A stretch of DNA of 61,894 nucleotides. Source: Candidatus Eisenbacteria bacterium (GTDB taxonomy: Bacteria > Eisenbacteria > RBG-16-71-46 > SZUA-252). The notes under the pieces are model-generated. The model made no database searches and was not told where the DNA came from. It saw only the letters and a program-made list of their open reading frames with translations. Of this stretch, positions 1 through 61,894 are shown piece after piece (the stretch's first letter is position 1; the number at the start of each line of letters is the position of its first letter). Made by a program: the position numbers and the translations under genes. The stretch covers positions 1-61,894 of the forward strand of contig VBOZ01000032.1 of NCBI GenBank assembly GCA_005893305.1. Reading direction: 5' to 3'.

Positions 1-257
1 CTGGCCCTAGTACGAGAGGACCGGGTCGGACGGACCTCTAGTGTACCGGTTATCGTGCCAACGGTATTGCCGGGTAGCTATGTCCGGATGAGATAAGCGC
101 TGAAAGCATCTAAGCGCGAAACTCGCCCCAAGATAAGATATCCCCCAGCATAAGCTGGCTAAAGGACCCTCGGAGATGACGAGGTTGATAGGCCGGAGGT
201 GTAAGCACAGCAATGTGTTCAGCCGACCGGTACTAATAGTCCGTGCGGCTTGATCGG
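1..257 (+). rRNA. rrl: 23S ribosomal RNA, 3' end (partial)
   Basis: This is the last part of the large-subunit rRNA, cut by the left window edge. The sarcin-ricin loop (AGTACGAGAGGACC) is at 9-22, and the conserved domain VI blocks follow (GTCCGGATGAGATAAGCGCTGAAAGC-type text around 80-110, and GACCGGTACTAATAG near 224-238). The 3' end is placed near 257 by analogy with the GGCTTGATC tail and may be off by several bases. The spacer to 5S is about 95 bases. It holds no tRNA but has an imperfect hairpin around 291-316 that could be part of the processing stem. Confidence 0.97.
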
Positions 258-352
258 ACTTTCAGATGTCAGATGGTTCGCTAACCGTCGACCCGAATCA
301 GTTGTTTTGAATCGGGCGTTGCGCCGAAGGTGGCGCGCGCCGGCAGGTACTT

Positions 353-469
<117 letters not shown>

Positions 470-478
470 GTAAATCGA

Positions 479-512
479 AGGCCCCTCGGGAAACCGAGGG
501 GCCTTTTCTTTT
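479..512 (+). terminator. Rho-independent terminator of the rRNA operon
   Basis: A stem of ten pairs (GGCCCCTCGG / CCGAGGGGCC) encloses a short GAAA loop and is followed by TTTTCTTTT. It lies 10 bases after 5S rRNA. This is the end of the ribosomal operon. Confidence 0.93.
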
Positions 513-723
513 GTCCGCGCGAGTACCGTGCGGATACATCGAAGTATCGACCCGGGAACCCATTGAAGTGAAGCAGTCGAGCAGCACGATCGGAAACGTC
601 TATCTCGGCTTAGAGACTGCGCCGACCTCGCCCCCCCGGTCTTCATGGAGCTTGGGATGCGGATTCCTCTTGTTAACGGGGGTCAGTAGCGCGGGGGCAG
701 CGGTGCCTGATCTTGTCGGCCGC

Positions 724-1455
724 TTAACAACCCAGCTTGTGGAGCTTTGCGACGCAGCGAAGCCGTTCAGTACCCCTTGCGGCCGAGGAGAGAAATAGAG
801 CGAGATCCGACGCCCCCGTCTCACCAACATTGAGATCCATGAGTAAGTCAGGTGCCCCATCTCGATCTAGATCCCCTGCCCACATGACACTCGGATTTGG
901 GCCACCTGGGTAGCACTCTATCTGCGCGATTTGCTGCGGCGGCTTCCCGGAGCTGCTCTTCATCTTGAGAGAGTAGCGAGTCCAGCCTCGTCCAAATCCC
1001 TTGCCCTTGTTGAATGGTCGGCTCGAGGCCTCCAGCCAGATTCGTTCGTCCCCGTAGTTACCAAGGGCTCGCGTCGTTCCTGGGCGCACCACCGTGTAGG
1101 CACCAGCGTCAGTGCGCAAGTGTCCCTCCCGCAGGCCTGGAATGCCGCGCACCAGAATCAGGGCTTTCCCTGGGGTATCGATCTCTACCTTGAGTTGCCT
1201 CACCGCATTGGTACGACTGGTCAGACCGGGAACTATCTTCGAGTCGACACTAATTCGTCCCACATGGAGAGCGTAATCTGCAGAATCGGAGGCCAGGGCG
1301 TACCAGGTTTCCCCCGACTTCGGATCAGCATCTGCCGCGTAGAAGTCTCCTACATTCAGAAGCTGGCCTCTGCGAGAGAGGTCCGGTGCCGCGACGCCTA
1401 GCCCGCCACAAAGAATGAACGACGCAAACAGGAGGGCTCGGCAGGTTTCGCGCAC
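724..1455 (-). CDS. Exported protein of unknown function with an FG-GAP/Ca-binding-like loop
   Basis: 243 residues with a GTG start at 1455, three bases after the stop of the ferredoxin-like gene; GGAAGAAG upstream can act as ribosome site. The N-terminus is a signal peptide (hydrophobic run about residues 8-22, AlaAla before the mature part). Near residues 190-206 the text AGDLDRDGAPDLLMDLN has the DxDxDGxxD pattern of FG-GAP or dockerin-type calcium loops. No other domain is recognised. It is the last gene of a three-gene operon. Its DNA looks less GC-rich than the trehalose genes, so it may be a later arrival. The function is unknown; the calcium loop is the only usable clue. Confidence 0.7.
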   Translation of the reverse strand: MRETCRALLFASFILCGGLGVAAPDLSRRGQLLNVGDFYAADADPKSGETWYALASDSADYALHVGRISVDSKIVPGLTSRTNAVRQLKVEIDTPGKALILVRGIPGLREGHLRTDAGAYTVVRPGTTRALGNYGDERIWLEASSRPFNKGKGFGRGWTRYSLKMKSSSGKPPQQIAQIECYPGGPNPSVMWAGDLDRDGAPDLLMDLNVGETGASDLALFLSSAARGTERLRCVAKLHKLGC

Positions 1456-1458
1456 AGG

Positions 1459-1680
1459 TTACTTCTTCCGAAGCTCGAAGCTCAGCGCGCCCGACGGGCA
1501 GCGCTTGATCTGCTCGGCGATCGCCTCGGCGGAAGCGCCCTCGACGTTCACCCACGGGCGCTTCTCGACGTCGAATACCGCCCTCAATCCCATCACGCAG
1601 ACTCCCGAGTGGATACAAATCCTCGGATCGAAGCGGACGATGATCTCGTCGGTCTTGTACTCCTGGATAGGCGTCTTCAT
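1459..1680 (-). CDS. (4Fe-4S) mono-cluster protein, YjdI/Fer4_19 type
   Basis: 73 residues. It matches the divergent mono-cluster ferredoxin family typified by YjdI: an R-x-C-x-HSG-x-C segment (Cys22, Cys28), then GLRAVFD and RPWVN, then CPSGAL (Cys61). The family carries one iron-sulfur cluster, but its electron partner is not known in most genomes. Only three cysteines are visible, as is usual in this group. The ATG overlaps the stop of the upstream SnoaL-like gene by ATGA at 1677-1680, so the two are translationally coupled. A role beside a SnoaL-like lipoprotein is unclear. Confidence 0.88.
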   Translation of the reverse strand: MKTPIQEYKTDEIIVRFDPRICIHSGVCVMGLRAVFDVEKRPWVNVEGASAEAIAEQIKRCPSGALSFELRKK

Positions 1681-2228
1681 TTAAGCAGTCCGAGCTGTTT
1701 CATGTAGGTCAAGTTGTCCCAGAACAGGTATTCCTCGTCCATCACACCGTCCTTCCAGTGCCCGACGGTGCACATCGCGATCGTGAATCGCTTGCCGGAC
1801 GGGGGAAGCGACTTTCCGTTGCCGATCGGCATGGGCTTCGTGAAGGTCCCTTCCATGATGCCGGTCACGCTCGTCCAGTCGCCGGAGCCGAATTTCACCG
1901 GATGGACCTGGATCCGGGTGTCGGGCGCGTGGATGAAAATCCCCTTCAGATCCTCGATGTGCGCCTCGAGGCCCTTGGTTTGGCGTCCGTCAGGCCAGTG
2001 CACGATGATGTCCTTGGAGTGGCTTTCAGGCAACCGGTCCCATTTCTGGTGCGTAAAGACATCGAAATCCAGCTCGTCGAACGTGGCAAGGTGGGCCTGG
2101 ACGGCCCGCTCATCGGCTTCGTATTTCGCCAGTTTTGGATCGGCGGTAGGCCCGCACGATGCGGATACGAGGATTGCCGCGAGGGCTAGAGCCGCGGCGA
2201 ATTGAGCTGCGACGACCCGGAATGACAT
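1677..2228 (-). CDS. SnoaL-like (NTF2-fold) lipoprotein
   Basis: 183 residues. The leader (hydrophobic residues 5-22) ends in VSASC, a lipobox-like site that would lipidate Cys25. The rest resembles the SnoaL/ester-cyclase branch of the NTF2 fold: a helix with EADERAVQAHL, then SHSKDIIVHWPDG, GLEAHIEDLK and WTSVTGIMEGTF strands. Stand-alone members are often annotated ester cyclases, but most have no known substrate. It is first of three genes; 86 bases separate it from the end of treT, so it could be read from its own promoter or by read-through of the long upstream operon. Confidence 0.8.
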   Translation of the reverse strand: MSFRVVAAQFAAALALAAILVSASCGPTADPKLAKYEADERAVQAHLATFDELDFDVFTHQKWDRLPESHSKDIIVHWPDGRQTKGLEAHIEDLKGIFIHAPDTRIQVHPVKFGSGDWTSVTGIMEGTFTKPMPIGNGKSLPPSGKRFTIAMCTVGHWKDGVMDEEYLFWDNLTYMKQLGLLK

Positions 2229-2314
2229 AGGCGATCTCCTTCGCTGAATCGGCGGCCAAGGGCGTAGGGCATCCGCGCCGCGCCGAAGAACACGCGCCCC
2301 GCCCGAGCCAAAGT

Positions 2315-3577
2315 CTACACCGGACCTTTGCCCACCACCCTCGCGAATACGGCGAGATAGTCTCGTACTTCCCGTGTGTGAAGAAAATTGTCGCGCACGT
2401 GGATGCGGCCCTCCGCGCCCAGATCCCGGCGCAATTCCGGGTTGTCGAGCAGGCGCACCGTCTGGAACGCGGTTCCCTCGATGGAACGGACTAGGAGCCC
2501 GGTCCGCTCATCGAGCACCTGAAGCGGAATGCCGCCGACGGCGCTCGCCACGACCGCGCGCCGCTTCCAAAGCGCTTCGGAAACGGTCAAGGCGAAGCCC
2601 TCGCGCAACGATTTCTGCAGGACCACCGTCGACATCCGCTGGAGCGCATTGATCTCGAGGTCGGATTGTGGCGGCAGCTCCAAGATTTCCACGTCGGGCA
2701 CACCCTTCGCCTTCTCCCTCACCTCGGCCAGCACCTCCGCGCCCTCGGGGTCGTCGCTGGCGCCGCCGCCGGCGAGCAACAACTTCGCCGGCCTGCGCGC
2801 GCGGACCAGACGGAATGCCTCGAGAACGCCGAGCGGATCCTTGATCCGATCGAAACGGGAAATCTGGGTGACCCACGGACCGTGGGGCTCGATCCCAAGG
2901 CGAGCGAGATTCGACTCGATCTCTTCCTCCTCCATCTCCCGATTCTTCTCGGCAAACGGGTCGATCGAGGGCGGCACGAGGATCGCGGGAACCCGGAGCG
3001 GCGGCACGAACTGGACGTGGGAGAAGATCGCAGCGTCGTACTGCTCCACCATCGGTCGGATGAACTCCCAGTAAGCCTCGTCGCGGCGCGATAAGTCTAT
3101 GTGGCAGCGCCAGATCCAATTTTGTCCCGAGCGCCGGCAAAGCTCGATCAACGCCGCCGGCTGTGGGTCGTGGATCATGATCAGATCGCCGTCCAGCGCG
3201 AGCCGCTTCGCCTCGATTCGGGTGCGCTCGCGGTAGATCTCGCGGTCCTCCTCGGTGAGCGGCACGACGTGCCCATGGAGCGCGTTGTGCATCCGCTTCG
3301 TCACCCCGAAGAAGCGCGCGTCGCCCTCCATGACTTCCCAGGTCGTCGGAATGCCCAGCTCGTTCAGGATCACGACGACGCGGTGGAGGATCTCGGCCAC
3401 GCCGCCACCCGTCTTGGTCGTGTTGACCATGACGATCCGGTGACCCCTCATCTTGCGCGCCAACGCTTGGAGTGCCCGGAGCGTCTCGGGTCCGACGATC
3501 CGCTCGTAGCGCTCGAGCCAGCCGGTCCTCGCCGGGGCCGCTCCGGCCGGGGCCAGCGTTTCGGGCGTGGCGGTCAC
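2315..3577 (-). CDS. treT: Trehalose glycosyltransferring synthase (TreT-like, GT4 family)
   Basis: 420 residues, GTG start. TreT makes trehalose directly from a nucleotide-sugar and free glucose, a route separate from OtsAB. The N-terminal half has TKTGGGVAEILH and the family text GIPTTWEVMEGD, FFGVTKRMHNALHG and MIHDPQPAALI. The C-terminal Rossmann half has QISRFDRIKDPLGVLEAF, LLLAGGG, and the donor-site stretch SLREGFALTVSEALWKRR. The start overlaps the DUF5752 stop by GTGA at 3574-3577. It is the last gene of the 14-gene run that also holds otsA and otsB. Confidence is high for the family; the sugar donor (ADP- or UDP-glucose) cannot be read from sequence. Confidence 0.9.
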   Translation of the reverse strand: MTATPETLAPAGAAPARTGWLERYERIVGPETLRALQALARKMRGHRIVMVNTTKTGGGVAEILHRVVVILNELGIPTTWEVMEGDARFFGVTKRMHNALHGHVVPLTEEDREIYRERTRIEAKRLALDGDLIMIHDPQPAALIELCRRSGQNWIWRCHIDLSRRDEAYWEFIRPMVEQYDAAIFSHVQFVPPLRVPAILVPPSIDPFAEKNREMEEEEIESNLARLGIEPHGPWVTQISRFDRIKDPLGVLEAFRLVRARRPAKLLLAGGGASDDPEGAEVLAEVREKAKGVPDVEILELPPQSDLEINALQRMSTVVLQKSLREGFALTVSEALWKRRAVVASAVGGIPLQVLDERTGLLVRSIEGTAFQTVRLLDNPELRRDLGAEGRIHVRDNFLHTREVRDYLAVFARVVGKGPV

Positions 3578-4326
3578 TTTCTCCCTCCGGTATCCGCGCC
3601 CTTGAGCTTCTCCGCGAGCCGCGTCATGGTTTCCCGGGCCTCGCGAACCCGTACCTCGTCCGCCGCCTCAATCCGATCGACCAGACGGCGGCCGATCATC
3701 GAGCGCCGCCATCTCGTGCCGACGTCGCGATGGAGCCGCGCGATGGGCGGGCTTCCCGCGACCGCCTTCGCGGCGGAGTCGGCGAGCCCTCGGGCGCCGC
3801 GCGCCCGAAGCCACGGGATCAGCGCGTACTCGGACCGGCCGAACACCGGTGCCTCCACGAGGTGGAGAAAGACCGCGCCGTCATCCAACCGGGGCCACAC
3901 CTCCACGACCTGGGTGGGATCGGCGGCCTCGATCCCGAGATCCGCAAGCACGGTCCGGGCCTCGAGGAACTGGAAGGAGGCGCCCTCGGAGGCCGACCGA
4001 CGGCGGTCGCGCTCCGGGACGCGGTCTAGAACCGCGAGGAGCGCGGCGCGCACCTCTTCGAGCGAACCCGCGGGCAGTGTGCCCGCGAACGCGAGCCGTT
4101 CGCTGACCTCCGGAAGCTGGAGCGCGTCGCCGACCCACCGCGCGAAGTCGTTCTCGGGGAGGTCGCGCACGTGGGGAAAGCGCACCGGCATCCGGGTCAC
4201 GTGGTGGTAGATCGACTCGGGCGCAACGGTCGCGATGCCGGCCTTGAGCGATTCCAGGTCGGAGGCGACGTTGCCCGCCGGCGACTCGAGCGGGGCCGCT
4301 GTGAAGAACCGGAAGCTTTCGCTCAC
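3574..4326 (-). CDS. DUF5752 family protein
   Basis: 250 residues from a GTG at 4326. I chose this start because GTGA (4323-4326) overlaps the stop of the upstream membrane-protein gene and because the family text begins at once with FRFFTAAPLESPAGN and ESIYHHVTRMPVRFP, followed by ENDFARWVGDAL. A longer frame reaches 4401 but adds only arginine-rich shadow sequence. DUF5752 has no assigned biochemistry; from memory, members often sit beside trehalose synthases, as here (it overlaps treT by four bases). A regulatory or scaffold role in trehalose synthesis is inference. Confidence 0.75.
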   Translation of the reverse strand: MSESFRFFTAAPLESPAGNVASDLESLKAGIATVAPESIYHHVTRMPVRFPHVRDLPENDFARWVGDALQLPEVSERLAFAGTLPAGSLEEVRAALLAVLDRVPERDRRRSASEGASFQFLEARTVLADLGIEAADPTQVVEVWPRLDDGAVFLHLVEAPVFGRSEYALIPWLRARGARGLADSAAKAVAGSPPIARLHRDVGTRWRRSMIGRRLVDRIEAADEVRVREARETMTRLAEKLKGADTGGRK

Positions 4327-5033
4327 GTCCGGTCGGGCGTGCGCCCCTCGTCGGAGGCGCGCAGGTATTCCACGATGAGATCGCGGGCGAGATCGCGGCA
4401 CCCGAGACCAAAGGCGAGCGCCAGCGCGAGGCCGGCGGCCGCGACGATCGCGATCGCAACCGCGAGGACCAAGTGCGCGGCGAGGCCCAGCTGGTCGAGG
4501 GCGATCAAGACCGTGAACGCGACGAGGAGCGCCGCGACGCCCTGGGCGCGGATTCGGCTCGGCCGAACGCCGGACTGGAGGAGAAGCGCGGTCAAGAGGC
4601 GGCTCGCCGTGAGGGCGAGCGGAATTCCGAGCAAGAGCACGAGGCCCGAGGTCAGGATGCGCGGCACGACATCCTGAAGCCGGATGACGATCGAGGGCAC
4701 GAGGTCGAGACCCAGCACACGGAGCGCGACGATCGCCGTGCCGAGGATCGTGAGCCAGAAGACGGAGAATCCCACGAGGCGACTCGGCAGAAGCTCGGGG
4801 CGAATTCCCGAGTCGGCGGCCAGGCGTTTGGCCGGTCCGTCGAGGCCCGTCATCGAGAGCAGCGATTGCGCCGCCCGGGAAAGGAGCACGGCCAGGAGCC
4901 AGCCCACGAGCGCGATCGCTCCGGCGATCAGGATCAAGGTCAGCGCTCCGGTCACCGCGAACAGCGTCTCCTGAAGCTGCGCGCCGAGATCAGGCGGGAT
5001 GAACGGCGAAAGGAACGAGCTCCATTCCATCAC
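4323..5033 (-). CDS. Integral membrane protein with MscS-type conserved TM helices
   Basis: 236 residues with about five hydrophobic segments (roughly 28-52, 88-108, 127-150, 168-190 and 192-215). The arrangement and the final LALALAFGLGCRDLARDLI, a Gly/Ala-rich helix running into a basic tail, resemble the conserved TM-helix repeat proteins of the mechanosensitive-channel superfamily. The beta domain of true MscS is missing, so it is not a standard MscS. It lies between otsB and the DUF5752 gene, where an osmotic valve or tension-sensing role would make sense. That role is inferred from the neighbours. Confidence 0.72.
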   Translation of the reverse strand: MMEWSSFLSPFIPPDLGAQLQETLFAVTGALTLILIAGAIALVGWLLAVLLSRAAQSLLSMTGLDGPAKRLAADSGIRPELLPSRLVGFSVFWLTILGTAIVALRVLGLDLVPSIVIRLQDVVPRILTSGLVLLLGIPLALTASRLLTALLLQSGVRPSRIRAQGVAALLVAFTVLIALDQLGLAAHLVLAVAIAIVAAAGLALALAFGLGCRDLARDLIVEYLRASDEGRTPDRT

Positions 5034-5045
5034 GGCACCTCCTGG

Positions 5046-5840
5046 CTACGGGTCCAATCCCGAACGGAGCGAAATGAGCGAACGCAAGAATCTCACAACT
5101 TCAGCCGGCCCACGCACGCGATACCGCGCGCGCGTGCGGCCGGGACCAACGCGGACAGCAAAGTCGTTCCCGCGAAGGACAGCGAACGCGGGCTCGTCGG
5201 AGTCGGCGTCCCCGAAATAGAGTACGACGTCCGGCGTATACCGCCGCCGCAACATGGCCAGGGCGCGTCCCTTATCGTACCCCCTCGGCACGAACTCGGT
5301 CACGCGATGTCCGCGCGCGGGCTCGAAGCCAAGCGGCCGTGCCGCCGTGGCGGCGCGTCGAAGCGCGCGCCGGAGGGCGGGGAACCGGCCGGCCGCCACG
5401 CCACGATCGTGGAGGGCGACCGTCATGCTCTTTCGCTCCAAGACGCTCCCCTGGAACGCCTCCGCGACGGGCTCCACGAGCGCCGCGATCCGCCTCGCCC
5501 CGCGCCGCAAGCGTTTCCGAATCGAGGCCGCCGGCGCGACCACGCCCTCGAGCCCATAGAGCGCGGCAAATCGGGCGCGCGGCACGGGTACGAGCCGCCC
5601 CAGCACGCGCCGGCTCCGCGCGCTGACCACCGCCACCGTGACGCCGCGCATCCGCGCGAGCCGATCCAGCACGCGGAGCGTCGCCGCGGGAACGCGCGCC
5701 CGCCCGAGCTTCGCGACGATGGGAGCGATCGTTCCGTCGACGTCGAGCGCGAGGAGCACCCGGGTGCCGCGTCGCCCCAAGATCGACCGGGCCCTCGCGC
5801 GGGCCGGAGCCGAGAAGAGCGATCGCGAGCCCTTTGTCAC
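5046..5840 (-). CDS. otsB: Trehalose-6-phosphate phosphatase (HAD family)
   Basis: 264 residues from a GTG at 5840 whose GTGA overlaps the otsA stop (5837-5840). It removes phosphate from trehalose-6-phosphate. HAD motif I is LLALDVDGTIAPI, with the nucleophile Asp and acid/base Asp; motif II is VAVVSARS; a conserved GLEGV follows; motif IV is YFGDADSDEPAF. The cap region carries FVPRGYDKGRAL with the motif III lysine. Length fits OtsB. A longer frame to 5915 would run through the end of otsA and adds only proline/arginine shadow. The next gene starts 12 bases on. Confidence 0.92.
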   Translation of the reverse strand: MTKGSRSLFSAPARARARSILGRRGTRVLLALDVDGTIAPIVAKLGRARVPAATLRVLDRLARMRGVTVAVVSARSRRVLGRLVPVPRARFAALYGLEGVVAPAASIRKRLRRGARRIAALVEPVAEAFQGSVLERKSMTVALHDRGVAAGRFPALRRALRRAATAARPLGFEPARGHRVTEFVPRGYDKGRALAMLRRRYTPDVVLYFGDADSDEPAFAVLRGNDFAVRVGPGRTRARYRVRGPAEVVRFLRSLISLRSGLDP

Positions 5841-7432
5841 CGCCTTACGGTCGGGCGGCGCGTGCCGGGGAGCAGGTGGAGCCGGCGGACGTCGCGGAGC
5901 AGCCTGCGCGCCCAATCATAGATGTTTTGAGACGCCACCACGTCGCGCAGGGTCCGCATCCGCCGCGTGCGCTCCTCCGGCGGCATCGCGAGAGCGCGGT
6001 AGAGCGCGATGGCCAGGAGCTCGGTATCGTAGGGGCTCACCTGAATCGCGTGCTCGAGCTCGCGCGAGGCTCCGGTGTACGGACTCAGGATCAGCACGCC
6101 GTCCTCGTTCACCTTGGCCGCGACGTATTCCTTGGAGACGAGGTTCATCCCGTCGTGGAGGGACGTGACCGCCATGACGTCGGCGAGGACGTAGTAGGGA
6201 ATCAGATCCTTGAAATCGAGGTTCTCGGTGATGAGGTGGACGGACCGCCGGTCGCCCGAGCCGAAACGCTGGTTCAAGCGTTCCACCCGCTCCGCCACCG
6301 CGCGCCCCACGGCCTGATATTCCGGAAGGTCGACGCGGCTCGGGACCGCGACCAGGACCATCACGACCTTGTCGCGCAGCTCGGGGTGAGCGTCGAGCAT
6401 CCGCTCGTAGGCATCCAGGCGCTCCGGGATCCCCTTCGTGTAGTCGAGCCGGTCGACCCCGAGAATGACGCGCGCGTTGCCGAGGCCAAGCCGCTCGCGG
6501 ATGCGACGCACCGCGATCTCGGTCGATGAGGTCGCGGCCGTGAGGGAAATCTCCGCGACATCGGGGCTGATCGGGTAGTCGCGAACGTACGTGCGTTGTC
6601 CCGCGCGCCGGACCGCGATCCGCTCGCGGTCGACCAGGGCTTCCAGCTCCTGCGAGACGGTGTCGATGAAGTTCATCCCGTGGAATCGAATGTGAAATCC
6701 GAGGAGGTCGCACGCGAGGAGCCCCTCGAGGATCTCGCGCTTCCACGGGAGGATGCGGAAGACCTCCGGGTTGGGCCAGGGAATATGCCAGAACAGCACG
6801 GTCGTGAGATCGGGGCGGCGCTCGCGCAGCTCGGAGGCGACGAGCGCCAGGTGATAGTCCTGTAAGAGCACAAGCGCGGGCTCGTCGCCCGCCGCCTCGA
6901 TGATCGATTCGGCGAACTGGCGATTGACCTCCTGGTAGGCGCGCCACTGCGAGGCGACGAAGATCGGGCGCACGTAGACGACGTGGCAGAGAGGCCAGAG
7001 GCACCCGTTCGCGAAGCGATTGAAGCCCTCCGCGCGCTCCTCGTCCTCGATCCAGAGCCGCTGGAGCGTGTACCGCTCCTGGCCCGGCGGCATCTTGACG
7101 CGGCCGTGGTCGTCCACCACCTCGCGGTCGGCGTCGCCGGAAGCTTGAGCGACCCAGACGGCGCCGGTCGCCCGCGCCACCGAGTCGAGGGCCGAGGCGA
7201 GCCCGCCGGGGCTGCGAAGCGATTCGATCGTTCCGTTGCGGCGGACGTGCTGGTACGGCTCGCTCTTCGAAGCGATGATGATGCGCGTGGCGCCCAGGTA
7301 CTCGCGGACGCTCCGCCCGAGCTGCTCGGGCGTGGTCTGGCGAGCCAGGTCGCGCCGATGGGTTTCCTTCGCCGCGGCGCGGCCCGCCGCGCGCACCAGC
7401 TTTTCGTGAATTCGACCTCGCGGGGCCGGCAT
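5837..7432 (-). CDS. otsA: Alpha,alpha-trehalose-phosphate synthase (GT20)
   Basis: 531 residues. It joins glucose from a nucleotide sugar to glucose-6-phosphate. GT20 signatures are present: NGCLWPLCHVV, WRAYQEVNRQFAE, LLQDYHLALV, FWHIPWPNPEVFRILPWK, GFHIRFHGMNFIDTV, ILGVDRLDYTKGIPERL (the sugar-phosphate loop), and SLHDGMNLVSKEYVA and LSPYTGASREL at the donor site. It is somewhat longer at the N-terminus than enterobacterial OtsA (about 40 basic residues before the Rossmann start). It lies 21 bases after the CDP-alcohol transferase and overlaps otsB, so the two trehalose steps are translated together. Confidence 0.95.
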   Translation of the reverse strand: MPAPRGRIHEKLVRAAGRAAAKETHRRDLARQTTPEQLGRSVREYLGATRIIIASKSEPYQHVRRNGTIESLRSPGGLASALDSVARATGAVWVAQASGDADREVVDDHGRVKMPPGQERYTLQRLWIEDEERAEGFNRFANGCLWPLCHVVYVRPIFVASQWRAYQEVNRQFAESIIEAAGDEPALVLLQDYHLALVASELRERRPDLTTVLFWHIPWPNPEVFRILPWKREILEGLLACDLLGFHIRFHGMNFIDTVSQELEALVDRERIAVRRAGQRTYVRDYPISPDVAEISLTAATSSTEIAVRRIRERLGLGNARVILGVDRLDYTKGIPERLDAYERMLDAHPELRDKVVMVLVAVPSRVDLPEYQAVGRAVAERVERLNQRFGSGDRRSVHLITENLDFKDLIPYYVLADVMAVTSLHDGMNLVSKEYVAAKVNEDGVLILSPYTGASRELEHAIQVSPYDTELLAIALYRALAMPPEERTRRMRTLRDVVASQNIYDWARRLLRDVRRLHLLPGTRRPTVRR

Positions 7433-7453
7433 GGGGGCAGTGTAACCGATTCG

Positions 7454-8122
7454 CTAGCGCCGCTGCGGCTCGTCCTGGCTCAGCTGCCTCAGGTTTCGAA
7501 CGACTCGCCGCATCAGCATCCCCGCCATCGAGAGCGCGGCCGCGCTCCCCAGGACGTCGAAGACCGTGACCCCACGGCCGATCAGGTGGAACGGCAGCGG
7601 GCCGACGGTCAAGGCGAGCAGGTTCAGGCCGACCAGGATGATTCGCGCCTCCGTGGGTCCCATCACGCCGTACCCGAATCGGAACTTGCCGAATACGTGC
7701 GTCTCGAGGTAGACGTTGATCGAGAGCACGAGGTAAGCGATCACCATGGCGAGGCCGACCGCGAGCAGCATGTAGGGCGAGAACCCGAGGCCGAGCCCGA
7801 TGACGAGGGTCGAGTAGGCGTCCGTCAAGTGGTCGAGATAGAAGCCGTAGCGGGGACGCTCGATTTTCCGGAAGCGCGCGACGGTGCCGTCGAGGCTGTC
7901 GCCGAACCAGTGGACCAAGAGCCCCGCGTTCGCGAGCCAGAGCCAGTGCGGATTTCTGTTCGAGAGGCCGTAACCCGCCGCGATGACGGTCGCGCCGAGG
8001 ACTCCGAGCGCGGTGAGGTGGTCCGGGAGGACCCAACGCGGGAGGGCGGCCGCGAGTCGCGGCAGCGCCCATCGTTCGAACCGGGTCGTGATGAAGGTGG
8101 ATTGCCGCTCAGGCTCGGTCAC
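7454..8122 (-). CDS. CDP-alcohol phosphatidyltransferase family membrane protein
   Basis: 222 residues, GTG start overlapping the upstream stop (GTGA 8119-8122). The family signature is intact: D-SL-DG-TV-AR, nine residues, G-FYL-D-HLT-D, although the usual spacer between AR and G is eight. About six membrane helices surround it. Enzymes of this family move a phospho-alcohol from a CDP-linked donor to an acceptor alcohol (PgsA, PssA, inositol-phosphate synthases). The acceptor here is unknown. Its place between an envelope module and otsA suggests a phospholipid or a phosphorylated solute made with the trehalose genes, but that is a guess. Confidence 0.88.
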   Translation of the reverse strand: MTEPERQSTFITTRFERWALPRLAAALPRWVLPDHLTALGVLGATVIAAGYGLSNRNPHWLWLANAGLLVHWFGDSLDGTVARFRKIERPRYGFYLDHLTDAYSTLVIGLGLGFSPYMLLAVGLAMVIAYLVLSINVYLETHVFGKFRFGYGVMGPTEARIILVGLNLLALTVGPLPFHLIGRGVTVFDVLGSAAALSMAGMLMRRVVRNLRQLSQDEPQRR

Positions 8123-9294
8123 CGAGCCTTAGAGTTACTCCTGCTGTCGCGGGAATTCAAGGGCGGTGCGCCGGCGGGCGGCGGGTTGCCGGATGACGCG
8201 CCGGTGGGTACCGGTCCACTGGACGGCGGCCCGATGCGGACCGTCCCGCCGTCGGGCGCGTCCGACACGACCTCAGTCACGGCCTGGATCCGCGCCGGGT
8301 CGCCGAGCGCGATCTCGACGAGCGCCGCGTTCACGCGTCCCGCGAGCAAGCTCGCCTGCTCGTACGTCCGTGCGGTCGCCGTGACGCGGACCGGCTGTGT
8401 CAGGCGCGATGAGGCGTTGAGCCAGCCGGCGGCCTCGAGGATCACAGGCGGAACGGCTTTCGACGCCCCGTCCGCGCCCAGGCCGAACGAGCGGGCCGAT
8501 TTCATGGCGGCAAGGACGCTCTGGCCCGAGAAGACGAGGACGGGGCCGTCCGGAGAATCGAGCCGGTAGGCCGACACGCGGAAGCCCTGGCCCACGAAGT
8601 TGCGCTTGTTCCCGGCCTTGTCGTAAGCCTCGAAGATGTACGAGTAGGTGAGGCCCGGCGTGACGGGCGTGCCGTCCTGCGACCGACCGTCCCACGCGAT
8701 CTCCTTGGGCGGATCGCCCTTGCCGTGGAACGTGGTGACGGTTTGACCCTTCGAGTCGGCCACCATGAGCTTCCACCGCTCGACGTCCTTCACGTTGGGC
8801 TCGAATCGCGCTATGGGACCCGTGGCGAACTGGCTGAGCCATGGGTGCGCCAGATAGGGCGACGGGATATGTGCCGAGGTTCCGAGAAATCCGGTCATGA
8901 GGTCCGGAGGCACCCGGTTCAAGACGTCGCTCGCGGTTCCCGATTCAAGGCCGCCGACCTTCTCGGGATCGAGGTCGAGCGTGAGGGTCGGCCGATCGAT
9001 CTCGAGGTGCACGCGGTCTTCGCCCTCGACGGTCATCGTCCTGAAGTCGGTCCGCTCCTGGCCGCCTCGAAGCGTCATCCCGCTGTCGGGCGCCGCCTGA
9101 GACGAGGGGGCCGGCGCCGCATCCGCCTTCTGCTGCGAGGGTGGCTCGGTCGCCTGCTTCACCGCGGCCGCGGAGACCGGCGGCCGCTCGCCCGCGACGG
9201 CGCCCGAAACTCCGAGCAGCGAGACCGCGACCACCGCCGCGAGCCACGGAAGAGCCCGGGCCGCGCGCGCGTCAATGCATGGATGAGAACGCAT
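8119..9294 (-). CDS. Exported protein with a FlgD-like Ig domain
   Basis: 391 residues with a strong ribosome site (AAAGGAGGAG) before the ATG. It has a signal peptide (about residues 12-35), a low-complexity Pro/Ala/Gln stretch, then a domain around 170-245 with GQTVTTFHGKGDPPKEIAWDGR, DGTPVTPGLTYSYIFEAYDKAG. This is the FlgD Ig-like fold pattern of a W-DG-D/S core followed by P-G-Y-Y. The part after it (RVTATARTYEQASLLAGRVNAALVEIAL) looks like the peptidoglycan-directed half of OmpA-like proteins in spacing but lacks a clear motif. It probably acts in the periplasm or outer membrane with the TonB/PorV genes upstream. Confidence 0.78.
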   Translation of the reverse strand: MRSHPCIDARAARALPWLAAVVAVSLLGVSGAVAGERPPVSAAAVKQATEPPSQQKADAAPAPSSQAAPDSGMTLRGGQERTDFRTMTVEGEDRVHLEIDRPTLTLDLDPEKVGGLESGTASDVLNRVPPDLMTGFLGTSAHIPSPYLAHPWLSQFATGPIARFEPNVKDVERWKLMVADSKGQTVTTFHGKGDPPKEIAWDGRSQDGTPVTPGLTYSYIFEAYDKAGNKRNFVGQGFRVSAYRLDSPDGPVLVFSGQSVLAAMKSARSFGLGADGASKAVPPVILEAAGWLNASSRLTQPVRVTATARTYEQASLLAGRVNAALVEIALGDPARIQAVTEVVSDAPDGGTVRIGPPSSGPVPTGASSGNPPPAGAPPLNSRDSRSNSKAR

Positions 9295-9306
9295 CGGACT
9301 CCTCCT

Positions 9307-10251
9307 TTAGCCTGCTTCGCGGAGCCGGAAGTGGAACGTGATCGTTCCCCACTGCTCTCCGGTCCGTCCGTCCCTCAAGGGCTCGAATCGCCATCCGCGG
9401 AGTGCCACGCGGGCATTCTCGTCGAAGTCTCCGAAGCCGGCGGTCTTCTGGATCATGACGTTCTCTTTCACGCTGCCGTTCGGCCGAACCACGAAGTAGA
9501 TGGTGACGGAGCCCTCCACCGCTTCGCGCTTCGCCCAATCGGGGTAGACAGGCAGCGAGTGGAAAAGCACGGGCCGGTCCGCGACGGGACCCATCAAGGA
9601 GGCGCCCGCGACCGTCCGCTGCGCCGTCGACTCTCCCGCCTTGGCGGGTGCGTCCGCCTCCGACTTGCCGGCCGGGAGCCCGGCGGGCGCGAGCGCGGCC
9701 GGCGCGCCGGCGGTGGTACCGCGAGAGAGATCGAGCGCGGTTCCGCCTCCCGCGCCACCTCGTGTCAGGCTGACGGCCGCGGATCCCGTCCCGGGTCCGG
9801 CCACGGTCGCCGGGCTCGTCCCGAACAGGGAGGTCGGCGTCGAGGCGGACACGCTTCCGACGGTGCTCGGTCGCGACTGATTCTGGAGCGCCGCGAGGCG
9901 TGAGGCCATCCGGTCCATCAAGGTCACGTCGGACTGCGGATCGAGTGAGATGTCCCCGCGATCGGCCACCCGACGGAAGTGGGTGTCCTCGGAACTCTTC
10001 GTCGTCATCCCGCGGGTGGTTACCTGCCCCGGCGCTGCCGGAGTCGGCGCGGGCGCCGACGGGGCAGCCGCCTGCAGATCGCCCGGCTCCAAGAGCGTGA
10101 TCTCGGTGACCAAAGGCAGGTCGGCGACGGCGCTCTTGAGCGTCATGATCCACAGGAGCAAGAGCACGTGGAGCACGAAGCTCGTCGTCATCGTCCACAG
10201 CGTCCGGCGGCGGGCCCCGTAGTTGTCGAGTCGAACGGTCGCGACGGTCAA
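9307..10251 (-). CDS. TonB-family energy transducer
   Basis: 314 residues. The start is a TTG at 10251 that overlaps the exbD stop (TTGA) and has GGAGG seven bases before it. One membrane helix (about 21-43), a linker of about 180 residues rich in Ala, Thr and Ser, and a TonB C-terminal domain: PVYPDWAKREAVEGSVTIYF, VRPNGSVKENVMIQKT, FDENARVALRGWRFEPL. The family transfers proton-motive energy from ExbB/ExbD to an outer-membrane or periplasmic partner. No TonB-dependent receptor is in the window. The nearby PorV-like protein, TPR protein and FlgD-like protein are the obvious candidate partners (inference). Confidence 0.9.
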   Translation of the reverse strand: MTVATVRLDNYGARRRTLWTMTTSFVLHVLLLLWIMTLKSAVADLPLVTEITLLEPGDLQAAAPSAPAPTPAAPGQVTTRGMTTKSSEDTHFRRVADRGDISLDPQSDVTLMDRMASRLAALQNQSRPSTVGSVSASTPTSLFGTSPATVAGPGTGSAAVSLTRGGAGGGTALDLSRGTTAGAPAALAPAGLPAGKSEADAPAKAGESTAQRTVAGASLMGPVADRPVLFHSLPVYPDWAKREAVEGSVTIYFVVRPNGSVKENVMIQKTAGFGDFDENARVALRGWRFEPLRDGRTGEQWGTITFHFRLREAG

Positions 10252-10676
10252 GGTTTCGCCTCCGTTCTCTGGCGGGTCGCGATGGCGAGCCGCGTGGCTC
10301 CCGCGGCGCGGGCTACCTCGAGGAGGTGGTGAACGGCCGAGTAGGGCGCGCCTGCGTCCGCCCGCACGACCACGAGGACGCCCTCGTTTCCGCTCTTGGC
10401 CAGCCGGGCCTGAAGCGCCGGGCCCAGCTCATCGGCCGAAACGATGTCCTCGTCGATCGCGATCGCGCCGGCCGTCGAGAGCGTGATGCTCACGTTCCGC
10501 TCGTCCTCCGCTTCACGACTGCGGGCCTGGGGCAGATCGACCGGGAGATCGGCGACCGAGAGAAGCGGCGCGGTCACCAACAGGATGATGACCAGCACCA
10601 GCGCCACGTCGATGATCGGCGTGACGTTGATCTTGGTGATCATCACCTGGTATCCGGGAATTCGGCCTCGTCGCAC
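10248..10676 (-). CDS. ExbD/TolR-family biopolymer transport protein (second copy)
   Basis: 142 residues from a GTG at 10676, chosen because GGGAGG lies five bases before it and the upstream exbD stop is one base away. A longer frame to 10712 overlaps the first exbD. The single helix carries the essential Asp in NVTPIIDVALVLVIILLV. A periplasmic domain follows with VSITLSTAGAIAIDEDIVSADEL. It differs clearly from the first copy, so the two probably form a hetero-assembly around one ExbB, as seen in operons with paired ExbD genes. Confidence 0.92.
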   Translation of the reverse strand: MRRGRIPGYQVMITKINVTPIIDVALVLVIILLVTAPLLSVADLPVDLPQARSREAEDERNVSITLSTAGAIAIDEDIVSADELGPALQARLAKSGNEGVLVVVRADAGAPYSAVHHLLEVARAAGATRLAIATRQRTEAKP

Positions 10677-10677
10677 G

Positions 10678-11085
10678 TTAACCTCCCACGACCGCGATCT
10701 GCGAGGCGCCACAGGCCTTGGCGTCGTCCAGCACGCTCACGAACGACCCGTGGGTCACGCCGTCCGCGCACCGGACCACGACGACCTTCGACGGGCTCGC
10801 ATCGAGGAGCGGCTTCAAGAGAGCCGCGAGGCTCGAGCGCGGGATCTGGTTCTTGTTCACGAGCACCGTCTCCTGGGAGACGATTGTGATCTCGATCCGC
10901 TCCGTGTCCGCGACGATCGCGGCTTTGCGCGCCGCCTGCGCGGCCCGCTGCACCGCGATGCTCGACTGAAACGCGAGCGGCGTCGCCACCATCAGAATCA
11001 CAACCAGCACCAAAGAGACGTCGATCAGAGGGGTCATGTTCGGCTCGAAGATCCCCTCTTCATGACGGACTCGGGTTCGACGCAT
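10678..11085 (-). CDS. ExbD/TolR-family biopolymer transport protein (first copy)
   Basis: 135 residues. The N-terminal motif NMTPLIDVSLVLVVILMVATPL holds the conserved Asp in the membrane helix used for proton relay. The short periplasmic domain includes IEITIVSQETVLVNKNQI and VVVRCADGVTHGSFVSVLDDAKACGASQIAVVGG, which is typical ExbD. It starts nine bases after exbB and is followed one base later by the second exbD. Confidence 0.92.
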   Translation of the reverse strand: MRRTRVRHEEGIFEPNMTPLIDVSLVLVVILMVATPLAFQSSIAVQRAAQAARKAAIVADTERIEITIVSQETVLVNKNQIPRSSLAALLKPLLDASPSKVVVVRCADGVTHGSFVSVLDDAKACGASQIAVVGG

Positions 11086-11094
11086 GGGAGCCTC

Positions 11095-11745
11095 CTAGGC
11101 GACGCGGACCTTGGTCTGGACGGACTGCCGACGGCCACCGACGTTCATCCGGATCGTCCGGGCGTGGTTCTCCGCCACGGTCAGCATGATCCCCATACGG
11201 CGCACGAAGTGGTTGTAGATCATGACGGCAGGCACCGCGACGAGAAGTCCGGCCGCCGTCGTGAAGAGCGCCTCGGCCACGCCCGCCGCGACGACCGAGG
11301 GTCCGGCCGAGCCGGTGCGGGCCATGTCATGGAACGCGCGCATGATCCCCCAGACGGTACCGAGAAGACCGAGCAGAGGGGCGGTGTTGCCCATCGTTCC
11401 CAGGAAGCCGAGATTGCGCTCCATCTGGAGCCGCTGCTCGCTCAGAGCGATATGCATCCGCTCTTCCGCGGATTCGGGGTTCTCGTCCATGGCCCGGATG
11501 ACATCGGCGGCGACGGCGCCCACGGGATGGGCCTCCTTCGAGCAGACGCGCGCGGCTTCCTCGTTGTTCCCGGAGCGCAGGGCGACAAGCGCAGAGGCAA
11601 GCACACCATCCGGGTTGCCGCGCCGATTCCAGAAATAGATGACCCTCTCGATCGCGAACCCAAGGGTGAGCACGCTGCAGAGCAGAATGATCACCATCAC
11701 CGGGCTCGTACGCATCGCTCCGATCCAATCGAAGTTCTCGAACAT
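11095..11745 (-). CDS. MotA/TolQ/ExbB proton channel family protein
   Basis: 216 residues with three membrane helices (about 16-35, 110-135, 155-178). The family core is LGFLGTMGNTAPLLGLLGTVWGIMRAF, then GVAEALFTTAAGLLVAVPAVMIYNHFVRR. It forms the pentameric proton channel that powers TonB through ExbD. It is 50 bases after the TPR gene, the widest gap in the run between 19251 and 2315. Confidence 0.94.
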   Translation of the reverse strand: MFENFDWIGAMRTSPVMVIILLCSVLTLGFAIERVIYFWNRRGNPDGVLASALVALRSGNNEEAARVCSKEAHPVGAVAADVIRAMDENPESAEERMHIALSEQRLQMERNLGFLGTMGNTAPLLGLLGTVWGIMRAFHDMARTGSAGPSVVAAGVAEALFTTAAGLLVAVPAVMIYNHFVRRMGIMLTVAENHARTIRMNVGGRRQSVQTKVRVA

Positions 11746-11795
11746 CGTCCTGCTCCTTTCGATCTCAGGCCGTAATACCCGGCCGGTCGGTCGTC

Positions 11796-14700
11796 TTACC
11801 GCTTCTTCACCCCACGCGATTCAAGCTCTGAAGCCCGTCCTTTCGCCGCGGCGGCCAGCTCGTTATCCTTCGAATTCTGCGCGATGTCTCGATACGCATA
11901 CATCGCCCGCACGTAGTCCTTCTTCGCCTCGTAGATCGCCGCGCAGCGCGCGACCGCGGAGAGCCGGAAGGCGTTCTTAAGATCGGTGGAAGCGGTCGCC
12001 CGGTTGTACGCCTTGAGCGCCGCGTCGACGTTCCCCTGCTCCTCCAGGCCGCGCCCCACCCGGTAGTTGAGCTCCAGTTCGAGGGCAGGCGAGGGCCGCG
12101 AAGCCAGGGCCTTCTGGAACTCGTCGAGCGCCGTGGCCTGATTGCCGACCGCCTCCTCGAGATCGCCGATCTGATAGGCGATGTCGGCTGCGCGCGCGTC
12201 GTTCGGATGCTCCTCCCGATAGCGGAGGAGCGCCGCCTTGGCCTCATCGGTCTGTCCCAGCTGCCGCTGGCAGAGGGCCAGGTTGTACCGAGACGCCGAG
12301 CGAACGTCCACGCTCGCGCTCTCGCCAAGGACCTGCGTGAAGGAGACCGCGGCGCGCATGTAGTCCTTGGCCTGGAACTGCTGGAGACCGAGCTGGAACT
12401 CCGCCGTCGGGCGAAGCTCGCTGGTCGGGAAGAAGGCCAGGAACTGTTCGTACGCCATCCGCGACTCTTCCAGAGAGCCGGCGTGCGCGTAGGAGTCGGC
12501 GAGGAGGTACTGGGCCTGATCCGCCGCCGAGTAGCCGGGGAACTGGCTCACGACGCGTCGGAACCCGTCGGCGGCCGCGGCGTACCGCTTCGCCTGGTAG
12601 TCGTTCTTCGCGATCTGGAACAGGGCGTCGCCCGCGAACGATCCGGTCGGATACTGCTCGACCAGCTTCGCCAGCTCCGCGGTCCCCTTCGCGGTCTGGC
12701 CCAGGCGGTAGAGCGACAGCTCGGACCCCCGTTGAGCCTCCTTGGCGTATGGCGTGTCGGGGAATCGGGCGATGACCTCGGAGTAGCGCTGGAGCGCGGC
12801 CCCGTCATACCCGGCGTTGTACTCGCACTGTCCCATCCGGAGCATCGCGAGCCCCGCCGCGTCGGTCTGGGCGAAGTTCTCGAGCAGCCCGCGGTAGCAC
12901 CGCTTGGCCTCCTCGTAGCGCTGCGCCTGGAAGTAGAGGTCGCCGGCACGGGCCCACGCGCGCTCGGCGATCGGCGCGCTCGCGCTGTCCTTGACGATCG
13001 CTTCCCAGTGGTCGACCGCGTCCCCGGCCCGGTTCAACCGGACGTACGCCAGTCCGGCCTGGTAGTGGGCCAGGAGGCGGCGCGGGTGCGTCGGGAACCG
13101 CTTGAGGAAGGCCTCATAGCCCAAGGCGGCCGCCCGGTAGTTCTTCTCGTTGAACCGGTCGTGCGCGATGTCCAGGTAAGCCGCCGAGACGATGTCGGGA
13201 TTGGCGCTCCCGCCGTAGCGGGCGACGAGGCGCTCCTCGGTCGCGATGGCCAGGCTGTCGCGTCCCTGTCGCGCGTAGGTCCAAGCAAGGAGCTTCGTCG
13301 CGTTGGCCCCGATCGGATTGTCCGGGAAGTCATGCGTCAGGCGTTGCAACGTCGCCTGCGACTCGGGGTATCGGGCCTGCGACGCCGAAGCGTCGGCATC
13401 GATGAGAAGGGCATAGGCCCGCCACGGCGACCGGCTCGGCGGCATCTTCTCGAGCAGCACGTGGGGAGCGCCCGCGAGCTGCCCGAGATCTCCGGCCCGG
13501 TGGTAGGAGTAGAGGAGCAGGCAGAGGGCCGCGTCCACAAGCTCGAGACGCTCGGGCGAGCGGAACATGTCGAGGTTCGGCTTGTCCATTTGCGCCACGT
13601 AGCGGTCCAGGACGATCTGGAAGTAGGGAGCCGCGGCGCGAGCCTTCCCCTGCGAGAGGAGACCGACGCCCGCGAGGTAGGCGGCCGCCGGCGCCTCCGG
13701 CTCGAGCGGGTAGCCCGACACGACCGCCTGGTAGGTGCCGGTCGCGTCGCCCTTCCGGCCGAGCGCGTCGAGGCAGCGCCCCACGCGGTACTGGGCACTC
13801 GCGGCGACGGAGTGCTGGAAGTACTGGCTCAGGACGCGATTCATCTCGACGATCGCCTCGGCGTACTGGCCGCGGCTCAGGAGCACCTCGCCGACGAGGA
13901 ACTGGGCCCGCGCGGCGACGTCGGTGTCCGGGTACCGCTGCACGATGCCGCGGAGAATCGCGAGCGAGGAGTCGGCGGCGCCCGCCAGGAAGAGGGAGCC
14001 GGCGCCGCGGACCTCGGCTTCACCGATGACCCGCGGATCGTGCGCCTTCTTCACGACGCGGGCGAATTCCTCGGAGGCGCTGCGGTAGTCGCGAGCGACG
14101 AGGAACGCGTCCGCCTTGGCGAGCATCGCCGGATCGCGGAGGGGAGAGTCGGGGTAGCGCTCCGCGACCTCCTGAAACGACGCGGCCGATTGGAGGACCG
14201 ACCCCTGGCCCCTATAGCAGAGCCCGCGGAGATAGGTGGCGGCGGGCCCCGGCGTCCGGAGTCCGACAGCGGCGAGCGCTTCGATCGGTTTCCCCTGCGT
14301 ATAGAGGAGGGTGCCCTTGGCGAGGCCGAAGCGGGAGTCGCGCTCATACCAAGGATTCGTCTGGGTCAATGCGGCCAGCTGTCTGGCCGCGATATCGGTG
14401 TCGCCGCGGCGCAGAGCGTTCCACGCCTGGGCCAGGCGCGCCTCGCCTCTCATCGCGCTCTGGGGATGTCGCTTCTCCCACGCGACCCACTCGCCGGCGG
14501 CCTCGCGGTCCTGACCCGCTTCCTCCATGGCGCGGATCGAAGCGAACTCAGCGTCGTCCACGAAGGGGCCATTGCCCATCCGGCCCGCGGCGCGGCGGTA
14601 CTCGTCGGCCGCGCCCCGATAGTCCTTCAGCTCGTAACGGATCTGCGCCGAAAGGGCCGAGGCCGCCGCCTGCTCCTCTTGCGTGAGGTCGCCTCGGAGC

Positions 14701-14930
14701 ACGGAGGCCGCGGTCTGTCCCAACCCCTCGAGGGCCGGGACGCGATCCGCCGCCGAGAGGAGACGGGCGGACTCAAAGGCCAGCCCCGCCTCCTTGAGCT
14801 CCGCGGGAGCCCCCTTCTTGTCTGCCTCCACCTTCTGCTTGTCACCCGCGTACGACGGGGGAGGGGCTATCAGCGCCCCGACGAGGAGAGCGGTGGAGAA
14901 CACCCATGCGCTACGGCAAATTTTGATCAT
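11796..14930 (-). CDS. Large periplasmic tetratricopeptide-repeat protein
   Basis: 1044 residues from the ATG at 14930, chosen for GGACGGAG before it and the signal peptide that follows (MIKICRSAW..., cleavage near SYAG). A longer frame begins at 14990 but overlaps the upstream gene and hides the signal peptide. Almost the whole mature chain is TPR-like helical repeats of 34-37 residues (for example RYPDSPLRDPAMLAKADAFL, QYPTGSFAGDALFQIAKNDY, EEHPNDARAADIAYQIGDLE). This is the BamD/YbgF-type pattern of a scaffold for multi-protein envelope complexes. It sits directly before ExbB/ExbD/TonB, which is a common arrangement in FCB-type genomes, where its exact partner is unknown. Confidence 0.88.
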   Translation of the reverse strand: MIKICRSAWVFSTALLVGALIAPPPSYAGDKQKVEADKKGAPAELKEAGLAFESARLLSAADRVPALEGLGQTAASVLRGDLTQEEQAAASALSAQIRYELKDYRGAADEYRRAAGRMGNGPFVDDAEFASIRAMEEAGQDREAAGEWVAWEKRHPQSAMRGEARLAQAWNALRRGDTDIAARQLAALTQTNPWYERDSRFGLAKGTLLYTQGKPIEALAAVGLRTPGPAATYLRGLCYRGQGSVLQSAASFQEVAERYPDSPLRDPAMLAKADAFLVARDYRSASEEFARVVKKAHDPRVIGEAEVRGAGSLFLAGAADSSLAILRGIVQRYPDTDVAARAQFLVGEVLLSRGQYAEAIVEMNRVLSQYFQHSVAASAQYRVGRCLDALGRKGDATGTYQAVVSGYPLEPEAPAAAYLAGVGLLSQGKARAAAPYFQIVLDRYVAQMDKPNLDMFRSPERLELVDAALCLLLYSYHRAGDLGQLAGAPHVLLEKMPPSRSPWRAYALLIDADASASQARYPESQATLQRLTHDFPDNPIGANATKLLAWTYARQGRDSLAIATEERLVARYGGSANPDIVSAAYLDIAHDRFNEKNYRAAALGYEAFLKRFPTHPRRLLAHYQAGLAYVRLNRAGDAVDHWEAIVKDSASAPIAERAWARAGDLYFQAQRYEEAKRCYRGLLENFAQTDAAGLAMLRMGQCEYNAGYDGAALQRYSEVIARFPDTPYAKEAQRGSELSLYRLGQTAKGTAELAKLVEQYPTGSFAGDALFQIAKNDYQAKRYAAAADGFRRVVSQFPGYSAADQAQYLLADSYAHAGSLEESRMAYEQFLAFFPTSELRPTAEFQLGLQQFQAKDYMRAAVSFTQVLGESASVDVRSASRYNLALCQRQLGQTDEAKAALLRYREEHPNDARAADIAYQIGDLEEAVGNQATALDEFQKALASRPSPALELELNYRVGRGLEEQGNVDAALKAYNRATASTDLKNAFRLSAVARCAAIYEAKKDYVRAMYAYRDIAQNSKDNELAAAAKGRASELESRGVKKR

Positions 14931-14949
14931 GGCTCCGTCCTTGCCCTGG

Positions 14950-16206
14950 TTACTCGACCGGGATGACCGGAACTTCGCCCTGCGGGCCACCCGTCGAGAT
15001 CTGGACTATGCGCGTGCGGCTGTCGATCACGTGCCCTTCCATGTCCTTTACCGTCAGCGTGTAGTGGTACTCACCGTCGGGGAGAGGGAGACCCGTCTCA
15101 TCCTTCCCGTCCCACAGGAGGTGGGCCGGAGGGGCACCCTTGCCGCCGAACGTGCGGACCGTTTGCGACGACTTGTTCACCAGATTCAGCGTCCAGCTCT
15201 CGGTCTCGCCCTTCGTGCGCGCGTTCAGATCGATCTTGGTGACCGCCTTTTCGCCGGTCGGCGAGAAGACGGTGGGCTCGGCCTTCGCGCTCGCGAAGAA
15301 GCCGCCGAAGCGATACGTGAGGCCGAGCCGGTGCGTCAGGCCCAGCGGATGATCCATGACGCCGTAGTCGAACTGGTACCTGCCCGCGAATCGATACGAG
15401 AGGCCGCCCGCCGGGTCCTGATCGTCCATCCCGATGCGTAGTCCGATCGACGGCTGGACCCAATATTCCGTGCCGGAGCGGAAACGGATGCCAGGGCCCT
15501 GCGACTGGTCGACCTCGGCGGTCAGGAGGCCACGGCCGCGAAGCACCTGCGCGGAGAATCCCGCCCGGAATTCGATTGGGTACGTCTCCTTCGAATCGCG
15601 CAGGGTGATGTTCGGGCCGCCCAGGTTGAGCACCGAGGCACCCACCTTGATGGCGGGGGTCAGGGAGAAGATTCCACCCAGGTCGAACCCGACACCGGTG
15701 CCGGTGAAGTCTTCGACGCTCTGGCGCGCCAACTTAACGTTTGTCCCGATCGCGAGCCGGGTATTCACGCTCTTGGCCATGGAGAAGATGTAGGCCGTCT
15801 CGCCTTCTTTGAACGTGCCCAGCGGGTCGTTCAGCTCGTTCGTCTTCTCGAAGCTGCCGGACGTGAGCGAGACGATGGTCAGGCCGAAGCTCGGGAGCTT
15901 GTTCCCGGGTACGGCGAAATTGAACGCATTGATCGAGGTGTCCTCGAAGAGGCGCGCCGTCTCGAACCGAAGCTCGTTCGGGACGAGCTGGGCCAGCCCG
16001 GCCGGGTTCCACACGACGCCGGAGGCCTCGTCGGCCACCCCCACGAAAGCGCCGCCCAATCCGATCGTGCGCGCCGTCACGTATTGGGAAAGCCAAGAGC
16101 CCGGAGCTCCGCCGGTCTCGTTCTCGGCGGCCGCGGGGGCCGCGCCCAAGATCAGCGCCACGAAGGCCGCCATGCAGATTCTCGTCACCCCATCGATGCG
16201 AATCAT
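14950..16206 (-). CDS. PorV/PorQ-family outer-membrane protein with a FlgD-like C-terminal domain
   Basis: 418 residues, signal peptide cleaved near AAAE. The barrel part begins with ARTIGLGGAFVGVADEASGVVWNPAGLAQL, the hallmark opening of PorV/PorQ/UPF0164 proteins, and continues with amphipathic strands to about residue 305. The last 100 residues change to LNLVNKSSQTVRTFGGKG, LLWDGKDETGLPLPDGEYHYTL, a FlgD-like Ig domain. PorV is known as a shuttle protein of the type IX secretion system, but UPF0164 relatives occur without it. It is 12 bases after the Ig-repeat gene, whose product it may help export or anchor. Confidence 0.85.
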   Translation of the reverse strand: MIRIDGVTRICMAAFVALILGAAPAAAENETGGAPGSWLSQYVTARTIGLGGAFVGVADEASGVVWNPAGLAQLVPNELRFETARLFEDTSINAFNFAVPGNKLPSFGLTIVSLTSGSFEKTNELNDPLGTFKEGETAYIFSMAKSVNTRLAIGTNVKLARQSVEDFTGTGVGFDLGGIFSLTPAIKVGASVLNLGGPNITLRDSKETYPIEFRAGFSAQVLRGRGLLTAEVDQSQGPGIRFRSGTEYWVQPSIGLRIGMDDQDPAGGLSYRFAGRYQFDYGVMDHPLGLTHRLGLTYRFGGFFASAKAEPTVFSPTGEKAVTKIDLNARTKGETESWTLNLVNKSSQTVRTFGGKGAPPAHLLWDGKDETGLPLPDGEYHYTLTVKDMEGHVIDSRTRIVQISTGGPQGEVPVIPVE

Positions 16207-16218
16207 CAGAGTCCCCCT

Positions 16219-19200
16219 TTAGCGGACGACCGCGACCTTGCGACGGATCACGTGTAACGTCTCACCCTGGCCCTGCGCCTCGATCAACACGACGTAGCCG
16301 CCGCTCGCGACCACTTCGCCCCTGCCGTTTCTGCCGTCCCAGCTCCAGTTGTTGAGCCCGGGACTCCCACCCGGCGCGCCGCGATCAAAGACCACGCGGC
16401 GCACCAGGGAGCCGCTGTTGGTGTAGACGCGGAGGGTCACGGTCGCGAAGTCGTCGAGCTTGTACGCGACCGTCGTGGCCTCGCTCCCCGCGTGGAATGG
16501 ATTCGGATAGTTCGTGACGTAGCCGCCGCCCGCCGTGGGATCGACAAACGCGACCTCGAGATCGAGATCCTGGCTCAAGGAGCCGGACGACGCCCGGATG
16601 GTGTCTCGTTCCGGATTCCGAGGGCTCAAGAAGTCGGCCCTCGCGTTGCCGCTTGCGTCCGTGGAGTCGTCCCGCGCCGTGAGGGTGCCCGTCCCGGAGA
16701 GGAGGCCGAAGGTGACCGGCCGATCAGGCACCCCGTTCTCGAAGGCGTCGACGACGCGAGCCGTCAACGTGGCGTGCTTGTTCCCCCCGACCCAGGCCGG
16801 GTTCGAAGTCAGACGGATCGCGCTCGGCGCGCCCGGCGTGATCGTGATGGTGTTGCTCGTCGCCGGCGCGTTTCCCGCGTCGTCATGCGCGATCAAGACG
16901 ACGGGCTCGGCGAACGAATAGGTCTCGCTCACCGTGCGCTGGCCCTGCAGGAGCTGGAACTGAGTCGTGAGGAGCGTCCCCCGTCCCGGAGCGCTGTTCG
17001 ACGAGTTCTGAACCTGGATCGTGACGAACGAGTTGATCTCCTGGATCACGCTCCCGGCGTCGTTCGTCACCTTCACGGTCAGTGCGAAGAGATCGCCGGC
17101 CCGCGCGGAGGCGGGTGAAACCGAAGCCTCGAGGTGGAATCCGCTCGTGATGGCGCGCACCTGCGTCGTGCTCCCCGTCTTGGACGGGTTCGTGACGTCG
17201 GAGACGCTGATTTGCTGGAACCCTCCCGCGGCGAGGCGAATCACCATGTCCGCGCGGCCGTCGACCATCGCCTCGTCCGGCGGCAGCTGGGCGAGCGCGT
17301 CGCCGGACGTGACGCGGACGACGTCGGTAATCGGGTTCCCGCTAACACTGGTGACCGGGTTCCACCACTGGTCGGTTGCGAGCACCGTGAGGGTGAAGGC
17401 ATAGTTGATATTCTGGTCTGTCGCGGTGCCGCCGCGGCCGCTGGCGGTGCCCGGAGCGGGAAACTCGCCCGGCGCCAGAATCAGGACCCGCGCGAATGTG
17501 CCGCCGACGACGAGCACCTGACTCGACGTGTTGGCCTGGATCGAGCCGTTGTCGATGTCGCTGGCGGTGATCGTCTGATACCCGCTCTTGTGGAGGCGGG
17601 TAGGGATCAAGACCTGCCCGTTTACAAGGGTCGTATCCGTCGGCATCCAGGCGAACGAGTCGGTCGAGGCCAACCCGATCCGATCGTTCACGCCCGGGAC
17701 CAAGTTCCAGAACTGGTCTACCGCGCGCACCGTCATCGTGAACGGGTTTCCGGCGGACTGGGTGGTCGGCGTTCCGCTCTTGCCCGACGCGGTGCCTCCG
17801 AGCGCCGTCTCCCCCGGCAGAATCACCTGTAGCCCATAGAGCGGGCCCGGATTGACGACGAACGTATTGCTCGTTCCCATCTTCGGAGGCGCTGAAAAGT
17901 CGAGGCAGGTGAGCGCCACGGAGCCCCCAGCGCCCTTCAGCGTGACCTGGCCGGTCCATGTACCCGCGGAGAACGTGACCAAGGTGGGCGCGATGCTGCC
18001 GGTGCCCGTGTTCGCCTGGAGCACCGCGTCGGCCGCATATGTGGGGACGGTGTTCCCGCCCGAGTCGACCGCGCGAATGGTTATCGTGACCGGCACGCCC
18101 GCCGTGAGCGGTCCCGTGATCGTATTGAAGGCGAAGCCGTTCGTCCCGGCCGGAATGACCTGGATGCCCGCGCTCGTCGTCGCCGAGATCGAGCCGTTCG
18201 TTAGATCGGACGCCGTGAGGGTCTGAGTCCCAACCGTGTTCAGCGTGACCGTGAAGGTGCGGAACCCGTTCGACATCACGCCAGAGCTGGGTGAGACGGT
18301 CTCGGCCGGATCCGTGTTCGAGACGACCCTCACGTTGTCACCGCTCGGAAGCGGGTTCCAATAGGCATCCGTGGCATAGACGCTCGCCACGAAGGCTGTC
18401 CCAACCGCCTGGGTCGCTGGCGTGCCGGTCACACCGCTCACGCTTCCGGGGAGAGGCGTCTCGCCCGGCACGACGATCTGGACCTTCGAGAACGTTCCCG
18501 GGTGCACGATGAACGGATCGCTCGACCCGTTCTTTGCCGGGTTGCTCAGATCGTAGGCGTACTTGTTCACGTTGCCGCGGTTGATACTCGTCTCGTCGGC
18601 CCGGTACATCGTGACGTTTCCGTTCCAGACTCCGTTCGTGAGCGTCACGCTCGCGGGGGAGATTCGCCCCTCACCGAAGCTCGTCATCTCCTTAAGGCCC
18701 GCCGGTCCCGTGTAGCCGGTGACGACGGCGCCATTGGGATCGCGCGCCGTTAGTGTGGTCGCGTCTGCGACGCCCGCGTATTTGTGCTTTTGGGAAATGC
18801 TCTCGAAGGTGAAGCCCGCGAGAACCTGAACCAACATCTGAGCCGACGTGCCGTCCGGAATCGTGTTGTCGGTTTGATCGTGCGCGAGAACGTTGAAGCT
18901 GCCGCCCGAGTTCATGGTCACGGTGAACGTCCGCGCCCCGGAGACCAGCTGTGCCGGCGACGGAAGCGTCGCGCTCGCGTCGGAGGACGTGATCTGGATG
19001 CTGTTCGAGATGCTGGTGACAAGGGTCCAGGTGTCGTCGCACGCCCGCACGGTGATATCGAACGGGATGCCCGCGACCTGCGCGCGCGGCGTACCCGTCT
19101 TGCCGCTCCCGCTTCCGGGCGCGGCGGTCTCGCCCGGCAATAACACCTGGAGCCGGGTGTACGGGCCTGCTAGGGCCGCTCTTGGTTGAGCGATCCCTAT

Positions 19201-19251
19201 AAGGAGCGCGAGCCCGACTGCGAGCCACGCTGCAGGACGAACCTGGCGCAC
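16219..19251 (-). CDS. Large exported Ig-like repeat protein with YPNPF/FlgD-type C-terminal domain
   Basis: 1010 residues from a GTG at 19251, preceded by GGAGGTGA at ideal distance. The signal peptide ends near ALAG. The body has four related blocks that each open with a phrase like LQVLLPGET-A-PGS-SG-TGTP, followed by a beta-rich 'AVD-W-N' segment. Between some of them are shorter Ig-like blocks (FAFNTITGPLTAGVPVTITI, FHLEASVSPASARAGDLFAL). An Invasin/Big_1-like block follows (VVDAFENGVPDRPVTFGLLSGTGTL). The end is NYPNPFHAG...VTLRVYTNSGSLVRRV...WSWDGRNGRGEVVASGGYVV, a FlgD-like or type IX-like sorting domain. It is the first gene of the 14-gene run, probably a surface adhesin or sheath. 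A longer frame to 19725 is shadow. Confidence 0.85.
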   Translation of the reverse strand: MRQVRPAAWLAVGLALLIGIAQPRAALAGPYTRLQVLLPGETAAPGSGSGKTGTPRAQVAGIPFDITVRACDDTWTLVTSISNSIQITSSDASATLPSPAQLVSGARTFTVTMNSGGSFNVLAHDQTDNTIPDGTSAQMLVQVLAGFTFESISQKHKYAGVADATTLTARDPNGAVVTGYTGPAGLKEMTSFGEGRISPASVTLTNGVWNGNVTMYRADETSINRGNVNKYAYDLSNPAKNGSSDPFIVHPGTFSKVQIVVPGETPLPGSVSGVTGTPATQAVGTAFVASVYATDAYWNPLPSGDNVRVVSNTDPAETVSPSSGVMSNGFRTFTVTLNTVGTQTLTASDLTNGSISATTSAGIQVIPAGTNGFAFNTITGPLTAGVPVTITIRAVDSGGNTVPTYAADAVLQANTGTGSIAPTLVTFSAGTWTGQVTLKGAGGSVALTCLDFSAPPKMGTSNTFVVNPGPLYGLQVILPGETALGGTASGKSGTPTTQSAGNPFTMTVRAVDQFWNLVPGVNDRIGLASTDSFAWMPTDTTLVNGQVLIPTRLHKSGYQTITASDIDNGSIQANTSSQVLVVGGTFARVLILAPGEFPAPGTASGRGGTATDQNINYAFTLTVLATDQWWNPVTSVSGNPITDVVRVTSGDALAQLPPDEAMVDGRADMVIRLAAGGFQQISVSDVTNPSKTGSTTQVRAITSGFHLEASVSPASARAGDLFALTVKVTNDAGSVIQEINSFVTIQVQNSSNSAPGRGTLLTTQFQLLQGQRTVSETYSFAEPVVLIAHDDAGNAPATSNTITITPGAPSAIRLTSNPAWVGGNKHATLTARVVDAFENGVPDRPVTFGLLSGTGTLTARDDSTDASGNARADFLSPRNPERDTIRASSGSLSQDLDLEVAFVDPTAGGGYVTNYPNPFHAGSEATTVAYKLDDFATVTLRVYTNSGSLVRRVVFDRGAPGGSPGLNNWSWDGRNGRGEVVASGGYVVLIEAQGQGETLHVIRRKVAVVR

Positions 19252-19703
19252 GGCGTCACCTCCACTGCTGTTTTGTTGCGAATGGTGTTTGGATGAAGCT
19301 GCAGAGCACGGCCGCCACGACCCCCAACTTGTGACGCATCTTGGGCGGACCCGTGCCCGACACCCGGCGGAAGTGCAGCCAGCGTGCCGCGCCGAGTTGC
19401 ACTTTGAGGTGCGTGCGGGCCGGTCACGCGAACCCGGTGACGGAACCCAAGTTGGTCCTTTGCGGAATGCGAGAGGCGACGAAAAAAGGCCCAGAGCCCG
19501 TTCCAGCCAAATCCGCGCGGTCGGATCGAGCCGTCCGCGGATTGCGATGCGCGGCTCGCGGGGGGGCGCGCAGATGCAGATCGCGACGCGAGAGGTTGAA
19601 TGAAGCCGCGCCCGTAGGAGATCCACCGATGCTTGTCGGAGAGTTTTGGACGCTCGGGAGCGCCCTGGCTTGGCGCTTCCGGCCGCGATAAACTCCCCCG
19701 ACC
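19252..19703. other. Divergent intergenic region (452 bp) without a recognisable gene
   Basis: This must carry the promoter of the 14-gene leftward run and that of the rightward SDR-like gene. I see no convincing -35/-10 pair on either strand. An inverted repeat with seven-base arms (CGAGCCG at 19527-19533, CGGCTCG at 19552-19558, with a further CGC/GCG inside) could be an operator or an RNA hairpin. No tRNA or small RNA is recognised, and the reading frames that cross it have no domain content. Confidence 0.5.
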
Positions 19704-20729
19704 ATGCGACCGCCCTACCGACCACAGCGGATTCTCCTCACCGGCGCCGCCGACCCGGTCGGCCGCCTCCTCCTCCCGGCCTTGGCCGGACTGGGAGCGC
19801 CGATTCGCGCCCTCGCGCGCCCGGGGGGGCCGCCCCTTCCCGCGTCCCGCATTGCGGAGCTTCGCCTGGGCGACCTCGAGCGGCCCGGGAGCCTTCGCGG
19901 GCTCGCGGACGGCTGCGACGTCGTGGTGCACGCGGCCACGCGGCCCGGCTTCACCCGGCTTGGCCGGGCTCGGCAGCGGCGGATCAACGTGGAGGGGACC
20001 GAAGCGGTCCTGCGCGAGAGCCAGAGCGCGGAGGCGAAGGTGTTCGTGCTGCTCGGCTATACGGGGACGATCCAGGAGCGGGGAGTTCTCTCGGCGCCGG
20101 TCGATGAGGAGACGCCGCCGGAGGGCGAGTACGAGTCCGACTCCGTGAGGATGATCTGCGAGGCGGAGGCGCTGGTCCTGGAAGCGAACCGCGTCGGCTC
20201 CCTTCGCACCATGGTCGTGAGCCCCGGAATCCTGGCCGCGCCGGGGGTGCCCACGGCCCTCGGGGGACTGATCGCGACTTTTCTGAGGCGCGAGCTCCCG
20301 TTTCGCCTGCTGGACGAGGTCTGGCTCGCGATGAGCGGCGGCGGGGAAATCGGGCGCGGCACGGTCGCGGCGATCGAGCGGGGGCGGGGAGGAAGGCGCT
20401 ACTTCGCGACCGGGGAGTGCCTTCGCCTGGGGCAGCTCTACGAGCGGATGACGCGGGTGACCGGGATCCCCGCGCCGCGGAGGCGGTTGCCCGATCTTCT
20501 GGTCGAGGAGCTCGGGATGCTCACGCCGGTGCTCCCACCACGATCGTTCCTACGTCAGCTCGTCCTTCCGCGCGAGCTCGTGCTCCATCTCCTCAGGCTC
20601 GCGCCGCTTGATAACACCCGAACGCGCGCCGAGCTCGGGTTCAGCCCCACGCCGCTGGATGATCTGCTCCTCCGCTTTGCCCGGACCGAGGGGATCTTAG
20701 CCGGCGACGTGGCTGGCGCCGCGGGCTGA
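19704..20729 (+). CDS. NAD-dependent epimerase/dehydratase-like (extended SDR) protein, possibly degenerate
   Basis: 341 residues. The fold pattern of extended SDRs is visible: RILLTGAADPVGRLLLPAL, a basic/acidic loop, LRLGDLERPGSLRGLADGCDVVVHAAT, then RRINVEGTEAVL and MVVSPGILAAPG. Two hallmarks are weak. The TGxxGxxG loop reads TGAADPVG, with Asp in place of the middle Gly, and no clear YxxxK pair is present where EYESDSVRMICEAEAL aligns. It may bind nucleotide without catalysis, as NAD-binding regulators do. The gene ends 33 bases inside the convergent histidine-kinase gene. Confidence 0.75.
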   Translation: MRPPYRPQRILLTGAADPVGRLLLPALAGLGAPIRALARPGGPPLPASRIAELRLGDLERPGSLRGLADGCDVVVHAATRPGFTRLGRARQRRINVEGTEAVLRESQSAEAKVFVLLGYTGTIQERGVLSAPVDEETPPEGEYESDSVRMICEAEALVLEANRVGSLRTMVVSPGILAAPGVPTALGGLIATFLRRELPFRLLDEVWLAMSGGGEIGRGTVAAIERGRGGRRYFATGECLRLGQLYERMTRVTGIPAPRRRLPDLLVEELGMLTPVLPPRSFLRQLVLPRELVLHLLRLAPLDNTRTRAELGFSPTPLDDLLLRFARTEGILAGDVAGAAG

Positions 20730-23147
20730 TTTGCCGCGCGACGAGTCGAGGATCTCGCGCACCTTCCGCGCGAGTGCCAGCGCCGTGTAAGGCTTCTCCA
20801 GAAATTGGATTCCGGTGCGCTCGGGGCTCTGGGTCAGCACCGGGTCGCGCGTGTATCCCGAGACGAAGAGGATCGGTAGGTCGGGGAACGTCCCCTTCAC
20901 TCGCTCACCAAGCTCGCGCCCGCCCATTCCCGGCATGACGACATCCGTGACGAGGATCCCAATGCGTGCCGTCTCGCGATCCAGGACGCGCAGCGCCTCG
21001 CTCGCGCTCGACACGGCCAGCACGCGATAGCCCAGCTCGGACAAGGACTCGCGGGCCATGAGCAGAAGGGCCGGGTCATCCTCTACCAAGAGGACGGTCT
21101 CGGTTCCGCCCGGGAAGTCCGCGACGCGGGGCTCGGGAGCGGCTGCCTGCTCGAGTCCGGCCGCCTGCTCGGGAGCGGCGACCTCGGGGAGCAGGATCTC
21201 GAACTCCGTGCCGTGGCCGAGCTCGCTGTCCACCCGCACGCATCCGCCGTGCTGCCGGACGATCCCGTAGACGGTCGCTAAGCCGAGGCCCGTGCCGCGC
21301 CCCGGCGCCTTCGTCGTGAAGAACGGCTCGAAGATGTGCTGCATGACCTCCGGCCCGATGCCGCCGCCGGTGTCCCGAACCCGCAGGCGCACGTAGGAGC
21401 CCGGATCGATGCCGAAGCTGGACTGGGCCTGGGCCGCGGCCAGCTCCATGCAGTCGGTCTGGATCGAGATCACTCCGCCCTCCGGCATGGCGTCGCGCGC
21501 GTTCACCGCCAGGTTCACGATCACCTGCTCGAGCTGGGTCGGATCGATCCTCACCCTTCGAATTGTCTCGGAGAGGTTGAGCTCGAACCGGATCCTCTCG
21601 TCGACGAGGCGCCGCACCATCGGCTCCAGATTCCGGATGGCGGCGTTCAGGTCCACGATCCGGGGCTGGGTCGCCGCGCGGCGGCTGAACGCGAGAAGCT
21701 GCCGCGTGAGGGATGCGGCGCGCTCGCCGCCCTTGTGAATCTCCTCGACGGCCGGCCGGGACGGGTCATTCTTCGACATTCTGGAGAGAAGGAGGTCGGC
21801 GTAGCCGATCACCGCGGTGAGGATGTTGTTGAAGTCGTGCGCGACGCCCCCGGCGAGCTGCCCGACCGCTTCCATCTTCTGCGCGTGGCGGAACTGCTCC
21901 TCGAGCGAAATGCGGTCGGTCACGTCGGTCTCGAAGCCGTCAACGTAGACCAGCCCGTCGGACTCGAGACGCGGCGTCAACCGGCTCCGGTGCCAGCGCC
22001 AGATCCCCTTCGAGGTCTCGTACCGGATCTCGATCGACGCCGGCTGGAGCTTCCGGAGCTGCTGGAGCGCGGGGAGCGCGATGTTCTTGACGTCGTCGGG
22101 GTGAACCCGGCGCATCCAGAAATTCGGATCCTGATCGAGGTCCCGGGCGGGAATTCCGTAGAGCGCCTCCGCGCCGCGCGAGACGTACTCGTAACGGAGG
22201 ATCCGCCCGTTCGGATCGAGCGAGAACGTGAACAGGGCGGCGTCCAGGTTGCGCGCGATCGTCGCCTCGCGCTCCGTCGCCAAGCGCTGGTCCGCGAGCG
22301 CCTGCTCCCGGTCGGTCACGTCGCGGAAGCTCCACACGCGGCCCACGACCTCGCCGTCCAGCTTCTGGGGGAGCGAATAGCGTTCGAAGACCCGACCGTC
22401 GCGGAAGCGAAGCGTGTCGAAGCTTTCCGCTTCGGGCGTGGCGTAGAGCTTTCGGACCTTCGAGAGGAACTGCTCGGGCTCATCGAGCTGCGCGAGAACG
22501 GACTCGAGCGCCCGCTGGTCATCGCGACTCTGGAGGACCTCGGGGGGGATCCCCCACATCCGGGCGAAGCGCTCGTTGAATCGGACGATCCGTCCCTCAC
22601 GGTCGACGACCAGGAGCCCGTCCGCGGTCGATTCGAGCGCGGCCTCCAGGAGCGAGAGGGCGTTGTATCGCTCCGTCTCGACCCGGTGGCGCACCGTGAT
22701 GTCCCGGACGATGCCGAAGCCCTCGACGAAATGTCCGCTCTTGTCGAGGATCGGGTGCGTCGTCACCATCACCCGGACGCCGCCGCCGTCGCGGCGGAGC
22801 GCCGTAGCTTCGAATTGAGTGGTCTCGCCCTTGAGCGCCCGCGCGAACGCCGTTCCGGCAACCTCCAGCGACTCGGGCGACGTGAATTCCTGGAAGTGAC
22901 GCCCGACGATCTCCTCGGGCCGATACCCGAGCATCTCCGCCATCGATGCGCTGACCTCGAGGGTGATGCCCCGTGGATCGACCCGCCAGAGCCCCTCGGG
23001 GGAGACGGCGAGAAGCGCGCGGAGGTGGGCCACGACCTCCTCATTGAGGCCCCGGGCGGAGCGCTTCAGGCTCCTGACCCGGCCGAGGAGGAAGACGATC
23101 GCGGCGCACGTCACCGCGACGCCGAGAGCCAGGAGTGCCGTGGTCAC
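20697..23147 (-). CDS. Hybrid sensor histidine kinase (PAS repeats, HisKA, HATPase, REC)
   Basis: 816 residues, GTG start overlapping the OmpA stop (GTGA 23144-23147). One N-terminal helix (about 3-22), a PAS at about 40-155, a second PAS/PAC at about 165-290, a third at about 295-420, then HisKA with phospho-acceptor His437 in [18 protein letters not shown]. An ATPase with [21 protein letters not shown] and [15 protein letters not shown] follows, then a receiver domain with VLLVEDD and phospho-acceptor Asp735 in [11 protein letters not shown]. The receiver is C-terminal and has no output domain, so a downstream Hpt or regulator is expected elsewhere. Coupling to the OmpA-like gene hints that it senses or adjusts envelope state (inference). 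Confidence 0.93.
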
Positions 23148-24766
23148 TTCTTCTCTGCGGGCGCCCCTGGAGCTTGGCCCTCAGGGGGCGGTGGCGACTT
23201 TCCCTCGGGCGCCGGCGGTGCCTTGCCTTCGGGAGCGGGAGGCGTCTGGTTTTCGGGAGGCGCCGGCGTCTGGCCCTCCGGCGCCGGCGGCGACTTGGGC
23301 TCGAGGCCCGGCGCGGGCTGAGCGGCCGTCGTTCCGCACGCTTCGCGGCGCACCTTTTCCTGATAGAGGACGTTCATGTTCATGACCCGGAACTCGACCC
23401 GGCTGTTGATGCGCCGATTCGCGGTCGAGGTGTTCGGCACGAGCGGATCCGTATCGCCGTACCCCGTGATCCAGAAATTCTTCGAGCTCAGCATCGGGAA
23501 GGTCTTGAACAGGTACTGGAGCGTGGCGCGCGCCCGCATTTGGGAGAGCGGGATCCGGAATCCGGGCTCGGGCACGTCGTCGACGTGGAGCCCGATCTCG
23601 ACCTTGATCATGGGCCACTGGGCCAGCACGGTGCCGACCGAGTCGAGCCGCGCGATGGCTTGCGGCTGCAGCACGGCGGAATCCGGCGGGAACTCGAGAC
23701 CGGTCAGCCGGATCATCCAATCCTCGAGCAGCGCGCGCTCGTACGGAGAATGCAGGATCGGGCATCCGCAGGTGTTCACCGCGGCGCCGGCCGGCGTGTT
23801 GGGGCACGTGTCGATGCCGTCGGGGATTCCGTCGCCGTCCGCGTCGAGCGGGCATCCGGCCGCGTCGACGATCGCGCCGGCCGGCGTGTTGGGGCACTTG
23901 TCCAGTCCGTCGAACACCTTGTCTCCGTCCGAGTCGACGCCGCAGCCCTTCGCGTCCACGACGACGCCCGTCATCGTGGAATCGCACTGGTCGATGCCGT
24001 CGGGCACGCCGTCTTTGTCGGAATCGATCGCGACGCCGGTCTCGTCCACTTTCGCGCCCGGCGGCGTGTTGGGCTCCTTGTCGAGCCCGTCATAGATGCC
24101 GTCCTTGTCGGTGTCGAGCGGCGTGCCAGCCGCGTCCACGACCGCGCCGCGCGGGGTGTCGGGGCTCTTGTCGCGCTTGTCGGGCACGCCGTCTCGATCC
24201 GTGTCGCGCGCCCGTCCCGCCCAGAATGCGGTGACGCTGCCGGATACGATGAGGTCGTTCACGCGCGTATCGCGGCCCGCGCCGCCCGTCTCCCTAAACG
24301 AAATGTCCCGGCCGTCCACGCGGAAGCCCAGGCGCTCGCCAAAGCGGGCCACGACCCCCATGCCTACATGGTACGCCGAGTTGGTCTTTGCCGCCGCGCC
24401 CAGATCGAGCTTCGCGGAGCCGAATCCCCCGTAAATGTAGGGAAGGGTCCAGCGATAGCGGTCCGGCGTAAGGATGAGACCCCCTCCGAAGTGCGTGAAG
24501 GTGGCATCGCCGACCGCAGTTTCCAGATTGGGTTTGGAGTAGAATCCCACGCCTTCGACCCCAACCCACCGGTTGAGGAAGAACGCGGCTCGGCCGCCGT
24601 ACCCGAAGTTATCTTTGAGCCCTTGCTCGGCGTCGTAGAAGACGCCGCCGGCTCCCAGGGAGATCCACGCCCGCTCCTCGACGGCGCGTGCTCCTTGGGC
24701 GATGGTGGAGAGGGCCAGAATTACGAGGGCGGGCACGCGTAGGGCGCGGGATAGAGGCGAAGCCAT
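23144..24766 (-). CDS. OmpA-family outer-membrane protein with thrombospondin type 3 repeats
   Basis: 540 residues with a signal peptide cleaved near ARAV. A barrel of about 170 residues is followed by six calcium-binding TSP3-type units (DTDRDGVPD, DTDKDGIYD, DSDKDGVPD, DSDGDKVFD, DADGDGIPD), several with CPNTPAGA linkers. The OmpA_C peptidoglycan-binding domain follows (LEFPPDSAVLQPQAIARLDSVG, LSQMRARATLQYLF, ITGYGDTDPLVPN, NRRINSRVEFRV). The last 70 residues are a Pro-rich tail of PPAPEG-like repeats. It links outer membrane to peptidoglycan. It is transcribed leftward with the histidine kinase that overlaps its end. Confidence 0.93.
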   Translation of the reverse strand: MASPLSRALRVPALVILALSTIAQGARAVEERAWISLGAGGVFYDAEQGLKDNFGYGGRAAFFLNRWVGVEGVGFYSKPNLETAVGDATFTHFGGGLILTPDRYRWTLPYIYGGFGSAKLDLGAAAKTNSAYHVGMGVVARFGERLGFRVDGRDISFRETGGAGRDTRVNDLIVSGSVTAFWAGRARDTDRDGVPDKRDKSPDTPRGAVVDAAGTPLDTDKDGIYDGLDKEPNTPPGAKVDETGVAIDSDKDGVPDGIDQCDSTMTGVVVDAKGCGVDSDGDKVFDGLDKCPNTPAGAIVDAAGCPLDADGDGIPDGIDTCPNTPAGAAVNTCGCPILHSPYERALLEDWMIRLTGLEFPPDSAVLQPQAIARLDSVGTVLAQWPMIKVEIGLHVDDVPEPGFRIPLSQMRARATLQYLFKTFPMLSSKNFWITGYGDTDPLVPNTSTANRRINSRVEFRVMNMNVLYQEKVRREACGTTAAQPAPGLEPKSPPAPEGQTPAPPENQTPPAPEGKAPPAPEGKSPPPPEGQAPGAPAEKK

Positions 24767-24810
24767 TCTGTTCCTCCGGAAACCGACACTACTGGGGAGA
24801 GAGTGCGCGA

Positions 24811-24839
24811 AGTCTGGCGGTTCTTCGCCCCTATGTCAA
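24811..24839 (-). promoter_or_regulatory. Possible sigma-70-type promoter for the OmpA/kinase operon
   Basis: On the minus strand a perfect TTGACA (24834-24839) is followed after 17 bases by CAGACT (24811-24816), only three matches to a -10 box. It lies about 45-70 bases before the OmpA start in the divergent region. On the plus strand the same region has TATACT at 24848-24853, a good -10 for yqeY without a clear -35. Both are suggestions only. Confidence 0.3.
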
Positions 24840-24913
24840 CATTCTGCTATACTTTCAGCCTGTTCCACCCGGGCCCTGGACGGCCGTCCCGGCCCCTCAC
24901 TTTGGAGAAGACG

Positions 24914-25360
24914 ATGCTGGAAGAACGCCTCGAGCAGGACATGAAGGCTGCCCTCAAGGCGGGGCAGGCCGACCGGCTTTCGACCCTGCGCATGATGCGC
25001 AGCCAGATCCTCCTCGAGAAGAAGAAAGACGTCACCCGCCAGACCCTGACGGAGGACGAGGTGGCGGCCATCATCAACGCGTACGCGAAGAAGCTTCGCG
25101 AATCGGCCGCCGAATATGAGAAGCTTGGGCGTCCGGTCGAAGCTGGCAAGATCCGCGAAGAGCTGAGCACCGTCGAAGGGTACCTTCCAAAGCGGCTCAC
25201 CGAAGCCGAGGCGCGAGACCTCGTGAAGCAGGTGCTGACCGAGCTTCAGCTCACATCCATCAAGGAATTCGGACGCGCGATGAAGGAAGTACAGGCTCGA
25301 GCCAAGGGAAGGGCGGACGGCAAGCTCCTGAGCGAGATCGTCCGCGCCTCGCTCGACTGA
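24914..25360 (+). CDS. yqeY: GatB/YqeY domain protein
   Basis: 148 residues from the ATG at 24914 (GGAGAAG before it). A longer frame from 24803 adds unrelated sequence. The product is the full YqeY family: LEQDMKAALKAGQADRLSTLRMMRSQI, a stretch of charged helix, REELSTVEGYLPKRLTEAEA, and the last helices ending KGRADGKLLSEIVRASL, the GatB/YqeY tRNA-binding-like tail. YqeY proteins have an amidotransferase-like RNA-binding fold and no settled role. The gene commonly follows rpsU, which is not seen here. Confidence 0.95.
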   Translation: MLEERLEQDMKAALKAGQADRLSTLRMMRSQILLEKKKDVTRQTLTEDEVAAIINAYAKKLRESAAEYEKLGRPVEAGKIREELSTVEGYLPKRLTEAEARDLVKQVLTELQLTSIKEFGRAMKEVQARAKGRADGKLLSEIVRASLD

Positions 25361-25412
25361 CCCACCACCGCACCAACCGAATGGACCTAGTTCGAATGGA
25401 TCAAAACACTCG

Positions 25413-26978
25413 ATGATGCCCCCCAACCGGCGGCGCGGTAGTCGGCCGAACCAGGGTCGCGGCCCGACGGCTCGGCCGGGACGGCCGCCGCGGCCGGGCC
25501 AACCGCCCCGATCGGGGCAGCCTCCGCGGGCGGGGCAGCCGCTGCGACCGGGTCAGCCACTGCGTCCGGGTCAGCCCACGCGACCGGGCTCGAGCCGGCC
25601 ACGGCGCGATCGCCCGGGAAGCGTCGGTCCTCCTCCGGTCAAGGAGCATCCGCAATACGGCAGGCATATTCCTCCCGAGGAGCTTGAGCTCATGCGGCAG
25701 GTGGCGCAGGAGACGGCTCGGGGGCAGCGATCCGTACCGTACGTGCAGCGCCGCACGCTGGGCGGAGGCGGCTCCTCCGGGCCCAGGCCCACGGGGCCGC
25801 GCGGGCCAAGATACGCGCAGGGCGCGCCCGCGCCGCGGCCCGGACTGAATTCGGGACCGATGGGCCCGCGTCCGGACCGGCACCGCCAAGATCGGCCGCC
25901 GCACGGACGGAAGCCATTCCGGACCGGAGTTCAAAGCGCCGGCGAGGGACCACCTCGTCCGTCGCCGATGCCGGAAGAGCCGGCGCTCGGGCGTATTCGC
26001 GCCCTCCTCTCGGGGTATCAGCCGACGGCCGCGATCCTTGCCGCTTACTCGCTCGGGATCTTCACCGAGCTCCACCGCGAGGCCCAGACGCGGGACGATC
26101 TGGAGCGCGCGACTGGGATCGACCCGCGCGGGCTGGACGCGCTGCTCGACGCGTTGGTCTCGGTCGGCGTGGTGCATCGCCACGGGCCGACCCTGGTGCT
26201 TCCGCGCGACTACGCTCCCTATCTCGTGCCGGGGGCCGACGGCGACGCGACCGGAATGATCGACATGGCCGCGGATCTGAGCGAGGCGTGGACCGATCTC
26301 GCCCGAGGGCTGAAGGAGGGGACGCCGCGCTACCGGCTCTCCAGCGACGCGCTCCTGACCGGCAACCCGGAGCGGGTCCGCACCTACATCCGCGCCGTGC
26401 ACACCTCGAGTCGCGAAGCGGCGCGGCGCCTCGTCGAGCTGGCGCCGCTTCTGCCGGGATCGAGCCTCCTCGACGTCGGCGGCGGCTCCGGAATCTTCGC
26501 GGCCGAGTACGCGCGTCGGACCCCCGACCTCAAAGCCTTCGTTTTCGACCTCCCGCCCACGCTGGAGATCGCGCGGAGCATCCTTCGCGCGGAAGGCTTG
26601 GAGAACGCGGTCGAATACGCGCCCGGCGACTATCGCCTGGATCCGTTCCCGGGTCCGGTCGACGCGATCCTCATCTCCAACGTTCTCCAGACCGAGAGCG
26701 AGGAGAACGCGCTCCTGATTCTGCGCAAGGCGTACGAAGCCCTCCGCCCTGGCGGCACGCTTCTCGTGCACGGCACGATGGCGGAAGGGTCGGGGACGCC
26801 GTTCGCTCCTGCCGCGCTCCACTCGCTGCTAATGTACGTCCTCTTCGATAGCGGCCGCTCTTGGAGTCAGGAGAAGGTCTCGGAGTGGATCGCCCAGGAG
26901 CGCTTCGGCGTTCGCGCGATCCGGCCCCTCGGCTCGCCGTTCCACACCAAGCTCGTCATCGCCACCCGCCTCGAGTAG
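25413..26978 (+). CDS. SAM-dependent O-methyltransferase with long disordered Pro/Arg-rich N-terminus
   Basis: 521 residues. Residues 1 to about 190 are almost all Pro, Arg, Gly and Gln with five tandem six-residue units (28-57). The second half is a plant-type class I O-methyltransferase: a winged-helix dimerisation part (YSLGIFTELHREAQTRDDLERATGIDPRGLDALL), the SAM loop LLDVGGGSGIFAAEYA, VFDLPPTLEIA, GDYRLDPFPG, AILISNVLQTESEENALLIL, and LRPGGTLLVHG. The substrate is unknown. No good ribosome site is seen before 25413 and an internal start near 25960 cannot be excluded, but the Pro-rich part is read without a stop and keeps the reading frame. MutM follows 24 bases later. Confidence 0.85.
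   Translation: MMPPNRRRGSRPNQGRGPTARPGRPPRPGQPPRSGQPPRAGQPLRPGQPLRPGQPTRPGSSRPRRDRPGSVGPPPVKEHPQYGRHIPPEELELMRQVAQETARGQRSVPYVQRRTLGGGGSSGPRPTGPRGPRYAQGAPAPRPGLNSGPMGPRPDRHRQDRPPHGRKPFRTGVQSAGEGPPRPSPMPEEPALGRIRALLSGYQPTAAILAAYSLGIFTELHREAQTRDDLERATGIDPRGLDALLDALVSVGVVHRHGPTLVLPRDYAPYLVPGADGDATGMIDMAADLSEAWTDLARGLKEGTPRYRLSSDALLTGNPERVRTYIRAVHTSSREAARRLVELAPLLPGSSLLDVGGGSGIFAAEYARRTPDLKAFVFDLPPTLEIARSILRAEGLENAVEYAPGDYRLDPFPGPVDAILISNVLQTESEENALLILRKAYEALRPGGTLLVHGTMAEGSGTPFAPAALHSLLMYVLFDSGRSWSQEKVSEWIAQERFGVRAIRPLGSPFHTKLVIATRLE
25494..25583 (+). repeat. Tandem 18-bp coding repeat (x-G-Q-P-x-R, five units)
   Basis: Five consecutive 18-base units inside the methyltransferase gene encode PGQPPR, SGQPPR, AGQPLR, PGQPLR and PGQPTR. 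They belong to a longer low-complexity Pro/Arg region and are a likely site for copy-number slippage. Confidence 0.85.
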
Positions 26979-27002
26979 CACTCGGCGAGGAGTCGACGCG
27001 TC

Positions 27003-27917
27003 GTGCCGGAGCTTCCGTTCTTGGAGATTTTGGCGGAGAACCTGGCCGCCGCGGTCTCGGGCCGACGGATCGAGGCGATCGAGATCCGCCAGCCCGCGCT
27101 CCTTCGCCAAGCGACGCCCTCCGCCGAGAGCTTCCGGGGCGAGTACCTGAGCCACCCATCCCGCGTCGGAAAGTATCTGGTGTTCGAGACCGAGTCGCGG
27201 CGGGCCATCGTCATCCACTTGATGCGCCTCGGCAGGCTGAGCGTGGTCGCTCCGGAGGCGGCCGGCTCGCGGGCCTCGCGGCGGGCAATATCGCCGCCCT
27301 CGCGGCGCCCGAAATCGGGCGGCGGTGTACCGCGGAACGTATCGGCCCGATTCGCCTTCGACGACGGAAGCGAGCTCCGCTTGATCGAGCATGGGACCGA
27401 GAAGCGCGCGCGCCTCTGGCTGGTCGACGACCTTGACGCGGTGGAGGAGCTACGGGGGATCGGGCCCGACCCGATGCGGGGCGGGCTGACGCGCGAGGCG
27501 TTCGACGCCGCGGCCCGCGCGACCTCGCGCCAGCTCAAGTCGTTCCTTACAGATCAGAGGGCGATCGCCGGGATCGGGAACGGCCTCGCCGACGAGATTC
27601 TCTTCGAGGCGCGGCTCTCGCCTCTCCAGCGGACCGGGAACCTGTCGAACGAGGAGATGAAGGGACTTTACGAAGCGGTGCGCCCGGTCCTGGAGCGCCA
27701 AGTCGCGCTCCTGCGAGAGAGCGCGGGAGGGCAGCTCCCTCAGAAGGAGCCGGTCGAGCACTATGTGGTCCACGACCACAAGGGGGAACCCTGTCCCCGA
27801 TGCGGCACGCCGATCGCCTGGATCTCCTACGCCGAGCGGGACACGTTTTACTGCCCGGGCTGCCAAACGGGGGGAACGGCGCTCAAGGACCGGAGGCTTT
27901 CGAAGCTGCTGAAGTGA
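27003..27917 (+). CDS. mutM: Formamidopyrimidine-DNA glycosylase family protein (MutM/Nei-like)
   Basis: 304 residues, GTG start with GAGGAG upstream. Base-excision repair of oxidised purines. Catalytic features are in place: Pro2 and Glu3 in PELPFLE (the usual PELPEVE has Glu6, here Phe), Lys57 in RVGKYLVF, the H2TH signature DQRAIAGIGNGLADEILFEARLSP, and a C-terminal zinc finger with two CxxC pairs (CPRC and CPGC). An insertion of about 30 residues rich in Arg, Ser and Gly lies near 82-112 in the strand region. Whether it is Fpg or Nei specificity cannot be decided by eye. It is probably co-transcribed with the methyltransferase. Confidence 0.9.
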   Translation: MPELPFLEILAENLAAAVSGRRIEAIEIRQPALLRQATPSAESFRGEYLSHPSRVGKYLVFETESRRAIVIHLMRLGRLSVVAPEAAGSRASRRAISPPSRRPKSGGGVPRNVSARFAFDDGSELRLIEHGTEKRARLWLVDDLDAVEELRGIGPDPMRGGLTREAFDAAARATSRQLKSFLTDQRAIAGIGNGLADEILFEARLSPLQRTGNLSNEEMKGLYEAVRPVLERQVALLRESAGGQLPQKEPVEHYVVHDHKGEPCPRCGTPIAWISYAERDTFYCPGCQTGGTALKDRRLSKLLK

Positions 27918-28150
27918 GGGCGGCACAGTGGGCAGCACGAACAACCCTAACTCCCAGCACGCCAGCGGCTAGCGCCGCGCGACATCCGGATGTTCCGGCA
28001 GAGCATCAAGACTTCGTCTGGAACCGCCGATAAGCGGATTGAAGTACAGGTGTCAGCGGGACGATCGCGAAAGGACTTGCGTCGCTTCACGGCCCGTCGC
28101 ATCGTGAGTATTCGGTGGAGCAACTACGTCCTCTAGGGGTACCTACAGTC

Positions 28151-28546
28151 ATGCACGTCGCGCGAGCACCCGTGTCATGGATTCTGCTCGTCGCGATGCT
28201 GGTGTCGCTGCCCGGCATCGCATCGGGTCGGTTTCTTTGCACCCTCGGCATGAAAGAGGCAGGGCCGGCCTGCCCGCTGTGCCAAGGTCGGGCAAGCGCG
28301 GACCAGCCTGGCCCCGCGGTTGGGAACAGTTGCTGTAAGTTCGTGACCGGGCAGTCCGTGGCGGACTCCTATCTCCCAATGGCGCAGGTCCAGAAGCCCG
28401 ACGCGGCGCAGGCGCCGTCGCTGCCGGCGGACGTCGGTCTCGGTTTCTTGGTGGCGCCCGATCGCGACCTGACCGCGCGCGCCAACCAACTAGCGGCCTC
28501 TCGAACTCCCTACTCCGGCTACCTCTCCACCTCCCTCCGACTCTAG
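28151..28546 (+). CDS. Small exported Cys-rich protein at the head of the copper-efflux operon
   Basis: 131 residues from the ATG at 28151; an in-frame GTG at 28115 is possible but would put 12 residues before the signal peptide. The signal peptide (residues 8-25) ends near IASG. The mature part has five cysteines close together (FLC, CPLC, CC), a pattern suited to binding Cu(I) or Ag(I), then a long Pro/Ala-rich tail ending YLSTSLRL. I do not recognise a family; similar short Cys-rich proteins often precede CusCBA-type operons. The next gene begins 133 bases later. Confidence 0.65.
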   Translation: MHVARAPVSWILLVAMLVSLPGIASGRFLCTLGMKEAGPACPLCQGRASADQPGPAVGNSCCKFVTGQSVADSYLPMAQVQKPDAAQAPSLPADVGLGFLVAPDRDLTARANQLAASRTPYSGYLSTSLRL

Positions 28547-28679
28547 ACGAGAACCTCGGTCCCTCCGCGCTGGAGAAGTGAGCCAGCGTCGGAAGTGACC
28601 CGTGTTCGGCCCATGGTCTGGTCCTGACGCCTTCGTGGCTCAGGGGGCCGCTAACCCGTCATTGGGAGGTTTTCGACAG

Positions 28680-30002
28680 ATGTTTCACCACCGCCTTACC
28701 AGGAGCCTAACCCGGCTCGTCCGGGGTTCGGTTGTTCTGCTCGGCCTCGCAGCCGCGGCGGACGCACGCGCCGCCGAGATCGCGAGCCAGGATTCGCTTC
28801 CTTCGGATTCCACGCTGAGCCTTGCGTGGGTCGAGCGCGTGGCGCTCGAGCGCAATCCATCACTTTCGGCGATGCGCGAGGCCTGGCGGGAGACGCAGGC
28901 GCGCGCGGAGCAAGCCGGCGCGCTCGAGGATCCGATGGTCGAGGGCATGCTGGCACCACAAAGCCTCAGCAGTCGCTCCGTCGAACCGGCCTACCGCATC
29001 GGGATCACGCAGCAATTGCCAATTTTCGGCCAGCGTGGACTGCGCCGTCGCGCCGCCCGCGCTGAGGGTGAGACTGCGGCATATGACTTCGAGACCGCGC
29101 GCCTCGACTTGCTGCGGGAAGTGCGTGAGGCCTACTTCGATTACTACCTCGTGTGCAGAGGCACGGAGATCAACCGCGAGCTGGTCGACCTCATGAGCCA
29201 GTCGCGGAGAGTGGCCCTTGCAAAGTACTCGTCGGGCACCGTCGAACAGACCGATCCGCTGCAAGCCGAGCTGGAACTGGCGATGCTACAGCACGACGGC
29301 GTCGTGCTCGGGCAACGGCGCCGCGTAATCCTCGCGCGTTTGCGCGCACTGCTCCACCTGCCGCAGAGTGTTGCGTTGCCCGAGCCACCCCGCGACCTGC
29401 CGTCGCCTGAGGCGCCTGATACCGGTCGGTGGCTCAGCGCGCTGACGCGGGCGCAGTGGCCCGAGCTAGCTGGCGCGGACGCCAGCGTCAAAGGTCGCCG
29501 GGCGAGTCTGAGTCTCGCGCGCCGCGAGCGGCTGCCGGAGTTGGGGCTTGGCTTCGCCTACGATCGGTTCTGGAGCGAATCCCAGCTCCGCGGGAGCCTC
29601 AGCTTGTCACTTAACTTGCCGCTCAACTTCGGGCGCCTTGCAGCGCGGGAGCGTGAGGCACAGGCGGCGCTGTCGAAGGCGGAGGCCGAGCGTCTGGCGG
29701 TTCGCGATCGGATCGAGCAAAGGATCGAAGAGGCATCCGCCTCTCTGGGGGCGTACCTGCACGATGTCGGCATCATGCGAGACGTCGTGGTCCCGTCGAG
29801 CGAGCGCTCACTCAAGGCGATTCGCGCCGCCTACGAAGCGAACCGGAACGGGTTCCTCACTTTACTGAACGCGTCACGCGATTTGGCGAGGGCGAAGCTC
29901 GAGCTCTACGAGGCGCAGGTCATGGCGCATGAGGCAGAGGCCGATCTGCAGCGCGCGCTCGCGGTCGACGCGACCTCGCCAGTCCAGGAGGATCGCCGAT
30001 GA
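28680..30002 (+). CDS. cusC: TolC-family outer-membrane channel (CusC/CzcC-like)
   Basis: 440 residues from the ATG at 28680 with GGGAGG upstream; a longer frame begins at 28602 but places the signal peptide internally. Signal peptide residues 1-32. Two OEP repeats are visible: LAWVERVALERNPSLSAMREAW, PAYRIGITQQLPIFGQRGLRRRAARAE, LREVREAYFDYYL, and in the second half LSLSLNLPLNFGRLAAREREAQAAL, IEEASASLGAYLHDV, FLTLLNASRDLARAKLELYEAQ. It forms the outer-membrane exit of the tripartite pump. Its stop overlaps the adaptor start by ATGA (29999-30002). Confidence 0.9.
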   Translation: MFHHRLTRSLTRLVRGSVVLLGLAAAADARAAEIASQDSLPSDSTLSLAWVERVALERNPSLSAMREAWRETQARAEQAGALEDPMVEGMLAPQSLSSRSVEPAYRIGITQQLPIFGQRGLRRRAARAEGETAAYDFETARLDLLREVREAYFDYYLVCRGTEINRELVDLMSQSRRVALAKYSSGTVEQTDPLQAELELAMLQHDGVVLGQRRRVILARLRALLHLPQSVALPEPPRDLPSPEAPDTGRWLSALTRAQWPELAGADASVKGRRASLSLARRERLPELGLGFAYDRFWSESQLRGSLSLSLNLPLNFGRLAAREREAQAALSKAEAERLAVRDRIEQRIEEASASLGAYLHDVGIMRDVVVPSSERSLKAIRAAYEANRNGFLTLLNASRDLARAKLELYEAQVMAHEAEADLQRALAVDATSPVQEDRR

Positions 30003-31546
30003 CCATCCGAGCGCGCAGGAAGTCGGCCGCGATCCTCGTGCCCGCTCTGGTTGCCACTGGAGCGCTGGCGCTCCTCGCATCCTGTCAGAACGGGGGCGGC
30101 GGAGCCGCTGGCGCGGGGAAAATGCCGATGCAGACGGTCGGCGGGTACCAGATCGGAGTCGCAAACGAGCCCGATCCGCCGCACGCCGGGGACAACGTCC
30201 TGAAGATCGCTGTTCGTGATGCCTCCGATAAGCAAGCGCGGGGTGCAATGGTGGATGTCATGGTCAGCATGGCGGCGATGGGCGCTATGCCGCGCATGGA
30301 GAGTCGCGGCAAAGTCAAAGAGGTGAAGCCGGGCGTCTACCATGCGGAATACGGCCTGGCGATGAATGGCGAGTGGGACGTGAATGTTCGCGTGAAGCCG
30401 AGGGATGGCACCATCGTCGAGGCGGAGTACCGTCTCAGTACCACGACTGGGCTCTCGTTCGTCAGCGGCACGCCTGCCCCCGTGATGCCGGGAACGACTG
30501 CGGGCGGGTCATCGAAGGGGCACGCCGTTCCCGGAGAGGGAACGGGGCGGGCCGCAGGCGCAATCACCATCGACGCCGCCCGCCGCCAGGAGATTGGGAT
30601 TCGCACCGCGGCGGTTCAGGTCAGGGATCTCTCGGCCACCGTGCGCGCGGTTGGACGAGTCGCGTACGACGAATCGCGGCAGGCCGAGGTGGCGCTTAAG
30701 TTTTCCGGATGGGTGCGGGATCTGCTCGTGGACTTCACGGGTCGACCGGTACGCGCCGGCGACGTGCTCTTCACCGCCTACAGTCCGGAGCTGTGGTCGG
30801 CACAGCAGGAATACATCGAGGCTCTGCGGGCGGCAGGTGACTCGAGCATGGCGACCCAAGGTCAGTCCGAGAGCGACATGGAGTCGGCCGCTCGTCGGCG
30901 TCTCCAGCTTTGGGACGTCACGCCCACGGTAATCCAGCAGATCGCGCGCGAGGGCAAGCCGCGCGAGGCGATCCCGATCGTCGCTCCCGTGAGCGGAGTC
31001 GTTACCGAGAAGAGTGTCGTCCGCGGCAGTTCCTTCACGGCAGGGCAAGTCCTCTACAAGATCGCGTCGCTTGATCCGGCGTGGGTGATCGCCAGCGTTT
31101 ATCAGGTCGATTTGCCGCTCTTGCGGGTTGGGATGCCGGTGAGCCTGGCGAACCCATACCTCGACGAACGCTCACGTCATGGCCGCATTTCTTTCATCTA
31201 TCCGTCGCTGCAGCCGGACACTCGCACGGGCCAAGTGCGCATCGAGGTCCCGAACCCCCGAGGGGACCTCAAGCCGGGGATGTTCGTGAACGTCGAGTTC
31301 CAGGTCACGCTCGGCAAGCGGCTGGCCGTGCCGGAGAGCGCGGTACTCCCGACCGGCGAGCGTCGTTTGGTCTTCGTCGACGTCGGCGCCGGTCGCCTGG
31401 CCCCCCGCGACGTCCAGCTCGGTGCCCGGGCCGGGGACTACTTCGAGGTGATCTCAGGCCTCAAGCCGGGTGAGATCGTCGTGACCTCGGGAAACTTCCT
31501 CGTCGCGTCCGAAAGTAAGCTCAAGTCGGCCGCGCAGAAATGGTAG
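29999..31546 (+). CDS. cusB: RND efflux periplasmic adaptor (CusB-like) fused to an N-terminal FixH/YtkA-like domain
   Basis: 515 residues. A lipobox (LLASC) would anchor Cys29. Residues about 40-155 are not part of usual CusB: YQIGVANEPDPPHAGDNVLKIAVRD, VDVMVSMAAMGAMPRMESRGKV, VYHAEYGLAMNGEWDVNVRVK match the FixH/YtkA family, whose PxxMxxM-like text can bind copper. The adaptor proper follows: IGIRTAAVQVRDLSATVRAVGRVAYDES, a lipoyl/barrel region FSGWVRDLLVDFTGRPVRAGDVLFTAYSPELWSAQQEY, AIPIVAPVSGVVTEKSVVRGSSFTAGQVLYKIA, then LAVPESAVLPTGERRLVFV. It joins the outer-membrane channel to CusA. Confidence 0.9.
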   Translation: MTIRARRKSAAILVPALVATGALALLASCQNGGGGAAGAGKMPMQTVGGYQIGVANEPDPPHAGDNVLKIAVRDASDKQARGAMVDVMVSMAAMGAMPRMESRGKVKEVKPGVYHAEYGLAMNGEWDVNVRVKPRDGTIVEAEYRLSTTTGLSFVSGTPAPVMPGTTAGGSSKGHAVPGEGTGRAAGAITIDAARRQEIGIRTAAVQVRDLSATVRAVGRVAYDESRQAEVALKFSGWVRDLLVDFTGRPVRAGDVLFTAYSPELWSAQQEYIEALRAAGDSSMATQGQSESDMESAARRRLQLWDVTPTVIQQIAREGKPREAIPIVAPVSGVVTEKSVVRGSSFTAGQVLYKIASLDPAWVIASVYQVDLPLLRVGMPVSLANPYLDERSRHGRISFIYPSLQPDTRTGQVRIEVPNPRGDLKPGMFVNVEFQVTLGKRLAVPESAVLPTGERRLVFVDVGAGRLAPRDVQLGARAGDYFEVISGLKPGEIVVTSGNFLVASESKLKSAAQKW

Positions 31547-31553
31547 GCGCATC

Positions 31554-34500
31554 ATGATCGAACGCGTGATTGGCTGGTGCGCCAAGAATCGGATCCTGAC
31601 CCTGACCGGGGTCCTGATCGCGGCAGGCTTCGGCATCTATGCCGCCCTGCACACGTCGCTCGACGCTATCCCCGACCTGTCTGACACACAGGTCATCATT
31701 TCAACCGAGTGGGCGGGGCGGAGTCCGGACCTGGTCGAGGATCAGATCACTTATCCGATCGTCACAGCGCTGCGCGCCGCACCCGGCGTGCACTACGTGC
31801 GCGGGTTGTCGATGCTGGGGGATTCATTCGTCTACGTCGTGTTTAAGGACGGCGTCGATCTTTACTGGGCGAGGAGCCGGGTGCTCGAGTACCTCGCCTC
31901 GATCCGCGGGAAACTCCCCGAGGGCGTCAACCCGACGCTCGGCCCCGACGCCACCGCGGTGGGCTGGGTGTTCGAATATGCGCTGGTGGATACGACCGGC
32001 CGGCACGATCTCTCCCAGCTCAGGTCCTTCCAGGATTGGACCCTACGCTACTGGCTGCAGGGGGTCGATGGCGTGGCCGAGGTAGCCGCGGTCGGAGGGT
32101 TTGTCCGCCAGTACCAGGTCGATCTCGATCCCGACCGTTTGCTCGCGTACAGCGTTCCGATAGGAGCCGTCGCGCAAGCGATCCGCCGCTCGAACAACGA
32201 GGTGGGCGGCGGCGTGATCGAGGTCGCCGAGCACGAACACGCCGTGCGAGGGCGCGGGTACATCCACAGCATCGCGGATCTCGAGGGCATCGCGGTCAAG
32301 GTGAGTGCGGACGGCACGCCCGTCACGCTCCGCGATCTCGGACAGGTCCACCTCGGCCCCGAGCAGCGCCGTGGCCTGGCGGAGCTCAACGGTCAGGGCG
32401 AGGTCGTGGGCGGAATCGTGATCATGCGGCAGCGACAAAACGCGCTGGACGTAATCGAGGGAGTCAAGCGTCGGCTACGCGAGGTCCAGTCTTCGCTGCC
32501 ACCGGGCGTGCGGGTCGTGGTGACCTACGACCGCTCGGAGCTGATCCACCGTGCCGTCGCCACCCTCTGGCACGAGCTGCTCCAGGAAATGCTGATCGTC
32601 AGTGCGATCATCATCTTCTTCCTATTCCACTTCCGCAGCGCGCTGATCCCGATTCTCACCCTCCCGATCGCGGTCGTGCTGGCCTTCATCCCGATGGCCC
32701 GAATGGGGCTCACCGCCAACATCATGTCACTCGGGGGCATCGCGGTGGCGATCGGGGCGATGGTCGACGCCTCGATCATCATGGTCGAGAACGTCCACAA
32801 GAAGCTCGAGGCGTGGGAGGCCGGCGGGAGGCAAGGCGCGCGCGATCAAGCGATCGTCCACGCCTTGAAGGAAGTCGGCCGGCCCATCTTTTTCGCGCTC
32901 TTGGTCATCACCGTCTCATTCCTGCCGATCTTCACGCTCGAGGCCACGGAAGGTCGCCTCTTCAAGCCGCTGGCCTTCACCAAGACCTTCTCGATGGCGT
33001 TCGCGGCGCTCCTCGCGGTGACGCTCACGCCCGCGCTGGCGGCGTGGTTCGTTCGCGGCCGCATTCGCGCGGAGAACAAGCATCCGGTGTCTCACCTGCT
33101 GGTCCGGTCGTACGCACCCGTCGTGCGCTTCGCGGTTCGGCGTCGTCGCTGGGTGGTCTTTGGCGCGGCGCTGGTGCTCCTCTCGACCATCCCCGTGTTC
33201 CTGCGCTTGGGCAGCGAGTTCATGCCACCCTTGAACGAGGGTACGTTGCTCTACATGCCAACAGCACCCCCGGGGATGTCCGACACGGAAGCAGGCTCGG
33301 TACTCCAGCAGATGGACCGTCGTCTCCGTAACGTCCCTGAGGTCGAGACCGTCTTCGGCAAGATCGGCCGGGCCAAGACCGCGACCGATCCGGCGCCGCT
33401 CTCGATGGTGGAAACGGTCGTGTCGCTCAAGCCTGAGAGCCAGTGGCGCAAGGGCATGACGTGGGAGCGACTCATCGCCGACATGGATCGACGCATGCAC
33501 TTCCCGGGCATGCCCAACATCTGGTGGATGCCGATCCAGACGCGCAACGAGATGCTCGCCACCGGTGTACGGAGCGCCGTCGGGGTCAAGGTCTTTGGCC
33601 CCAGCCTCGCCGGGATCGAGAGCGTAGCGGTGGCGGTCGAAAACGCCGTCCAGGGCGTCCGCGGCACGCGGAGTGCATTCGCGGAGCGCGTCACCGGCGG
33701 CTATTTCCTCGATTTCGACGTCCGCCGGGATGAGATTGCGCGCTACGGACTCACCGTCGGAGACGTCCAGGACGTCATCGAATCTGCCATCGGCGGGATG
33801 GCAGTGACGCAGACGGTCGAAGGGCGGGAGCGTTACACGGTCACCGTACGCTATGCCCGGGAGCTGCGCGACAACGCCGACGCCCTCAAGCGAGTGCTCG
33901 TCCCGACGCCGTCAGGTGCTCAAATACCGCTCGCCGAACTGGCGGACATCCACTTCAGCACCGGCGCGCCCATGATCCAGGACGAGGATGGGCAACTTGT
34001 GGCCTTGGTGTCCGTGGATGTCGCCGATCGGCCCCTAGCCGACTTCGTCCACGATGCTCAGCGAACCGTCGTGGAGCGCGTGAAACTCCCACCAGGCTAC
34101 CGGCTCGACTGGACGGGGCAGTTCAAGTACTACGAGCGCGCCCGGGCTCGGCTCTCCCTGGTCGTCCCGGTCACGCTGCTGCTCGTCTTTGTATTGCTCT
34201 ACTTCAACCTGCGCTCGGTGCCCGAAACCGCGATCGTGATGCTGGCGGTGCCGTTCTCCCTGATCGGGGCGGTGTGGCTGGTGTGGCTGCTGCACTACAA
34301 CCTGAGCGTCGCGGTCTGGGTCGGAATGATTGCGCTCGCCGGCCTCGACGCGGAGACCGGCACGGTGATGCTCCTTTATCTCAACCTCGCGCACGAGGAG
34401 CACCGGAAGCGAGGGGCGCTCAAGGATCGCAACGACTTGACCCAGGCCATCGTGGAGGGCGCGGCTCACCGTATCCGCCCCAAGATGATGACGGTGTGCG

Positions 34501-34709
34501 CGATCCTGTTCGGCCTCTTGCCCATCATGTGGGGCCACGGGAGCGGCGCCGACGTCATGAAGCGTATCGCCGCACCGATGGTGGGCGGCGTCGTCACCTC
34601 GTTCGTGCTCGAGCTGCTCGTCTACCCCGCGATCTTCGCGTGGTGGAGAGGACGCAAACTGCCGGAACCGCCAGCGACGATTGGCGTCGCGGCAGGCATT
34701 CAACCCTGA
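31554..34709 (+). CDS. cusA: Cu(I)/Ag(I) efflux RND pump (CusA family)
   Basis: 1051 residues, full length for HME-RND pumps. The N-terminus has IPDLSDTQVIISTEWAGRSPD. Proton-relay residues sit where CusA has them: Asp405 in GAMVDASIIMVEN, Glu934 in LDAETGTVMLL and Lys977 in RPKMMTV (E. coli D405, E939, K984). Three methionines at 568 (LLYMPTAPP), 618 (LSMVETV) and 667 (EMLATGV) keep the spacing of the E. coli CusA triad 573/623/672, shifted by five throughout. This supports Cu(I)/Ag(I) rather than Co/Zn/Cd. Twelve helices are expected. The spacing to cusB is seven bases and a broken cupredoxin follows. Confidence 0.95.
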   Translation: MIERVIGWCAKNRILTLTGVLIAAGFGIYAALHTSLDAIPDLSDTQVIISTEWAGRSPDLVEDQITYPIVTALRAAPGVHYVRGLSMLGDSFVYVVFKDGVDLYWARSRVLEYLASIRGKLPEGVNPTLGPDATAVGWVFEYALVDTTGRHDLSQLRSFQDWTLRYWLQGVDGVAEVAAVGGFVRQYQVDLDPDRLLAYSVPIGAVAQAIRRSNNEVGGGVIEVAEHEHAVRGRGYIHSIADLEGIAVKVSADGTPVTLRDLGQVHLGPEQRRGLAELNGQGEVVGGIVIMRQRQNALDVIEGVKRRLREVQSSLPPGVRVVVTYDRSELIHRAVATLWHELLQEMLIVSAIIIFFLFHFRSALIPILTLPIAVVLAFIPMARMGLTANIMSLGGIAVAIGAMVDASIIMVENVHKKLEAWEAGGRQGARDQAIVHALKEVGRPIFFALLVITVSFLPIFTLEATEGRLFKPLAFTKTFSMAFAALLAVTLTPALAAWFVRGRIRAENKHPVSHLLVRSYAPVVRFAVRRRRWVVFGAALVLLSTIPVFLRLGSEFMPPLNEGTLLYMPTAPPGMSDTEAGSVLQQMDRRLRNVPEVETVFGKIGRAKTATDPAPLSMVETVVSLKPESQWRKGMTWERLIADMDRRMHFPGMPNIWWMPIQTRNEMLATGVRSAVGVKVFGPSLAGIESVAVAVENAVQGVRGTRSAFAERVTGGYFLDFDVRRDEIARYGLTVGDVQDVIESAIGGMAVTQTVEGRERYTVTVRYARELRDNADALKRVLVPTPSGAQIPLAELADIHFSTGAPMIQDEDGQLVALVSVDVADRPLADFVHDAQRTVVERVKLPPGYRLDWTGQFKYYERARARLSLVVPVTLLLVFVLLYFNLRSVPETAIVMLAVPFSLIGAVWLVWLLHYNLSVAVWVGMIALAGLDAETGTVMLLYLNLAHEEHRKRGALKDRNDLTQAIVEGAAHRIRPKMMTVCAILFGLLPIMWGHGSGADVMKRIAAPMVGGVVTSFVLELLVYPAIFAWWRGRKLPEPPATIGVAAGIQP

Positions 34710-34724
34710 ACCTGGGAGGCTCCC

Positions 34725-35062
34725 ATGAGGCTCGTCCTGATTCTTCTCGCACTCTTCGCTCTAGCCGTTACGGCGGGCTGCAATCAGGAACAGAAGTCCC
34801 CCGCCGGGCAGCAAGTGGTCCAACTCGCGGTGACCGACCGTGGATTCGAACCGCCCCGGGTGGAAGTGCCTCGCGGGCAGGCGCTCACTTTGGTCATCAC
34901 GCGGAAGACCGACCAGACCTGCTCTCGATCCCGGCGCTCCACGAGCGTCGCCCGCTCCCGCTCAATCAGGCGGTGCGCATCGACGTCCCCAAGGGCGTGG
35001 CGGACACGCTGAACTACATTTGCGGGATGGATATGCTCGGGGGAACGATCGTGGCCAAGTAA
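34725..35062 (+). pseudogene. Frameshifted cupredoxin-domain lipoprotein
   Basis: The frame opens as an intact leader and cupredoxin start (LALFALAVTAGCNQEQ with a lipobox, then LAVTDRGFEPPRVEVPRGQ, LVITRKTDQTC). After that Cys (codon 34920-34922) it derails into Arg/Ser-rich nonsense and stops. The rest of the domain is in another frame: IPALHERRPLPLNQAVRIDVPKGVADTLNYICGMDMLGGTIVAK, ending at 35062. Family members usually have six residues between this Cys and the Pro of the FPxL/IPxL motif (TCAKEVVFPAL-type). Here only eight bases lie between, as if 10 bases were lost. It is either a real deletion or an assembly error; it would be the last gene of the copper operon. Confidence 0.75.
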
Positions 35063-35099
35063 GGCGACCAATAGTCCGGCCGGAGCCGGGGTGGGCCGC

Positions 35100-36089
35100 T
35101 TAGCGCGTGATCGCGATCCTCTTGATGACGGTCCCTGTCCGCCCGACGTACCGAAGGAAGTAGATCCCCGACGGAACATCGTGGCCGTGCGAGTCGGTTC
35201 CGTTCCATTCGCCCTTGTATGGACCCGCGACCTCGGGGCACGCCCCGCCCGCGACGCACGTGAGCACCCGGACCAGGCGGCCTTGAATGTCGTGGATGGT
35301 GAGGGGCGCCCAGTCGGGGGCCTCGATCTGCGTCGTGCCGCGAATCGGGTTCGGGTAGACGCGAACGACGGGATGAGCCGGCGGCAGCGTGGCCACGCCG
35401 GTCACGGCCGAAGAGACGAACACGGATGTGCCCGCATTGTTGGTGAACGTATCGGGGCTCGCTGCCGTACCCTCCTTCTGCGCGAAGCGGAGCTGCGAGT
35501 TCTCGGACAGCGGGCAGGTCGGAAGTCCCGGCGAGTCGACCCTACGGATGAGGATCGTCGCCCCGGCCACGGGCAGGTACGGCGCCCTGGTCGCGCCCGG
35601 CGTGATCGTCTTGGCTACGTCCCCGTAGGGGACGGTGTTCACCCTGCAGGCCGGCTTCTCGTACGAGACCTGGCCCGTCTTCGGGAATATTCCAGGGGAG
35701 ATCGTCAGGTCGGCCGTGATTCCGAAGGCCGTCTGAAACGCGGCGGTCGCGCAGAGGATCCGGACGCCGGCCGCGCCGTTCGGAACGTCCGCGGCGAACG
35801 TGCCCAGGTTGGCCGTCGCGGTGCTGTCCGCGTTGACCACGACGATCGACGCCCCGTTCACGAGATTCTCTCCCGCGCCGAGCGTCTTGATCTCCACGGC
35901 CTGGATCGTCGCATCCCCGTTATAGCCCGCCATGATCTTGGTGATCTCGGCGATGTGGAAGGTCTGGGGAGCTTCCGTGTCGCCGTGGGCGGCTCGCGAG
36001 GTGAGCGCGACGAGCGCGACAATTAGCGTGAGCGCGAGGGTCAAGAGGACGATCAGCCTGAAAGCAGGTGTTACTTGAAGTCGATTCAT
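35100..36089 (-). CDS. Exported protein with FlgD/type IX-like C-terminal domain
   Basis: 329 residues with a signal peptide (residues 11-35, SRAAHG). The middle (HIAEITKIMAGYNGDATIQAVEIKTLGAGENLVNGASIVVV) is a lamin-tail-like or Ig-like beta sandwich. The tail VVRVYPNPIRGTTQIEAPD, LTIHDIQGRLVRVL, GEWNGTDSHGHDVPSGIYFLRYVGR, IKRIAITR is the standard C-terminal sorting/FlgD-type module. No enzyme motif is seen. It converges on the copper operon and is separated from pntB by about 130 bases with no obvious terminator. Confidence 0.8.
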   Translation of the reverse strand: MNRLQVTPAFRLIVLLTLALTLIVALVALTSRAAHGDTEAPQTFHIAEITKIMAGYNGDATIQAVEIKTLGAGENLVNGASIVVVNADSTATANLGTFAADVPNGAAGVRILCATAAFQTAFGITADLTISPGIFPKTGQVSYEKPACRVNTVPYGDVAKTITPGATRAPYLPVAGATILIRRVDSPGLPTCPLSENSQLRFAQKEGTAASPDTFTNNAGTSVFVSSAVTGVATLPPAHPVVRVYPNPIRGTTQIEAPDWAPLTIHDIQGRLVRVLTCVAGGACPEVAGPYKGEWNGTDSHGHDVPSGIYFLRYVGRTGTVIKRIAITR

Positions 36090-36217
36090 GGAGGTACCTC
36101 CTGCTGCGCGGCGGTCCGGACGGCGCCGAACCGCGTCAGGGCGGAATTGTAACTCCGGACGGAGCGGGAGGGAAGGTCAACCCGGAGCAGGGGCGCCGGC
36201 CCGTGCCCCCGCGGCCG

Positions 36218-37636
36218 CTACAGCGCCTTGACCGTCTGCGCGAGCTTGGCGATCGAATCCTTCGCATCGCCGAAGAGCATCATCGTCTTGGGATCGTAGA
36301 AGAGCTCGTTGTCGATTCCCGCGAATCCCGGCTTCATGCTCCGCTTCAAGACAAGGATGTGCTTCGACTTGTCGGCGTCCAGGATCGGCATCCCGTAGAT
36401 CGGGCTCTGCGAATCGTGCCGGGCGGCGGGGTTGACCACGTCGTTCGCTCCGACGACCAACGCCACGTCCGCGCTCTCGAACTCGGGATTCACGGCATCC
36501 AGGTCCTTGAGCTCCTCGTAGGGGACGTTCGCCTCCGCGAGGAGCACGTTCATGTGCCCCGGCATGCGCCCCGCGACCGGATGGATGGCGTATACCACCT
36601 CCACGCCCCGCGCCTTCAATAGATCCGCGACCTCCCGCAAGGCATGCTGCGCCTGCGCCACCGCCAACCCGTAGCCGGGGATGATGATCACCTTGCGCGC
36701 GTAGGCGAGGATCGTGGCGGCGTCCTCCACCGATACGTCGCGGACGGGCTTCCCGGCCACGGCGGCCGCGCCGCCGCCGGCGCGGCTCGTGGTCGCGCTG
36801 GGCGCGGCGCCGAATGCGCCAAAGAGGACATTCGTGATCGGGCGGTTCATCGCCTTGCACATGAGGACCGTTAGGAGCGTCCCCGAGGCTCCGACCAGGG
36901 TCCCGCTGATGATCAGCACTACATTGTGGAGCGCGAATCCGGTCGCCGCGGTCGCGAGCCCGGTGAAGGAGTTGAGGAGCGAGATCACGACCGGCATGTC
37001 GCCGCCCCCGATCGGAATCACAGCCAGGACGCCCAGGAGCAGCGATCCCGCCAGGAACGCGATGAACGCGTGGCTTCCGCCCGACCCGTTCAGGACCATC
37101 CATGCCAAGACGAGAATCGCCGCGGCGAGCAGGCCGTTCACGACCTGCTGGAGCGGATAGGTGACCGCCTTCTCGGGAAGGAGGCCCTGGAGTTTGCCGA
37201 ACGCGACGATGCTTCCCGAGAAGGAGATCGCGCCGATGAGCGCCCCGAGCAGGATGCTGATCCCGCTGTCGAGCGGGAGAGCGCCGGCCTGGATGAGGTG
37301 CCGGTACTCGAGCGAGGAGACGAGCGCCGCCGCGCCGCCGCCCGATCCGTTGAAGAGTGCCACCATCTGCGGCATCGCGGTCATTGTCACGGTCCGTGCC
37401 GCGACCGCGCCGATCGCGGATCCCACAACGATTCCGGCCACGATCCAGGTGTACGAAAGGATCTGGCGGTCGAGCAGGGTCGCGACGATGGCGAGCAGCA
37501 TGCCGATCGCCGCGAGCCGGTTCCCGGACCGCGCGGTTCGGGGGGAGCTGAGCCCCTTGATGCCCAAGATGAAGAGGACGGAGGAAACGAGGTAGGCGAA
37601 GTGGATGCCGGCCCCGAGCGATGTCGAGTGGATCAC
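36218..37636 (-). CDS. pntB: NAD(P) transhydrogenase subunit beta
   Basis: 472 residues, GTG start overlapping the previous gene (GTGA 37633-37636). Eight or nine membrane helices come first, then the NADP-binding dIII domain: VIIPGYGLAVAQAQHALREVADLLK, VYAIHPVAGRMPGHMNVLLAEA, VALVVGANDVVNPAA, YGMPILDADKSKHILVLKRSM, FYDPKTMMLFGDAKDSIAKL. With the two subunits upstream it forms the proton-translocating enzyme that makes NADPH from NADH. The usual membrane residues of the dII domain (GGGAAALVSSLEYRHL) are present. Confidence 0.96.
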   Translation of the reverse strand: MIHSTSLGAGIHFAYLVSSVLFILGIKGLSSPRTARSGNRLAAIGMLLAIVATLLDRQILSYTWIVAGIVVGSAIGAVAARTVTMTAMPQMVALFNGSGGGAAALVSSLEYRHLIQAGALPLDSGISILLGALIGAISFSGSIVAFGKLQGLLPEKAVTYPLQQVVNGLLAAAILVLAWMVLNGSGGSHAFIAFLAGSLLLGVLAVIPIGGGDMPVVISLLNSFTGLATAATGFALHNVVLIISGTLVGASGTLLTVLMCKAMNRPITNVLFGAFGAAPSATTSRAGGGAAAVAGKPVRDVSVEDAATILAYARKVIIIPGYGLAVAQAQHALREVADLLKARGVEVVYAIHPVAGRMPGHMNVLLAEANVPYEELKDLDAVNPEFESADVALVVGANDVVNPAARHDSQSPIYGMPILDADKSKHILVLKRSMKPGFAGIDNELFYDPKTMMLFGDAKDSIAKLAQTVKAL

Positions 37637-37932
37637 GGCTCGTTCGGCCCCGATTTCTTCCGGAACATCTGGAGCATGCGGTCCGTCACCATGAACCCGC
37701 CCACCACGTTCACCGCCCCGAGAACCACGGCGCAGAATCCGACGACGCGCGCGAGCGTGGTGTCGGCGCCTCCGAGGACGAGCATCGCGCCCACCAGCAC
37801 GATCCCGTGGATGGCATTTGTCCCCGACATCAGCGGCGTGTGGAGGATCACCGGGACCTTCGAGATGATCTCGTAGCCCACGAAGATCGCGAGCACGAAG
37901 ATCGTGAGGTCGTTCAAGGAGTGTTCGATCAC
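37633..37932 (-). CDS. pntAB: NAD(P) transhydrogenase subunit alpha, membrane part (alpha-2)
   Basis: 99 residues, GTG start with GTGA overlap to the upstream subunit (37929-37932). Three membrane helices include FVGYEIISKVPVILHTPLMSGTNAIHGIVLVGA, the signature of the dII portion of the alpha chain. Its separation from the NAD-binding chain gives the three-subunit form of transhydrogenase. Confidence 0.95.
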   Translation of the reverse strand: MIEHSLNDLTIFVLAIFVGYEIISKVPVILHTPLMSGTNAIHGIVLVGAMLVLGGADTTLARVVGFCAVVLGAVNVVGGFMVTDRMLQMFRKKSGPNEP

Positions 37933-39146
37933 GTCGCGCTCCTGGCGCTGCCGGCCGCGCCGGACGCCGCCCCGGCGGCTCCGGCCGCCCCGGCGGGCTG
38001 CTCGATCCGCTCCCGGGTCGGAGCGTGGACGATCTTCCCGTCGTGCGTGACGCAGGTATCGCGGACGATGTCGTCGTTCATGTCCAGCGCGAGCTTCCCG
38101 TCCTTCAACATCAGGAGGAAGAAGCTCACGATGTTGCGCGAGTACATCTGGCTCGCGTGGATCGGGATCGTCCCCGCAAGGCGGATCGGGCCCAAGATCG
38201 TGACGTCGTGGCGCACGACTTCCGTTCCCGGCTCCGTGAGCTCGCAGTTCCCGCCCATGTCGGCGGCGAGGTCGACGATCACGGAGCCCGGCTTCATCTT
38301 CGCGACCGCGCTCGCCGGGATCAGCTTCGGCGCCGGGAGCCCCGGGACGCGCGCGGTCGTGATCACCACGTCGGATATTGGGATTCGCGCGAGAAGGAGC
38401 TCCTGCGCGCGGGCCCGCGCCTCCGCGGAAAGCTCCTTCGCGTAGCCCGATCGGTCCTGGGCCTCCTCCGCCGAGAGCTTCGGGCCGACGAACGTCGCGC
38501 CGAGGCTCTCGACCTCCTCCTTCACCGCGGGGCGGATGTCGTAGCCGTCGACCACCGCCCCCAGCCGCCGCGCCGTCGCGATCGCCTGGAGCCCCGCCAC
38601 CCCCGCGCCTATGACCAAGACCCGGGCCGGAGCCATCGTCCCCGCGGCCGTGACGAGCATCGGAAAGAACCGCGGAGCCGCCGAAGCCGCGAGGAGGACC
38701 GCCTTGTAGCCCGCCGCCGTCGCCATCGAGGAGAGCGCGTCCATCCGCTGTGCGCGCGTCGTGCGCGGGATCAGGTCCATGCTGAAGCTGGACACCCGCC
38801 GCGTCGCGAGCGTGCGAACCACGTCGAGGTTGCTGAGCGGCCGGAGCATGCAGACGAGAACGGTGCCTTCGCGAAGGAGATCGGCCTCGTGGCGGCCGAG
38901 CGAAGGATGCGGAAGGGGAGGCTGAATCTTTAGAATCGCGTCCGCATCGGACCAGAGGAGGGCGGGATCGGAGACGACGGTCGCGCCGGCGTCCGCGTAG
39001 GCTTTATCGGCGTGAAAGGCGCCCATGCCGGCGCCGGCCTCGACGAGAATTTCGGCGCCCGCGGTCTTGAGCTGGCGGATTCCATCGGGGATGACAGCGA
39101 CGCGGCGCTCGCCAGCGCCCGATTCCCGAGGCACCCCGATCTTCAT
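37929..39146 (-). CDS. pntAA: NAD(P) transhydrogenase subunit alpha, NAD-binding part (alpha-1)
   Basis: 405 residues from the ATG at 39146, since the family always opens MKIGVPRE; a longer frame begins at 39296 but is shadow. AlaDH/PNT N-terminal lobe (VPRESGAGERRVAVIPDGI, LKIQPPLPHPS), then the Rossmann domain (RVLVIGAGVAGLQAIATARRLGAVVDGYDIRP) and the catalytic loop VVITTARVPGLPAPKLI. The C-terminus adds a short Ala-rich tail. It starts 61 bases from the divergent DinB-like gene. Confidence 0.95.
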   Translation of the reverse strand: MKIGVPRESGAGERRVAVIPDGIRQLKTAGAEILVEAGAGMGAFHADKAYADAGATVVSDPALLWSDADAILKIQPPLPHPSLGRHEADLLREGTVLVCMLRPLSNLDVVRTLATRRVSSFSMDLIPRTTRAQRMDALSSMATAAGYKAVLLAASAAPRFFPMLVTAAGTMAPARVLVIGAGVAGLQAIATARRLGAVVDGYDIRPAVKEEVESLGATFVGPKLSAEEAQDRSGYAKELSAEARARAQELLLARIPISDVVITTARVPGLPAPKLIPASAVAKMKPGSVIVDLAADMGGNCELTEPGTEVVRHDVTILGPIRLAGTIPIHASQMYSRNIVSFFLLMLKDGKLALDMNDDIVRDTCVTHDGKIVHAPTRERIEQPAGAAGAAGAASGAAGSARSAT

Positions 39147-39207
39147 TGCGCTACCATCCCGCATTCGAACGCATGGAACGCGTGACTCTAACAGAAAGGA
39201 GCCGCTT

Positions 39208-39810
39208 GTGAAATCGATCACACGCACCCGAGGTCGCGCCACGGCACGCACGAAGTCCCGCGGCAAGACCGGAGCCCGCCGGCGCTCGCGGCCCAAGCTT
39301 CGCCGCGAATTCGCCGACTACATTCGGAAGATCGACACCTATCGGGGAGGTCGTCCCGCGATGCCGCTCCTTCGCACCGGGCCGGGCAAGATCGCGCGGG
39401 CCGTCCAGGGCCTCACCCCCAGCCAGGTCCGCCGCCGCCCGGCGCGCGGGAAGTGGAGCATCTCCGAGATCGTGGGCCACCTGCTCGACACGGAGATCGT
39501 CTACGGCTTCCGGTGCCGGATGGCGCTCTCGGAGTCAGGGCGGCCGGTCCAGGCGTACAACCAGACGGTTTGGACGGAAACCCTCCGCCACCGCCGGCGG
39601 AGCGTGCCGCGAACCGTCGCGCAGATCCAGCTGCTACGGAAGATCAACCTCGAGCTGGTCGGCTCCGTGCCGCGGCGGACGTGGAAGCGCTACGGGGAGC
39701 ATCCGGAGCGGGGACGGGAAACCGTGCGCAGGACCCTGGAGCTGGTCGCGGGGCACGATCTGAATCACCTGGACCAGATCCAAGCGATCAAGAAGAAGTT
39801 CGGCTGGTAG
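39208..39810 (+). CDS. DinB-superfamily protein
   Basis: 200 residues from a GTG at 39208, chosen for AAGGAG before it. About 40 basic residues precede the domain. DinB-like four-helix fold: WSISEIVGHLLDTEIVYGFRCRMAL, a middle helix LLRKINLELVGSV, then TLELVAGHDLNHLDQIQAI. The conserved metal-binding histidines are in GHLLD and GHDLNHLDQI. Members include thiol-S-transferases and DNA-damage-inducible proteins; function is not predicted. The Arg/Lys-rich front (KSITRTRGRATARTKSRGK) may bind nucleic acid or be a disordered tail. Confidence 0.85.
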   Translation: MKSITRTRGRATARTKSRGKTGARRRSRPKLRREFADYIRKIDTYRGGRPAMPLLRTGPGKIARAVQGLTPSQVRRRPARGKWSISEIVGHLLDTEIVYGFRCRMALSESGRPVQAYNQTVWTETLRHRRRSVPRTVAQIQLLRKINLELVGSVPRRTWKRYGEHPERGRETVRRTLELVAGHDLNHLDQIQAIKKKFGW

Positions 39811-39837
39811 CGGGAAGTCGCTCGCGGTGAAGCCGAG

Positions 39838-40482
39838 TCAGCTTCGACGCGCCGTTCGTGCGGGCCTTGTGTGGCCTGTTAATCGCTGAATGCATGCGAC
39901 GCACCGCGCAAGACTGTCGGCAGACCGCATGGCGATTGCCGGGCGCCACTGTGACCTTCGGCCAGTCACAAATTCGATTAGCATGGACGTGTAGGATGCG
40001 CCGACGGCGCGCCCGCTCCGAGCACTGGGCACCATCCCCATGCGGATCACGTCGCTCCGAGAATGCCTGGCTAGGTCTACCATCGCAATCTTTGCATTGG
40101 CAATGGATTCGGGATTACGCGGGACCCTAGACAGGGGGACCGAGAGAAATGTTGAGATTCGATCTCGGTCAGCAAATAGCCAAGCCTCTATCTCTCGGAC
40201 GGCGATGCGGAAGCACAACCGAGCGGGCTCCTCAGGTAGGACGGACTGTTTCAGCTCCGAGGCGCACAGGAAATCCTGGTCCAAGTCAATCAGGACAACC
40301 CAGGGGGCATATCTCGCTGCCCGAACATATCCAGGCAGCCTTTGAAGGAGATGATCCTTCCCGTGTCCTCCGTATATCTGACTCGCCACACCTCCAGCGA
40401 ACGCAACCACTCGCCTGAGTATCGCCTCATCCAGTAAACCTTCCACTGCACCAGATATGGTCACTCGTTGAAGCTGGGCCAC
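39838..40482 (-). CDS. TOPRIM-like nuclease candidate paired with an AAA ATPase
   Basis: 214 residues, GTG start three bases after the ATPase stop. The pattern matches the TOPRIM-like DUF4276/OLD-type partner: GAVEGLLDEAILRRVV (Glu14), then VVLIDLDQD (Asp66, Asp68, Asp70), then AVREIEAWLFAD (Glu97, Glu99). These acidic residues would bind magnesium for nucleic-acid cleavage. Similar two-gene sets (an ABC-type ATPase of the AAA15/21 class plus a TOPRIM protein) make up anti-phage systems such as AbiL and PARIS. I cannot assign this pair to a named system. Base composition is clearly lower in GC than the flanks. Confidence 0.65.
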   Translation of the reverse strand: MAQLQRVTISGAVEGLLDEAILRRVVAFAGGVASQIYGGHGKDHLLQRLPGYVRAARYAPWVVLIDLDQDFLCASELKQSVLPEEPARLCFRIAVREIEAWLFADRDRISTFLSVPLSRVPRNPESIANAKIAMVDLARHSRSDVIRMGMVPSARSGRAVGASYTSMLIEFVTGRRSQWRPAIAMRSADSLARCVACIQRLTGHTRPARTARRS

Positions 40483-40485
40483 TAG

Positions 40486-41625
40486 CTAGTCGCCAAAAAT
40501 ACCGAGCTGTTCTGCTCTTGCGGGTCGCGTCCATGGCAGCACAGCTTCTGCAATGCTCAACCCACCCTTCAAGAGTTCTCGAATTTCCTTCAACTTCTCC
40601 GCTTGACGAATGCTAGTGCCCTCGTTGCCCGGGATCAGCAACAGGACTTCATCAAGTCCTATCCCCGTGTCCTGGAGTAAGTCCGTAGAGTGCGTGCTAA
40701 CGAAGACTTGCCTGCTTGAGCGGCGCTGAATGCGAGCCAAAAGCTGCGGCACAAACCTCACGACGTCGGGGTGTAGGGACATTTCGGGCTCCTCCAGCAA
40801 TAGTGGCCCGGAGCCGTCAAGTGTCGCCCACAGTAGTCCCAAGAGGCGCAAGGTTCCGTCCGAAAACTGGTCCTCAGATTGCCAAGCTCCCTGTGGCCGC
40901 CAGTGGACGTACCTACCTTGGAGATGGGGAGTCCCGCGAGAGTCTCTTGAGAGCTTAAGCTCTCGAAGCTGTGGTACAGCAAGTCGAAGTGCATCTTGAA
41001 TCTTTCGAAGCCGTGCTGCTCGGACACCTGCAGGCGTTCGAGCAATTTGCTCGAGGAAGTCACCGCCATACGGATCATCCTGTCTTCCGACTGAGCGGTC
41101 CGGATCCCGGACAAGCTGAGGGACGATGTGCAGGTAGCGAACAGTTCGGAGGTAATCCACAATTGGCCGGAATTTGCGGTTGACGTTGACTTGCTCCAGA
41201 AACGTTTGAGTGAGTCGCTCCGGGTCCTTCTCATCTGCGATATTCGGTCTTGTGAGCACCGGGATACCGTCTCTGGTTACTTTTTCAACCATGACGATTG
41301 CTCTTTGGCGGTTGTCCTGGGTGAAATGGACCTCATAGGTCCACCTCGGGTCGACGCCATTGTCTTCACCCATTTCGGCTTTGATCGCCACATTCGGAAA
41401 TCGACGCGCGGCCAGACAGCGGAGTTTTGAGATGCCTCCCCGCCGGCGCACTGCCTCCTGGAAGCCACCTCCAACAGCAACGATGTCGTGCAGAAATCTA
41501 AAAACATCCAGAAGATTTGACTTCCCAGAGGCATTCGGGCCGACCACGAATACCCTCTGCGTTAGCGCGACCTCTGCCTTCGCGAAGTTACGCCAATTTT
41601 CAAGATGGAGATTAGTAAACCGCAT
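40486..41625 (-). CDS. AAA-family ATPase (SMC/ABC-type, AAA_21-like), defence-type
   Basis: 379 residues with AGGAG before the ATG. Walker A VVGPNASGKSNLLDVF (Lys35), a central insert of about 200 residues, the ABC-like signature SDGTLRLLGLLWATL, Walker B GPLLLEEPEMSLHPDVV and the switch histidine in VFVSTHSTDLL. It lacks a nuclease domain of its own; the partner gene supplies a TOPRIM-like one. The DNA is A+T richer than surrounding genes (28 of the 60 bases from 41281 are G or C). The pair lies 40 bases after the GATase gene, so it could share its transcript. It is most likely an acquired defence module (inference). Confidence 0.85.
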   Translation of the reverse strand: MRFTNLHLENWRNFAKAEVALTQRVFVVGPNASGKSNLLDVFRFLHDIVAVGGGFQEAVRRRGGISKLRCLAARRFPNVAIKAEMGEDNGVDPRWTYEVHFTQDNRQRAIVMVEKVTRDGIPVLTRPNIADEKDPERLTQTFLEQVNVNRKFRPIVDYLRTVRYLHIVPQLVRDPDRSVGRQDDPYGGDFLEQIARTPAGVRAARLRKIQDALRLAVPQLRELKLSRDSRGTPHLQGRYVHWRPQGAWQSEDQFSDGTLRLLGLLWATLDGSGPLLLEEPEMSLHPDVVRFVPQLLARIQRRSSRQVFVSTHSTDLLQDTGIGLDEVLLLIPGNEGTSIRQAEKLKEIRELLKGGLSIAEAVLPWTRPARAEQLGIFGD

Positions 41626-41665
41626 CCACGCTCCTGGAGAAGATCTTAGGGTGAGAATTGGATCC

Positions 41666-42400
41666 TTATCTTGTGATCTGCGCTCCGCGGGCCGCGTCGA
41701 GGAACGCGCCCATCAAGCGGCGGGTCGACGGCGCGTCGGGCATCCGCTCGGGGTGCCACTGAATGCCGACGTAGAACGGGTGGTCGGTCCGCTCGATCGC
41801 CTCGATCACCCCGTCGGGGCTTCGCGCTGCCACCCGGAACCCTGGCGCGACGCGATCGACCGATTGATGATGGAACGAATTGACGACCCCGGGCCCCTCG
41901 CCGAGGATCCGCGCGAGGAGCGTTCCGGGCTCGAGCGCGACGGCGTGCTCGGGCGCGCCGGCTTTCTCGTCACCCTCCTCCTCGTGACCGAGCGCTCCGG
42001 GCAGGTCCTCCGGAATGTGCTGGAGCAGCGTTCCCCCGAACTCCACGTTCATCACCTGAACACCCAGGCAGATCCCGAGCGTCGGCGTCCCGCGCTCTTG
42101 GGCGGCGCGCGCGAGATAGAGATCGGACGCGTTTCGGGCCGGGGAGCCGAGCGAGTCGGGGTGACGGGTCGACTGGCCGTACCGCGTCGCCTCGAGGTCC
42201 TTGCCGCCGGTTAAGAGGAGCCCGTCGACGCGGCCCACCATCTCGCGCGCCTCTTCGAGCGTGGAGACAAGCGGCAGGATCGTCGGCATCGCGCCGCTCC
42301 GAGAGACCAGATCGACGTAGCTCGCCAGCAGGAAGTAGGCGTCGCCGCGGTTTTTGGTCGGCCGGATGTTGGGGCCGACGCCGATCAGTGGTTTCGCCAT
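41666..42400 (-). CDS. Gamma-glutamyl-gamma-aminobutyrate hydrolase family (class I glutamine amidotransferase-like)
   Basis: 244 residues from the ATG at 42400; a longer frame to 42700 runs through the end of the dehydrogenase gene. PuuD-like motifs: GLLLTGGKDLEATRYG, TLGICLGVQVMNVEFGG with the nucleophile Cys, and YVGIQWHPER with the catalytic His and Glu. It cleaves gamma-glutamyl amides. It sits 14 bases downstream of the dehydrogenase gene and probably belongs to the operon starting at 45961. Confidence 0.9.
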   Translation of the reverse strand: MAKPLIGVGPNIRPTKNRGDAYFLLASYVDLVSRSGAMPTILPLVSTLEEAREMVGRVDGLLLTGGKDLEATRYGQSTRHPDSLGSPARNASDLYLARAAQERGTPTLGICLGVQVMNVEFGGTLLQHIPEDLPGALGHEEEGDEKAGAPEHAVALEPGTLLARILGEGPGVVNSFHHQSVDRVAPGFRVAARSPDGVIEAIERTDHPFYVGIQWHPERMPDAPSTRRLMGAFLDAARGAQITR

Positions 42401-42414
42401 CGCCCCGGGCCCTT

Positions 42415-43464
42415 CTAGTAGCCCCGCTCGGGATCGACGCGGTTCAAGAGGGGTATCCCTTTCGCGTCCCGGACGAGGTTCGCGCGGAAGAGCGCCATCG
42501 CGCGCGGCCAGAAACCGCGCGAAAGGCCGGAGACGTGAGGAGTCAGGATCACGTTCCCGAGCGTATAGAGGGGGCTCTCGGGCGGCAAGGGCTCGGTTTC
42601 GAAGACGTCGAGCGCCGCGCCGCCCAGCCGCCCAGCCCTGAGCGCGGCGATCAGATCCTCCTCGCGGACGATCTTCCCGCGGGCGATGTTCACGAACCAC
42701 GATCCCGGCCTCATTCGCGCGAAGGCTTTGGCGTTGAAGATCTCCTTGGTCTCGGCCGTCAAGGGCGCGCTGACGACGATCGCGTCGGACTCCTCGAGGA
42801 GCCGGTCAAAGTCGCCCGGCCCCAGCACCGTCTCGACCTTGGGCTCCGCGCGCGGCAGCCCGAGCACGTCCAGAAGCTCCGGGTCCCACTCCGGTGCCCG
42901 GTCCGGATGGCGCCGGAGGGCCAGGACCCGCATCCCGAGGGCGCCCGCCCGGCGGGCCACCTCACGGCCGATCGCGCCGTATCCGAAGAGGCCGATGGTC
43001 TTCCCGTTCAGCTCGTCGGGAATCTCGGAGCCCACCCACCAGTTCTCGCGCCGCATTCCCGTGGTCGTCTGCTCCACGATGGCCGCGCGAAAGCGTCTGG
43101 CCATGGCGGCCAGCATGCCGATGACGTGCTCCGCGATCGGGATCGCGTGCGCGCCGCGGGAGTTGGTGATGACGGCGCGCCGCTTGAGGAAGCTCGGCCT
43201 TAGATAGGCGCCGATCCCGGCGGCCGGGGCGTGGAGCCAGCGAAGACGCTCGGCCTTCTCCATCGCCTCTTCTCCCGGCTCCCAGGAGAAGAGGATCTCC
43301 GCCGCCCCGATCGCGGCCCGAAGCTCCTCGTCCGAGGTCGCGCGCGTGACCGCGACATCGGGAAAATCGCGGCGAAGCGCCTCCACGTCGGGGTCCGGGA
43401 TCGCCCACGCCGGCGCCGTGCTGTACAAGCCCAGCAGGAGATGGCGCGTGCGCCCAGGACTCAG
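42415..43464 (-). CDS. D-2-hydroxyacid dehydrogenase
   Basis: About 349 residues. The NAD-binding loop is LFGYGAIGREVARRAGALGM. Catalytic Arg is in VNIARGKIV, Glu in FETEPLPPESPLY, His in LTPHVSG. The first strand (HLLLGLYST) starts almost at the end of the previous gene and no ATG, GTG or TTG lies before it in a plausible place. The best start is a CTG at 43462-43464 that overlaps the previous stop (CTGA) and has GGAGGG nine bases before it. The next in-frame candidate, TTG, would cut the first strand. Substrate cannot be read; the family reduces 2-keto acids. Confidence 0.88.
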   Translation of the reverse strand: MSPGRTRHLLLGLYSTAPAWAIPDPDVEALRRDFPDVAVTRATSDEELRAAIGAAEILFSWEPGEEAMEKAERLRWLHAPAAGIGAYLRPSFLKRRAVITNSRGAHAIPIAEHVIGMLAAMARRFRAAIVEQTTTGMRRENWWVGSEIPDELNGKTIGLFGYGAIGREVARRAGALGMRVLALRRHPDRAPEWDPELLDVLGLPRAEPKVETVLGPGDFDRLLEESDAIVVSAPLTAETKEIFNAKAFARMRPGSWFVNIARGKIVREEDLIAALRAGRLGGAALDVFETEPLPPESPLYTLGNVILTPHVSGLSRGFWPRAMALFRANLVRDAKGIPLLNRVDPERGY

Positions 43465-45176
43465 AGGATCGAGCCCTCCGACCGGAGGAGCATGCGGCGG
43501 AGCAGCGCGACCGGGAGTGCTCCCTGCGAGAGGATCGTCGCGTGAAACTGCGCGAGATCGAACTTCTTTCCCTGCTCGCGAGCCACGTCGTCGCGAAGCT
43601 TCCGGATTTCGAGCGCGCCCAGCGTATAGATGCTGTAGGTCGGATCGAACGCGGCGCGGCCGGCCTCGCGCTCGGCGTTGACGCGCTCGAGCCCCGCGTG
43701 ATCCATGAAGTACCGAACGCCCTCCTCCATCGTCATCCCACGCGTGTGGAGGCGGATGCCGACCTGAAGGCGGCATGCCCGGATGAGCGCCCACCGCATG
43801 ACGCCGAACTCGATCTTTGGATCGCCGTTTCCATAGCCGTGGTTGAGCACCGCCTCCTCGGTGTAGAGCCCCCAACCCTCCGCGAAGGAACCCGCGCCAA
43901 ACGCCTTTCGCACGAAGGTCGGAGAGTTCTTGGCGTAGAGGAAGTGCGTGTAGTGCCCGGGATAGACCTCGTGAATGGAGGTCGATGGGAGCGTCCAGCG
44001 GTTATAGCCCTGGAGGAATTGCTCCACCCGGTCCTTGGGCCACGTCTTCCCGGGCAGCGTGATGTTGTAGAAGGCCTCGGTGGCCTTGGTTTCGAGCGGA
44101 CCCGGCCCGTCGAAGCTCGCGAACGAGCGGCTCGCCGCGTATTCCGGCGTGGGGCGCACCTGGCACCGCACTTCGGAAGGGATCGCGATGAACTTCGATT
44201 CGATGCAGAACGAGCGTATCCCCTCCAGGAGGCCCCGCGCGTAGTCGAGGAGGCTGTCCGCCGGGGGATGATCCTGGCGCATCATCGCGACGATCTCCGC
44301 GACCGGCTTCGAGGGATCGATTCGCTTGGCGGCAGCCTGGTAGCGCGCGTCGAGCCGGGCCATCTCCCGCTCTCCCACGGCGAGAAGCGTGTCGAGCGGC
44401 ACGTCGATCATCTCTTCGTAGCTGAGTTTTTTCCGGTATCTATCCTCGCCGAGGAGGTAGCTCCCGTTGCTCGCGGGAAGGAGCGTGTCGTGCATCCACT
44501 TCATGTGACTGCGGGTTTCGGCGATCGCCTCGGTCTTCGCCTTCTCGAAATCGCTCCGGAGCGCGGGGTCCTTCACCGAGGAGAACGCGCGCGTCACATC
44601 GTTCTGGAGATACGAGATTGTTCCCTCGAAATCTCCGATCGCGAACTCGGTGAACATCCGCGGCGGATTCTTGAGGTTCACGCGCGCGTTCGCGAGCTGC
44701 CGGCCGACCTGCCTGAGCCGGGACGTGAGCGATCGGAGGCGCGATTCGGTCGGCGCGAAGCTCCGCGCGATCATCGGCTCGAGCATGAAGCCGTAGTTGT
44801 ACTGGCCCGGATCGATCTCCCACGGGCGCATCTCGACCAAGCTGAAGAGGTTTCCCTCGACCCCGCGGTGGAACAGCTCGAAGTCGATGCGGGTCGCCGG
44901 GTCCAGCTTCTTGGGATCGACGGTCTCGAGATCCTTCAGCGCGCCCCGGATCCGCGCTTCCTCCGAGCGGATCGCCTCGGGCGACCAGTTCTCGAGGGAG
45001 TCGTCAAACTGGTGAAAGCCCCACGAGGTCGCGAAGGAGGGGTTATAGGCGTAGAACCCCTCGATGTACGTGCGGGAGAGATCTTCGAAGTGGGACATCT
45101 GCTTCGGGTCCGGCCCGGCCGCGCAGCCGAGCGCGAAGGCGAGACCAACGGCAAGCGATCGGTACATCCACGTCAT
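43461..45176 (-). CDS. DUF885 family lipoprotein (putative metallopeptidase)
   Basis: 571 residues. The leader ends LALGCAAG, a lipobox. The family is recognised by HEVYPGHYTHFLYA (an HE-x3-GH zinc motif), GSFAEGWGLYTEEAVL with a third likely ligand Glu, and the closing DPTYSIYTLGALEIRKLRDD. The N-terminal half is helical with SWGFHQFDDSLENWSP. DUF885 proteins are related to carboxypeptidase-like metallopeptidases, with few tested members. The stop lies inside the following gene's CTG start (CTGA); the start overlaps the TauE stop by ATGA (45173-45176). Confidence 0.9.
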   Translation of the reverse strand: MTWMYRSLAVGLAFALGCAAGPDPKQMSHFEDLSRTYIEGFYAYNPSFATSWGFHQFDDSLENWSPEAIRSEEARIRGALKDLETVDPKKLDPATRIDFELFHRGVEGNLFSLVEMRPWEIDPGQYNYGFMLEPMIARSFAPTESRLRSLTSRLRQVGRQLANARVNLKNPPRMFTEFAIGDFEGTISYLQNDVTRAFSSVKDPALRSDFEKAKTEAIAETRSHMKWMHDTLLPASNGSYLLGEDRYRKKLSYEEMIDVPLDTLLAVGEREMARLDARYQAAAKRIDPSKPVAEIVAMMRQDHPPADSLLDYARGLLEGIRSFCIESKFIAIPSEVRCQVRPTPEYAASRSFASFDGPGPLETKATEAFYNITLPGKTWPKDRVEQFLQGYNRWTLPSTSIHEVYPGHYTHFLYAKNSPTFVRKAFGAGSFAEGWGLYTEEAVLNHGYGNGDPKIEFGVMRWALIRACRLQVGIRLHTRGMTMEEGVRYFMDHAGLERVNAEREAGRAAFDPTYSIYTLGALEIRKLRDDVAREQGKKFDLAQFHATILSQGALPVALLRRMLLRSEGSIL

Positions 45177-45961
45177 GAAATGCCTCCTGAGGGTTCGGCG
45201 GATCGGGGAACGTTACCACGCTGGCGCCCGAAAATCATTTGCGCGGCCGTGGCGAGCAAGAGGATGCCGAAGAGGCGCGTGAGCGTCGGCGCCTTCGTGT
45301 GGTGGGCGAGAAGCGCGCCCGCGAGCGCGCCGATTGCGCCCCCTGCAAGGAGCATGGGAAGGCCCTGATGGCCGATCCGCCCTCGGCGCGCGTAGCTCGC
45401 GACCCCGACGATCCCGACGGGGACGATCATCAGAAGCGAGACGCCCTGAGCCGTGTGCTGGTCGACGTTCTGTCCCAGGACGAGGATCGGAACGAGGACG
45501 GTCCCGCCGCCTATCCCGACGTATCCCGCCAGCGTCCCGGCAAGGAACCCGGCCAGCACGTTGAGCAGGGCGGGCCAGAGCGCGGCCCCGCTCCCGGCCT
45601 GGGGCGGAGCGGCGAGCAGACGAATCGCGGTCACGAGGATCACCGCCCCGAACGCGATCCGGAGCCGGGCGGCGGAGGTGCGGTCGGCCAGGCGCGATCC
45701 CAGGAGCACGCCGGGGAGCGCCCCCAGGGTGAGCCAGAGCGCGAGGGCGAGATCGAGCTTCTCGTGCCCGTAGTAGGGGACCACGGCCACCAGCGCCGTG
45801 ACGATGACGAAGGCGAGCGAGGTACCCTGGGCCTCGTGCTGCGCCATGTGGAGCGCGTGCACGAGGAGTGGAACCAGGACGATGCCGCCCCCGACGCCCA
45901 TCAGACCTCCCAAGGCGCCGGAGACGGCCCCGAGTAGGAACGGAAGGGCGTGCCGCCTCAT
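45173..45961 (-). CDS. TauE/SafE (TSUP) family permease
   Basis: 262 residues from the ATG at 45961. Two related halves are each headed by a glycine-rich loop: GAVSGALGGLMGVGGGIVLVPLLV and GFLAGTLAGYVGIGGGTVLVPILV, each followed by HAL...QHEAQGTSLAF and QHTAQGVSLLMIV. Eight helices are expected. Members export sulfite, sulfonates or other organic anions; the substrate here is unknown. It is the first gene of the leftward operon and is divergent from the histidine kinase gene 74 bases away. Confidence 0.92.
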   Translation of the reverse strand: MRRHALPFLLGAVSGALGGLMGVGGGIVLVPLLVHALHMAQHEAQGTSLAFVIVTALVAVVPYYGHEKLDLALALWLTLGALPGVLLGSRLADRTSAARLRIAFGAVILVTAIRLLAAPPQAGSGAALWPALLNVLAGFLAGTLAGYVGIGGGTVLVPILVLGQNVDQHTAQGVSLLMIVPVGIVGVASYARRGRIGHQGLPMLLAGGAIGALAGALLAHHTKAPTLTRLFGILLLATAAQMIFGRQRGNVPRSAEPSGGIS

Positions 45962-46035
45962 GGCTTGGAGGCGGAACCTACCACAGCCCGGCAAAGCCTG
46001 GTATCCTTACGCGTCACGGCACTTCCGCCGCCACC

Positions 46036-47421
46036 ATGTTCCCCCGCCGACAGAACATCCGACCCAGGATCCTTGGGACCCTCGTCTTTCTCGGGGCGCT
46101 TCTGCTCCTCGTGAACGGCACGATCATTTATTCCATCCGCACCTCGCAGAGGCTCCTGGACCAGGAGCTGGGGAAGCGGCTCCAGGGGACCGCCCATATC
46201 GCGGCGCTCCTCGTCCAACCGGCGCAATTCGAGATGCTCGCGCTCGCGGTCGCCGACACGGCGGCGGCGGCCGACACCGCGCTCACCGATTTTTCGATGG
46301 CGATGGACGCCCAGGAGGCGGCCGACGCGGTCAAGACGGAGTGGAAGCGGCTGGCTGCGAGCGCCGGGCTCTCCAACGTGATCCTGGTCGACCCCTCGCG
46401 TCACGTCCTCCTTCGCCTCCGGGACCCGTTCGCGTTCGAGCCGGACGTGGTGGTGCTGGACCGCGTCCCGCTGACCCGCGCCCTCATCGGCGCGACGTCC
46501 CATTCGTCGCTCTACTACAAGGACGGCCAGTACCTTCGCTCGGGCTACGCGCCGGTCACCGGGCCGGACGGGGCGGTGCTCGGCGCGGTCGCCGTGGAGG
46601 GGGGATCGGAGGCATTCCAGCCTTTGCAAGTGATCCGAACCTCCCTCTACGGCGCGGCCATCGTCGCTTCGCTCCTGGTCATCGTGATCGGGATCGGGTA
46701 CGGGCGGACGGTGGGGCACCTGCTTCGGATCGAGGAGAACATGCGGCACACGGATCTGCTCGCCTCGATCGGCCAGGTCTCGGCGGGCGTGGCGCACGAG
46801 ATCCGGAACCCGCTGGCCGTGCTCCGGGGAGCCTCCTCGAGACTCCAGAAATACGATCAGCTCGCCTCGACGGAGCGGGTGCAGCTCCTCAGCATGATCG
46901 ACGAGGAAGTGGGCCGGATGAGCGCCTTCGTCCAGAATTTCCTCCACCTCTCGCGGCGGCCGAACCTCGAGCCCCAGGAGTTCGAGCTGCGCCAGGTCCT
47001 CGAGCGCTCCCTCGGGATCCTTCGCGTGGAGATGGATCGATCGGGGGTCGTCATGTCCGTGGAGTGGAAGGCGCCGGACGGGGTTTCACTCGTAGGCGAT
47101 CCTCTCGCCATGCACCACGTCTTTTTGAACCTGGCCCTGAACGCGCGGGACGTGATGCCGAACGGCGGGAAGTTGGCCATCCGCGTCTTCGAGCGGCGGG
47201 GCGAGGTGCGCATCCAGTTCGAGGACACCGGCCCGGGCGTCCCGCGCGACATCCGGAAGCAAGTTTTCGACGCCTTCTTCACCACGCGGGCAAAGGGGAC
47301 GGGCCTGGGCCTCGCGTTCGTCGATCGGATCGTATCCGAGCACGGCGGATCGGTTACAGTTGGGGACGCGCCGACCGGCGGCGCGTTGTTCGAGATCCGC
47401 ATCCCACTCGAGGGTGCCTGA
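46036..47421 (+). CDS. Sensor histidine kinase, NtrB/ZraS-like
   Basis: 461 residues from the ATG at 46036; a longer frame from 45868 overlaps the divergent gene. Two membrane helices (about 12-32 and 212-232) flank an extracytoplasmic domain of about 180 residues with LSNVILVDPSRHVLLRLRD and YAPVTGPDGAVLGAVAVEG, a dCache/PAS-like sensor. HisKA has His254 in VSAGVAHEIRNPLAVLRG. The ATPase has NLALNARDVMPNGG, DTGPGVP and KGTGLGLAFVDRIV. No clear Shine-Dalgarno precedes the start. The gene ends two bases before the response regulator. Confidence 0.93.
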   Translation: MFPRRQNIRPRILGTLVFLGALLLLVNGTIIYSIRTSQRLLDQELGKRLQGTAHIAALLVQPAQFEMLALAVADTAAAADTALTDFSMAMDAQEAADAVKTEWKRLAASAGLSNVILVDPSRHVLLRLRDPFAFEPDVVVLDRVPLTRALIGATSHSSLYYKDGQYLRSGYAPVTGPDGAVLGAVAVEGGSEAFQPLQVIRTSLYGAAIVASLLVIVIGIGYGRTVGHLLRIEENMRHTDLLASIGQVSAGVAHEIRNPLAVLRGASSRLQKYDQLASTERVQLLSMIDEEVGRMSAFVQNFLHLSRRPNLEPQEFELRQVLERSLGILRVEMDRSGVVMSVEWKAPDGVSLVGDPLAMHHVFLNLALNARDVMPNGGKLAIRVFERRGEVRIQFEDTGPGVPRDIRKQVFDAFFTTRAKGTGLGLAFVDRIVSEHGGSVTVGDAPTGGALFEIRIPLEGA

Positions 47422-47423
47422 CC

Positions 47424-48824
47424 ATGGCCGATCGCATCCTGGTCGCGGAAGACAAGGAGAACCTCTGCCGCCTCATCGAGACGACCCTCTCGGAGGCCGG
47501 GTACGAGGTCTCGATCGCCCTGGGCGGTGACGCGGCGATTCACGAGATTCGGTCGCGGCCGTTCGACGTGATCGTCTCCGACATGAGGATGCCGGGTGCG
47601 AACGGAATCCAGGTGTTCCGGGAGGCCAGGGCTCAGGGCTATCAACCCGAGGTCATCCTGATGACCGCGTTCGCGGATACGCGCGAGGCGGTCCAGATGA
47701 TGAAGGAGGGGGCGGCCGACTACATCGTCAAGGACAACATCCTGGAAGAGCTTCCGCTTCGGGTCCGCCAGGTGCTGGAGAACCGGAAGCTGCGTCAGGA
47801 ATCCAGCGTCCTGAAGGGGCGGATCGAGACCCTGAGGGAGCAGATTCATCTCCACCACTTCGACTCGATCATCGGAACGAGCTCCCCGATGAAGGACGCG
47901 CGTGGCCTCGCGGAGCGGGTCGCCCCTACGGACGCGAACGTGCTCCTGCTGGGAGAGAGCGGAACGGGCAAGGAGATCTTCGCCCAGGCGATTCACGCGG
48001 CAAGCCTCCGCGCTGACGCGCCCTTTGTTCCCGTGAACTGCGGCGCGCTCCCGGAAACGCTTCTCGAGTCCGAGCTCTTCGGCCATGAGAAAGGCGCTTT
48101 CACCGGCGCGATCCGCACCAAGCCCGGCCGCTTCGAGATCGCCGAAGGGGGAACGGTTTTCCTCGACGAGATCGGAGAGCTGCCGCAGAGCATCCAGGTG
48201 AAGCTCCTGCGCGTGCTCCAAGACCGGACGTACGTCCGGGTGGGCGGCGAGGATATGCGGCGGGCCGACGTGCGAATCCTGGCGGCGACGAACCGCAACC
48301 TCGAGGAGATGATCCAGCAGGGAAAGTTCCGCGAGGATCTCTACTACCGCCTCAACGTGTTTCCGATCCGGCTCGTGGCGCTGCGCGAGCGGCGGGAGGA
48401 CGTTCCGCCCCTCGTGGAGCACTTCCTGCTGCTTCAAGAGCGCGCGCTCGCGCACCTGACCCCCGACGCGCTCGAATATCTGAGGGGATACGATTTCCCG
48501 GGAAATATCCGCGAGCTCCAGAATTTGATCGAGCGCGCCTGCATTCTCGCGGGACGGGAAGGGAAGATCGAGCGCCAGCACTTCCCGCTCGAGCGGCCCC
48601 GCGCGGCGGGAGACCCGAGCGATCTGCTTTCGCTCGGGATGAGCCTCGAGCAGGTCGAAAACCGCATGATCCGCGAGGCTCTCGAGCGCGCTCAGGGAAA
48701 CAAGACGAAGGCCGCCTCACTCCTCGGAATATCGCGGCGCGCCCTCTACTCGCGAATGGAGAGCCACGGCATCCCGATCGGTGGCCCGGAGACCGACGGG
48801 AGCGATGCGCCCGGCCAGTCCTGA
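47424..48824 (+). CDS. Sigma-54-dependent response regulator, NtrC family
   Basis: 466 residues. Receiver domain with Asp53 in VIVSDMRMPGANG, then LRVRQVLENRKLRQE linker, an AAA+ domain with LLGESGTGKEIFAQAIH (Walker A), ELFGHEKGAFTGAIRTKPG (the GAFTGA loop that contacts sigma-54), GTVFLDEIGELP (Walker B) and NIRELQNLIERA, and a C-terminal Fis-type helix-turn-helix NKTKAASLLGISRRALYSRM. It is phosphorylated by the kinase just upstream. A sigma-54 promoter lies 160 bases beyond its stop and is the natural target. Confidence 0.95.
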   Translation: MADRILVAEDKENLCRLIETTLSEAGYEVSIALGGDAAIHEIRSRPFDVIVSDMRMPGANGIQVFREARAQGYQPEVILMTAFADTREAVQMMKEGAADYIVKDNILEELPLRVRQVLENRKLRQESSVLKGRIETLREQIHLHHFDSIIGTSSPMKDARGLAERVAPTDANVLLLGESGTGKEIFAQAIHAASLRADAPFVPVNCGALPETLLESELFGHEKGAFTGAIRTKPGRFEIAEGGTVFLDEIGELPQSIQVKLLRVLQDRTYVRVGGEDMRRADVRILAATNRNLEEMIQQGKFREDLYYRLNVFPIRLVALRERREDVPPLVEHFLLLQERALAHLTPDALEYLRGYDFPGNIRELQNLIERACILAGREGKIERQHFPLERPRAAGDPSDLLSLGMSLEQVENRMIREALERAQGNKTKAASLLGISRRALYSRMESHGIPIGGPETDGSDAPGQS

Positions 48825-48841
48825 TACCGGCCCGATCGGTA
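48825..48841. repeat. Inverted repeat, possible upstream activator site
   Basis: TACCG (48825-48829) and CGGTA (48837-48841) form a perfect five-base dyad with a seven-base spacer, directly after the response-regulator stop. A second dyad, CTGG-N5-CCAG, lies at 48854-48866. They are about 120-160 bases before the sigma-54 promoter, the usual place for NtrC-type enhancer sites. The sequence evidence is weak. Confidence 0.3.
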
Positions 48842-48983
48842 CAAGCCGGGTACTGGCGGGTCCAGAATCCCTCGCGGGAACCCGGCCCTCCTAGAGAGAG
48901 CAGTTTCAGTTCTACCCCGCTAACCCCGCCACCGCGAACGGAATCGAGTACGGCGGCCCCCCGGCATTTTCTAACTGTAATCA

Positions 48984-48999
48984 TGGCACGACGGTTGCC
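48984..48999 (+). promoter_or_regulatory. Sigma-54 (-24/-12) promoter
   Basis: TGGCAC (48984-48989), five bases, TTGC (48995-48998) then C. This matches the RpoN consensus TGGCAC-N5-TTGCW except the last position. It faces the gene at 49081, leaving an untranslated leader of roughly 70 bases. The gene directly upstream encodes a sigma-54 activator, which makes function likely. Confidence 0.8.
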
Positions 49000-49080
49000 T
49001 TCTTCTGGTGCCATGCACTTCCTGGCCGGAAACAGATTTACGGACCTTGAGACCTAGCCGCCGCCGGAATCGGCAGCCAA

Positions 49081-50082
49081 ATGCGCGCTCGAATCGGCAC
49101 CGCACTGGGCTTTTCGTTGTTGCTCGGGCTATTCGCGCCGCGCGCTGTCGATCGTCCGTTCGCGGCAAATTCTAGCGGGGGCCGAGCGGCCTCACCGGGA
49201 GCCGGTAGCAGCACCTCGCCGGCCGCCGCCCCCGCTTCATTCATCCCAGCCGTCGCGCTCGGACCTCCCGCCCCACCGACCGTCGCCTGGCCCAGCGGGA
49301 TCGTCGGGACCACGGTCTCCGAAAGCGACTCGGTCGCCGAATCCGACCGCATCGCGCGCGAGCTCCTCCACACCGACCGCCTCATCTCCGTTCTTCGCCC
49401 CAAGGTGTTCCGCTCCGGCAACTCGACCGCGAGGGAGCACTTCGGGGACGCGATCAAGCGCGAGCAGGAAGCGCGGGATGCGTATGACCTCCGCCTCTAC
49501 GCGCGCTCCGCGCGATTGACCCGCGAGGCGAGGTCGCTCGCGAGGGAAGCGGCCGTCATGGTCGGACCGCCCGAGGAAGATCCTGTCTACGTTTCCCGCG
49601 CCATCGAGCACGCCGGGGACGCGCTGGGGCTCGCCGGCGATCTTCTTCGCAGCGCGGCGCGGCCGAGCTTCACGAAGCGGTACGCGGGATTGGAGCAGGA
49701 CCTGGCGGGCGCGCGGGAGCTATACAAAGCGGGGGAGATCAAGCGTGCCCACGCGAAGGCGATCGGGGTCCGCGACGGAGTGCTGGAGCTTCTCCGGGAC
49801 TTCGACGATCTGCCCGTCTCATTGGACACGGCGTCGAAGGCGCTCCAGGGTGCGGAGAAGGCGTTGGAGCGGGCGTCGAAGGAGCTGGGCAAGAGTCCGA
49901 ACGCGTCGGCGCTCCGCCTCCAGCGCGAGGCGCTCGATCAGCTCACGAAGGCCCGTTCCGCGTTCGCCCGGAAGGAGTACCGGGACGCGGTGATCCATTC
50001 CAGGCTGGTCGAGCGGAATCTGGAGAACGCGGTGGCCGCCCAGCGCAGCGAGACGAAGCAGGCCGTCAAGAACGAAGCATGA
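49081..50082 (+). CDS. Exported helical protein of unknown function, under sigma-54 control
   Basis: 333 residues with a signal peptide (about 5-20, ending near FAPRAV) and a Ser/Ala/Pro-rich stretch to about residue 75. The rest is charged alpha-helix: DRIARELLHTDRLISVLRPKV, LYARSARLTREARSLAREAAVM, FTKRYAGLEQDLAGARELYKAGEIKRAHAKAIGV, ASKALQGAEKALERASKELGK, ALRLQREALDQLTKARSAFARKEYRDAVIHSRLVERNLENA. These look like TPR- or coiled-coil-like helical pairs. No family is recognised. It follows a sigma-54 promoter and the kinase/regulator pair. ZraP, a periplasmic zinc-binding chaperone next to ZraSR, is a fair comparison in arrangement but not in sequence. It ends 17 bases inside the convergent gene. 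Confidence 0.75.
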   Translation: MRARIGTALGFSLLLGLFAPRAVDRPFAANSSGGRAASPGAGSSTSPAAAPASFIPAVALGPPAPPTVAWPSGIVGTTVSESDSVAESDRIARELLHTDRLISVLRPKVFRSGNSTAREHFGDAIKREQEARDAYDLRLYARSARLTREARSLAREAAVMVGPPEEDPVYVSRAIEHAGDALGLAGDLLRSAARPSFTKRYAGLEQDLAGARELYKAGEIKRAHAKAIGVRDGVLELLRDFDDLPVSLDTASKALQGAEKALERASKELGKSPNASALRLQREALDQLTKARSAFARKEYRDAVIHSRLVERNLENAVAAQRSETKQAVKNEA

Positions 50083-51736
50083 CCACGACGGTCACGTCAT
50101 CGGTGGGTTTGCCGGGGCCGCTGAACTCCCGCACGCGCTGAATCAGGGCGTCGACCATCTCCTCGGGCCTCATCGACCGGGCCTGCCGCAGAAACTCCAT
50201 CAGCCGCTGATCTCCGAACTCCTCGTTATCCCTGTTCCGCGCCTCGGTGACGCCGTCGCTGTAGAGCATGAGGATGTCCCCCGGGCGTAGCTGGACCGTG
50301 CCGGAGCAGTACTCCGCCTCCGGCATGATTCCAAGAAGCAGCCCTCCCTCCGTCAGCGTCTCGAAGTCGCCGGTGGCCGCGCGCAACAGATAGGGAGGAT
50401 TGTGGCCGCCGTTCACGTACAGCACGGCCCCGGTCCGGGTGTCGACCTCCGCGAGAACCAATGTGATGAAGCGCTCGCCGCGTACGTTCTGGTAGATGGA
50501 ACGGTTGAGCCGCCGCACGACCTCGAGGAGCGGGCGCTCGGTCTCGACCTGCGCGCGCACGCTCGCCGCGAGGTGGGTCATGAGGAGCGCGGCCGGCATC
50601 CCCTTTCCCGCGACGTCGCCCAGGCCCACCACGAGCTTTCCATCGGTGGAGTCGACGAAGTCGAAGTAATCTCCGCCGACGTCGAGGGAGGGGACGTTCC
50701 GCCCGGCGATCTCGATCACGCCGACGGTCCGCGGCTCCGTGGGCAGGAGCGCCTGCTGGAGCGTGGCGGCGCGCTTGAGCTCCTCCTCCTGCTGCTGGCG
50801 CGCCTCGTAATTCTCCGTCTCGCGGATCTTGACCGCCGCCAGGTGCGCGATGAACGTCAGGAGGCGGAGGTCGCCCTCCTCGAACGGCACCGGGGCCGAG
50901 AGGTTGTCGACGTAGATCAGCCCGAGCACATCGCCGTCGTGCCATAGGGGCGCGCACATCGCCGAGTGGATCCGCTGGCGGATGACGCTGTCCTGCTCGC
51001 GGAAGCGCGTGTCGCTCTGCGCGTCGCTCGTGAGGATCGCCTGCCGCTGCCCGATCGCCATCCGCGCGATGGTGCGGCTGACCACGATCTCCTCGCCCGC
51101 GCCGCGTCCGGTCTGGGAGACGGCCTTGGCGACCAGGTTGTCCGCGCTCCCCTCGCGAAGGAGAATCGCGGTGCGGTCCGCCTTCAGGACCTCGGAGGCG
51201 AGACCCACGATGAACTGGAAGAGGTCCTCGAGCGGTCGATAGGCGAGAAGGGCCTGGCCGACGCGGTCCATCGCGTGCAGGAAATTCCCGACCCGCTCGG
51301 GCGACATCGACGTGGCGAAGGAGCGCGTGTCGATCGCGCCGCTGCTCGAGATCTCATCGAGCGGCACGGCACGGACGTTGATCGGCGCATCCACGTCGGC
51401 GACCCGGGCCGATCCGCTTCCGATCCCCTCTCCCTTTCCCGAGAAGACGACGTGGATGTTCCCCAGCTGGAGGTGGTCGCCGGGATTGAGCCGGGTCGGC
51501 GTCTCGATCCGCTTCGTGCCGAGCTTCGTGCCGTTCTTGCTGCCCAGGTCCTCGATCCAGAACGCGCCGTCGCGGAATGAGATCTGCGCGTGCTGGCGGG
51601 AGATCGACGCGTCGCTCAGCACGATGCTGTTCGCTTGCGATCGGCCGAACGTGGCGGTCGCGTCTTTCCGGATCGCGATCTTCTCCGGCTCGGCGCCGGG
51701 GCGCCGGACCAGGACGTAGTGATCCTCGGAGGCCAT
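50066..51736 (-). CDS. FHA-GAF-SpoIIE/PP2C serine phosphatase
   Basis: 556 residues from the ATG at 51736; a GTG at 51817 would add 27 residues. FHA domain at about 8-105 (FGRSQANSIVLSDASISRQHAQISF, DLGSKNGT), which reads phosphothreonine. GAF domain at about 165-315 (LLREGSADNLVAK, MCAPLWHDGDVLGLIYVDNLSAPVPFEEGDLRLL). A helix with ATLQQALLPTEP, then the RsbU/SpoIIE-type phosphatase (DVGGDYFDFVDSTDGKLVVGLGDVAGKGMPAALLM, LVLAEVDTRTGAVLYVNGGHNPPYLLR, LYSDGVTEARN, TDDVTVVVMLRS). Its target would be a phosphorylated anti-sigma antagonist or similar, not present in the window. Confidence 0.92.
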   Translation of the reverse strand: MASEDHYVLVRRPGAEPEKIAIRKDATATFGRSQANSIVLSDASISRQHAQISFRDGAFWIEDLGSKNGTKLGTKRIETPTRLNPGDHLQLGNIHVVFSGKGEGIGSGSARVADVDAPINVRAVPLDEISSSGAIDTRSFATSMSPERVGNFLHAMDRVGQALLAYRPLEDLFQFIVGLASEVLKADRTAILLREGSADNLVAKAVSQTGRGAGEEIVVSRTIARMAIGQRQAILTSDAQSDTRFREQDSVIRQRIHSAMCAPLWHDGDVLGLIYVDNLSAPVPFEEGDLRLLTFIAHLAAVKIRETENYEARQQQEEELKRAATLQQALLPTEPRTVGVIEIAGRNVPSLDVGGDYFDFVDSTDGKLVVGLGDVAGKGMPAALLMTHLAASVRAQVETERPLLEVVRRLNRSIYQNVRGERFITLVLAEVDTRTGAVLYVNGGHNPPYLLRAATGDFETLTEGGLLLGIMPEAEYCSGTVQLRPGDILMLYSDGVTEARNRDNEEFGDQRLMEFLRQARSMRPEEMVDALIQRVREFSGPGKPTDDVTVVVMLRS

Positions 51737-51801
51737 CGCGTGAGTCTCGGTCCTACCGCCGTAGGATTCAACCGATACGAAACGCCCGAAGACCCACTCC
51801 T

Positions 51802-51831
51802 TGACGCTTGCTTCCACGCTGTGCTACCATA
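51802..51831 (+). promoter_or_regulatory. Possible sigma-70-type promoter for the EF-G-like gene
   Basis: TTGACG (51802-51807), 18 bases, TACCAT (51826-51831). It would start transcription about 54 bases before the TTG start of the EF-G-like gene. The region also separates the divergent FHA-phosphatase gene. Confidence 0.4.
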
Positions 51832-51891
51832 AATTCGAGAGTGTATCGCCATGACACGACTTAAGTTACCTCCCGCCACCCGGAGGCGTCG

Positions 51892-53982
51892 TTGAAGGAA
51901 TTCCAGCCCGGCCAAATCCGCAACGTCGCCCTCGCCTCGCACCACGGCACAGGAAAGACATCTCTCGCCGAGTCGCTTCTCTTCCGCACGAAAGCGATCG
52001 CGCGCCATGGAAAGATCGAAGAGGGGACGACCGCCCTCGATTTCAGCCCCGAGGAGATCCACCGAAAGATCACGATCAGCCTCAGCGTGGCGCCGGTCGA
52101 GTGGCGCGGGAACAAGATCAACGTGATCGACACGCCCGGCTACGCGGATTTCGCCGGCGATTGCGTCGCCGGCCTCCGCGCCGCGGACGCGGCGGTCTTC
52201 TGCCTCAAGGCGGCGGCGGGCGTGGAGGCGGGGACCGAGATGATCTGGGAGCGCGTCCACGAGCGCGCGTGCCCGGTCCTTTGCGCGGTCACCCAGATGG
52301 AGAAAGAGCACGCCAACTTCGCGAAGACGATCCAGGGAGCGACGGATCGCCTCGGCATGCGGTTCGTCGCGATCGCTTGGCCCTTCGGCGGCGCCGAGAA
52401 GTTCAAGGGCCTGGTGGACCTCGCTTCGATGAAGGCGTACCACTTCGATAAGGACGGCGGCGCGAAGGAAGGCCCGATCCCGCCGGAGCTCGACGCGGAG
52501 GTCAAGACGGCCCGCGCCGCCCTGGTGGACGCGGCGGCCGAAGCGGACGACGCGCTCCTCGAGAAATTCCTCGGCGGCGAGGAGCTCAACGTGGATGAGA
52601 TCCACAAGGGGCTCCGCGAGGGCGTCATCCATCGCTCGTTCGTGCCCGCGCTCCCCGTTGCCGCGGTCCCGATGCTGGGCATCGACTTCTTCCTCGACGC
52701 GATCGTCGACGTGATGCCGTCCCCTGCCGACCTGGGCACGGTCAAGGGAACGAAGCCCGGATCCCAGGATGTGGTGGAGCTGAAGCCCGAGGCCGGCGCC
52801 CCGCTCTCGGCCCTCGTCTTCAAGACCAGCAGCGAGTCGCACGCCGGAGACCTTTCGATCATCCGCGTTTACTCGGGCACGCTCTCGCCGGGCAAGGAAG
52901 TGTGGAACTCCACCGCGCAGCGGGCCGAGAAGACCGGGCAGCTCTTCACCGTGCGCGGCAAGGAGCGGGCCGACGCCGGGCACATTCCCGCGGGGGACAT
53001 CGGCGCCGCGGTGAAGCTCCGCGAGACGCACACCGGTCAGACGCTCTGCGACAAGCACCACCAGATCGTCCTCCCGCCGATTCCGTTCCCGGGCGTCGCG
53101 CACGAGATCGCCATCGCGCCCAAGTCCAAGGGCGAGGAAGAGAAGATGGGATCGGGCCTCCACAAGCTCCGCGAGGAGGATCCGACACTGCACGTGCGCG
53201 TGGAGGGAGATCTTCACCAGACGATCCTCTCGTGCATGGGCGACCTCCAGGTCGAGGTGGCGCTGGAGAAGCTCAATCGCCGGTTCGGCGTGCACGTCGG
53301 GACGGCCAAGCCGCGAATTCCATACCGGGAGACGATCCGTCGCTCGGTCAGCAAGCAGGGGAGGCACAAGAAGCAGACCGGCGGGCGCGGCCAGTTCGGC
53401 GACGTCCACGTGCGCCTCGAGCCTTTGAAGCACGGCGCCGGGTTCGAGTTCGTGGACGAGGTCGTCGGCGGCTCGGTGCCGCGGAACTTCATCCCGGCGG
53501 TGGAGAAGGGGATCATCGAGGCGATGCACGAGGGCGTGCTCGCGGGGTACCCGGTCGTCGACGTGCGCGCCGCGCTCTACGACGGCTCTTATCACTCGGT
53601 CGATTCCTCGGAGATGGCTTTCAAGATCGCGGGCTCGATCGCGTTCAAAGAAGGCGCCAGGGAGGCGGGCCCGGTGCTTCTCGAGCCGATCGTCGAGATC
53701 GAGGTCCGCGTTCCGAAGGACTTCGTCGGCGCGGTCACCGGCGATCTGTCGTCGAAGCGGGGCAAGATCCTGGGCATGGACGCCGAGACGCGCTACGACG
53801 TGATTCGGGCCCAGGTGCCCCAGGCCGAGCTCTACAAGTACTCGACGCACCTCCGCTCGCTCACGCAGGGGCGCGCCTCCCATCGCACCAAGTTCTCCCA
53901 CTACGAAGAGATCCCCCGCGAGCTAGCCGAGAAGATCATCGCCCAGGCAAAGGCCGATCGTGAGGCGATGGCTTCAGCGTAA
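51892..53982 (+). CDS. Elongation factor G-like GTPase (type 2 paralogue)
   Basis: 696 residues, TTG start with GGAGG upstream. The five EF-G domains are present by order and length: the G domain with SHHGTGKTSLAE (G1) and DTPGYADFAGD (G3), a domain II with FKTSSESHAGDLSIIRVYSGTL, and domains III-V with VALEKLNRRFGVHV, KKQTGGRGQFGDVHVRLEPL and GRASHRTKFSHYEEIP. The usual His of DTPGH is Tyr here, as in type-2 EF-G proteins. The G4 motif, NKxD in canonical EF-G, reads TQME, so guanine recognition should be altered. It is probably not the housekeeping translocase. Confidence 0.9.
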   Translation: MKEFQPGQIRNVALASHHGTGKTSLAESLLFRTKAIARHGKIEEGTTALDFSPEEIHRKITISLSVAPVEWRGNKINVIDTPGYADFAGDCVAGLRAADAAVFCLKAAAGVEAGTEMIWERVHERACPVLCAVTQMEKEHANFAKTIQGATDRLGMRFVAIAWPFGGAEKFKGLVDLASMKAYHFDKDGGAKEGPIPPELDAEVKTARAALVDAAAEADDALLEKFLGGEELNVDEIHKGLREGVIHRSFVPALPVAAVPMLGIDFFLDAIVDVMPSPADLGTVKGTKPGSQDVVELKPEAGAPLSALVFKTSSESHAGDLSIIRVYSGTLSPGKEVWNSTAQRAEKTGQLFTVRGKERADAGHIPAGDIGAAVKLRETHTGQTLCDKHHQIVLPPIPFPGVAHEIAIAPKSKGEEEKMGSGLHKLREEDPTLHVRVEGDLHQTILSCMGDLQVEVALEKLNRRFGVHVGTAKPRIPYRETIRRSVSKQGRHKKQTGGRGQFGDVHVRLEPLKHGAGFEFVDEVVGGSVPRNFIPAVEKGIIEAMHEGVLAGYPVVDVRAALYDGSYHSVDSSEMAFKIAGSIAFKEGAREAGPVLLEPIVEIEVRVPKDFVGAVTGDLSSKRGKILGMDAETRYDVIRAQVPQAELYKYSTHLRSLTQGRASHRTKFSHYEEIPRELAEKIIAQAKADREAMASA

Positions 53983-54003
53983 GAAGGCAGAGGGGTCCAC
54001 ACC

Positions 54004-56190
54004 ATGCGAAGACTGGCAGCTTGCTTCGGCCTCGGACTGATCGTGGTGGGCGTCGCCTTGCCGCGTCCCGGTCACGCCGCCTCCGCTCCCCGGGTGGAGC
54101 GCCACGCCCAGTACGCGCCGCCCGCTTCCCGGGCACCCCAGGTCCTCACCGAGAGCTCCTTGACCCGCCTCCGCGCGGAGGGCCGCTCGGTGCTCTGGGT
54201 CTTCTTCACCGACAAGCGCGAGGGCGACGCCGCGTCGTTCGCGCGATCGCTCCAGGGCGTCGGCGCCCGAATGACGGAGCACGCCAAGGCCCGCCGCGCG
54301 CGGGAGACCGGCGGAGCGTTCGTCCCCGACTACTACGACCTCCCGGTCCCCGGCGACTACGTCGATGCCGTGGCGCGGAGCGGGGCCGCCGTGCGCCACG
54401 TCTCGAAGTGGCTCAACGCGATGACGGTCGAGGCGGATGAAGGCGAGGCAAGGCTCATCGCGGCGCTCCCGTTCGTGCGGGTCGTGATCCCCGCGCGCCG
54501 CTCCCGCCGCGTCGCGCCGGTCCCGGATGGGACGGCGCCGCCCGCTCCAGAAGGGCTCGAGGTTCCGCCGATCCGGACCGAGATCCAGGGCTCGGCGCCC
54601 TCGCTTCCCAAGCCGACCAACTACGGGGCCTCGGTGACGCCCCTGACCGGCATCAACGCGATCGCCGCGCACGATTCGGGGTGGAGCGCCGCCACGGTCA
54701 TCGTGGGGATGTTCGACTCCGGCTTCGACAAGAGCCACAACGCGACGTCGCCGCTCCTCCGCATCGCGGAATACGACTTCGTCTTCCATGACGGCGAGAC
54801 GGCGAACCAGGCCGGGGATGCCGCCGCGGCGTGGGACCACGGAACCGGGACCTGGTCGGTCCTGGGCGGCTACTACCCCGTGAACATGATCGGGCCCGCC
54901 TTCAACGCCCGCTTCCTGCTCGCGAAGACCGAGGACATTCGCTCCGAGACGCCGGTCGAGGAGGACAACTGGGTCGCCGCGGCCGAATGGGCCGACTCGA
55001 TCGGGGTCGACGTGATCTCATCCTCCCTCGCCTACTTCGACTTCGACGGGACGGCGAACGACTACACCTATGCCAACCTGGACGGCCACACGACGGTGGT
55101 TACGCTCGGCGCACTGATGGCGGCGCGGCGCGGGATCGTGGTGGCGAACGCGATGGGGAACACGGGAGGCGCGCCGGGCTCGCTCTGGGCGCCGGCGGAC
55201 GCCGACAGCATCCTTTCCTGCGGCGCGGTCGACTCGAACAACATCATCGCGAGCTTCTCCTCGCGAGGGCCCACGTTCGACGGGCGCACCAAGCCCGAGG
55301 TCGTGGCTCAGGGGGTGTCGACGCCCTGGGCGGTGGCCGGCATGCCCTCGGTCGTGGGGTCGGCGAGCGGGACCTCCCTCTCGACCCCCCTCGTCGGCGG
55401 GGCCGCCGCGCTCGTGCGCGAAGCCCATCCCGAGTGGACGGCAGCGCAGGTGCGCCAGGCGCTGATGACCACCGCCGACAAGGCCGCGACGCCGGACAAC
55501 AACTACGGCTGGGGCCGCGTCAACGTCGTGAAGGCGATCTACGGCTCGACCCTGGGCGGCATCGTGGCGCCCAAGCCGTTCAATCTGCTCGTCCCCATCA
55601 ACAACGGGACCGTGAGCAAGCCTCCAAACGTCACGTTCCTGTGGCGAAAGGCCTTCGACCCGCAGGGAAGCGCGCTGACCTACAAGCTCCAGCTCCGCGG
55701 CACCGCTCCGGACTCCTCCATCTTCGAGGCCACGACGACCGACACGACGGTCGTCTACACGGGCTACCTCGGACCGAGCAAGGTCTACGAGTGGACGGTC
55801 ACCGCGATCGATCCGGAATTGAACGAGCGGGTGAGCAAGGACCGTTTCCGGTTCACGACCACCTCGACGACGGACGTCGACATTCCGCCCCCGGCCCCGC
55901 CGCGGGTGACCCTCTTCCAGAATCGCCCCAACCCGCTCCGGTCGTCGACGCAGATCGACTTCACGATGGTGGGGCCGTCGGGGTCCGTCCCGGTCACGCT
56001 CCGGATCTTCGACCTGTCCGGCCGGCTGATCCGAACGCTCGTCAACTCGTACAGCGCGGTGCCGAACGGCTGGTCCGTCCCATGGGACGGGCTCGACGGA
56101 AATGGTCGCCGCTCCGCCTCCGGCATCTACTACTATCAGCTTACGGTGGGGCGGAATACGTACTCCAGAAGTCTTGTCCTGCTGCGCTGA
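54004..56190 (+). CDS. Subtilisin-like (S8) serine protease with FlgD-like C-terminal domain
   Basis: 728 residues, signal peptide ending near GHAAS. Catalytic triad Asp238 (VGMFDSGFDKSHN), His279 (WDHGTGTWSV), Ser458 (SASGTSLSTPLVGGAAAL), and the oxyanion Asn in NAMGNTGGAPG. A fibronectin/Ig-like region at about 525-620 and the final RVTLFQNRPNPLRSSTQIDFTM, VTLRIFDLSGRLIRTL, GWSVPWDGLDGNGRRSASGIYYYQLTVG (a FlgD/type IX-like module) show that it is exported and perhaps surface-bound. The His sits unusually close to Asp (41 residues). It follows the EF-G gene by 21 bases. Confidence 0.92.
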   Translation: MRRLAACFGLGLIVVGVALPRPGHAASAPRVERHAQYAPPASRAPQVLTESSLTRLRAEGRSVLWVFFTDKREGDAASFARSLQGVGARMTEHAKARRARETGGAFVPDYYDLPVPGDYVDAVARSGAAVRHVSKWLNAMTVEADEGEARLIAALPFVRVVIPARRSRRVAPVPDGTAPPAPEGLEVPPIRTEIQGSAPSLPKPTNYGASVTPLTGINAIAAHDSGWSAATVIVGMFDSGFDKSHNATSPLLRIAEYDFVFHDGETANQAGDAAAAWDHGTGTWSVLGGYYPVNMIGPAFNARFLLAKTEDIRSETPVEEDNWVAAAEWADSIGVDVISSSLAYFDFDGTANDYTYANLDGHTTVVTLGALMAARRGIVVANAMGNTGGAPGSLWAPADADSILSCGAVDSNNIIASFSSRGPTFDGRTKPEVVAQGVSTPWAVAGMPSVVGSASGTSLSTPLVGGAAALVREAHPEWTAAQVRQALMTTADKAATPDNNYGWGRVNVVKAIYGSTLGGIVAPKPFNLLVPINNGTVSKPPNVTFLWRKAFDPQGSALTYKLQLRGTAPDSSIFEATTTDTTVVYTGYLGPSKVYEWTVTAIDPELNERVSKDRFRFTTTSTTDVDIPPPAPPRVTLFQNRPNPLRSSTQIDFTMVGPSGSVPVTLRIFDLSGRLIRTLVNSYSAVPNGWSVPWDGLDGNGRRSASGIYYYQLTVGRNTYSRSLVLLR

Positions 56191-56203
56191 CCTGTTTCGC
56201 GGC

Positions 56204-56220
56204 GCCGCCCAGAGGGCGGC
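56204..56220 (+). promoter_or_regulatory. GC-rich stem-loop upstream of yebC
   Basis: GCCGCCC-AGA-GGGCGGC is a perfect seven-pair hairpin with a three-base loop, between the protease stop and the AAGGGAG ribosome site of yebC. No T-run follows. It may slow ribosomes or polymerase, mark an mRNA processing site, or have no function. Confidence 0.35.
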
Positions 56221-56235
56221 CCGAAGGGAGTTTCG

Positions 56236-56988
56236 ATGTCCGGTCATTCCAAATGGGCGACCATCAAGCGGAAGAAGGGCGCCCTCGACGCCAAGCGCGG
56301 CAAGGTATTCACCAAGTGGATCAAGGAAATCACGGTCGCCGCGCGGAACGGCGGCGGGGACCCTGCCGGGAACCCACGGCTCCGCACGGCGATCCTCGGC
56401 GCCAAGGGCGTCAACATGCCCGCAGACAACATCGAGAGGGCGATCAAGAAGGGGACCGGGGAGCTCGAGGGGGTCAATTATGAAGAGGTGGCCTACGAGG
56501 GCTACGGTCCCGGCGGGATCGCGATCCTGATCGAGTCCTTGACCGACAACCGCAACCGGACGACCGGCGAGATCCGGCACATCCTGACCAAGAGCGGCGG
56601 CCGGATGGCGGATGCGGGCGCGGTGCACTGGATGTTTCATGCCAAAGGTGTACTCTCGGTGCCGCGCGGGGTCGTGGACGAGGAGACGCTCCTCGGGATC
56701 GTGCTCGATGCGGGAGCCGAGGACGTGGACACCGACGATCCAGAGTCCTATGAGATCACGACTCCACCCCAGCAGCTCGAGGCTGTGAAGGCCGCGCTCG
56801 CCGCGAAGGGCATTACCCCCCTCACGGCGGAGCTCGCGAAGGTGCCCCAGAGCTTCATCTCGCTCAGCGATAAGGATGCCGAACAGGCCTTGAAGCTCAT
56901 GGAGGTGCTCGAGGATCATGACGACGTCCAACGGGTTTCGTCGAATCTCGACATCACTGCCGAGATCCTCGCCAAGATCCAGCAGTAG
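56236..56988 (+). CDS. yebC: YebC/PmpR family regulator
   Basis: 250 residues. Full family match: MSGHSKWATIKRKKGALDAKRGKVFTKWIKEITVAAR, NPRLRTAILGAKGVNMPADNIERAIKKGTG, YEGYGPGGIAILIESLTDNRNRTTGEIRHILTKSGG, and the C-terminal LMEVLEDHDDVQRVSSNLDI. Members help ribosomes through difficult stretches such as proline runs and act as transcription regulators. It is placed in front of ruvC as in many bacteria. Confidence 0.97.
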   Translation: MSGHSKWATIKRKKGALDAKRGKVFTKWIKEITVAARNGGGDPAGNPRLRTAILGAKGVNMPADNIERAIKKGTGELEGVNYEEVAYEGYGPGGIAILIESLTDNRNRTTGEIRHILTKSGGRMADAGAVHWMFHAKGVLSVPRGVVDEETLLGIVLDAGAEDVDTDDPESYEITTPPQQLEAVKAALAAKGITPLTAELAKVPQSFISLSDKDAEQALKLMEVLEDHDDVQRVSSNLDITAEILAKIQQ

Positions 56989-56998
56989 CGCGGCGTCG

Positions 56999-57580
56999 GT
57001 GCCCGCGCCCGCCGCCACGCGGGGCGCCCCCGGCACCTTGATCCTCGGCATCGATCCCGGCAGCCGCGTGACGGGCTACGGGTTCCTCCGCATGGATGGG
57101 AGCCGCGTTCTCTACGAGCGCTCGGGCGTGATCGCTCCGCGCGCGACACTTCCCTTCTCCGATCGGCTCATCGCGGTCTACGACGGTCTCGCCGCCCTCC
57201 TCGAGGAGGCTCGTCCGGACGAGGTCGCGGTCGAGAGCGCCTTCGTGCGGAAGAGCCCCCAGGCCGCGCTTCAGATCGGGCATGTGCGGGGCGTCATCCT
57301 CCTCGTCGCCAGGCAAAGCGGCGCCACAATCCACGAATACACGGCGACCGAGGTCAAGATGGCGGTCGTGCGCCAAGGCGCCGCCGCCAAGCAGCAGGTG
57401 GGGTTCATGGTGCGCCGGCTGTTAGCCGGGGTCGGCGCGATCCGCGAAGACGAAGCGGACGCGCTTGCGGTGGCGCTCTGCCACGCCAACCGCGGACCGT
57501 CTCGCCAGCACGGGATGGTGGCGGGCTCGTCGAGTCGGCGGCGGGTGGCCGCCGTCTGGAAAGGAATCCTCGCGCGATGA
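56999..57580 (+). CDS. ruvC: Crossover junction endodeoxyribonuclease RuvC
   Basis: 193 residues from a GTG at 56999 just after yebC. A frame starting in yebC at 56918 exists but is shadow. RNase H-type active site: ILGIDPGSRVTGYGFL (Asp), VAVESAFVRKSPQAAL (Glu), and DEADALAVALCHA (the last acidic pair). It cuts Holliday junctions bound by RuvAB. Its stop overlaps the ruvA start by ATGA (57577-57580). Confidence 0.95.
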   Translation: MPAPAATRGAPGTLILGIDPGSRVTGYGFLRMDGSRVLYERSGVIAPRATLPFSDRLIAVYDGLAALLEEARPDEVAVESAFVRKSPQAALQIGHVRGVILLVARQSGATIHEYTATEVKMAVVRQGAAAKQQVGFMVRRLLAGVGAIREDEADALAVALCHANRGPSRQHGMVAGSSSRRRVAAVWKGILAR

Positions 57581-58185
57581 TCGACTCGATTACCGGAGCG
57601 CTTGCCGCCAAGAACCCGACCTCGACGGTCGTTCGGGTCGGCGGGTTCAACATGCGGATCCTGATCTCGGTCTCCTGCTTCGAGACGCTCCCCGCGATCG
57701 GCAGGGAGATTACGCTCTTAACCTACCTCCACGTGCGGGAGGACGCGCTCCAGCTCTACGGATTCAGCGACGAGGTGGAACGGAACCTCTTCGAGAGGCT
57801 GATCTCCGTCTCGGGAATCGGGCCGCGGCTCGCGGTCGGGATCCTGAGCGGCGCCACCGCCTCGCGCGTGCGGGAGGCCATCGAGTCTGGGGACGCGGAC
57901 TTCCTCGTCACGCTCCCCGGCGTGGGCAAGAAGCTCGCCTCGCGCCTCGTGGTGGAGCTGCGCGAGAAATTCACCCCCGCGGTGACCGTGACGACCCAGC
58001 CAGGAGCGGGAACGCCCGGCGCGCTCCAGGTCGGGATCGCGGGGGACGCAGCGGCGGCGCTGGTCTCGCTCGGCTTCACGCGGAGCGGGGCGGTCTCGGC
58101 TGTCCAGGAGGCGCTTCAGGATTTGGGCGCCAACGCGACCGTGGAGACCGTCATCCGGAAGGCGCTACAGCAGGGAGTTCGATAG
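57577..58185 (+). CDS. ruvA: Holliday junction DNA helicase subunit RuvA
   Basis: 202 residues. OB domain (MIDSITGALAAKNPTSTVVRVGGFNMRI), two helix-hairpin-helix motifs (LISVSGIGPRLAVGILSG and LVTLPGVGKKLASRLVVEL), and a C-terminal domain III (AALVSLGFTRSGAVSAVQEAL) that binds RuvB. It recognises the four-way junction. Confidence 0.96.
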   Translation: MIDSITGALAAKNPTSTVVRVGGFNMRILISVSCFETLPAIGREITLLTYLHVREDALQLYGFSDEVERNLFERLISVSGIGPRLAVGILSGATASRVREAIESGDADFLVTLPGVGKKLASRLVVELREKFTPAVTVTTQPGAGTPGALQVGIAGDAAAALVSLGFTRSGAVSAVQEALQDLGANATVETVIRKALQQGVR

Positions 58186-58225
58186 GCGATGACGAAAGGC
58201 CCCGATAGGCGATGACGAAAAGCCC
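58180..58225 (+). repeat. 23-bp tandem duplication over the ruvB start
   Basis: Two nearly identical 23-base units (58180-58202 and 58203-58225) lie head to tail; each carries GATAGGCGATGACGAAA. The second contains the real ruvB ATG (58212). The first gives an extra ATG (58189) that opens an eight-codon frame MTKGPDRR, whose TGA overlaps the ruvB ATG as ATGA (58212-58215). Confidence 0.9.
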
Positions 58226-59345
58226 CAAGCCGAAGCCCTTGGCCCTGCCGGCGCCGATCGACCATGAGCGGATCACGGACCCCGGGCCGATCGGGGGCGA
58301 GCGGGACCTCGACCGGACGCTACGGCCGCAGCGCCTGGAGGAGTTCGTGGGGCAGGAGTCGCTCCGCGAGCAGCTCCGGATCGCGGTCGAGGCCGCCATG
58401 CAGCGCGGGGAGCCGCTCGACCACATCCTCCTGCACGGGCCGCCCGGGCTCGGCAAGACCACGCTCGCCTCGATCCTCGCGGCCGAGATGGAGGTGCCGA
58501 TCGTCCAGACCTCCGGGCCCGTCCTCGAGCGCGCCGCCGATCTGGCCGGATTGCTCACGAACCTCGACCACCGAGCGGTCCTCTTCATCGACGAGATCCA
58601 TCGCATGAATCCAGTCGTCGAGGAGTACCTCTATCCGGCGATCGAGGACTTCCGCCTCGACATCATGATCGACCGCGGCCCGAGCGCGCGGAGCGTTCGG
58701 ATCGACTTGAAGCGGTTCACGTTGATCGGCGCGACGACCCGCACGGGGTTGTTGAGCGCGCCTTTGCGGGGCCGGTTCGGCCTGAGCGCGCGGCTCGACT
58801 ACTACACGACCGGGGAGCTGACCCAGATCATCCGGCGGTCGGCGCAGATCTTGAAGGTGCCGATCGACGCGGCCGGCGCCCGGGAGTTGGCGGCGCGCTC
58901 GCGGGGCACGCCCCGCGTTGGGAACCGATTGTTGCGGCGCGTGCGCGATTACGCCGAGACGCGCGCGCAGGGGAAGATCACCGAGGAGGTCGCGCGGGCC
59001 GGGCTCAAATTGCTGGAGGTCGACGCGCGCGGGCTCGACGACATGGACCGCCGCATGCTCGAGGCGATCGTGGTGAAGTATGGCGGAGGTCCGGTCGGGC
59101 TTTCGACGATCGCGGTCGTCGTAGGCGAGGAGCCCGGGACGCTAGAGGACGTCTACGAGCCCTACCTGATCCAGGAAGGCTTCCTGAAGCGTACCGCACG
59201 CGGCCGCGAAGCCACCGATCTCGCCTTCACGCACCTCGGCTTGTCGCCGCCGGATCGGGGAGGCGCCGGTGGAGCGGGGTCCGCTCCCGGGAGCCCGAAG
59301 GAGCCCGAAGAAGGCTCGGAGCCGCCGCAGAAGACGCTGTTCTGA
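58212..59345 (+). CDS. ruvB: Holliday junction DNA helicase subunit RuvB
   Basis: 377 residues. Motor of branch migration. [19 protein letters not shown], Walker [16 protein letters not shown], Walker [25 protein letters not shown], sensor text [22 protein letters not shown], Arg finger [18 protein letters not shown], and the winged-helix end [29 protein letters not shown]. The C-terminus is extended by about 30 Pro/Gly/Glu-rich residues. It lies 26 bases after ruvA, a gap filled by the duplicated start. Confidence 0.97.
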
Positions 59346-59370
59346 AAGTGGATTTCGTTGTGAAACAAAT

Positions 59371-59410
59371 CGCCCCACCCGGTGCCAACCGAGTGGGGCG
59401 TCTTGCTTTT
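59371..59410 (+). terminator. Rho-independent terminator between ruvB and the hydrolase gene
   Basis: CGCCCCAC (59371-59378) pairs with GTGGGGCG (59393-59400), with an inner CGG/CCG pair, followed by TCTTGCTTTT. The opposite strand has a T-rich ATTTGTTTCA, so it may serve both the ruv operon and the convergent hydrolase gene. Confidence 0.85.
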
Positions 59411-59449
59411 ACGCAGTATTTCGGCGCAACGGCTTGCGCCCGGGTCGGG

Positions 59450-60157
59450 TCAGCTCGCCGTAACGTGAACATCCTTGGCAGCCGCTTGGATTAGCGCGGC
59501 CACGGCTTGCGGCTTCGAGACATAGATTGCGTGGCTGCCCTTCTCCTCGACAACAGTCGAGCCGGCCCTCATGGACATAGCCCGCTGGGCCGCGGGCGGG
59601 ATCATCTTGTCCTCGGTAGACACCAAGTACCAGCTCGGCTTGGTTTTCCACGCCGCCTCGGTGATCGCTCCGCCGAGAGCCTCCACCCCCCACGGAACCT
59701 GCGAGTCGGCCATGAACGCGGCCTTCTCCTCGTCCACGTCCGCTGCGAAGGAGGCGCGGAACTTCGCCTTGTCGAGGAACAGATACCCATTCCGCGGCGC
59801 TTGGATGGGCGGCACAGGAGCACCGGGCGGCGGATTCTTGATCAGAGCATCCACGGACTCGCCCTTGTCCGGAGCGAAGGCGGCGATGTAAACGAGGCCG
59901 GCGACCCTCGGGTCGTTGCCGGCCTCGGTGATCACAACTCCACCGTAGGAGTGGCCGACCAGAATATCGGGGCCGTCCAACGTATCCAGGACGAGCTTGG
60001 TGGCCGCCACGTCGCCGGCAAGCGACACCGTCGGGTTCTGAACAATGGCGACATTGTAGCCGTCCTTCCTGAGGATATTGTATGTACCCTCCCAGCCCGA
60101 GCCGTCGACGAAGCCTCCGTGCACGAGCACGACGTTCAACCCTTTCGTTCCAGCCAT
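59450..60157 (-). CDS. Alpha/beta hydrolase
   Basis: 235 residues from the ATG at 60157 with GGGGAGG upstream. LNVVLVHGGFVDGSGW (oxyanion region), nucleophile Ser in ILVGHSYGGVVITEA, Asp in LVSTEDKMIPPAA, His in EKGSHAIYVSKP. It resembles the small esterase-like hydrolases related to salicylate esterase and hydroxynitrile lyase (the MhpC-like or AB hydrolase 6 group). There is no signal peptide, so it is cytoplasmic. It converges on ruvB, with a shared terminator between them, and its G+C content seems lower than that of ruvB. Substrate unknown. Confidence 0.9.
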   Translation of the reverse strand: MAGTKGLNVVLVHGGFVDGSGWEGTYNILRKDGYNVAIVQNPTVSLAGDVAATKLVLDTLDGPDILVGHSYGGVVITEAGNDPRVAGLVYIAAFAPDKGESVDALIKNPPPGAPVPPIQAPRNGYLFLDKAKFRASFAADVDEEKAAFMADSQVPWGVEALGGAITEAAWKTKPSWYLVSTEDKMIPPAAQRAMSMRAGSTVVEEKGSHAIYVSKPQAVAALIQAAAKDVHVTAS

Positions 60158-60310
60158 GACGACCTCCCCTGAGTGCGAGCAACCAGACCCCCCGCCCCGC
60201 ACCGCCACGCAATTCCGAGCTTGCCAACTGCGCTCGGCACGCTACGCCTTGGTCCCTGGATGGTCAAGTTCCTCCCCCCGAGCCGCGGAAGGCAGTTATG
60301 CTCGGCTTTC

Positions 60311-61354
60311 TTGAAAACCTCCGATTTCGATTACGAGCTTCCACCCGAGCTGATCGCGCAGCGGCCCGCCGCGAGCCGTGATGGCTCGCGGCTTCTCGTT
60401 TTGGACCGCGCGTCCGGCGCGATTCGGCACATGGCGTTCCGGGATCTGCCGGGGTTGCTGCTGGCGGGCGATCTTCTGGTGGTCAACGACACCCGCGTGA
60501 TCCCGGCCCGGCTATTCGGCACCGCCCTCGCCGACCGCGAAATCGAGATACTCCTCCTCCGCGAGGAGCCGGCGGTCGCCCCCGAGCGAATCTGGTCGGC
60601 GCTGGCGCGGCCGGCGCGGGCGCTCCACCCCGGCTCCCAGCTCACCTTCGTCGATCCTTCATACGCCGCCCTCGTCGTAGGCACCGGCGAGCGAGGCATG
60701 CGCCACATCTCCTTCCGGCCGACCCGCCCCGATGCGCCGCCCTTCGAGGCTTGGCTCTCGCGCATCGGGCACGTGCCACTCCCGCCCTATATCGAGCGCG
60801 CGGACGAGCCTGAGGACCGCGAGCGGTACCAGACGATCTTCGCGCGCGAGGCGGGTTCGGTTGCGGCGCCGACCGCGGGGCTCCACTTCACGGGCGAGAC
60901 CGTAGCCTCGATGCACGCTCGCGGCATCGGCACGGCCACGGTAACGCTCCACGTCGGCGCCGGCACGTTCCGGCCCGTGGCGACCGAAAATCCGGCCGAT
61001 CACGTCCTCGACCCGGAGCCGTACCGCGTGCCCCCCGAAACCGCCGCCGCGATTCGCTCCAATCCGGCCCGCATCATCGCCGTCGGGACGACTTCGGTCC
61101 GAAGCCTCGAATCGTGGGCGCTGGAAAACCGGCCCGACGACGGCGGCTGGCGCGAGACCGGCCTTTTCATCCTCCCGCCGTTCGAATTCCGCGTCGTGAC
61201 CGCGCTCATCACGAACTTCCACCTTCCGCGCTCGGGTCTGCTCATGCTCGTCTCCGCGTTCGCGGGGCGCGATCATGTGCTCGCGGCGTACCGGGAGGCG
61301 GTGCGCGAGAGCTACCGCTTCTATTCCTATGGAGACGCGATGCTCGTGATCTGA
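60311..61354 (+). CDS. queA: S-adenosylmethionine:tRNA ribosyltransferase-isomerase
   Basis: 347 residues from a TTG at 60311, chosen because the family always opens with SDFDYELPPELIAQ; a longer frame from 60173 includes no conserved text. QueA makes epoxyqueuosine in tRNA. Motifs: LLVVNDTRVIPARLFG, GHVPLPPYIERADEPEDRERYQTIFAREAGSVAAPTAGLHFT, TLHVGAGTFRPV, VGTTSVRSLESW, TDLFI-type GLFILPPFEF, LITNFHLPRSGLLMLVSAFAG, and YRFYSYGDAMLV at the end. The ribosome site is weak. It often follows ruvB; here the hydrolase gene intervenes on the other strand. Confidence 0.95.
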   Translation: MKTSDFDYELPPELIAQRPAASRDGSRLLVLDRASGAIRHMAFRDLPGLLLAGDLLVVNDTRVIPARLFGTALADREIEILLLREEPAVAPERIWSALARPARALHPGSQLTFVDPSYAALVVGTGERGMRHISFRPTRPDAPPFEAWLSRIGHVPLPPYIERADEPEDRERYQTIFAREAGSVAAPTAGLHFTGETVASMHARGIGTATVTLHVGAGTFRPVATENPADHVLDPEPYRVPPETAAAIRSNPARIIAVGTTSVRSLESWALENRPDDGGWRETGLFILPPFEFRVVTALITNFHLPRSGLLMLVSAFAGRDHVLAAYREAVRESYRFYSYGDAMLVI

Positions 61355-61643
61355 CCGCCGACCCACCCAATCCGGCCGACCCACCGCCAAGCCATCCGGC
61401 TTCGTTCTGCACGGCGCCTCGCATTTCGCTCAAGTTTTCGCCATGTCTGCCGATATTTCCCGCAAAGATTCCCCGCCGAATCTCTCCCGTAATTCCCACT
61501 AAAACGACAACTTAGCACCTTCGTGTCCGAGTGGCTCGAAACGGGCACGCGCATTGCCTTTTGCCGCCATGAGGAGAGGCCAACGAGGGCGTCCCAAGAG
61601 GCTTACGGCGGCGCCCAGGGAAGCGTCAGGGAGGGATCCGACG

Positions 61644-61799
61644 ATGACACGCGCCAGGACGCGCACCAAGCGGAGCAACCGAAACCGCCGCGAAAACGAG
61701 GACCGAGTGACGGTCGTCGATGAGATCCGGAATCGCAGATACCTCGCATTCGTTCGCGCCATCGTCGGCGCCGCGAGAACTCGCAACTCGTCTCGGTAG
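61644..61799 (+). CDS. Small basic protein, hypothetical
   Basis: 51 residues from the ATG at 61644, which has GGGAGGG eight bases before it. An upstream ATG (61569) in the same frame would give 76 residues but has a poorer site. The product is very Arg-rich (MTRARTRTKRSNRNRRENED) and then VTVVDEIRNRRYLAFVRAIVGAA, perhaps one helix. No family is recognised. It is followed 15 bases later by another gene, with GGGGGGAG just before that start, so the two could form an operon. Confidence 0.4.
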   Translation: MTRARTRTKRSNRNRRENEDRVTVVDEIRNRRYLAFVRAIVGAARTRNSSR

Positions 61800-61814
61800 G
61801 GGGGAGCCGTCGCC

Positions 61815-61894
61815 GTGTCACGCCTGCTGACTCCAGAAGAGCTGAAAGCGCTCCGCGCCGTGGATCCGTATATCCCGGCGCCGACGGAGCGATT
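61815..61894 (+). CDS. Partial gene, cut by the right window edge
   Basis: A GTG at 61815 with GGGGGGAG upstream opens VSRLLTPEELKALRAVDPYIPA and runs out of the window after 26 codons. LTPEELKAL is a phrase seen at the start of many unrelated proteins (including recombinases and sigma-factor-like proteins), so I make no call. Confidence 0.45.
   Translation, partial: MSRLLTPEELKALRAVDPYIPAPTER

Follow-up and report, generated by a model that had tools for sequence, protein, structure and literature searches.

The locus described here raises the question of whether a low-GC pair of genes, one for an ATPase and one for a small companion protein, is an anti-phage defence module, and if so of which kind and by what route it entered this genome. 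In the window (the whole 61,894-nucleotide stretch that was analysed), the coordinates given by the sequence-only reading for the two genes agree with ours, and the strand, which it omitted, is minus for both (Table 1). Upstream of HEC-01A, direct reading gives CCAGGAGCGTGG followed by the ATG start; HEC-01B starts with GTG three bases past the HEC-01A stop codon, in the same frame, and its residue 7, also encoded by GTG, is an alternative start. We conclude that the pair is one more, typical copy of the catalogued candidate anti-phage system HEC-01. It quite probably represents a stand-alone, horizontally acquired candidate HEC-01 in which an AriA/AriB-like ATPase sensor would act with a TOPRIM nuclease, the nuclease step being one that we infer by analogy.

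Table 1. Features of the HEC-01 locus, in window coordinates
Feature	Position	Strand	Evidence
HEC-01A: ABC/AAA_21 ATPase, 379 aa	40486-41625	minus	PADLOC, Pfam, AlphaFold2, Foldseek
HEC-01B: DUF4276-like, probable TOPRIM-type nuclease, 214 aa	39838-40482	minus	PADLOC, profile-profile, AlphaFold2
Putative ribosome-binding site (AGGAG) of HEC-01A	41626-41645	minus	direct sequence reading
Low-GC insertion between two conserved flanking genes	39808-41668	.	site empty in five relatives

Searched against the models of PADLOC-DB v2.0.0, a kind of check that had been proposed, both proteins match the same system, HEC-01, over nearly their full length. HEC-01A matches its model PDLC04180 (E = 2.5e-157, residues 1-375 of 379) and HEC-01B matches PDLC04194 (E = 1.3e-55, residues 7-204 of 214), and the gene order and adjacency are also those of HEC-01; the earlier suggestion of a possibly new subtype is not borne out by these matches. 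HEC denotes Hma-embedded candidate (PMC12988326, PMC10855318), Hma being the helicase-methylase-ATPase operon (PMC8565338), and PMC12988326 describes several HECs, including HEC-06, as antiviral. HEC-01A carries all the ABC-type elements that had been read in it, namely Walker A GPNASGKS (29-36), signature SDGT (255-258), Walker B LLLEEPE (275-281) and the switch histidine His312, and K35, E278, E279 and H312 are conserved at 99-100% in 77 aligned sequences. In HEC-01B the three acid motifs are likewise present, VEG at 13-15, DLDQD at 66-70 and EIEAW at 97-101, with G15, D18, D66 and D105 invariant and E14 and E99 at 97% among 65 aligned sequences. The motifs of the two proteins are far beyond chance.

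The sequence-only reading had likened the pair to AbiL, PARIS and OLD/Gabija. HEC-01A matches Pfam AAA_21 (E = 1.2e-31) and, in PADLOC, the AAA_21-type AriA model (E = 8.7e-32), the AbiLi model (E = 8.6e-21) and the MAD3 model (E = 3.8e-18), but the HEC-01A model is far better for this ATPase than the AriA model, and the matches to AbiLi and MAD3 are also far weaker than that to HEC-01A. Zero NCBIfam models reach their own cut-off for the pair. Membership in MADS was rejected at 71.3 bits for MAD3 in NCBIfam versus a curated cut-off of 420, and membership in AbiL was rejected because AbiLi falls far below HEC-01A and the PADLOC matches of HEC-01B include no AbiLii model. OLD and GajA share with the pair an SMC-like ATPase head and TOPRIM-type acid motifs, but they hold both domains in one protein, whereas HEC-01 splits them between two genes; Gabija moreover needs the helicase GajB, and none adjoins the window pair, whose neighbours are the two flanking genes described below. 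A similar layout is that of PARIS, which has, in one operon, separate genes for an ABC ATPase and a TOPRIM-type protein, the latter being the likely nature of HEC-01B. However, HEC-01B has no match to DUF4435, the AriB family, in Pfam and none to the AriB model in PADLOC. The split two-gene layout is shared with PARIS, and membership in PARIS, Gabija or AbiL is not upheld.

Homologues were searched in one genome per species, and the best 80 of 103 confirmed loci were taken. ATPase identity to these 80 is 48-70%, and they come from about 22 phyla. HEC-01B was found at 70 of the 80; three of the ten loci without it are cut off by a contig end, so that it adjoins HEC-01A in 70 of the 77 that are not. 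Where HEC-01B is intact, the spacing between the two genes is -17 to +13 nt, often with overlap. In four loci (L015, L021, L026 and L032) HEC-01B is shortened or frame-broken beside an intact HEC-01A, which reflects either decay or assembly error. Distances among HEC-01A and among HEC-01B sequences are correlated over 63 pairs (Mantel r = 0.76; largest of 2000 permutations 0.36), which shows that the genes travel together; shared ancestry suffices for such a correlation, and contact between the proteins is not implied by it. In the tree of HEC-01A the roughly 22 phyla are mixed, and there are well-supported cross-phylum pairs, for example Bipolaricaulota with Planctomycetota. A few of these pairs could stem from binning errors in metagenome assemblies, but hardly all of them. 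No match for HEC-01A or HEC-01B was found in 72,556 plasmid records, nor any for HEC-01B in the phage collections, where HEC-01A has one distant record (27.6% identity). IMG/VR gave 12 matches, four of them at 48-59% identity and two with an adjacent HEC-01B. On one IMG/VR contig (L143, 8001-10443), the place after HEC-01A is taken by another AAA ATPase, with no detectable HEC-01B there, and the next gene looks by eye like one for a methyltransferase.

It is also evident that sister copies are linked to Hma. Genes beside the homologues were predicted with a simple custom ORF score, and eight large neighbours, chosen by size, were scanned. At L034, HmaA lies directly upstream of the pair (E = 7.3e-190) and HmaB directly downstream (E = 5.1e-127); HmaA is upstream at L031, HmaB is downstream at L004, L062 and L012, and a type I restriction subunit is downstream at L025. 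When the HmaA and HmaB proteins found beside homologues were used as tblastn queries, HmaA or HmaB was detected in the fetched flank of 18 of the best 80 of 103 loci (raw count), and in most of these 18 the pair sits between HmaA and HmaB. Both genes are present in 13 of the 59 loci, among these 80, whose flanks extend 1.5 kb or more on each side. The embedding in Hma for which HEC is named is thus seen in sister loci, and the window copy differs from it in being solo, without adjoining Hma genes; in its genome HmaB finds no match, and HmaA finds only partial ones of the helicase type. The majority of the best 80 of 103 loci have no Hma gene beside them. The pair bears on whether HEC-01 can function on its own in addition to functioning within Hma loci. 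Directly upstream of the HEC-01 pair at one locus (L060, 1643-5917) is the gene for a protein kinase of 1425 aa that has WD40 repeats and matches the defence-system kinase models PD-T4-6 and MAD6.

How the pair entered this genome can be read from its relatives. The ATPase is absent from all eight other genomes of the same family (completeness about 80% in two and 91-99% in the rest), and the two flanking genes, named by eye as DinB-like and class-I glutamine amidotransferase, are conserved in relatives. In five of these the site is empty, the flanking genes being about 42 nt apart in G002, of the same genus, and about 31, 31, 7 and 66 nt apart in G003, G006, G004 and G007, respectively. The pair was therefore gained as a bare two-gene insertion of about 1.9 kb and low GC. 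The insert holds these two genes alone, with neither integrase nor transposase, in line with the earlier remark that no mobile element was seen. The dip in GC noticed by eye is real, at 56.5% for the pair versus 67.0% for the whole window, and the hand counts behind it (28/60 and 40/60) match the sequence; elsewhere in the window, the GC of 1788-bp stretches never falls below 58.7%, and GC3 is 0.58-0.60 in the pair versus about 0.86 in two neighbouring genes. In two other relatives, G001 (L106) and G005 (L107), other genes of native GC lie between the flanking genes: in G001 what looks by eye like a methyltransferase plus a further small protein, and in G005 an RsgA-like GTPase, also named by eye. 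The gap may be a recurrent insertion site. The pair is an unremarkable example of a candidate defence system that is already catalogued, and its gain is well documented and clean: two genes and nothing else entered a metabolic gene neighbourhood, with no adjoining mobile element and an empty site in relatives.

The same data bear on two other accounts of the pair. If HEC-01A were a RecF/Rad50-like ATPase with a housekeeping role in DNA repair and HEC-01B its companion, its SMC/Rad50-like head and a weak RecF match in NCBIfam would be accounted for, but that match reaches 28.9 bits against a cut-off of 172, which led us to reject RecF-type repair; no housekeeping profile reaches its cut-off, the pair is missing from 8 of 8 family genomes and phyla are mixed on the tree, and we regard this account as very improbable. 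A repair-family profile or lineage-wide synteny had been named as what would overturn the defence reading, and neither was found, the pair being absent from all family relatives searched. Alternatively, the pair could be toxin-antitoxin-like or stabilise a plasmid or other element, so that its gain was selfish and phage defence a side effect at most; it is small, translationally coupled and patchy, as such a pair would be, but the plasmid records hold no match, the insert carries no mobile-element genes and the pair repeatedly sits inside Hma operons, and a selfish origin appears quite unlikely. A defence module, as first proposed, is instead well supported by the PADLOC matches, the patchy spread across phyla, the empty site and the sister copies between HmaA and HmaB.

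Whether the second protein is TOPRIM-like, as the sequence-only reading held, is less direct. The sole Pfam match of HEC-01B is DUF4276, under cut-off (E = 7.7e-5); a literature text search for "DUF4276" gave no match. Its AlphaFold2 model is a confident alpha/beta fold (pLDDT 94.5), with E14 just past strand 1 (8-12), D66 and D68 closing strand 3 (61-66) and E99 after strand 4. A Glu after strand 1, a DxD ending strand 3 and an acid after strand 4 make up the metal-site layout of TOPRIM domains, and the predicted structure of HEC-01B has the Glu after strand 1 and the DxD at the end of strand 3. A Foldseek search against PDB and viral structures gave no match below E = 1e-3, the weak matches including topoisomerase I, the RNase M5 TOPRIM and an RloB-like protein, and no relative was found among solved structures when HEC-01B was used as a single sequence and as a profile. 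Aligned profile to profile with OLD TOPRIM domains taken from other genomes, HEC-01B reaches a score of 37.3 (probability 72%; P = 3.5e-5, taken as a single comparison), with VEG paired to VEG and DLD to the DxD region. The highest score among 100 control profiles, of which 99 had shuffled columns and one reversed columns, is 15.0, and response regulators, whose fold is also Rossmann-like, score 13.6. The comparison with DUF4435 is weak, at 21.8 versus a control maximum of 19.5 for a set of only five DUF4435 proteins, and aligns EIEAWL to a similar E-rich motif of these proteins; no DUF4435 was found in the window's class. The TOPRIM-like reading is thus backed by profile-profile comparison and not by the fold search, and TOPRIM kinship of HEC-01B appears likely, short of proof. 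The pair bears on whether DUF4276-type proteins are AriB-like TOPRIM nucleases.

Among split pairs of this kind, PARIS is understood best. Its ATPase AriA senses a phage protein and sets free AriB, a TOPRIM protein that acts as a two-metal nuclease and cuts tRNA (PMC12409363). By analogy, HEC-01 would most likely work like PARIS, yet we do not file it as a PARIS member. The AlphaFold2 model of HEC-01A (pLDDT 92) has PtuA, GajA, OLD, Rad50 and Smc heads as its Foldseek relatives, the AriA chains among solved structures being weak matches. Because the model resembles PtuA, GajA, OLD and Rad50/SMC heads, ATP-driven dimerisation is expected, and HEC-01A, as an ABC ATPase of the SMC/Rad50/OLD type, would probably serve as sensor and switch. 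HEC-01B, as a divergent TOPRIM-like protein, would probably cut nucleic acid with metal ions bound at E14, D66/D68 and E99. On the AriA/AriB model, HEC-01A may hold or gate HEC-01B in a complex; a phage trigger would free or activate HEC-01B, which might then cut host tRNA or another nucleic acid, so that infection would be stopped abortively. A different outcome would follow if HEC-01A and HEC-01B together formed a split OLD nuclease that degrades invading DNA directly, as in OLD or Gabija, instead of a gated tRNase that aborts infection. HEC-01B gives a better alignment with OLD TOPRIM domains than with DUF4435, HEC-01A resembles the GajA and OLD heads, and OLD enzymes cut DNA (PMC10568477); however, a Gabija-type helicase partner is absent and the domains are split as in PARIS, and we consider direct DNA degradation possible but somewhat unlikely.

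The ATPase and the presumed nuclease that it would gate are not always kept together. Five Acidobacteriota loci (L063, L064, L068, L071 and L078, about 5950-8700 in each) group in a single clade (support 100%) that branches from within loci carrying HEC-01B, and none of them has HEC-01B next to HEC-01A; the HEC-01B profile finds no convincing match in their genomes either (best E = 0.08). The catalytic residues of HEC-01A that were checked are all kept, except for D256G in L071. These results suggest a single loss of the nuclease with retention of the ATPase, and HEC-01A may do something by itself. On a wider and rather speculative reading, which we think doubtful, HEC-01 would be a mobile sensor/effector cartridge used both alone and in Hma or restriction operons, HEC-01B would be a distinct TOPRIM class (DUF4276) with a target of its own, e.g., tRNA, and the ATPase would have been kept, in the absence of the nuclease, for a cellular role in this one Acidobacteriota lineage. 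In all five Acidobacteriota loci, HEC-01A is followed by a gene that was named by eye as an M16-type peptidase.
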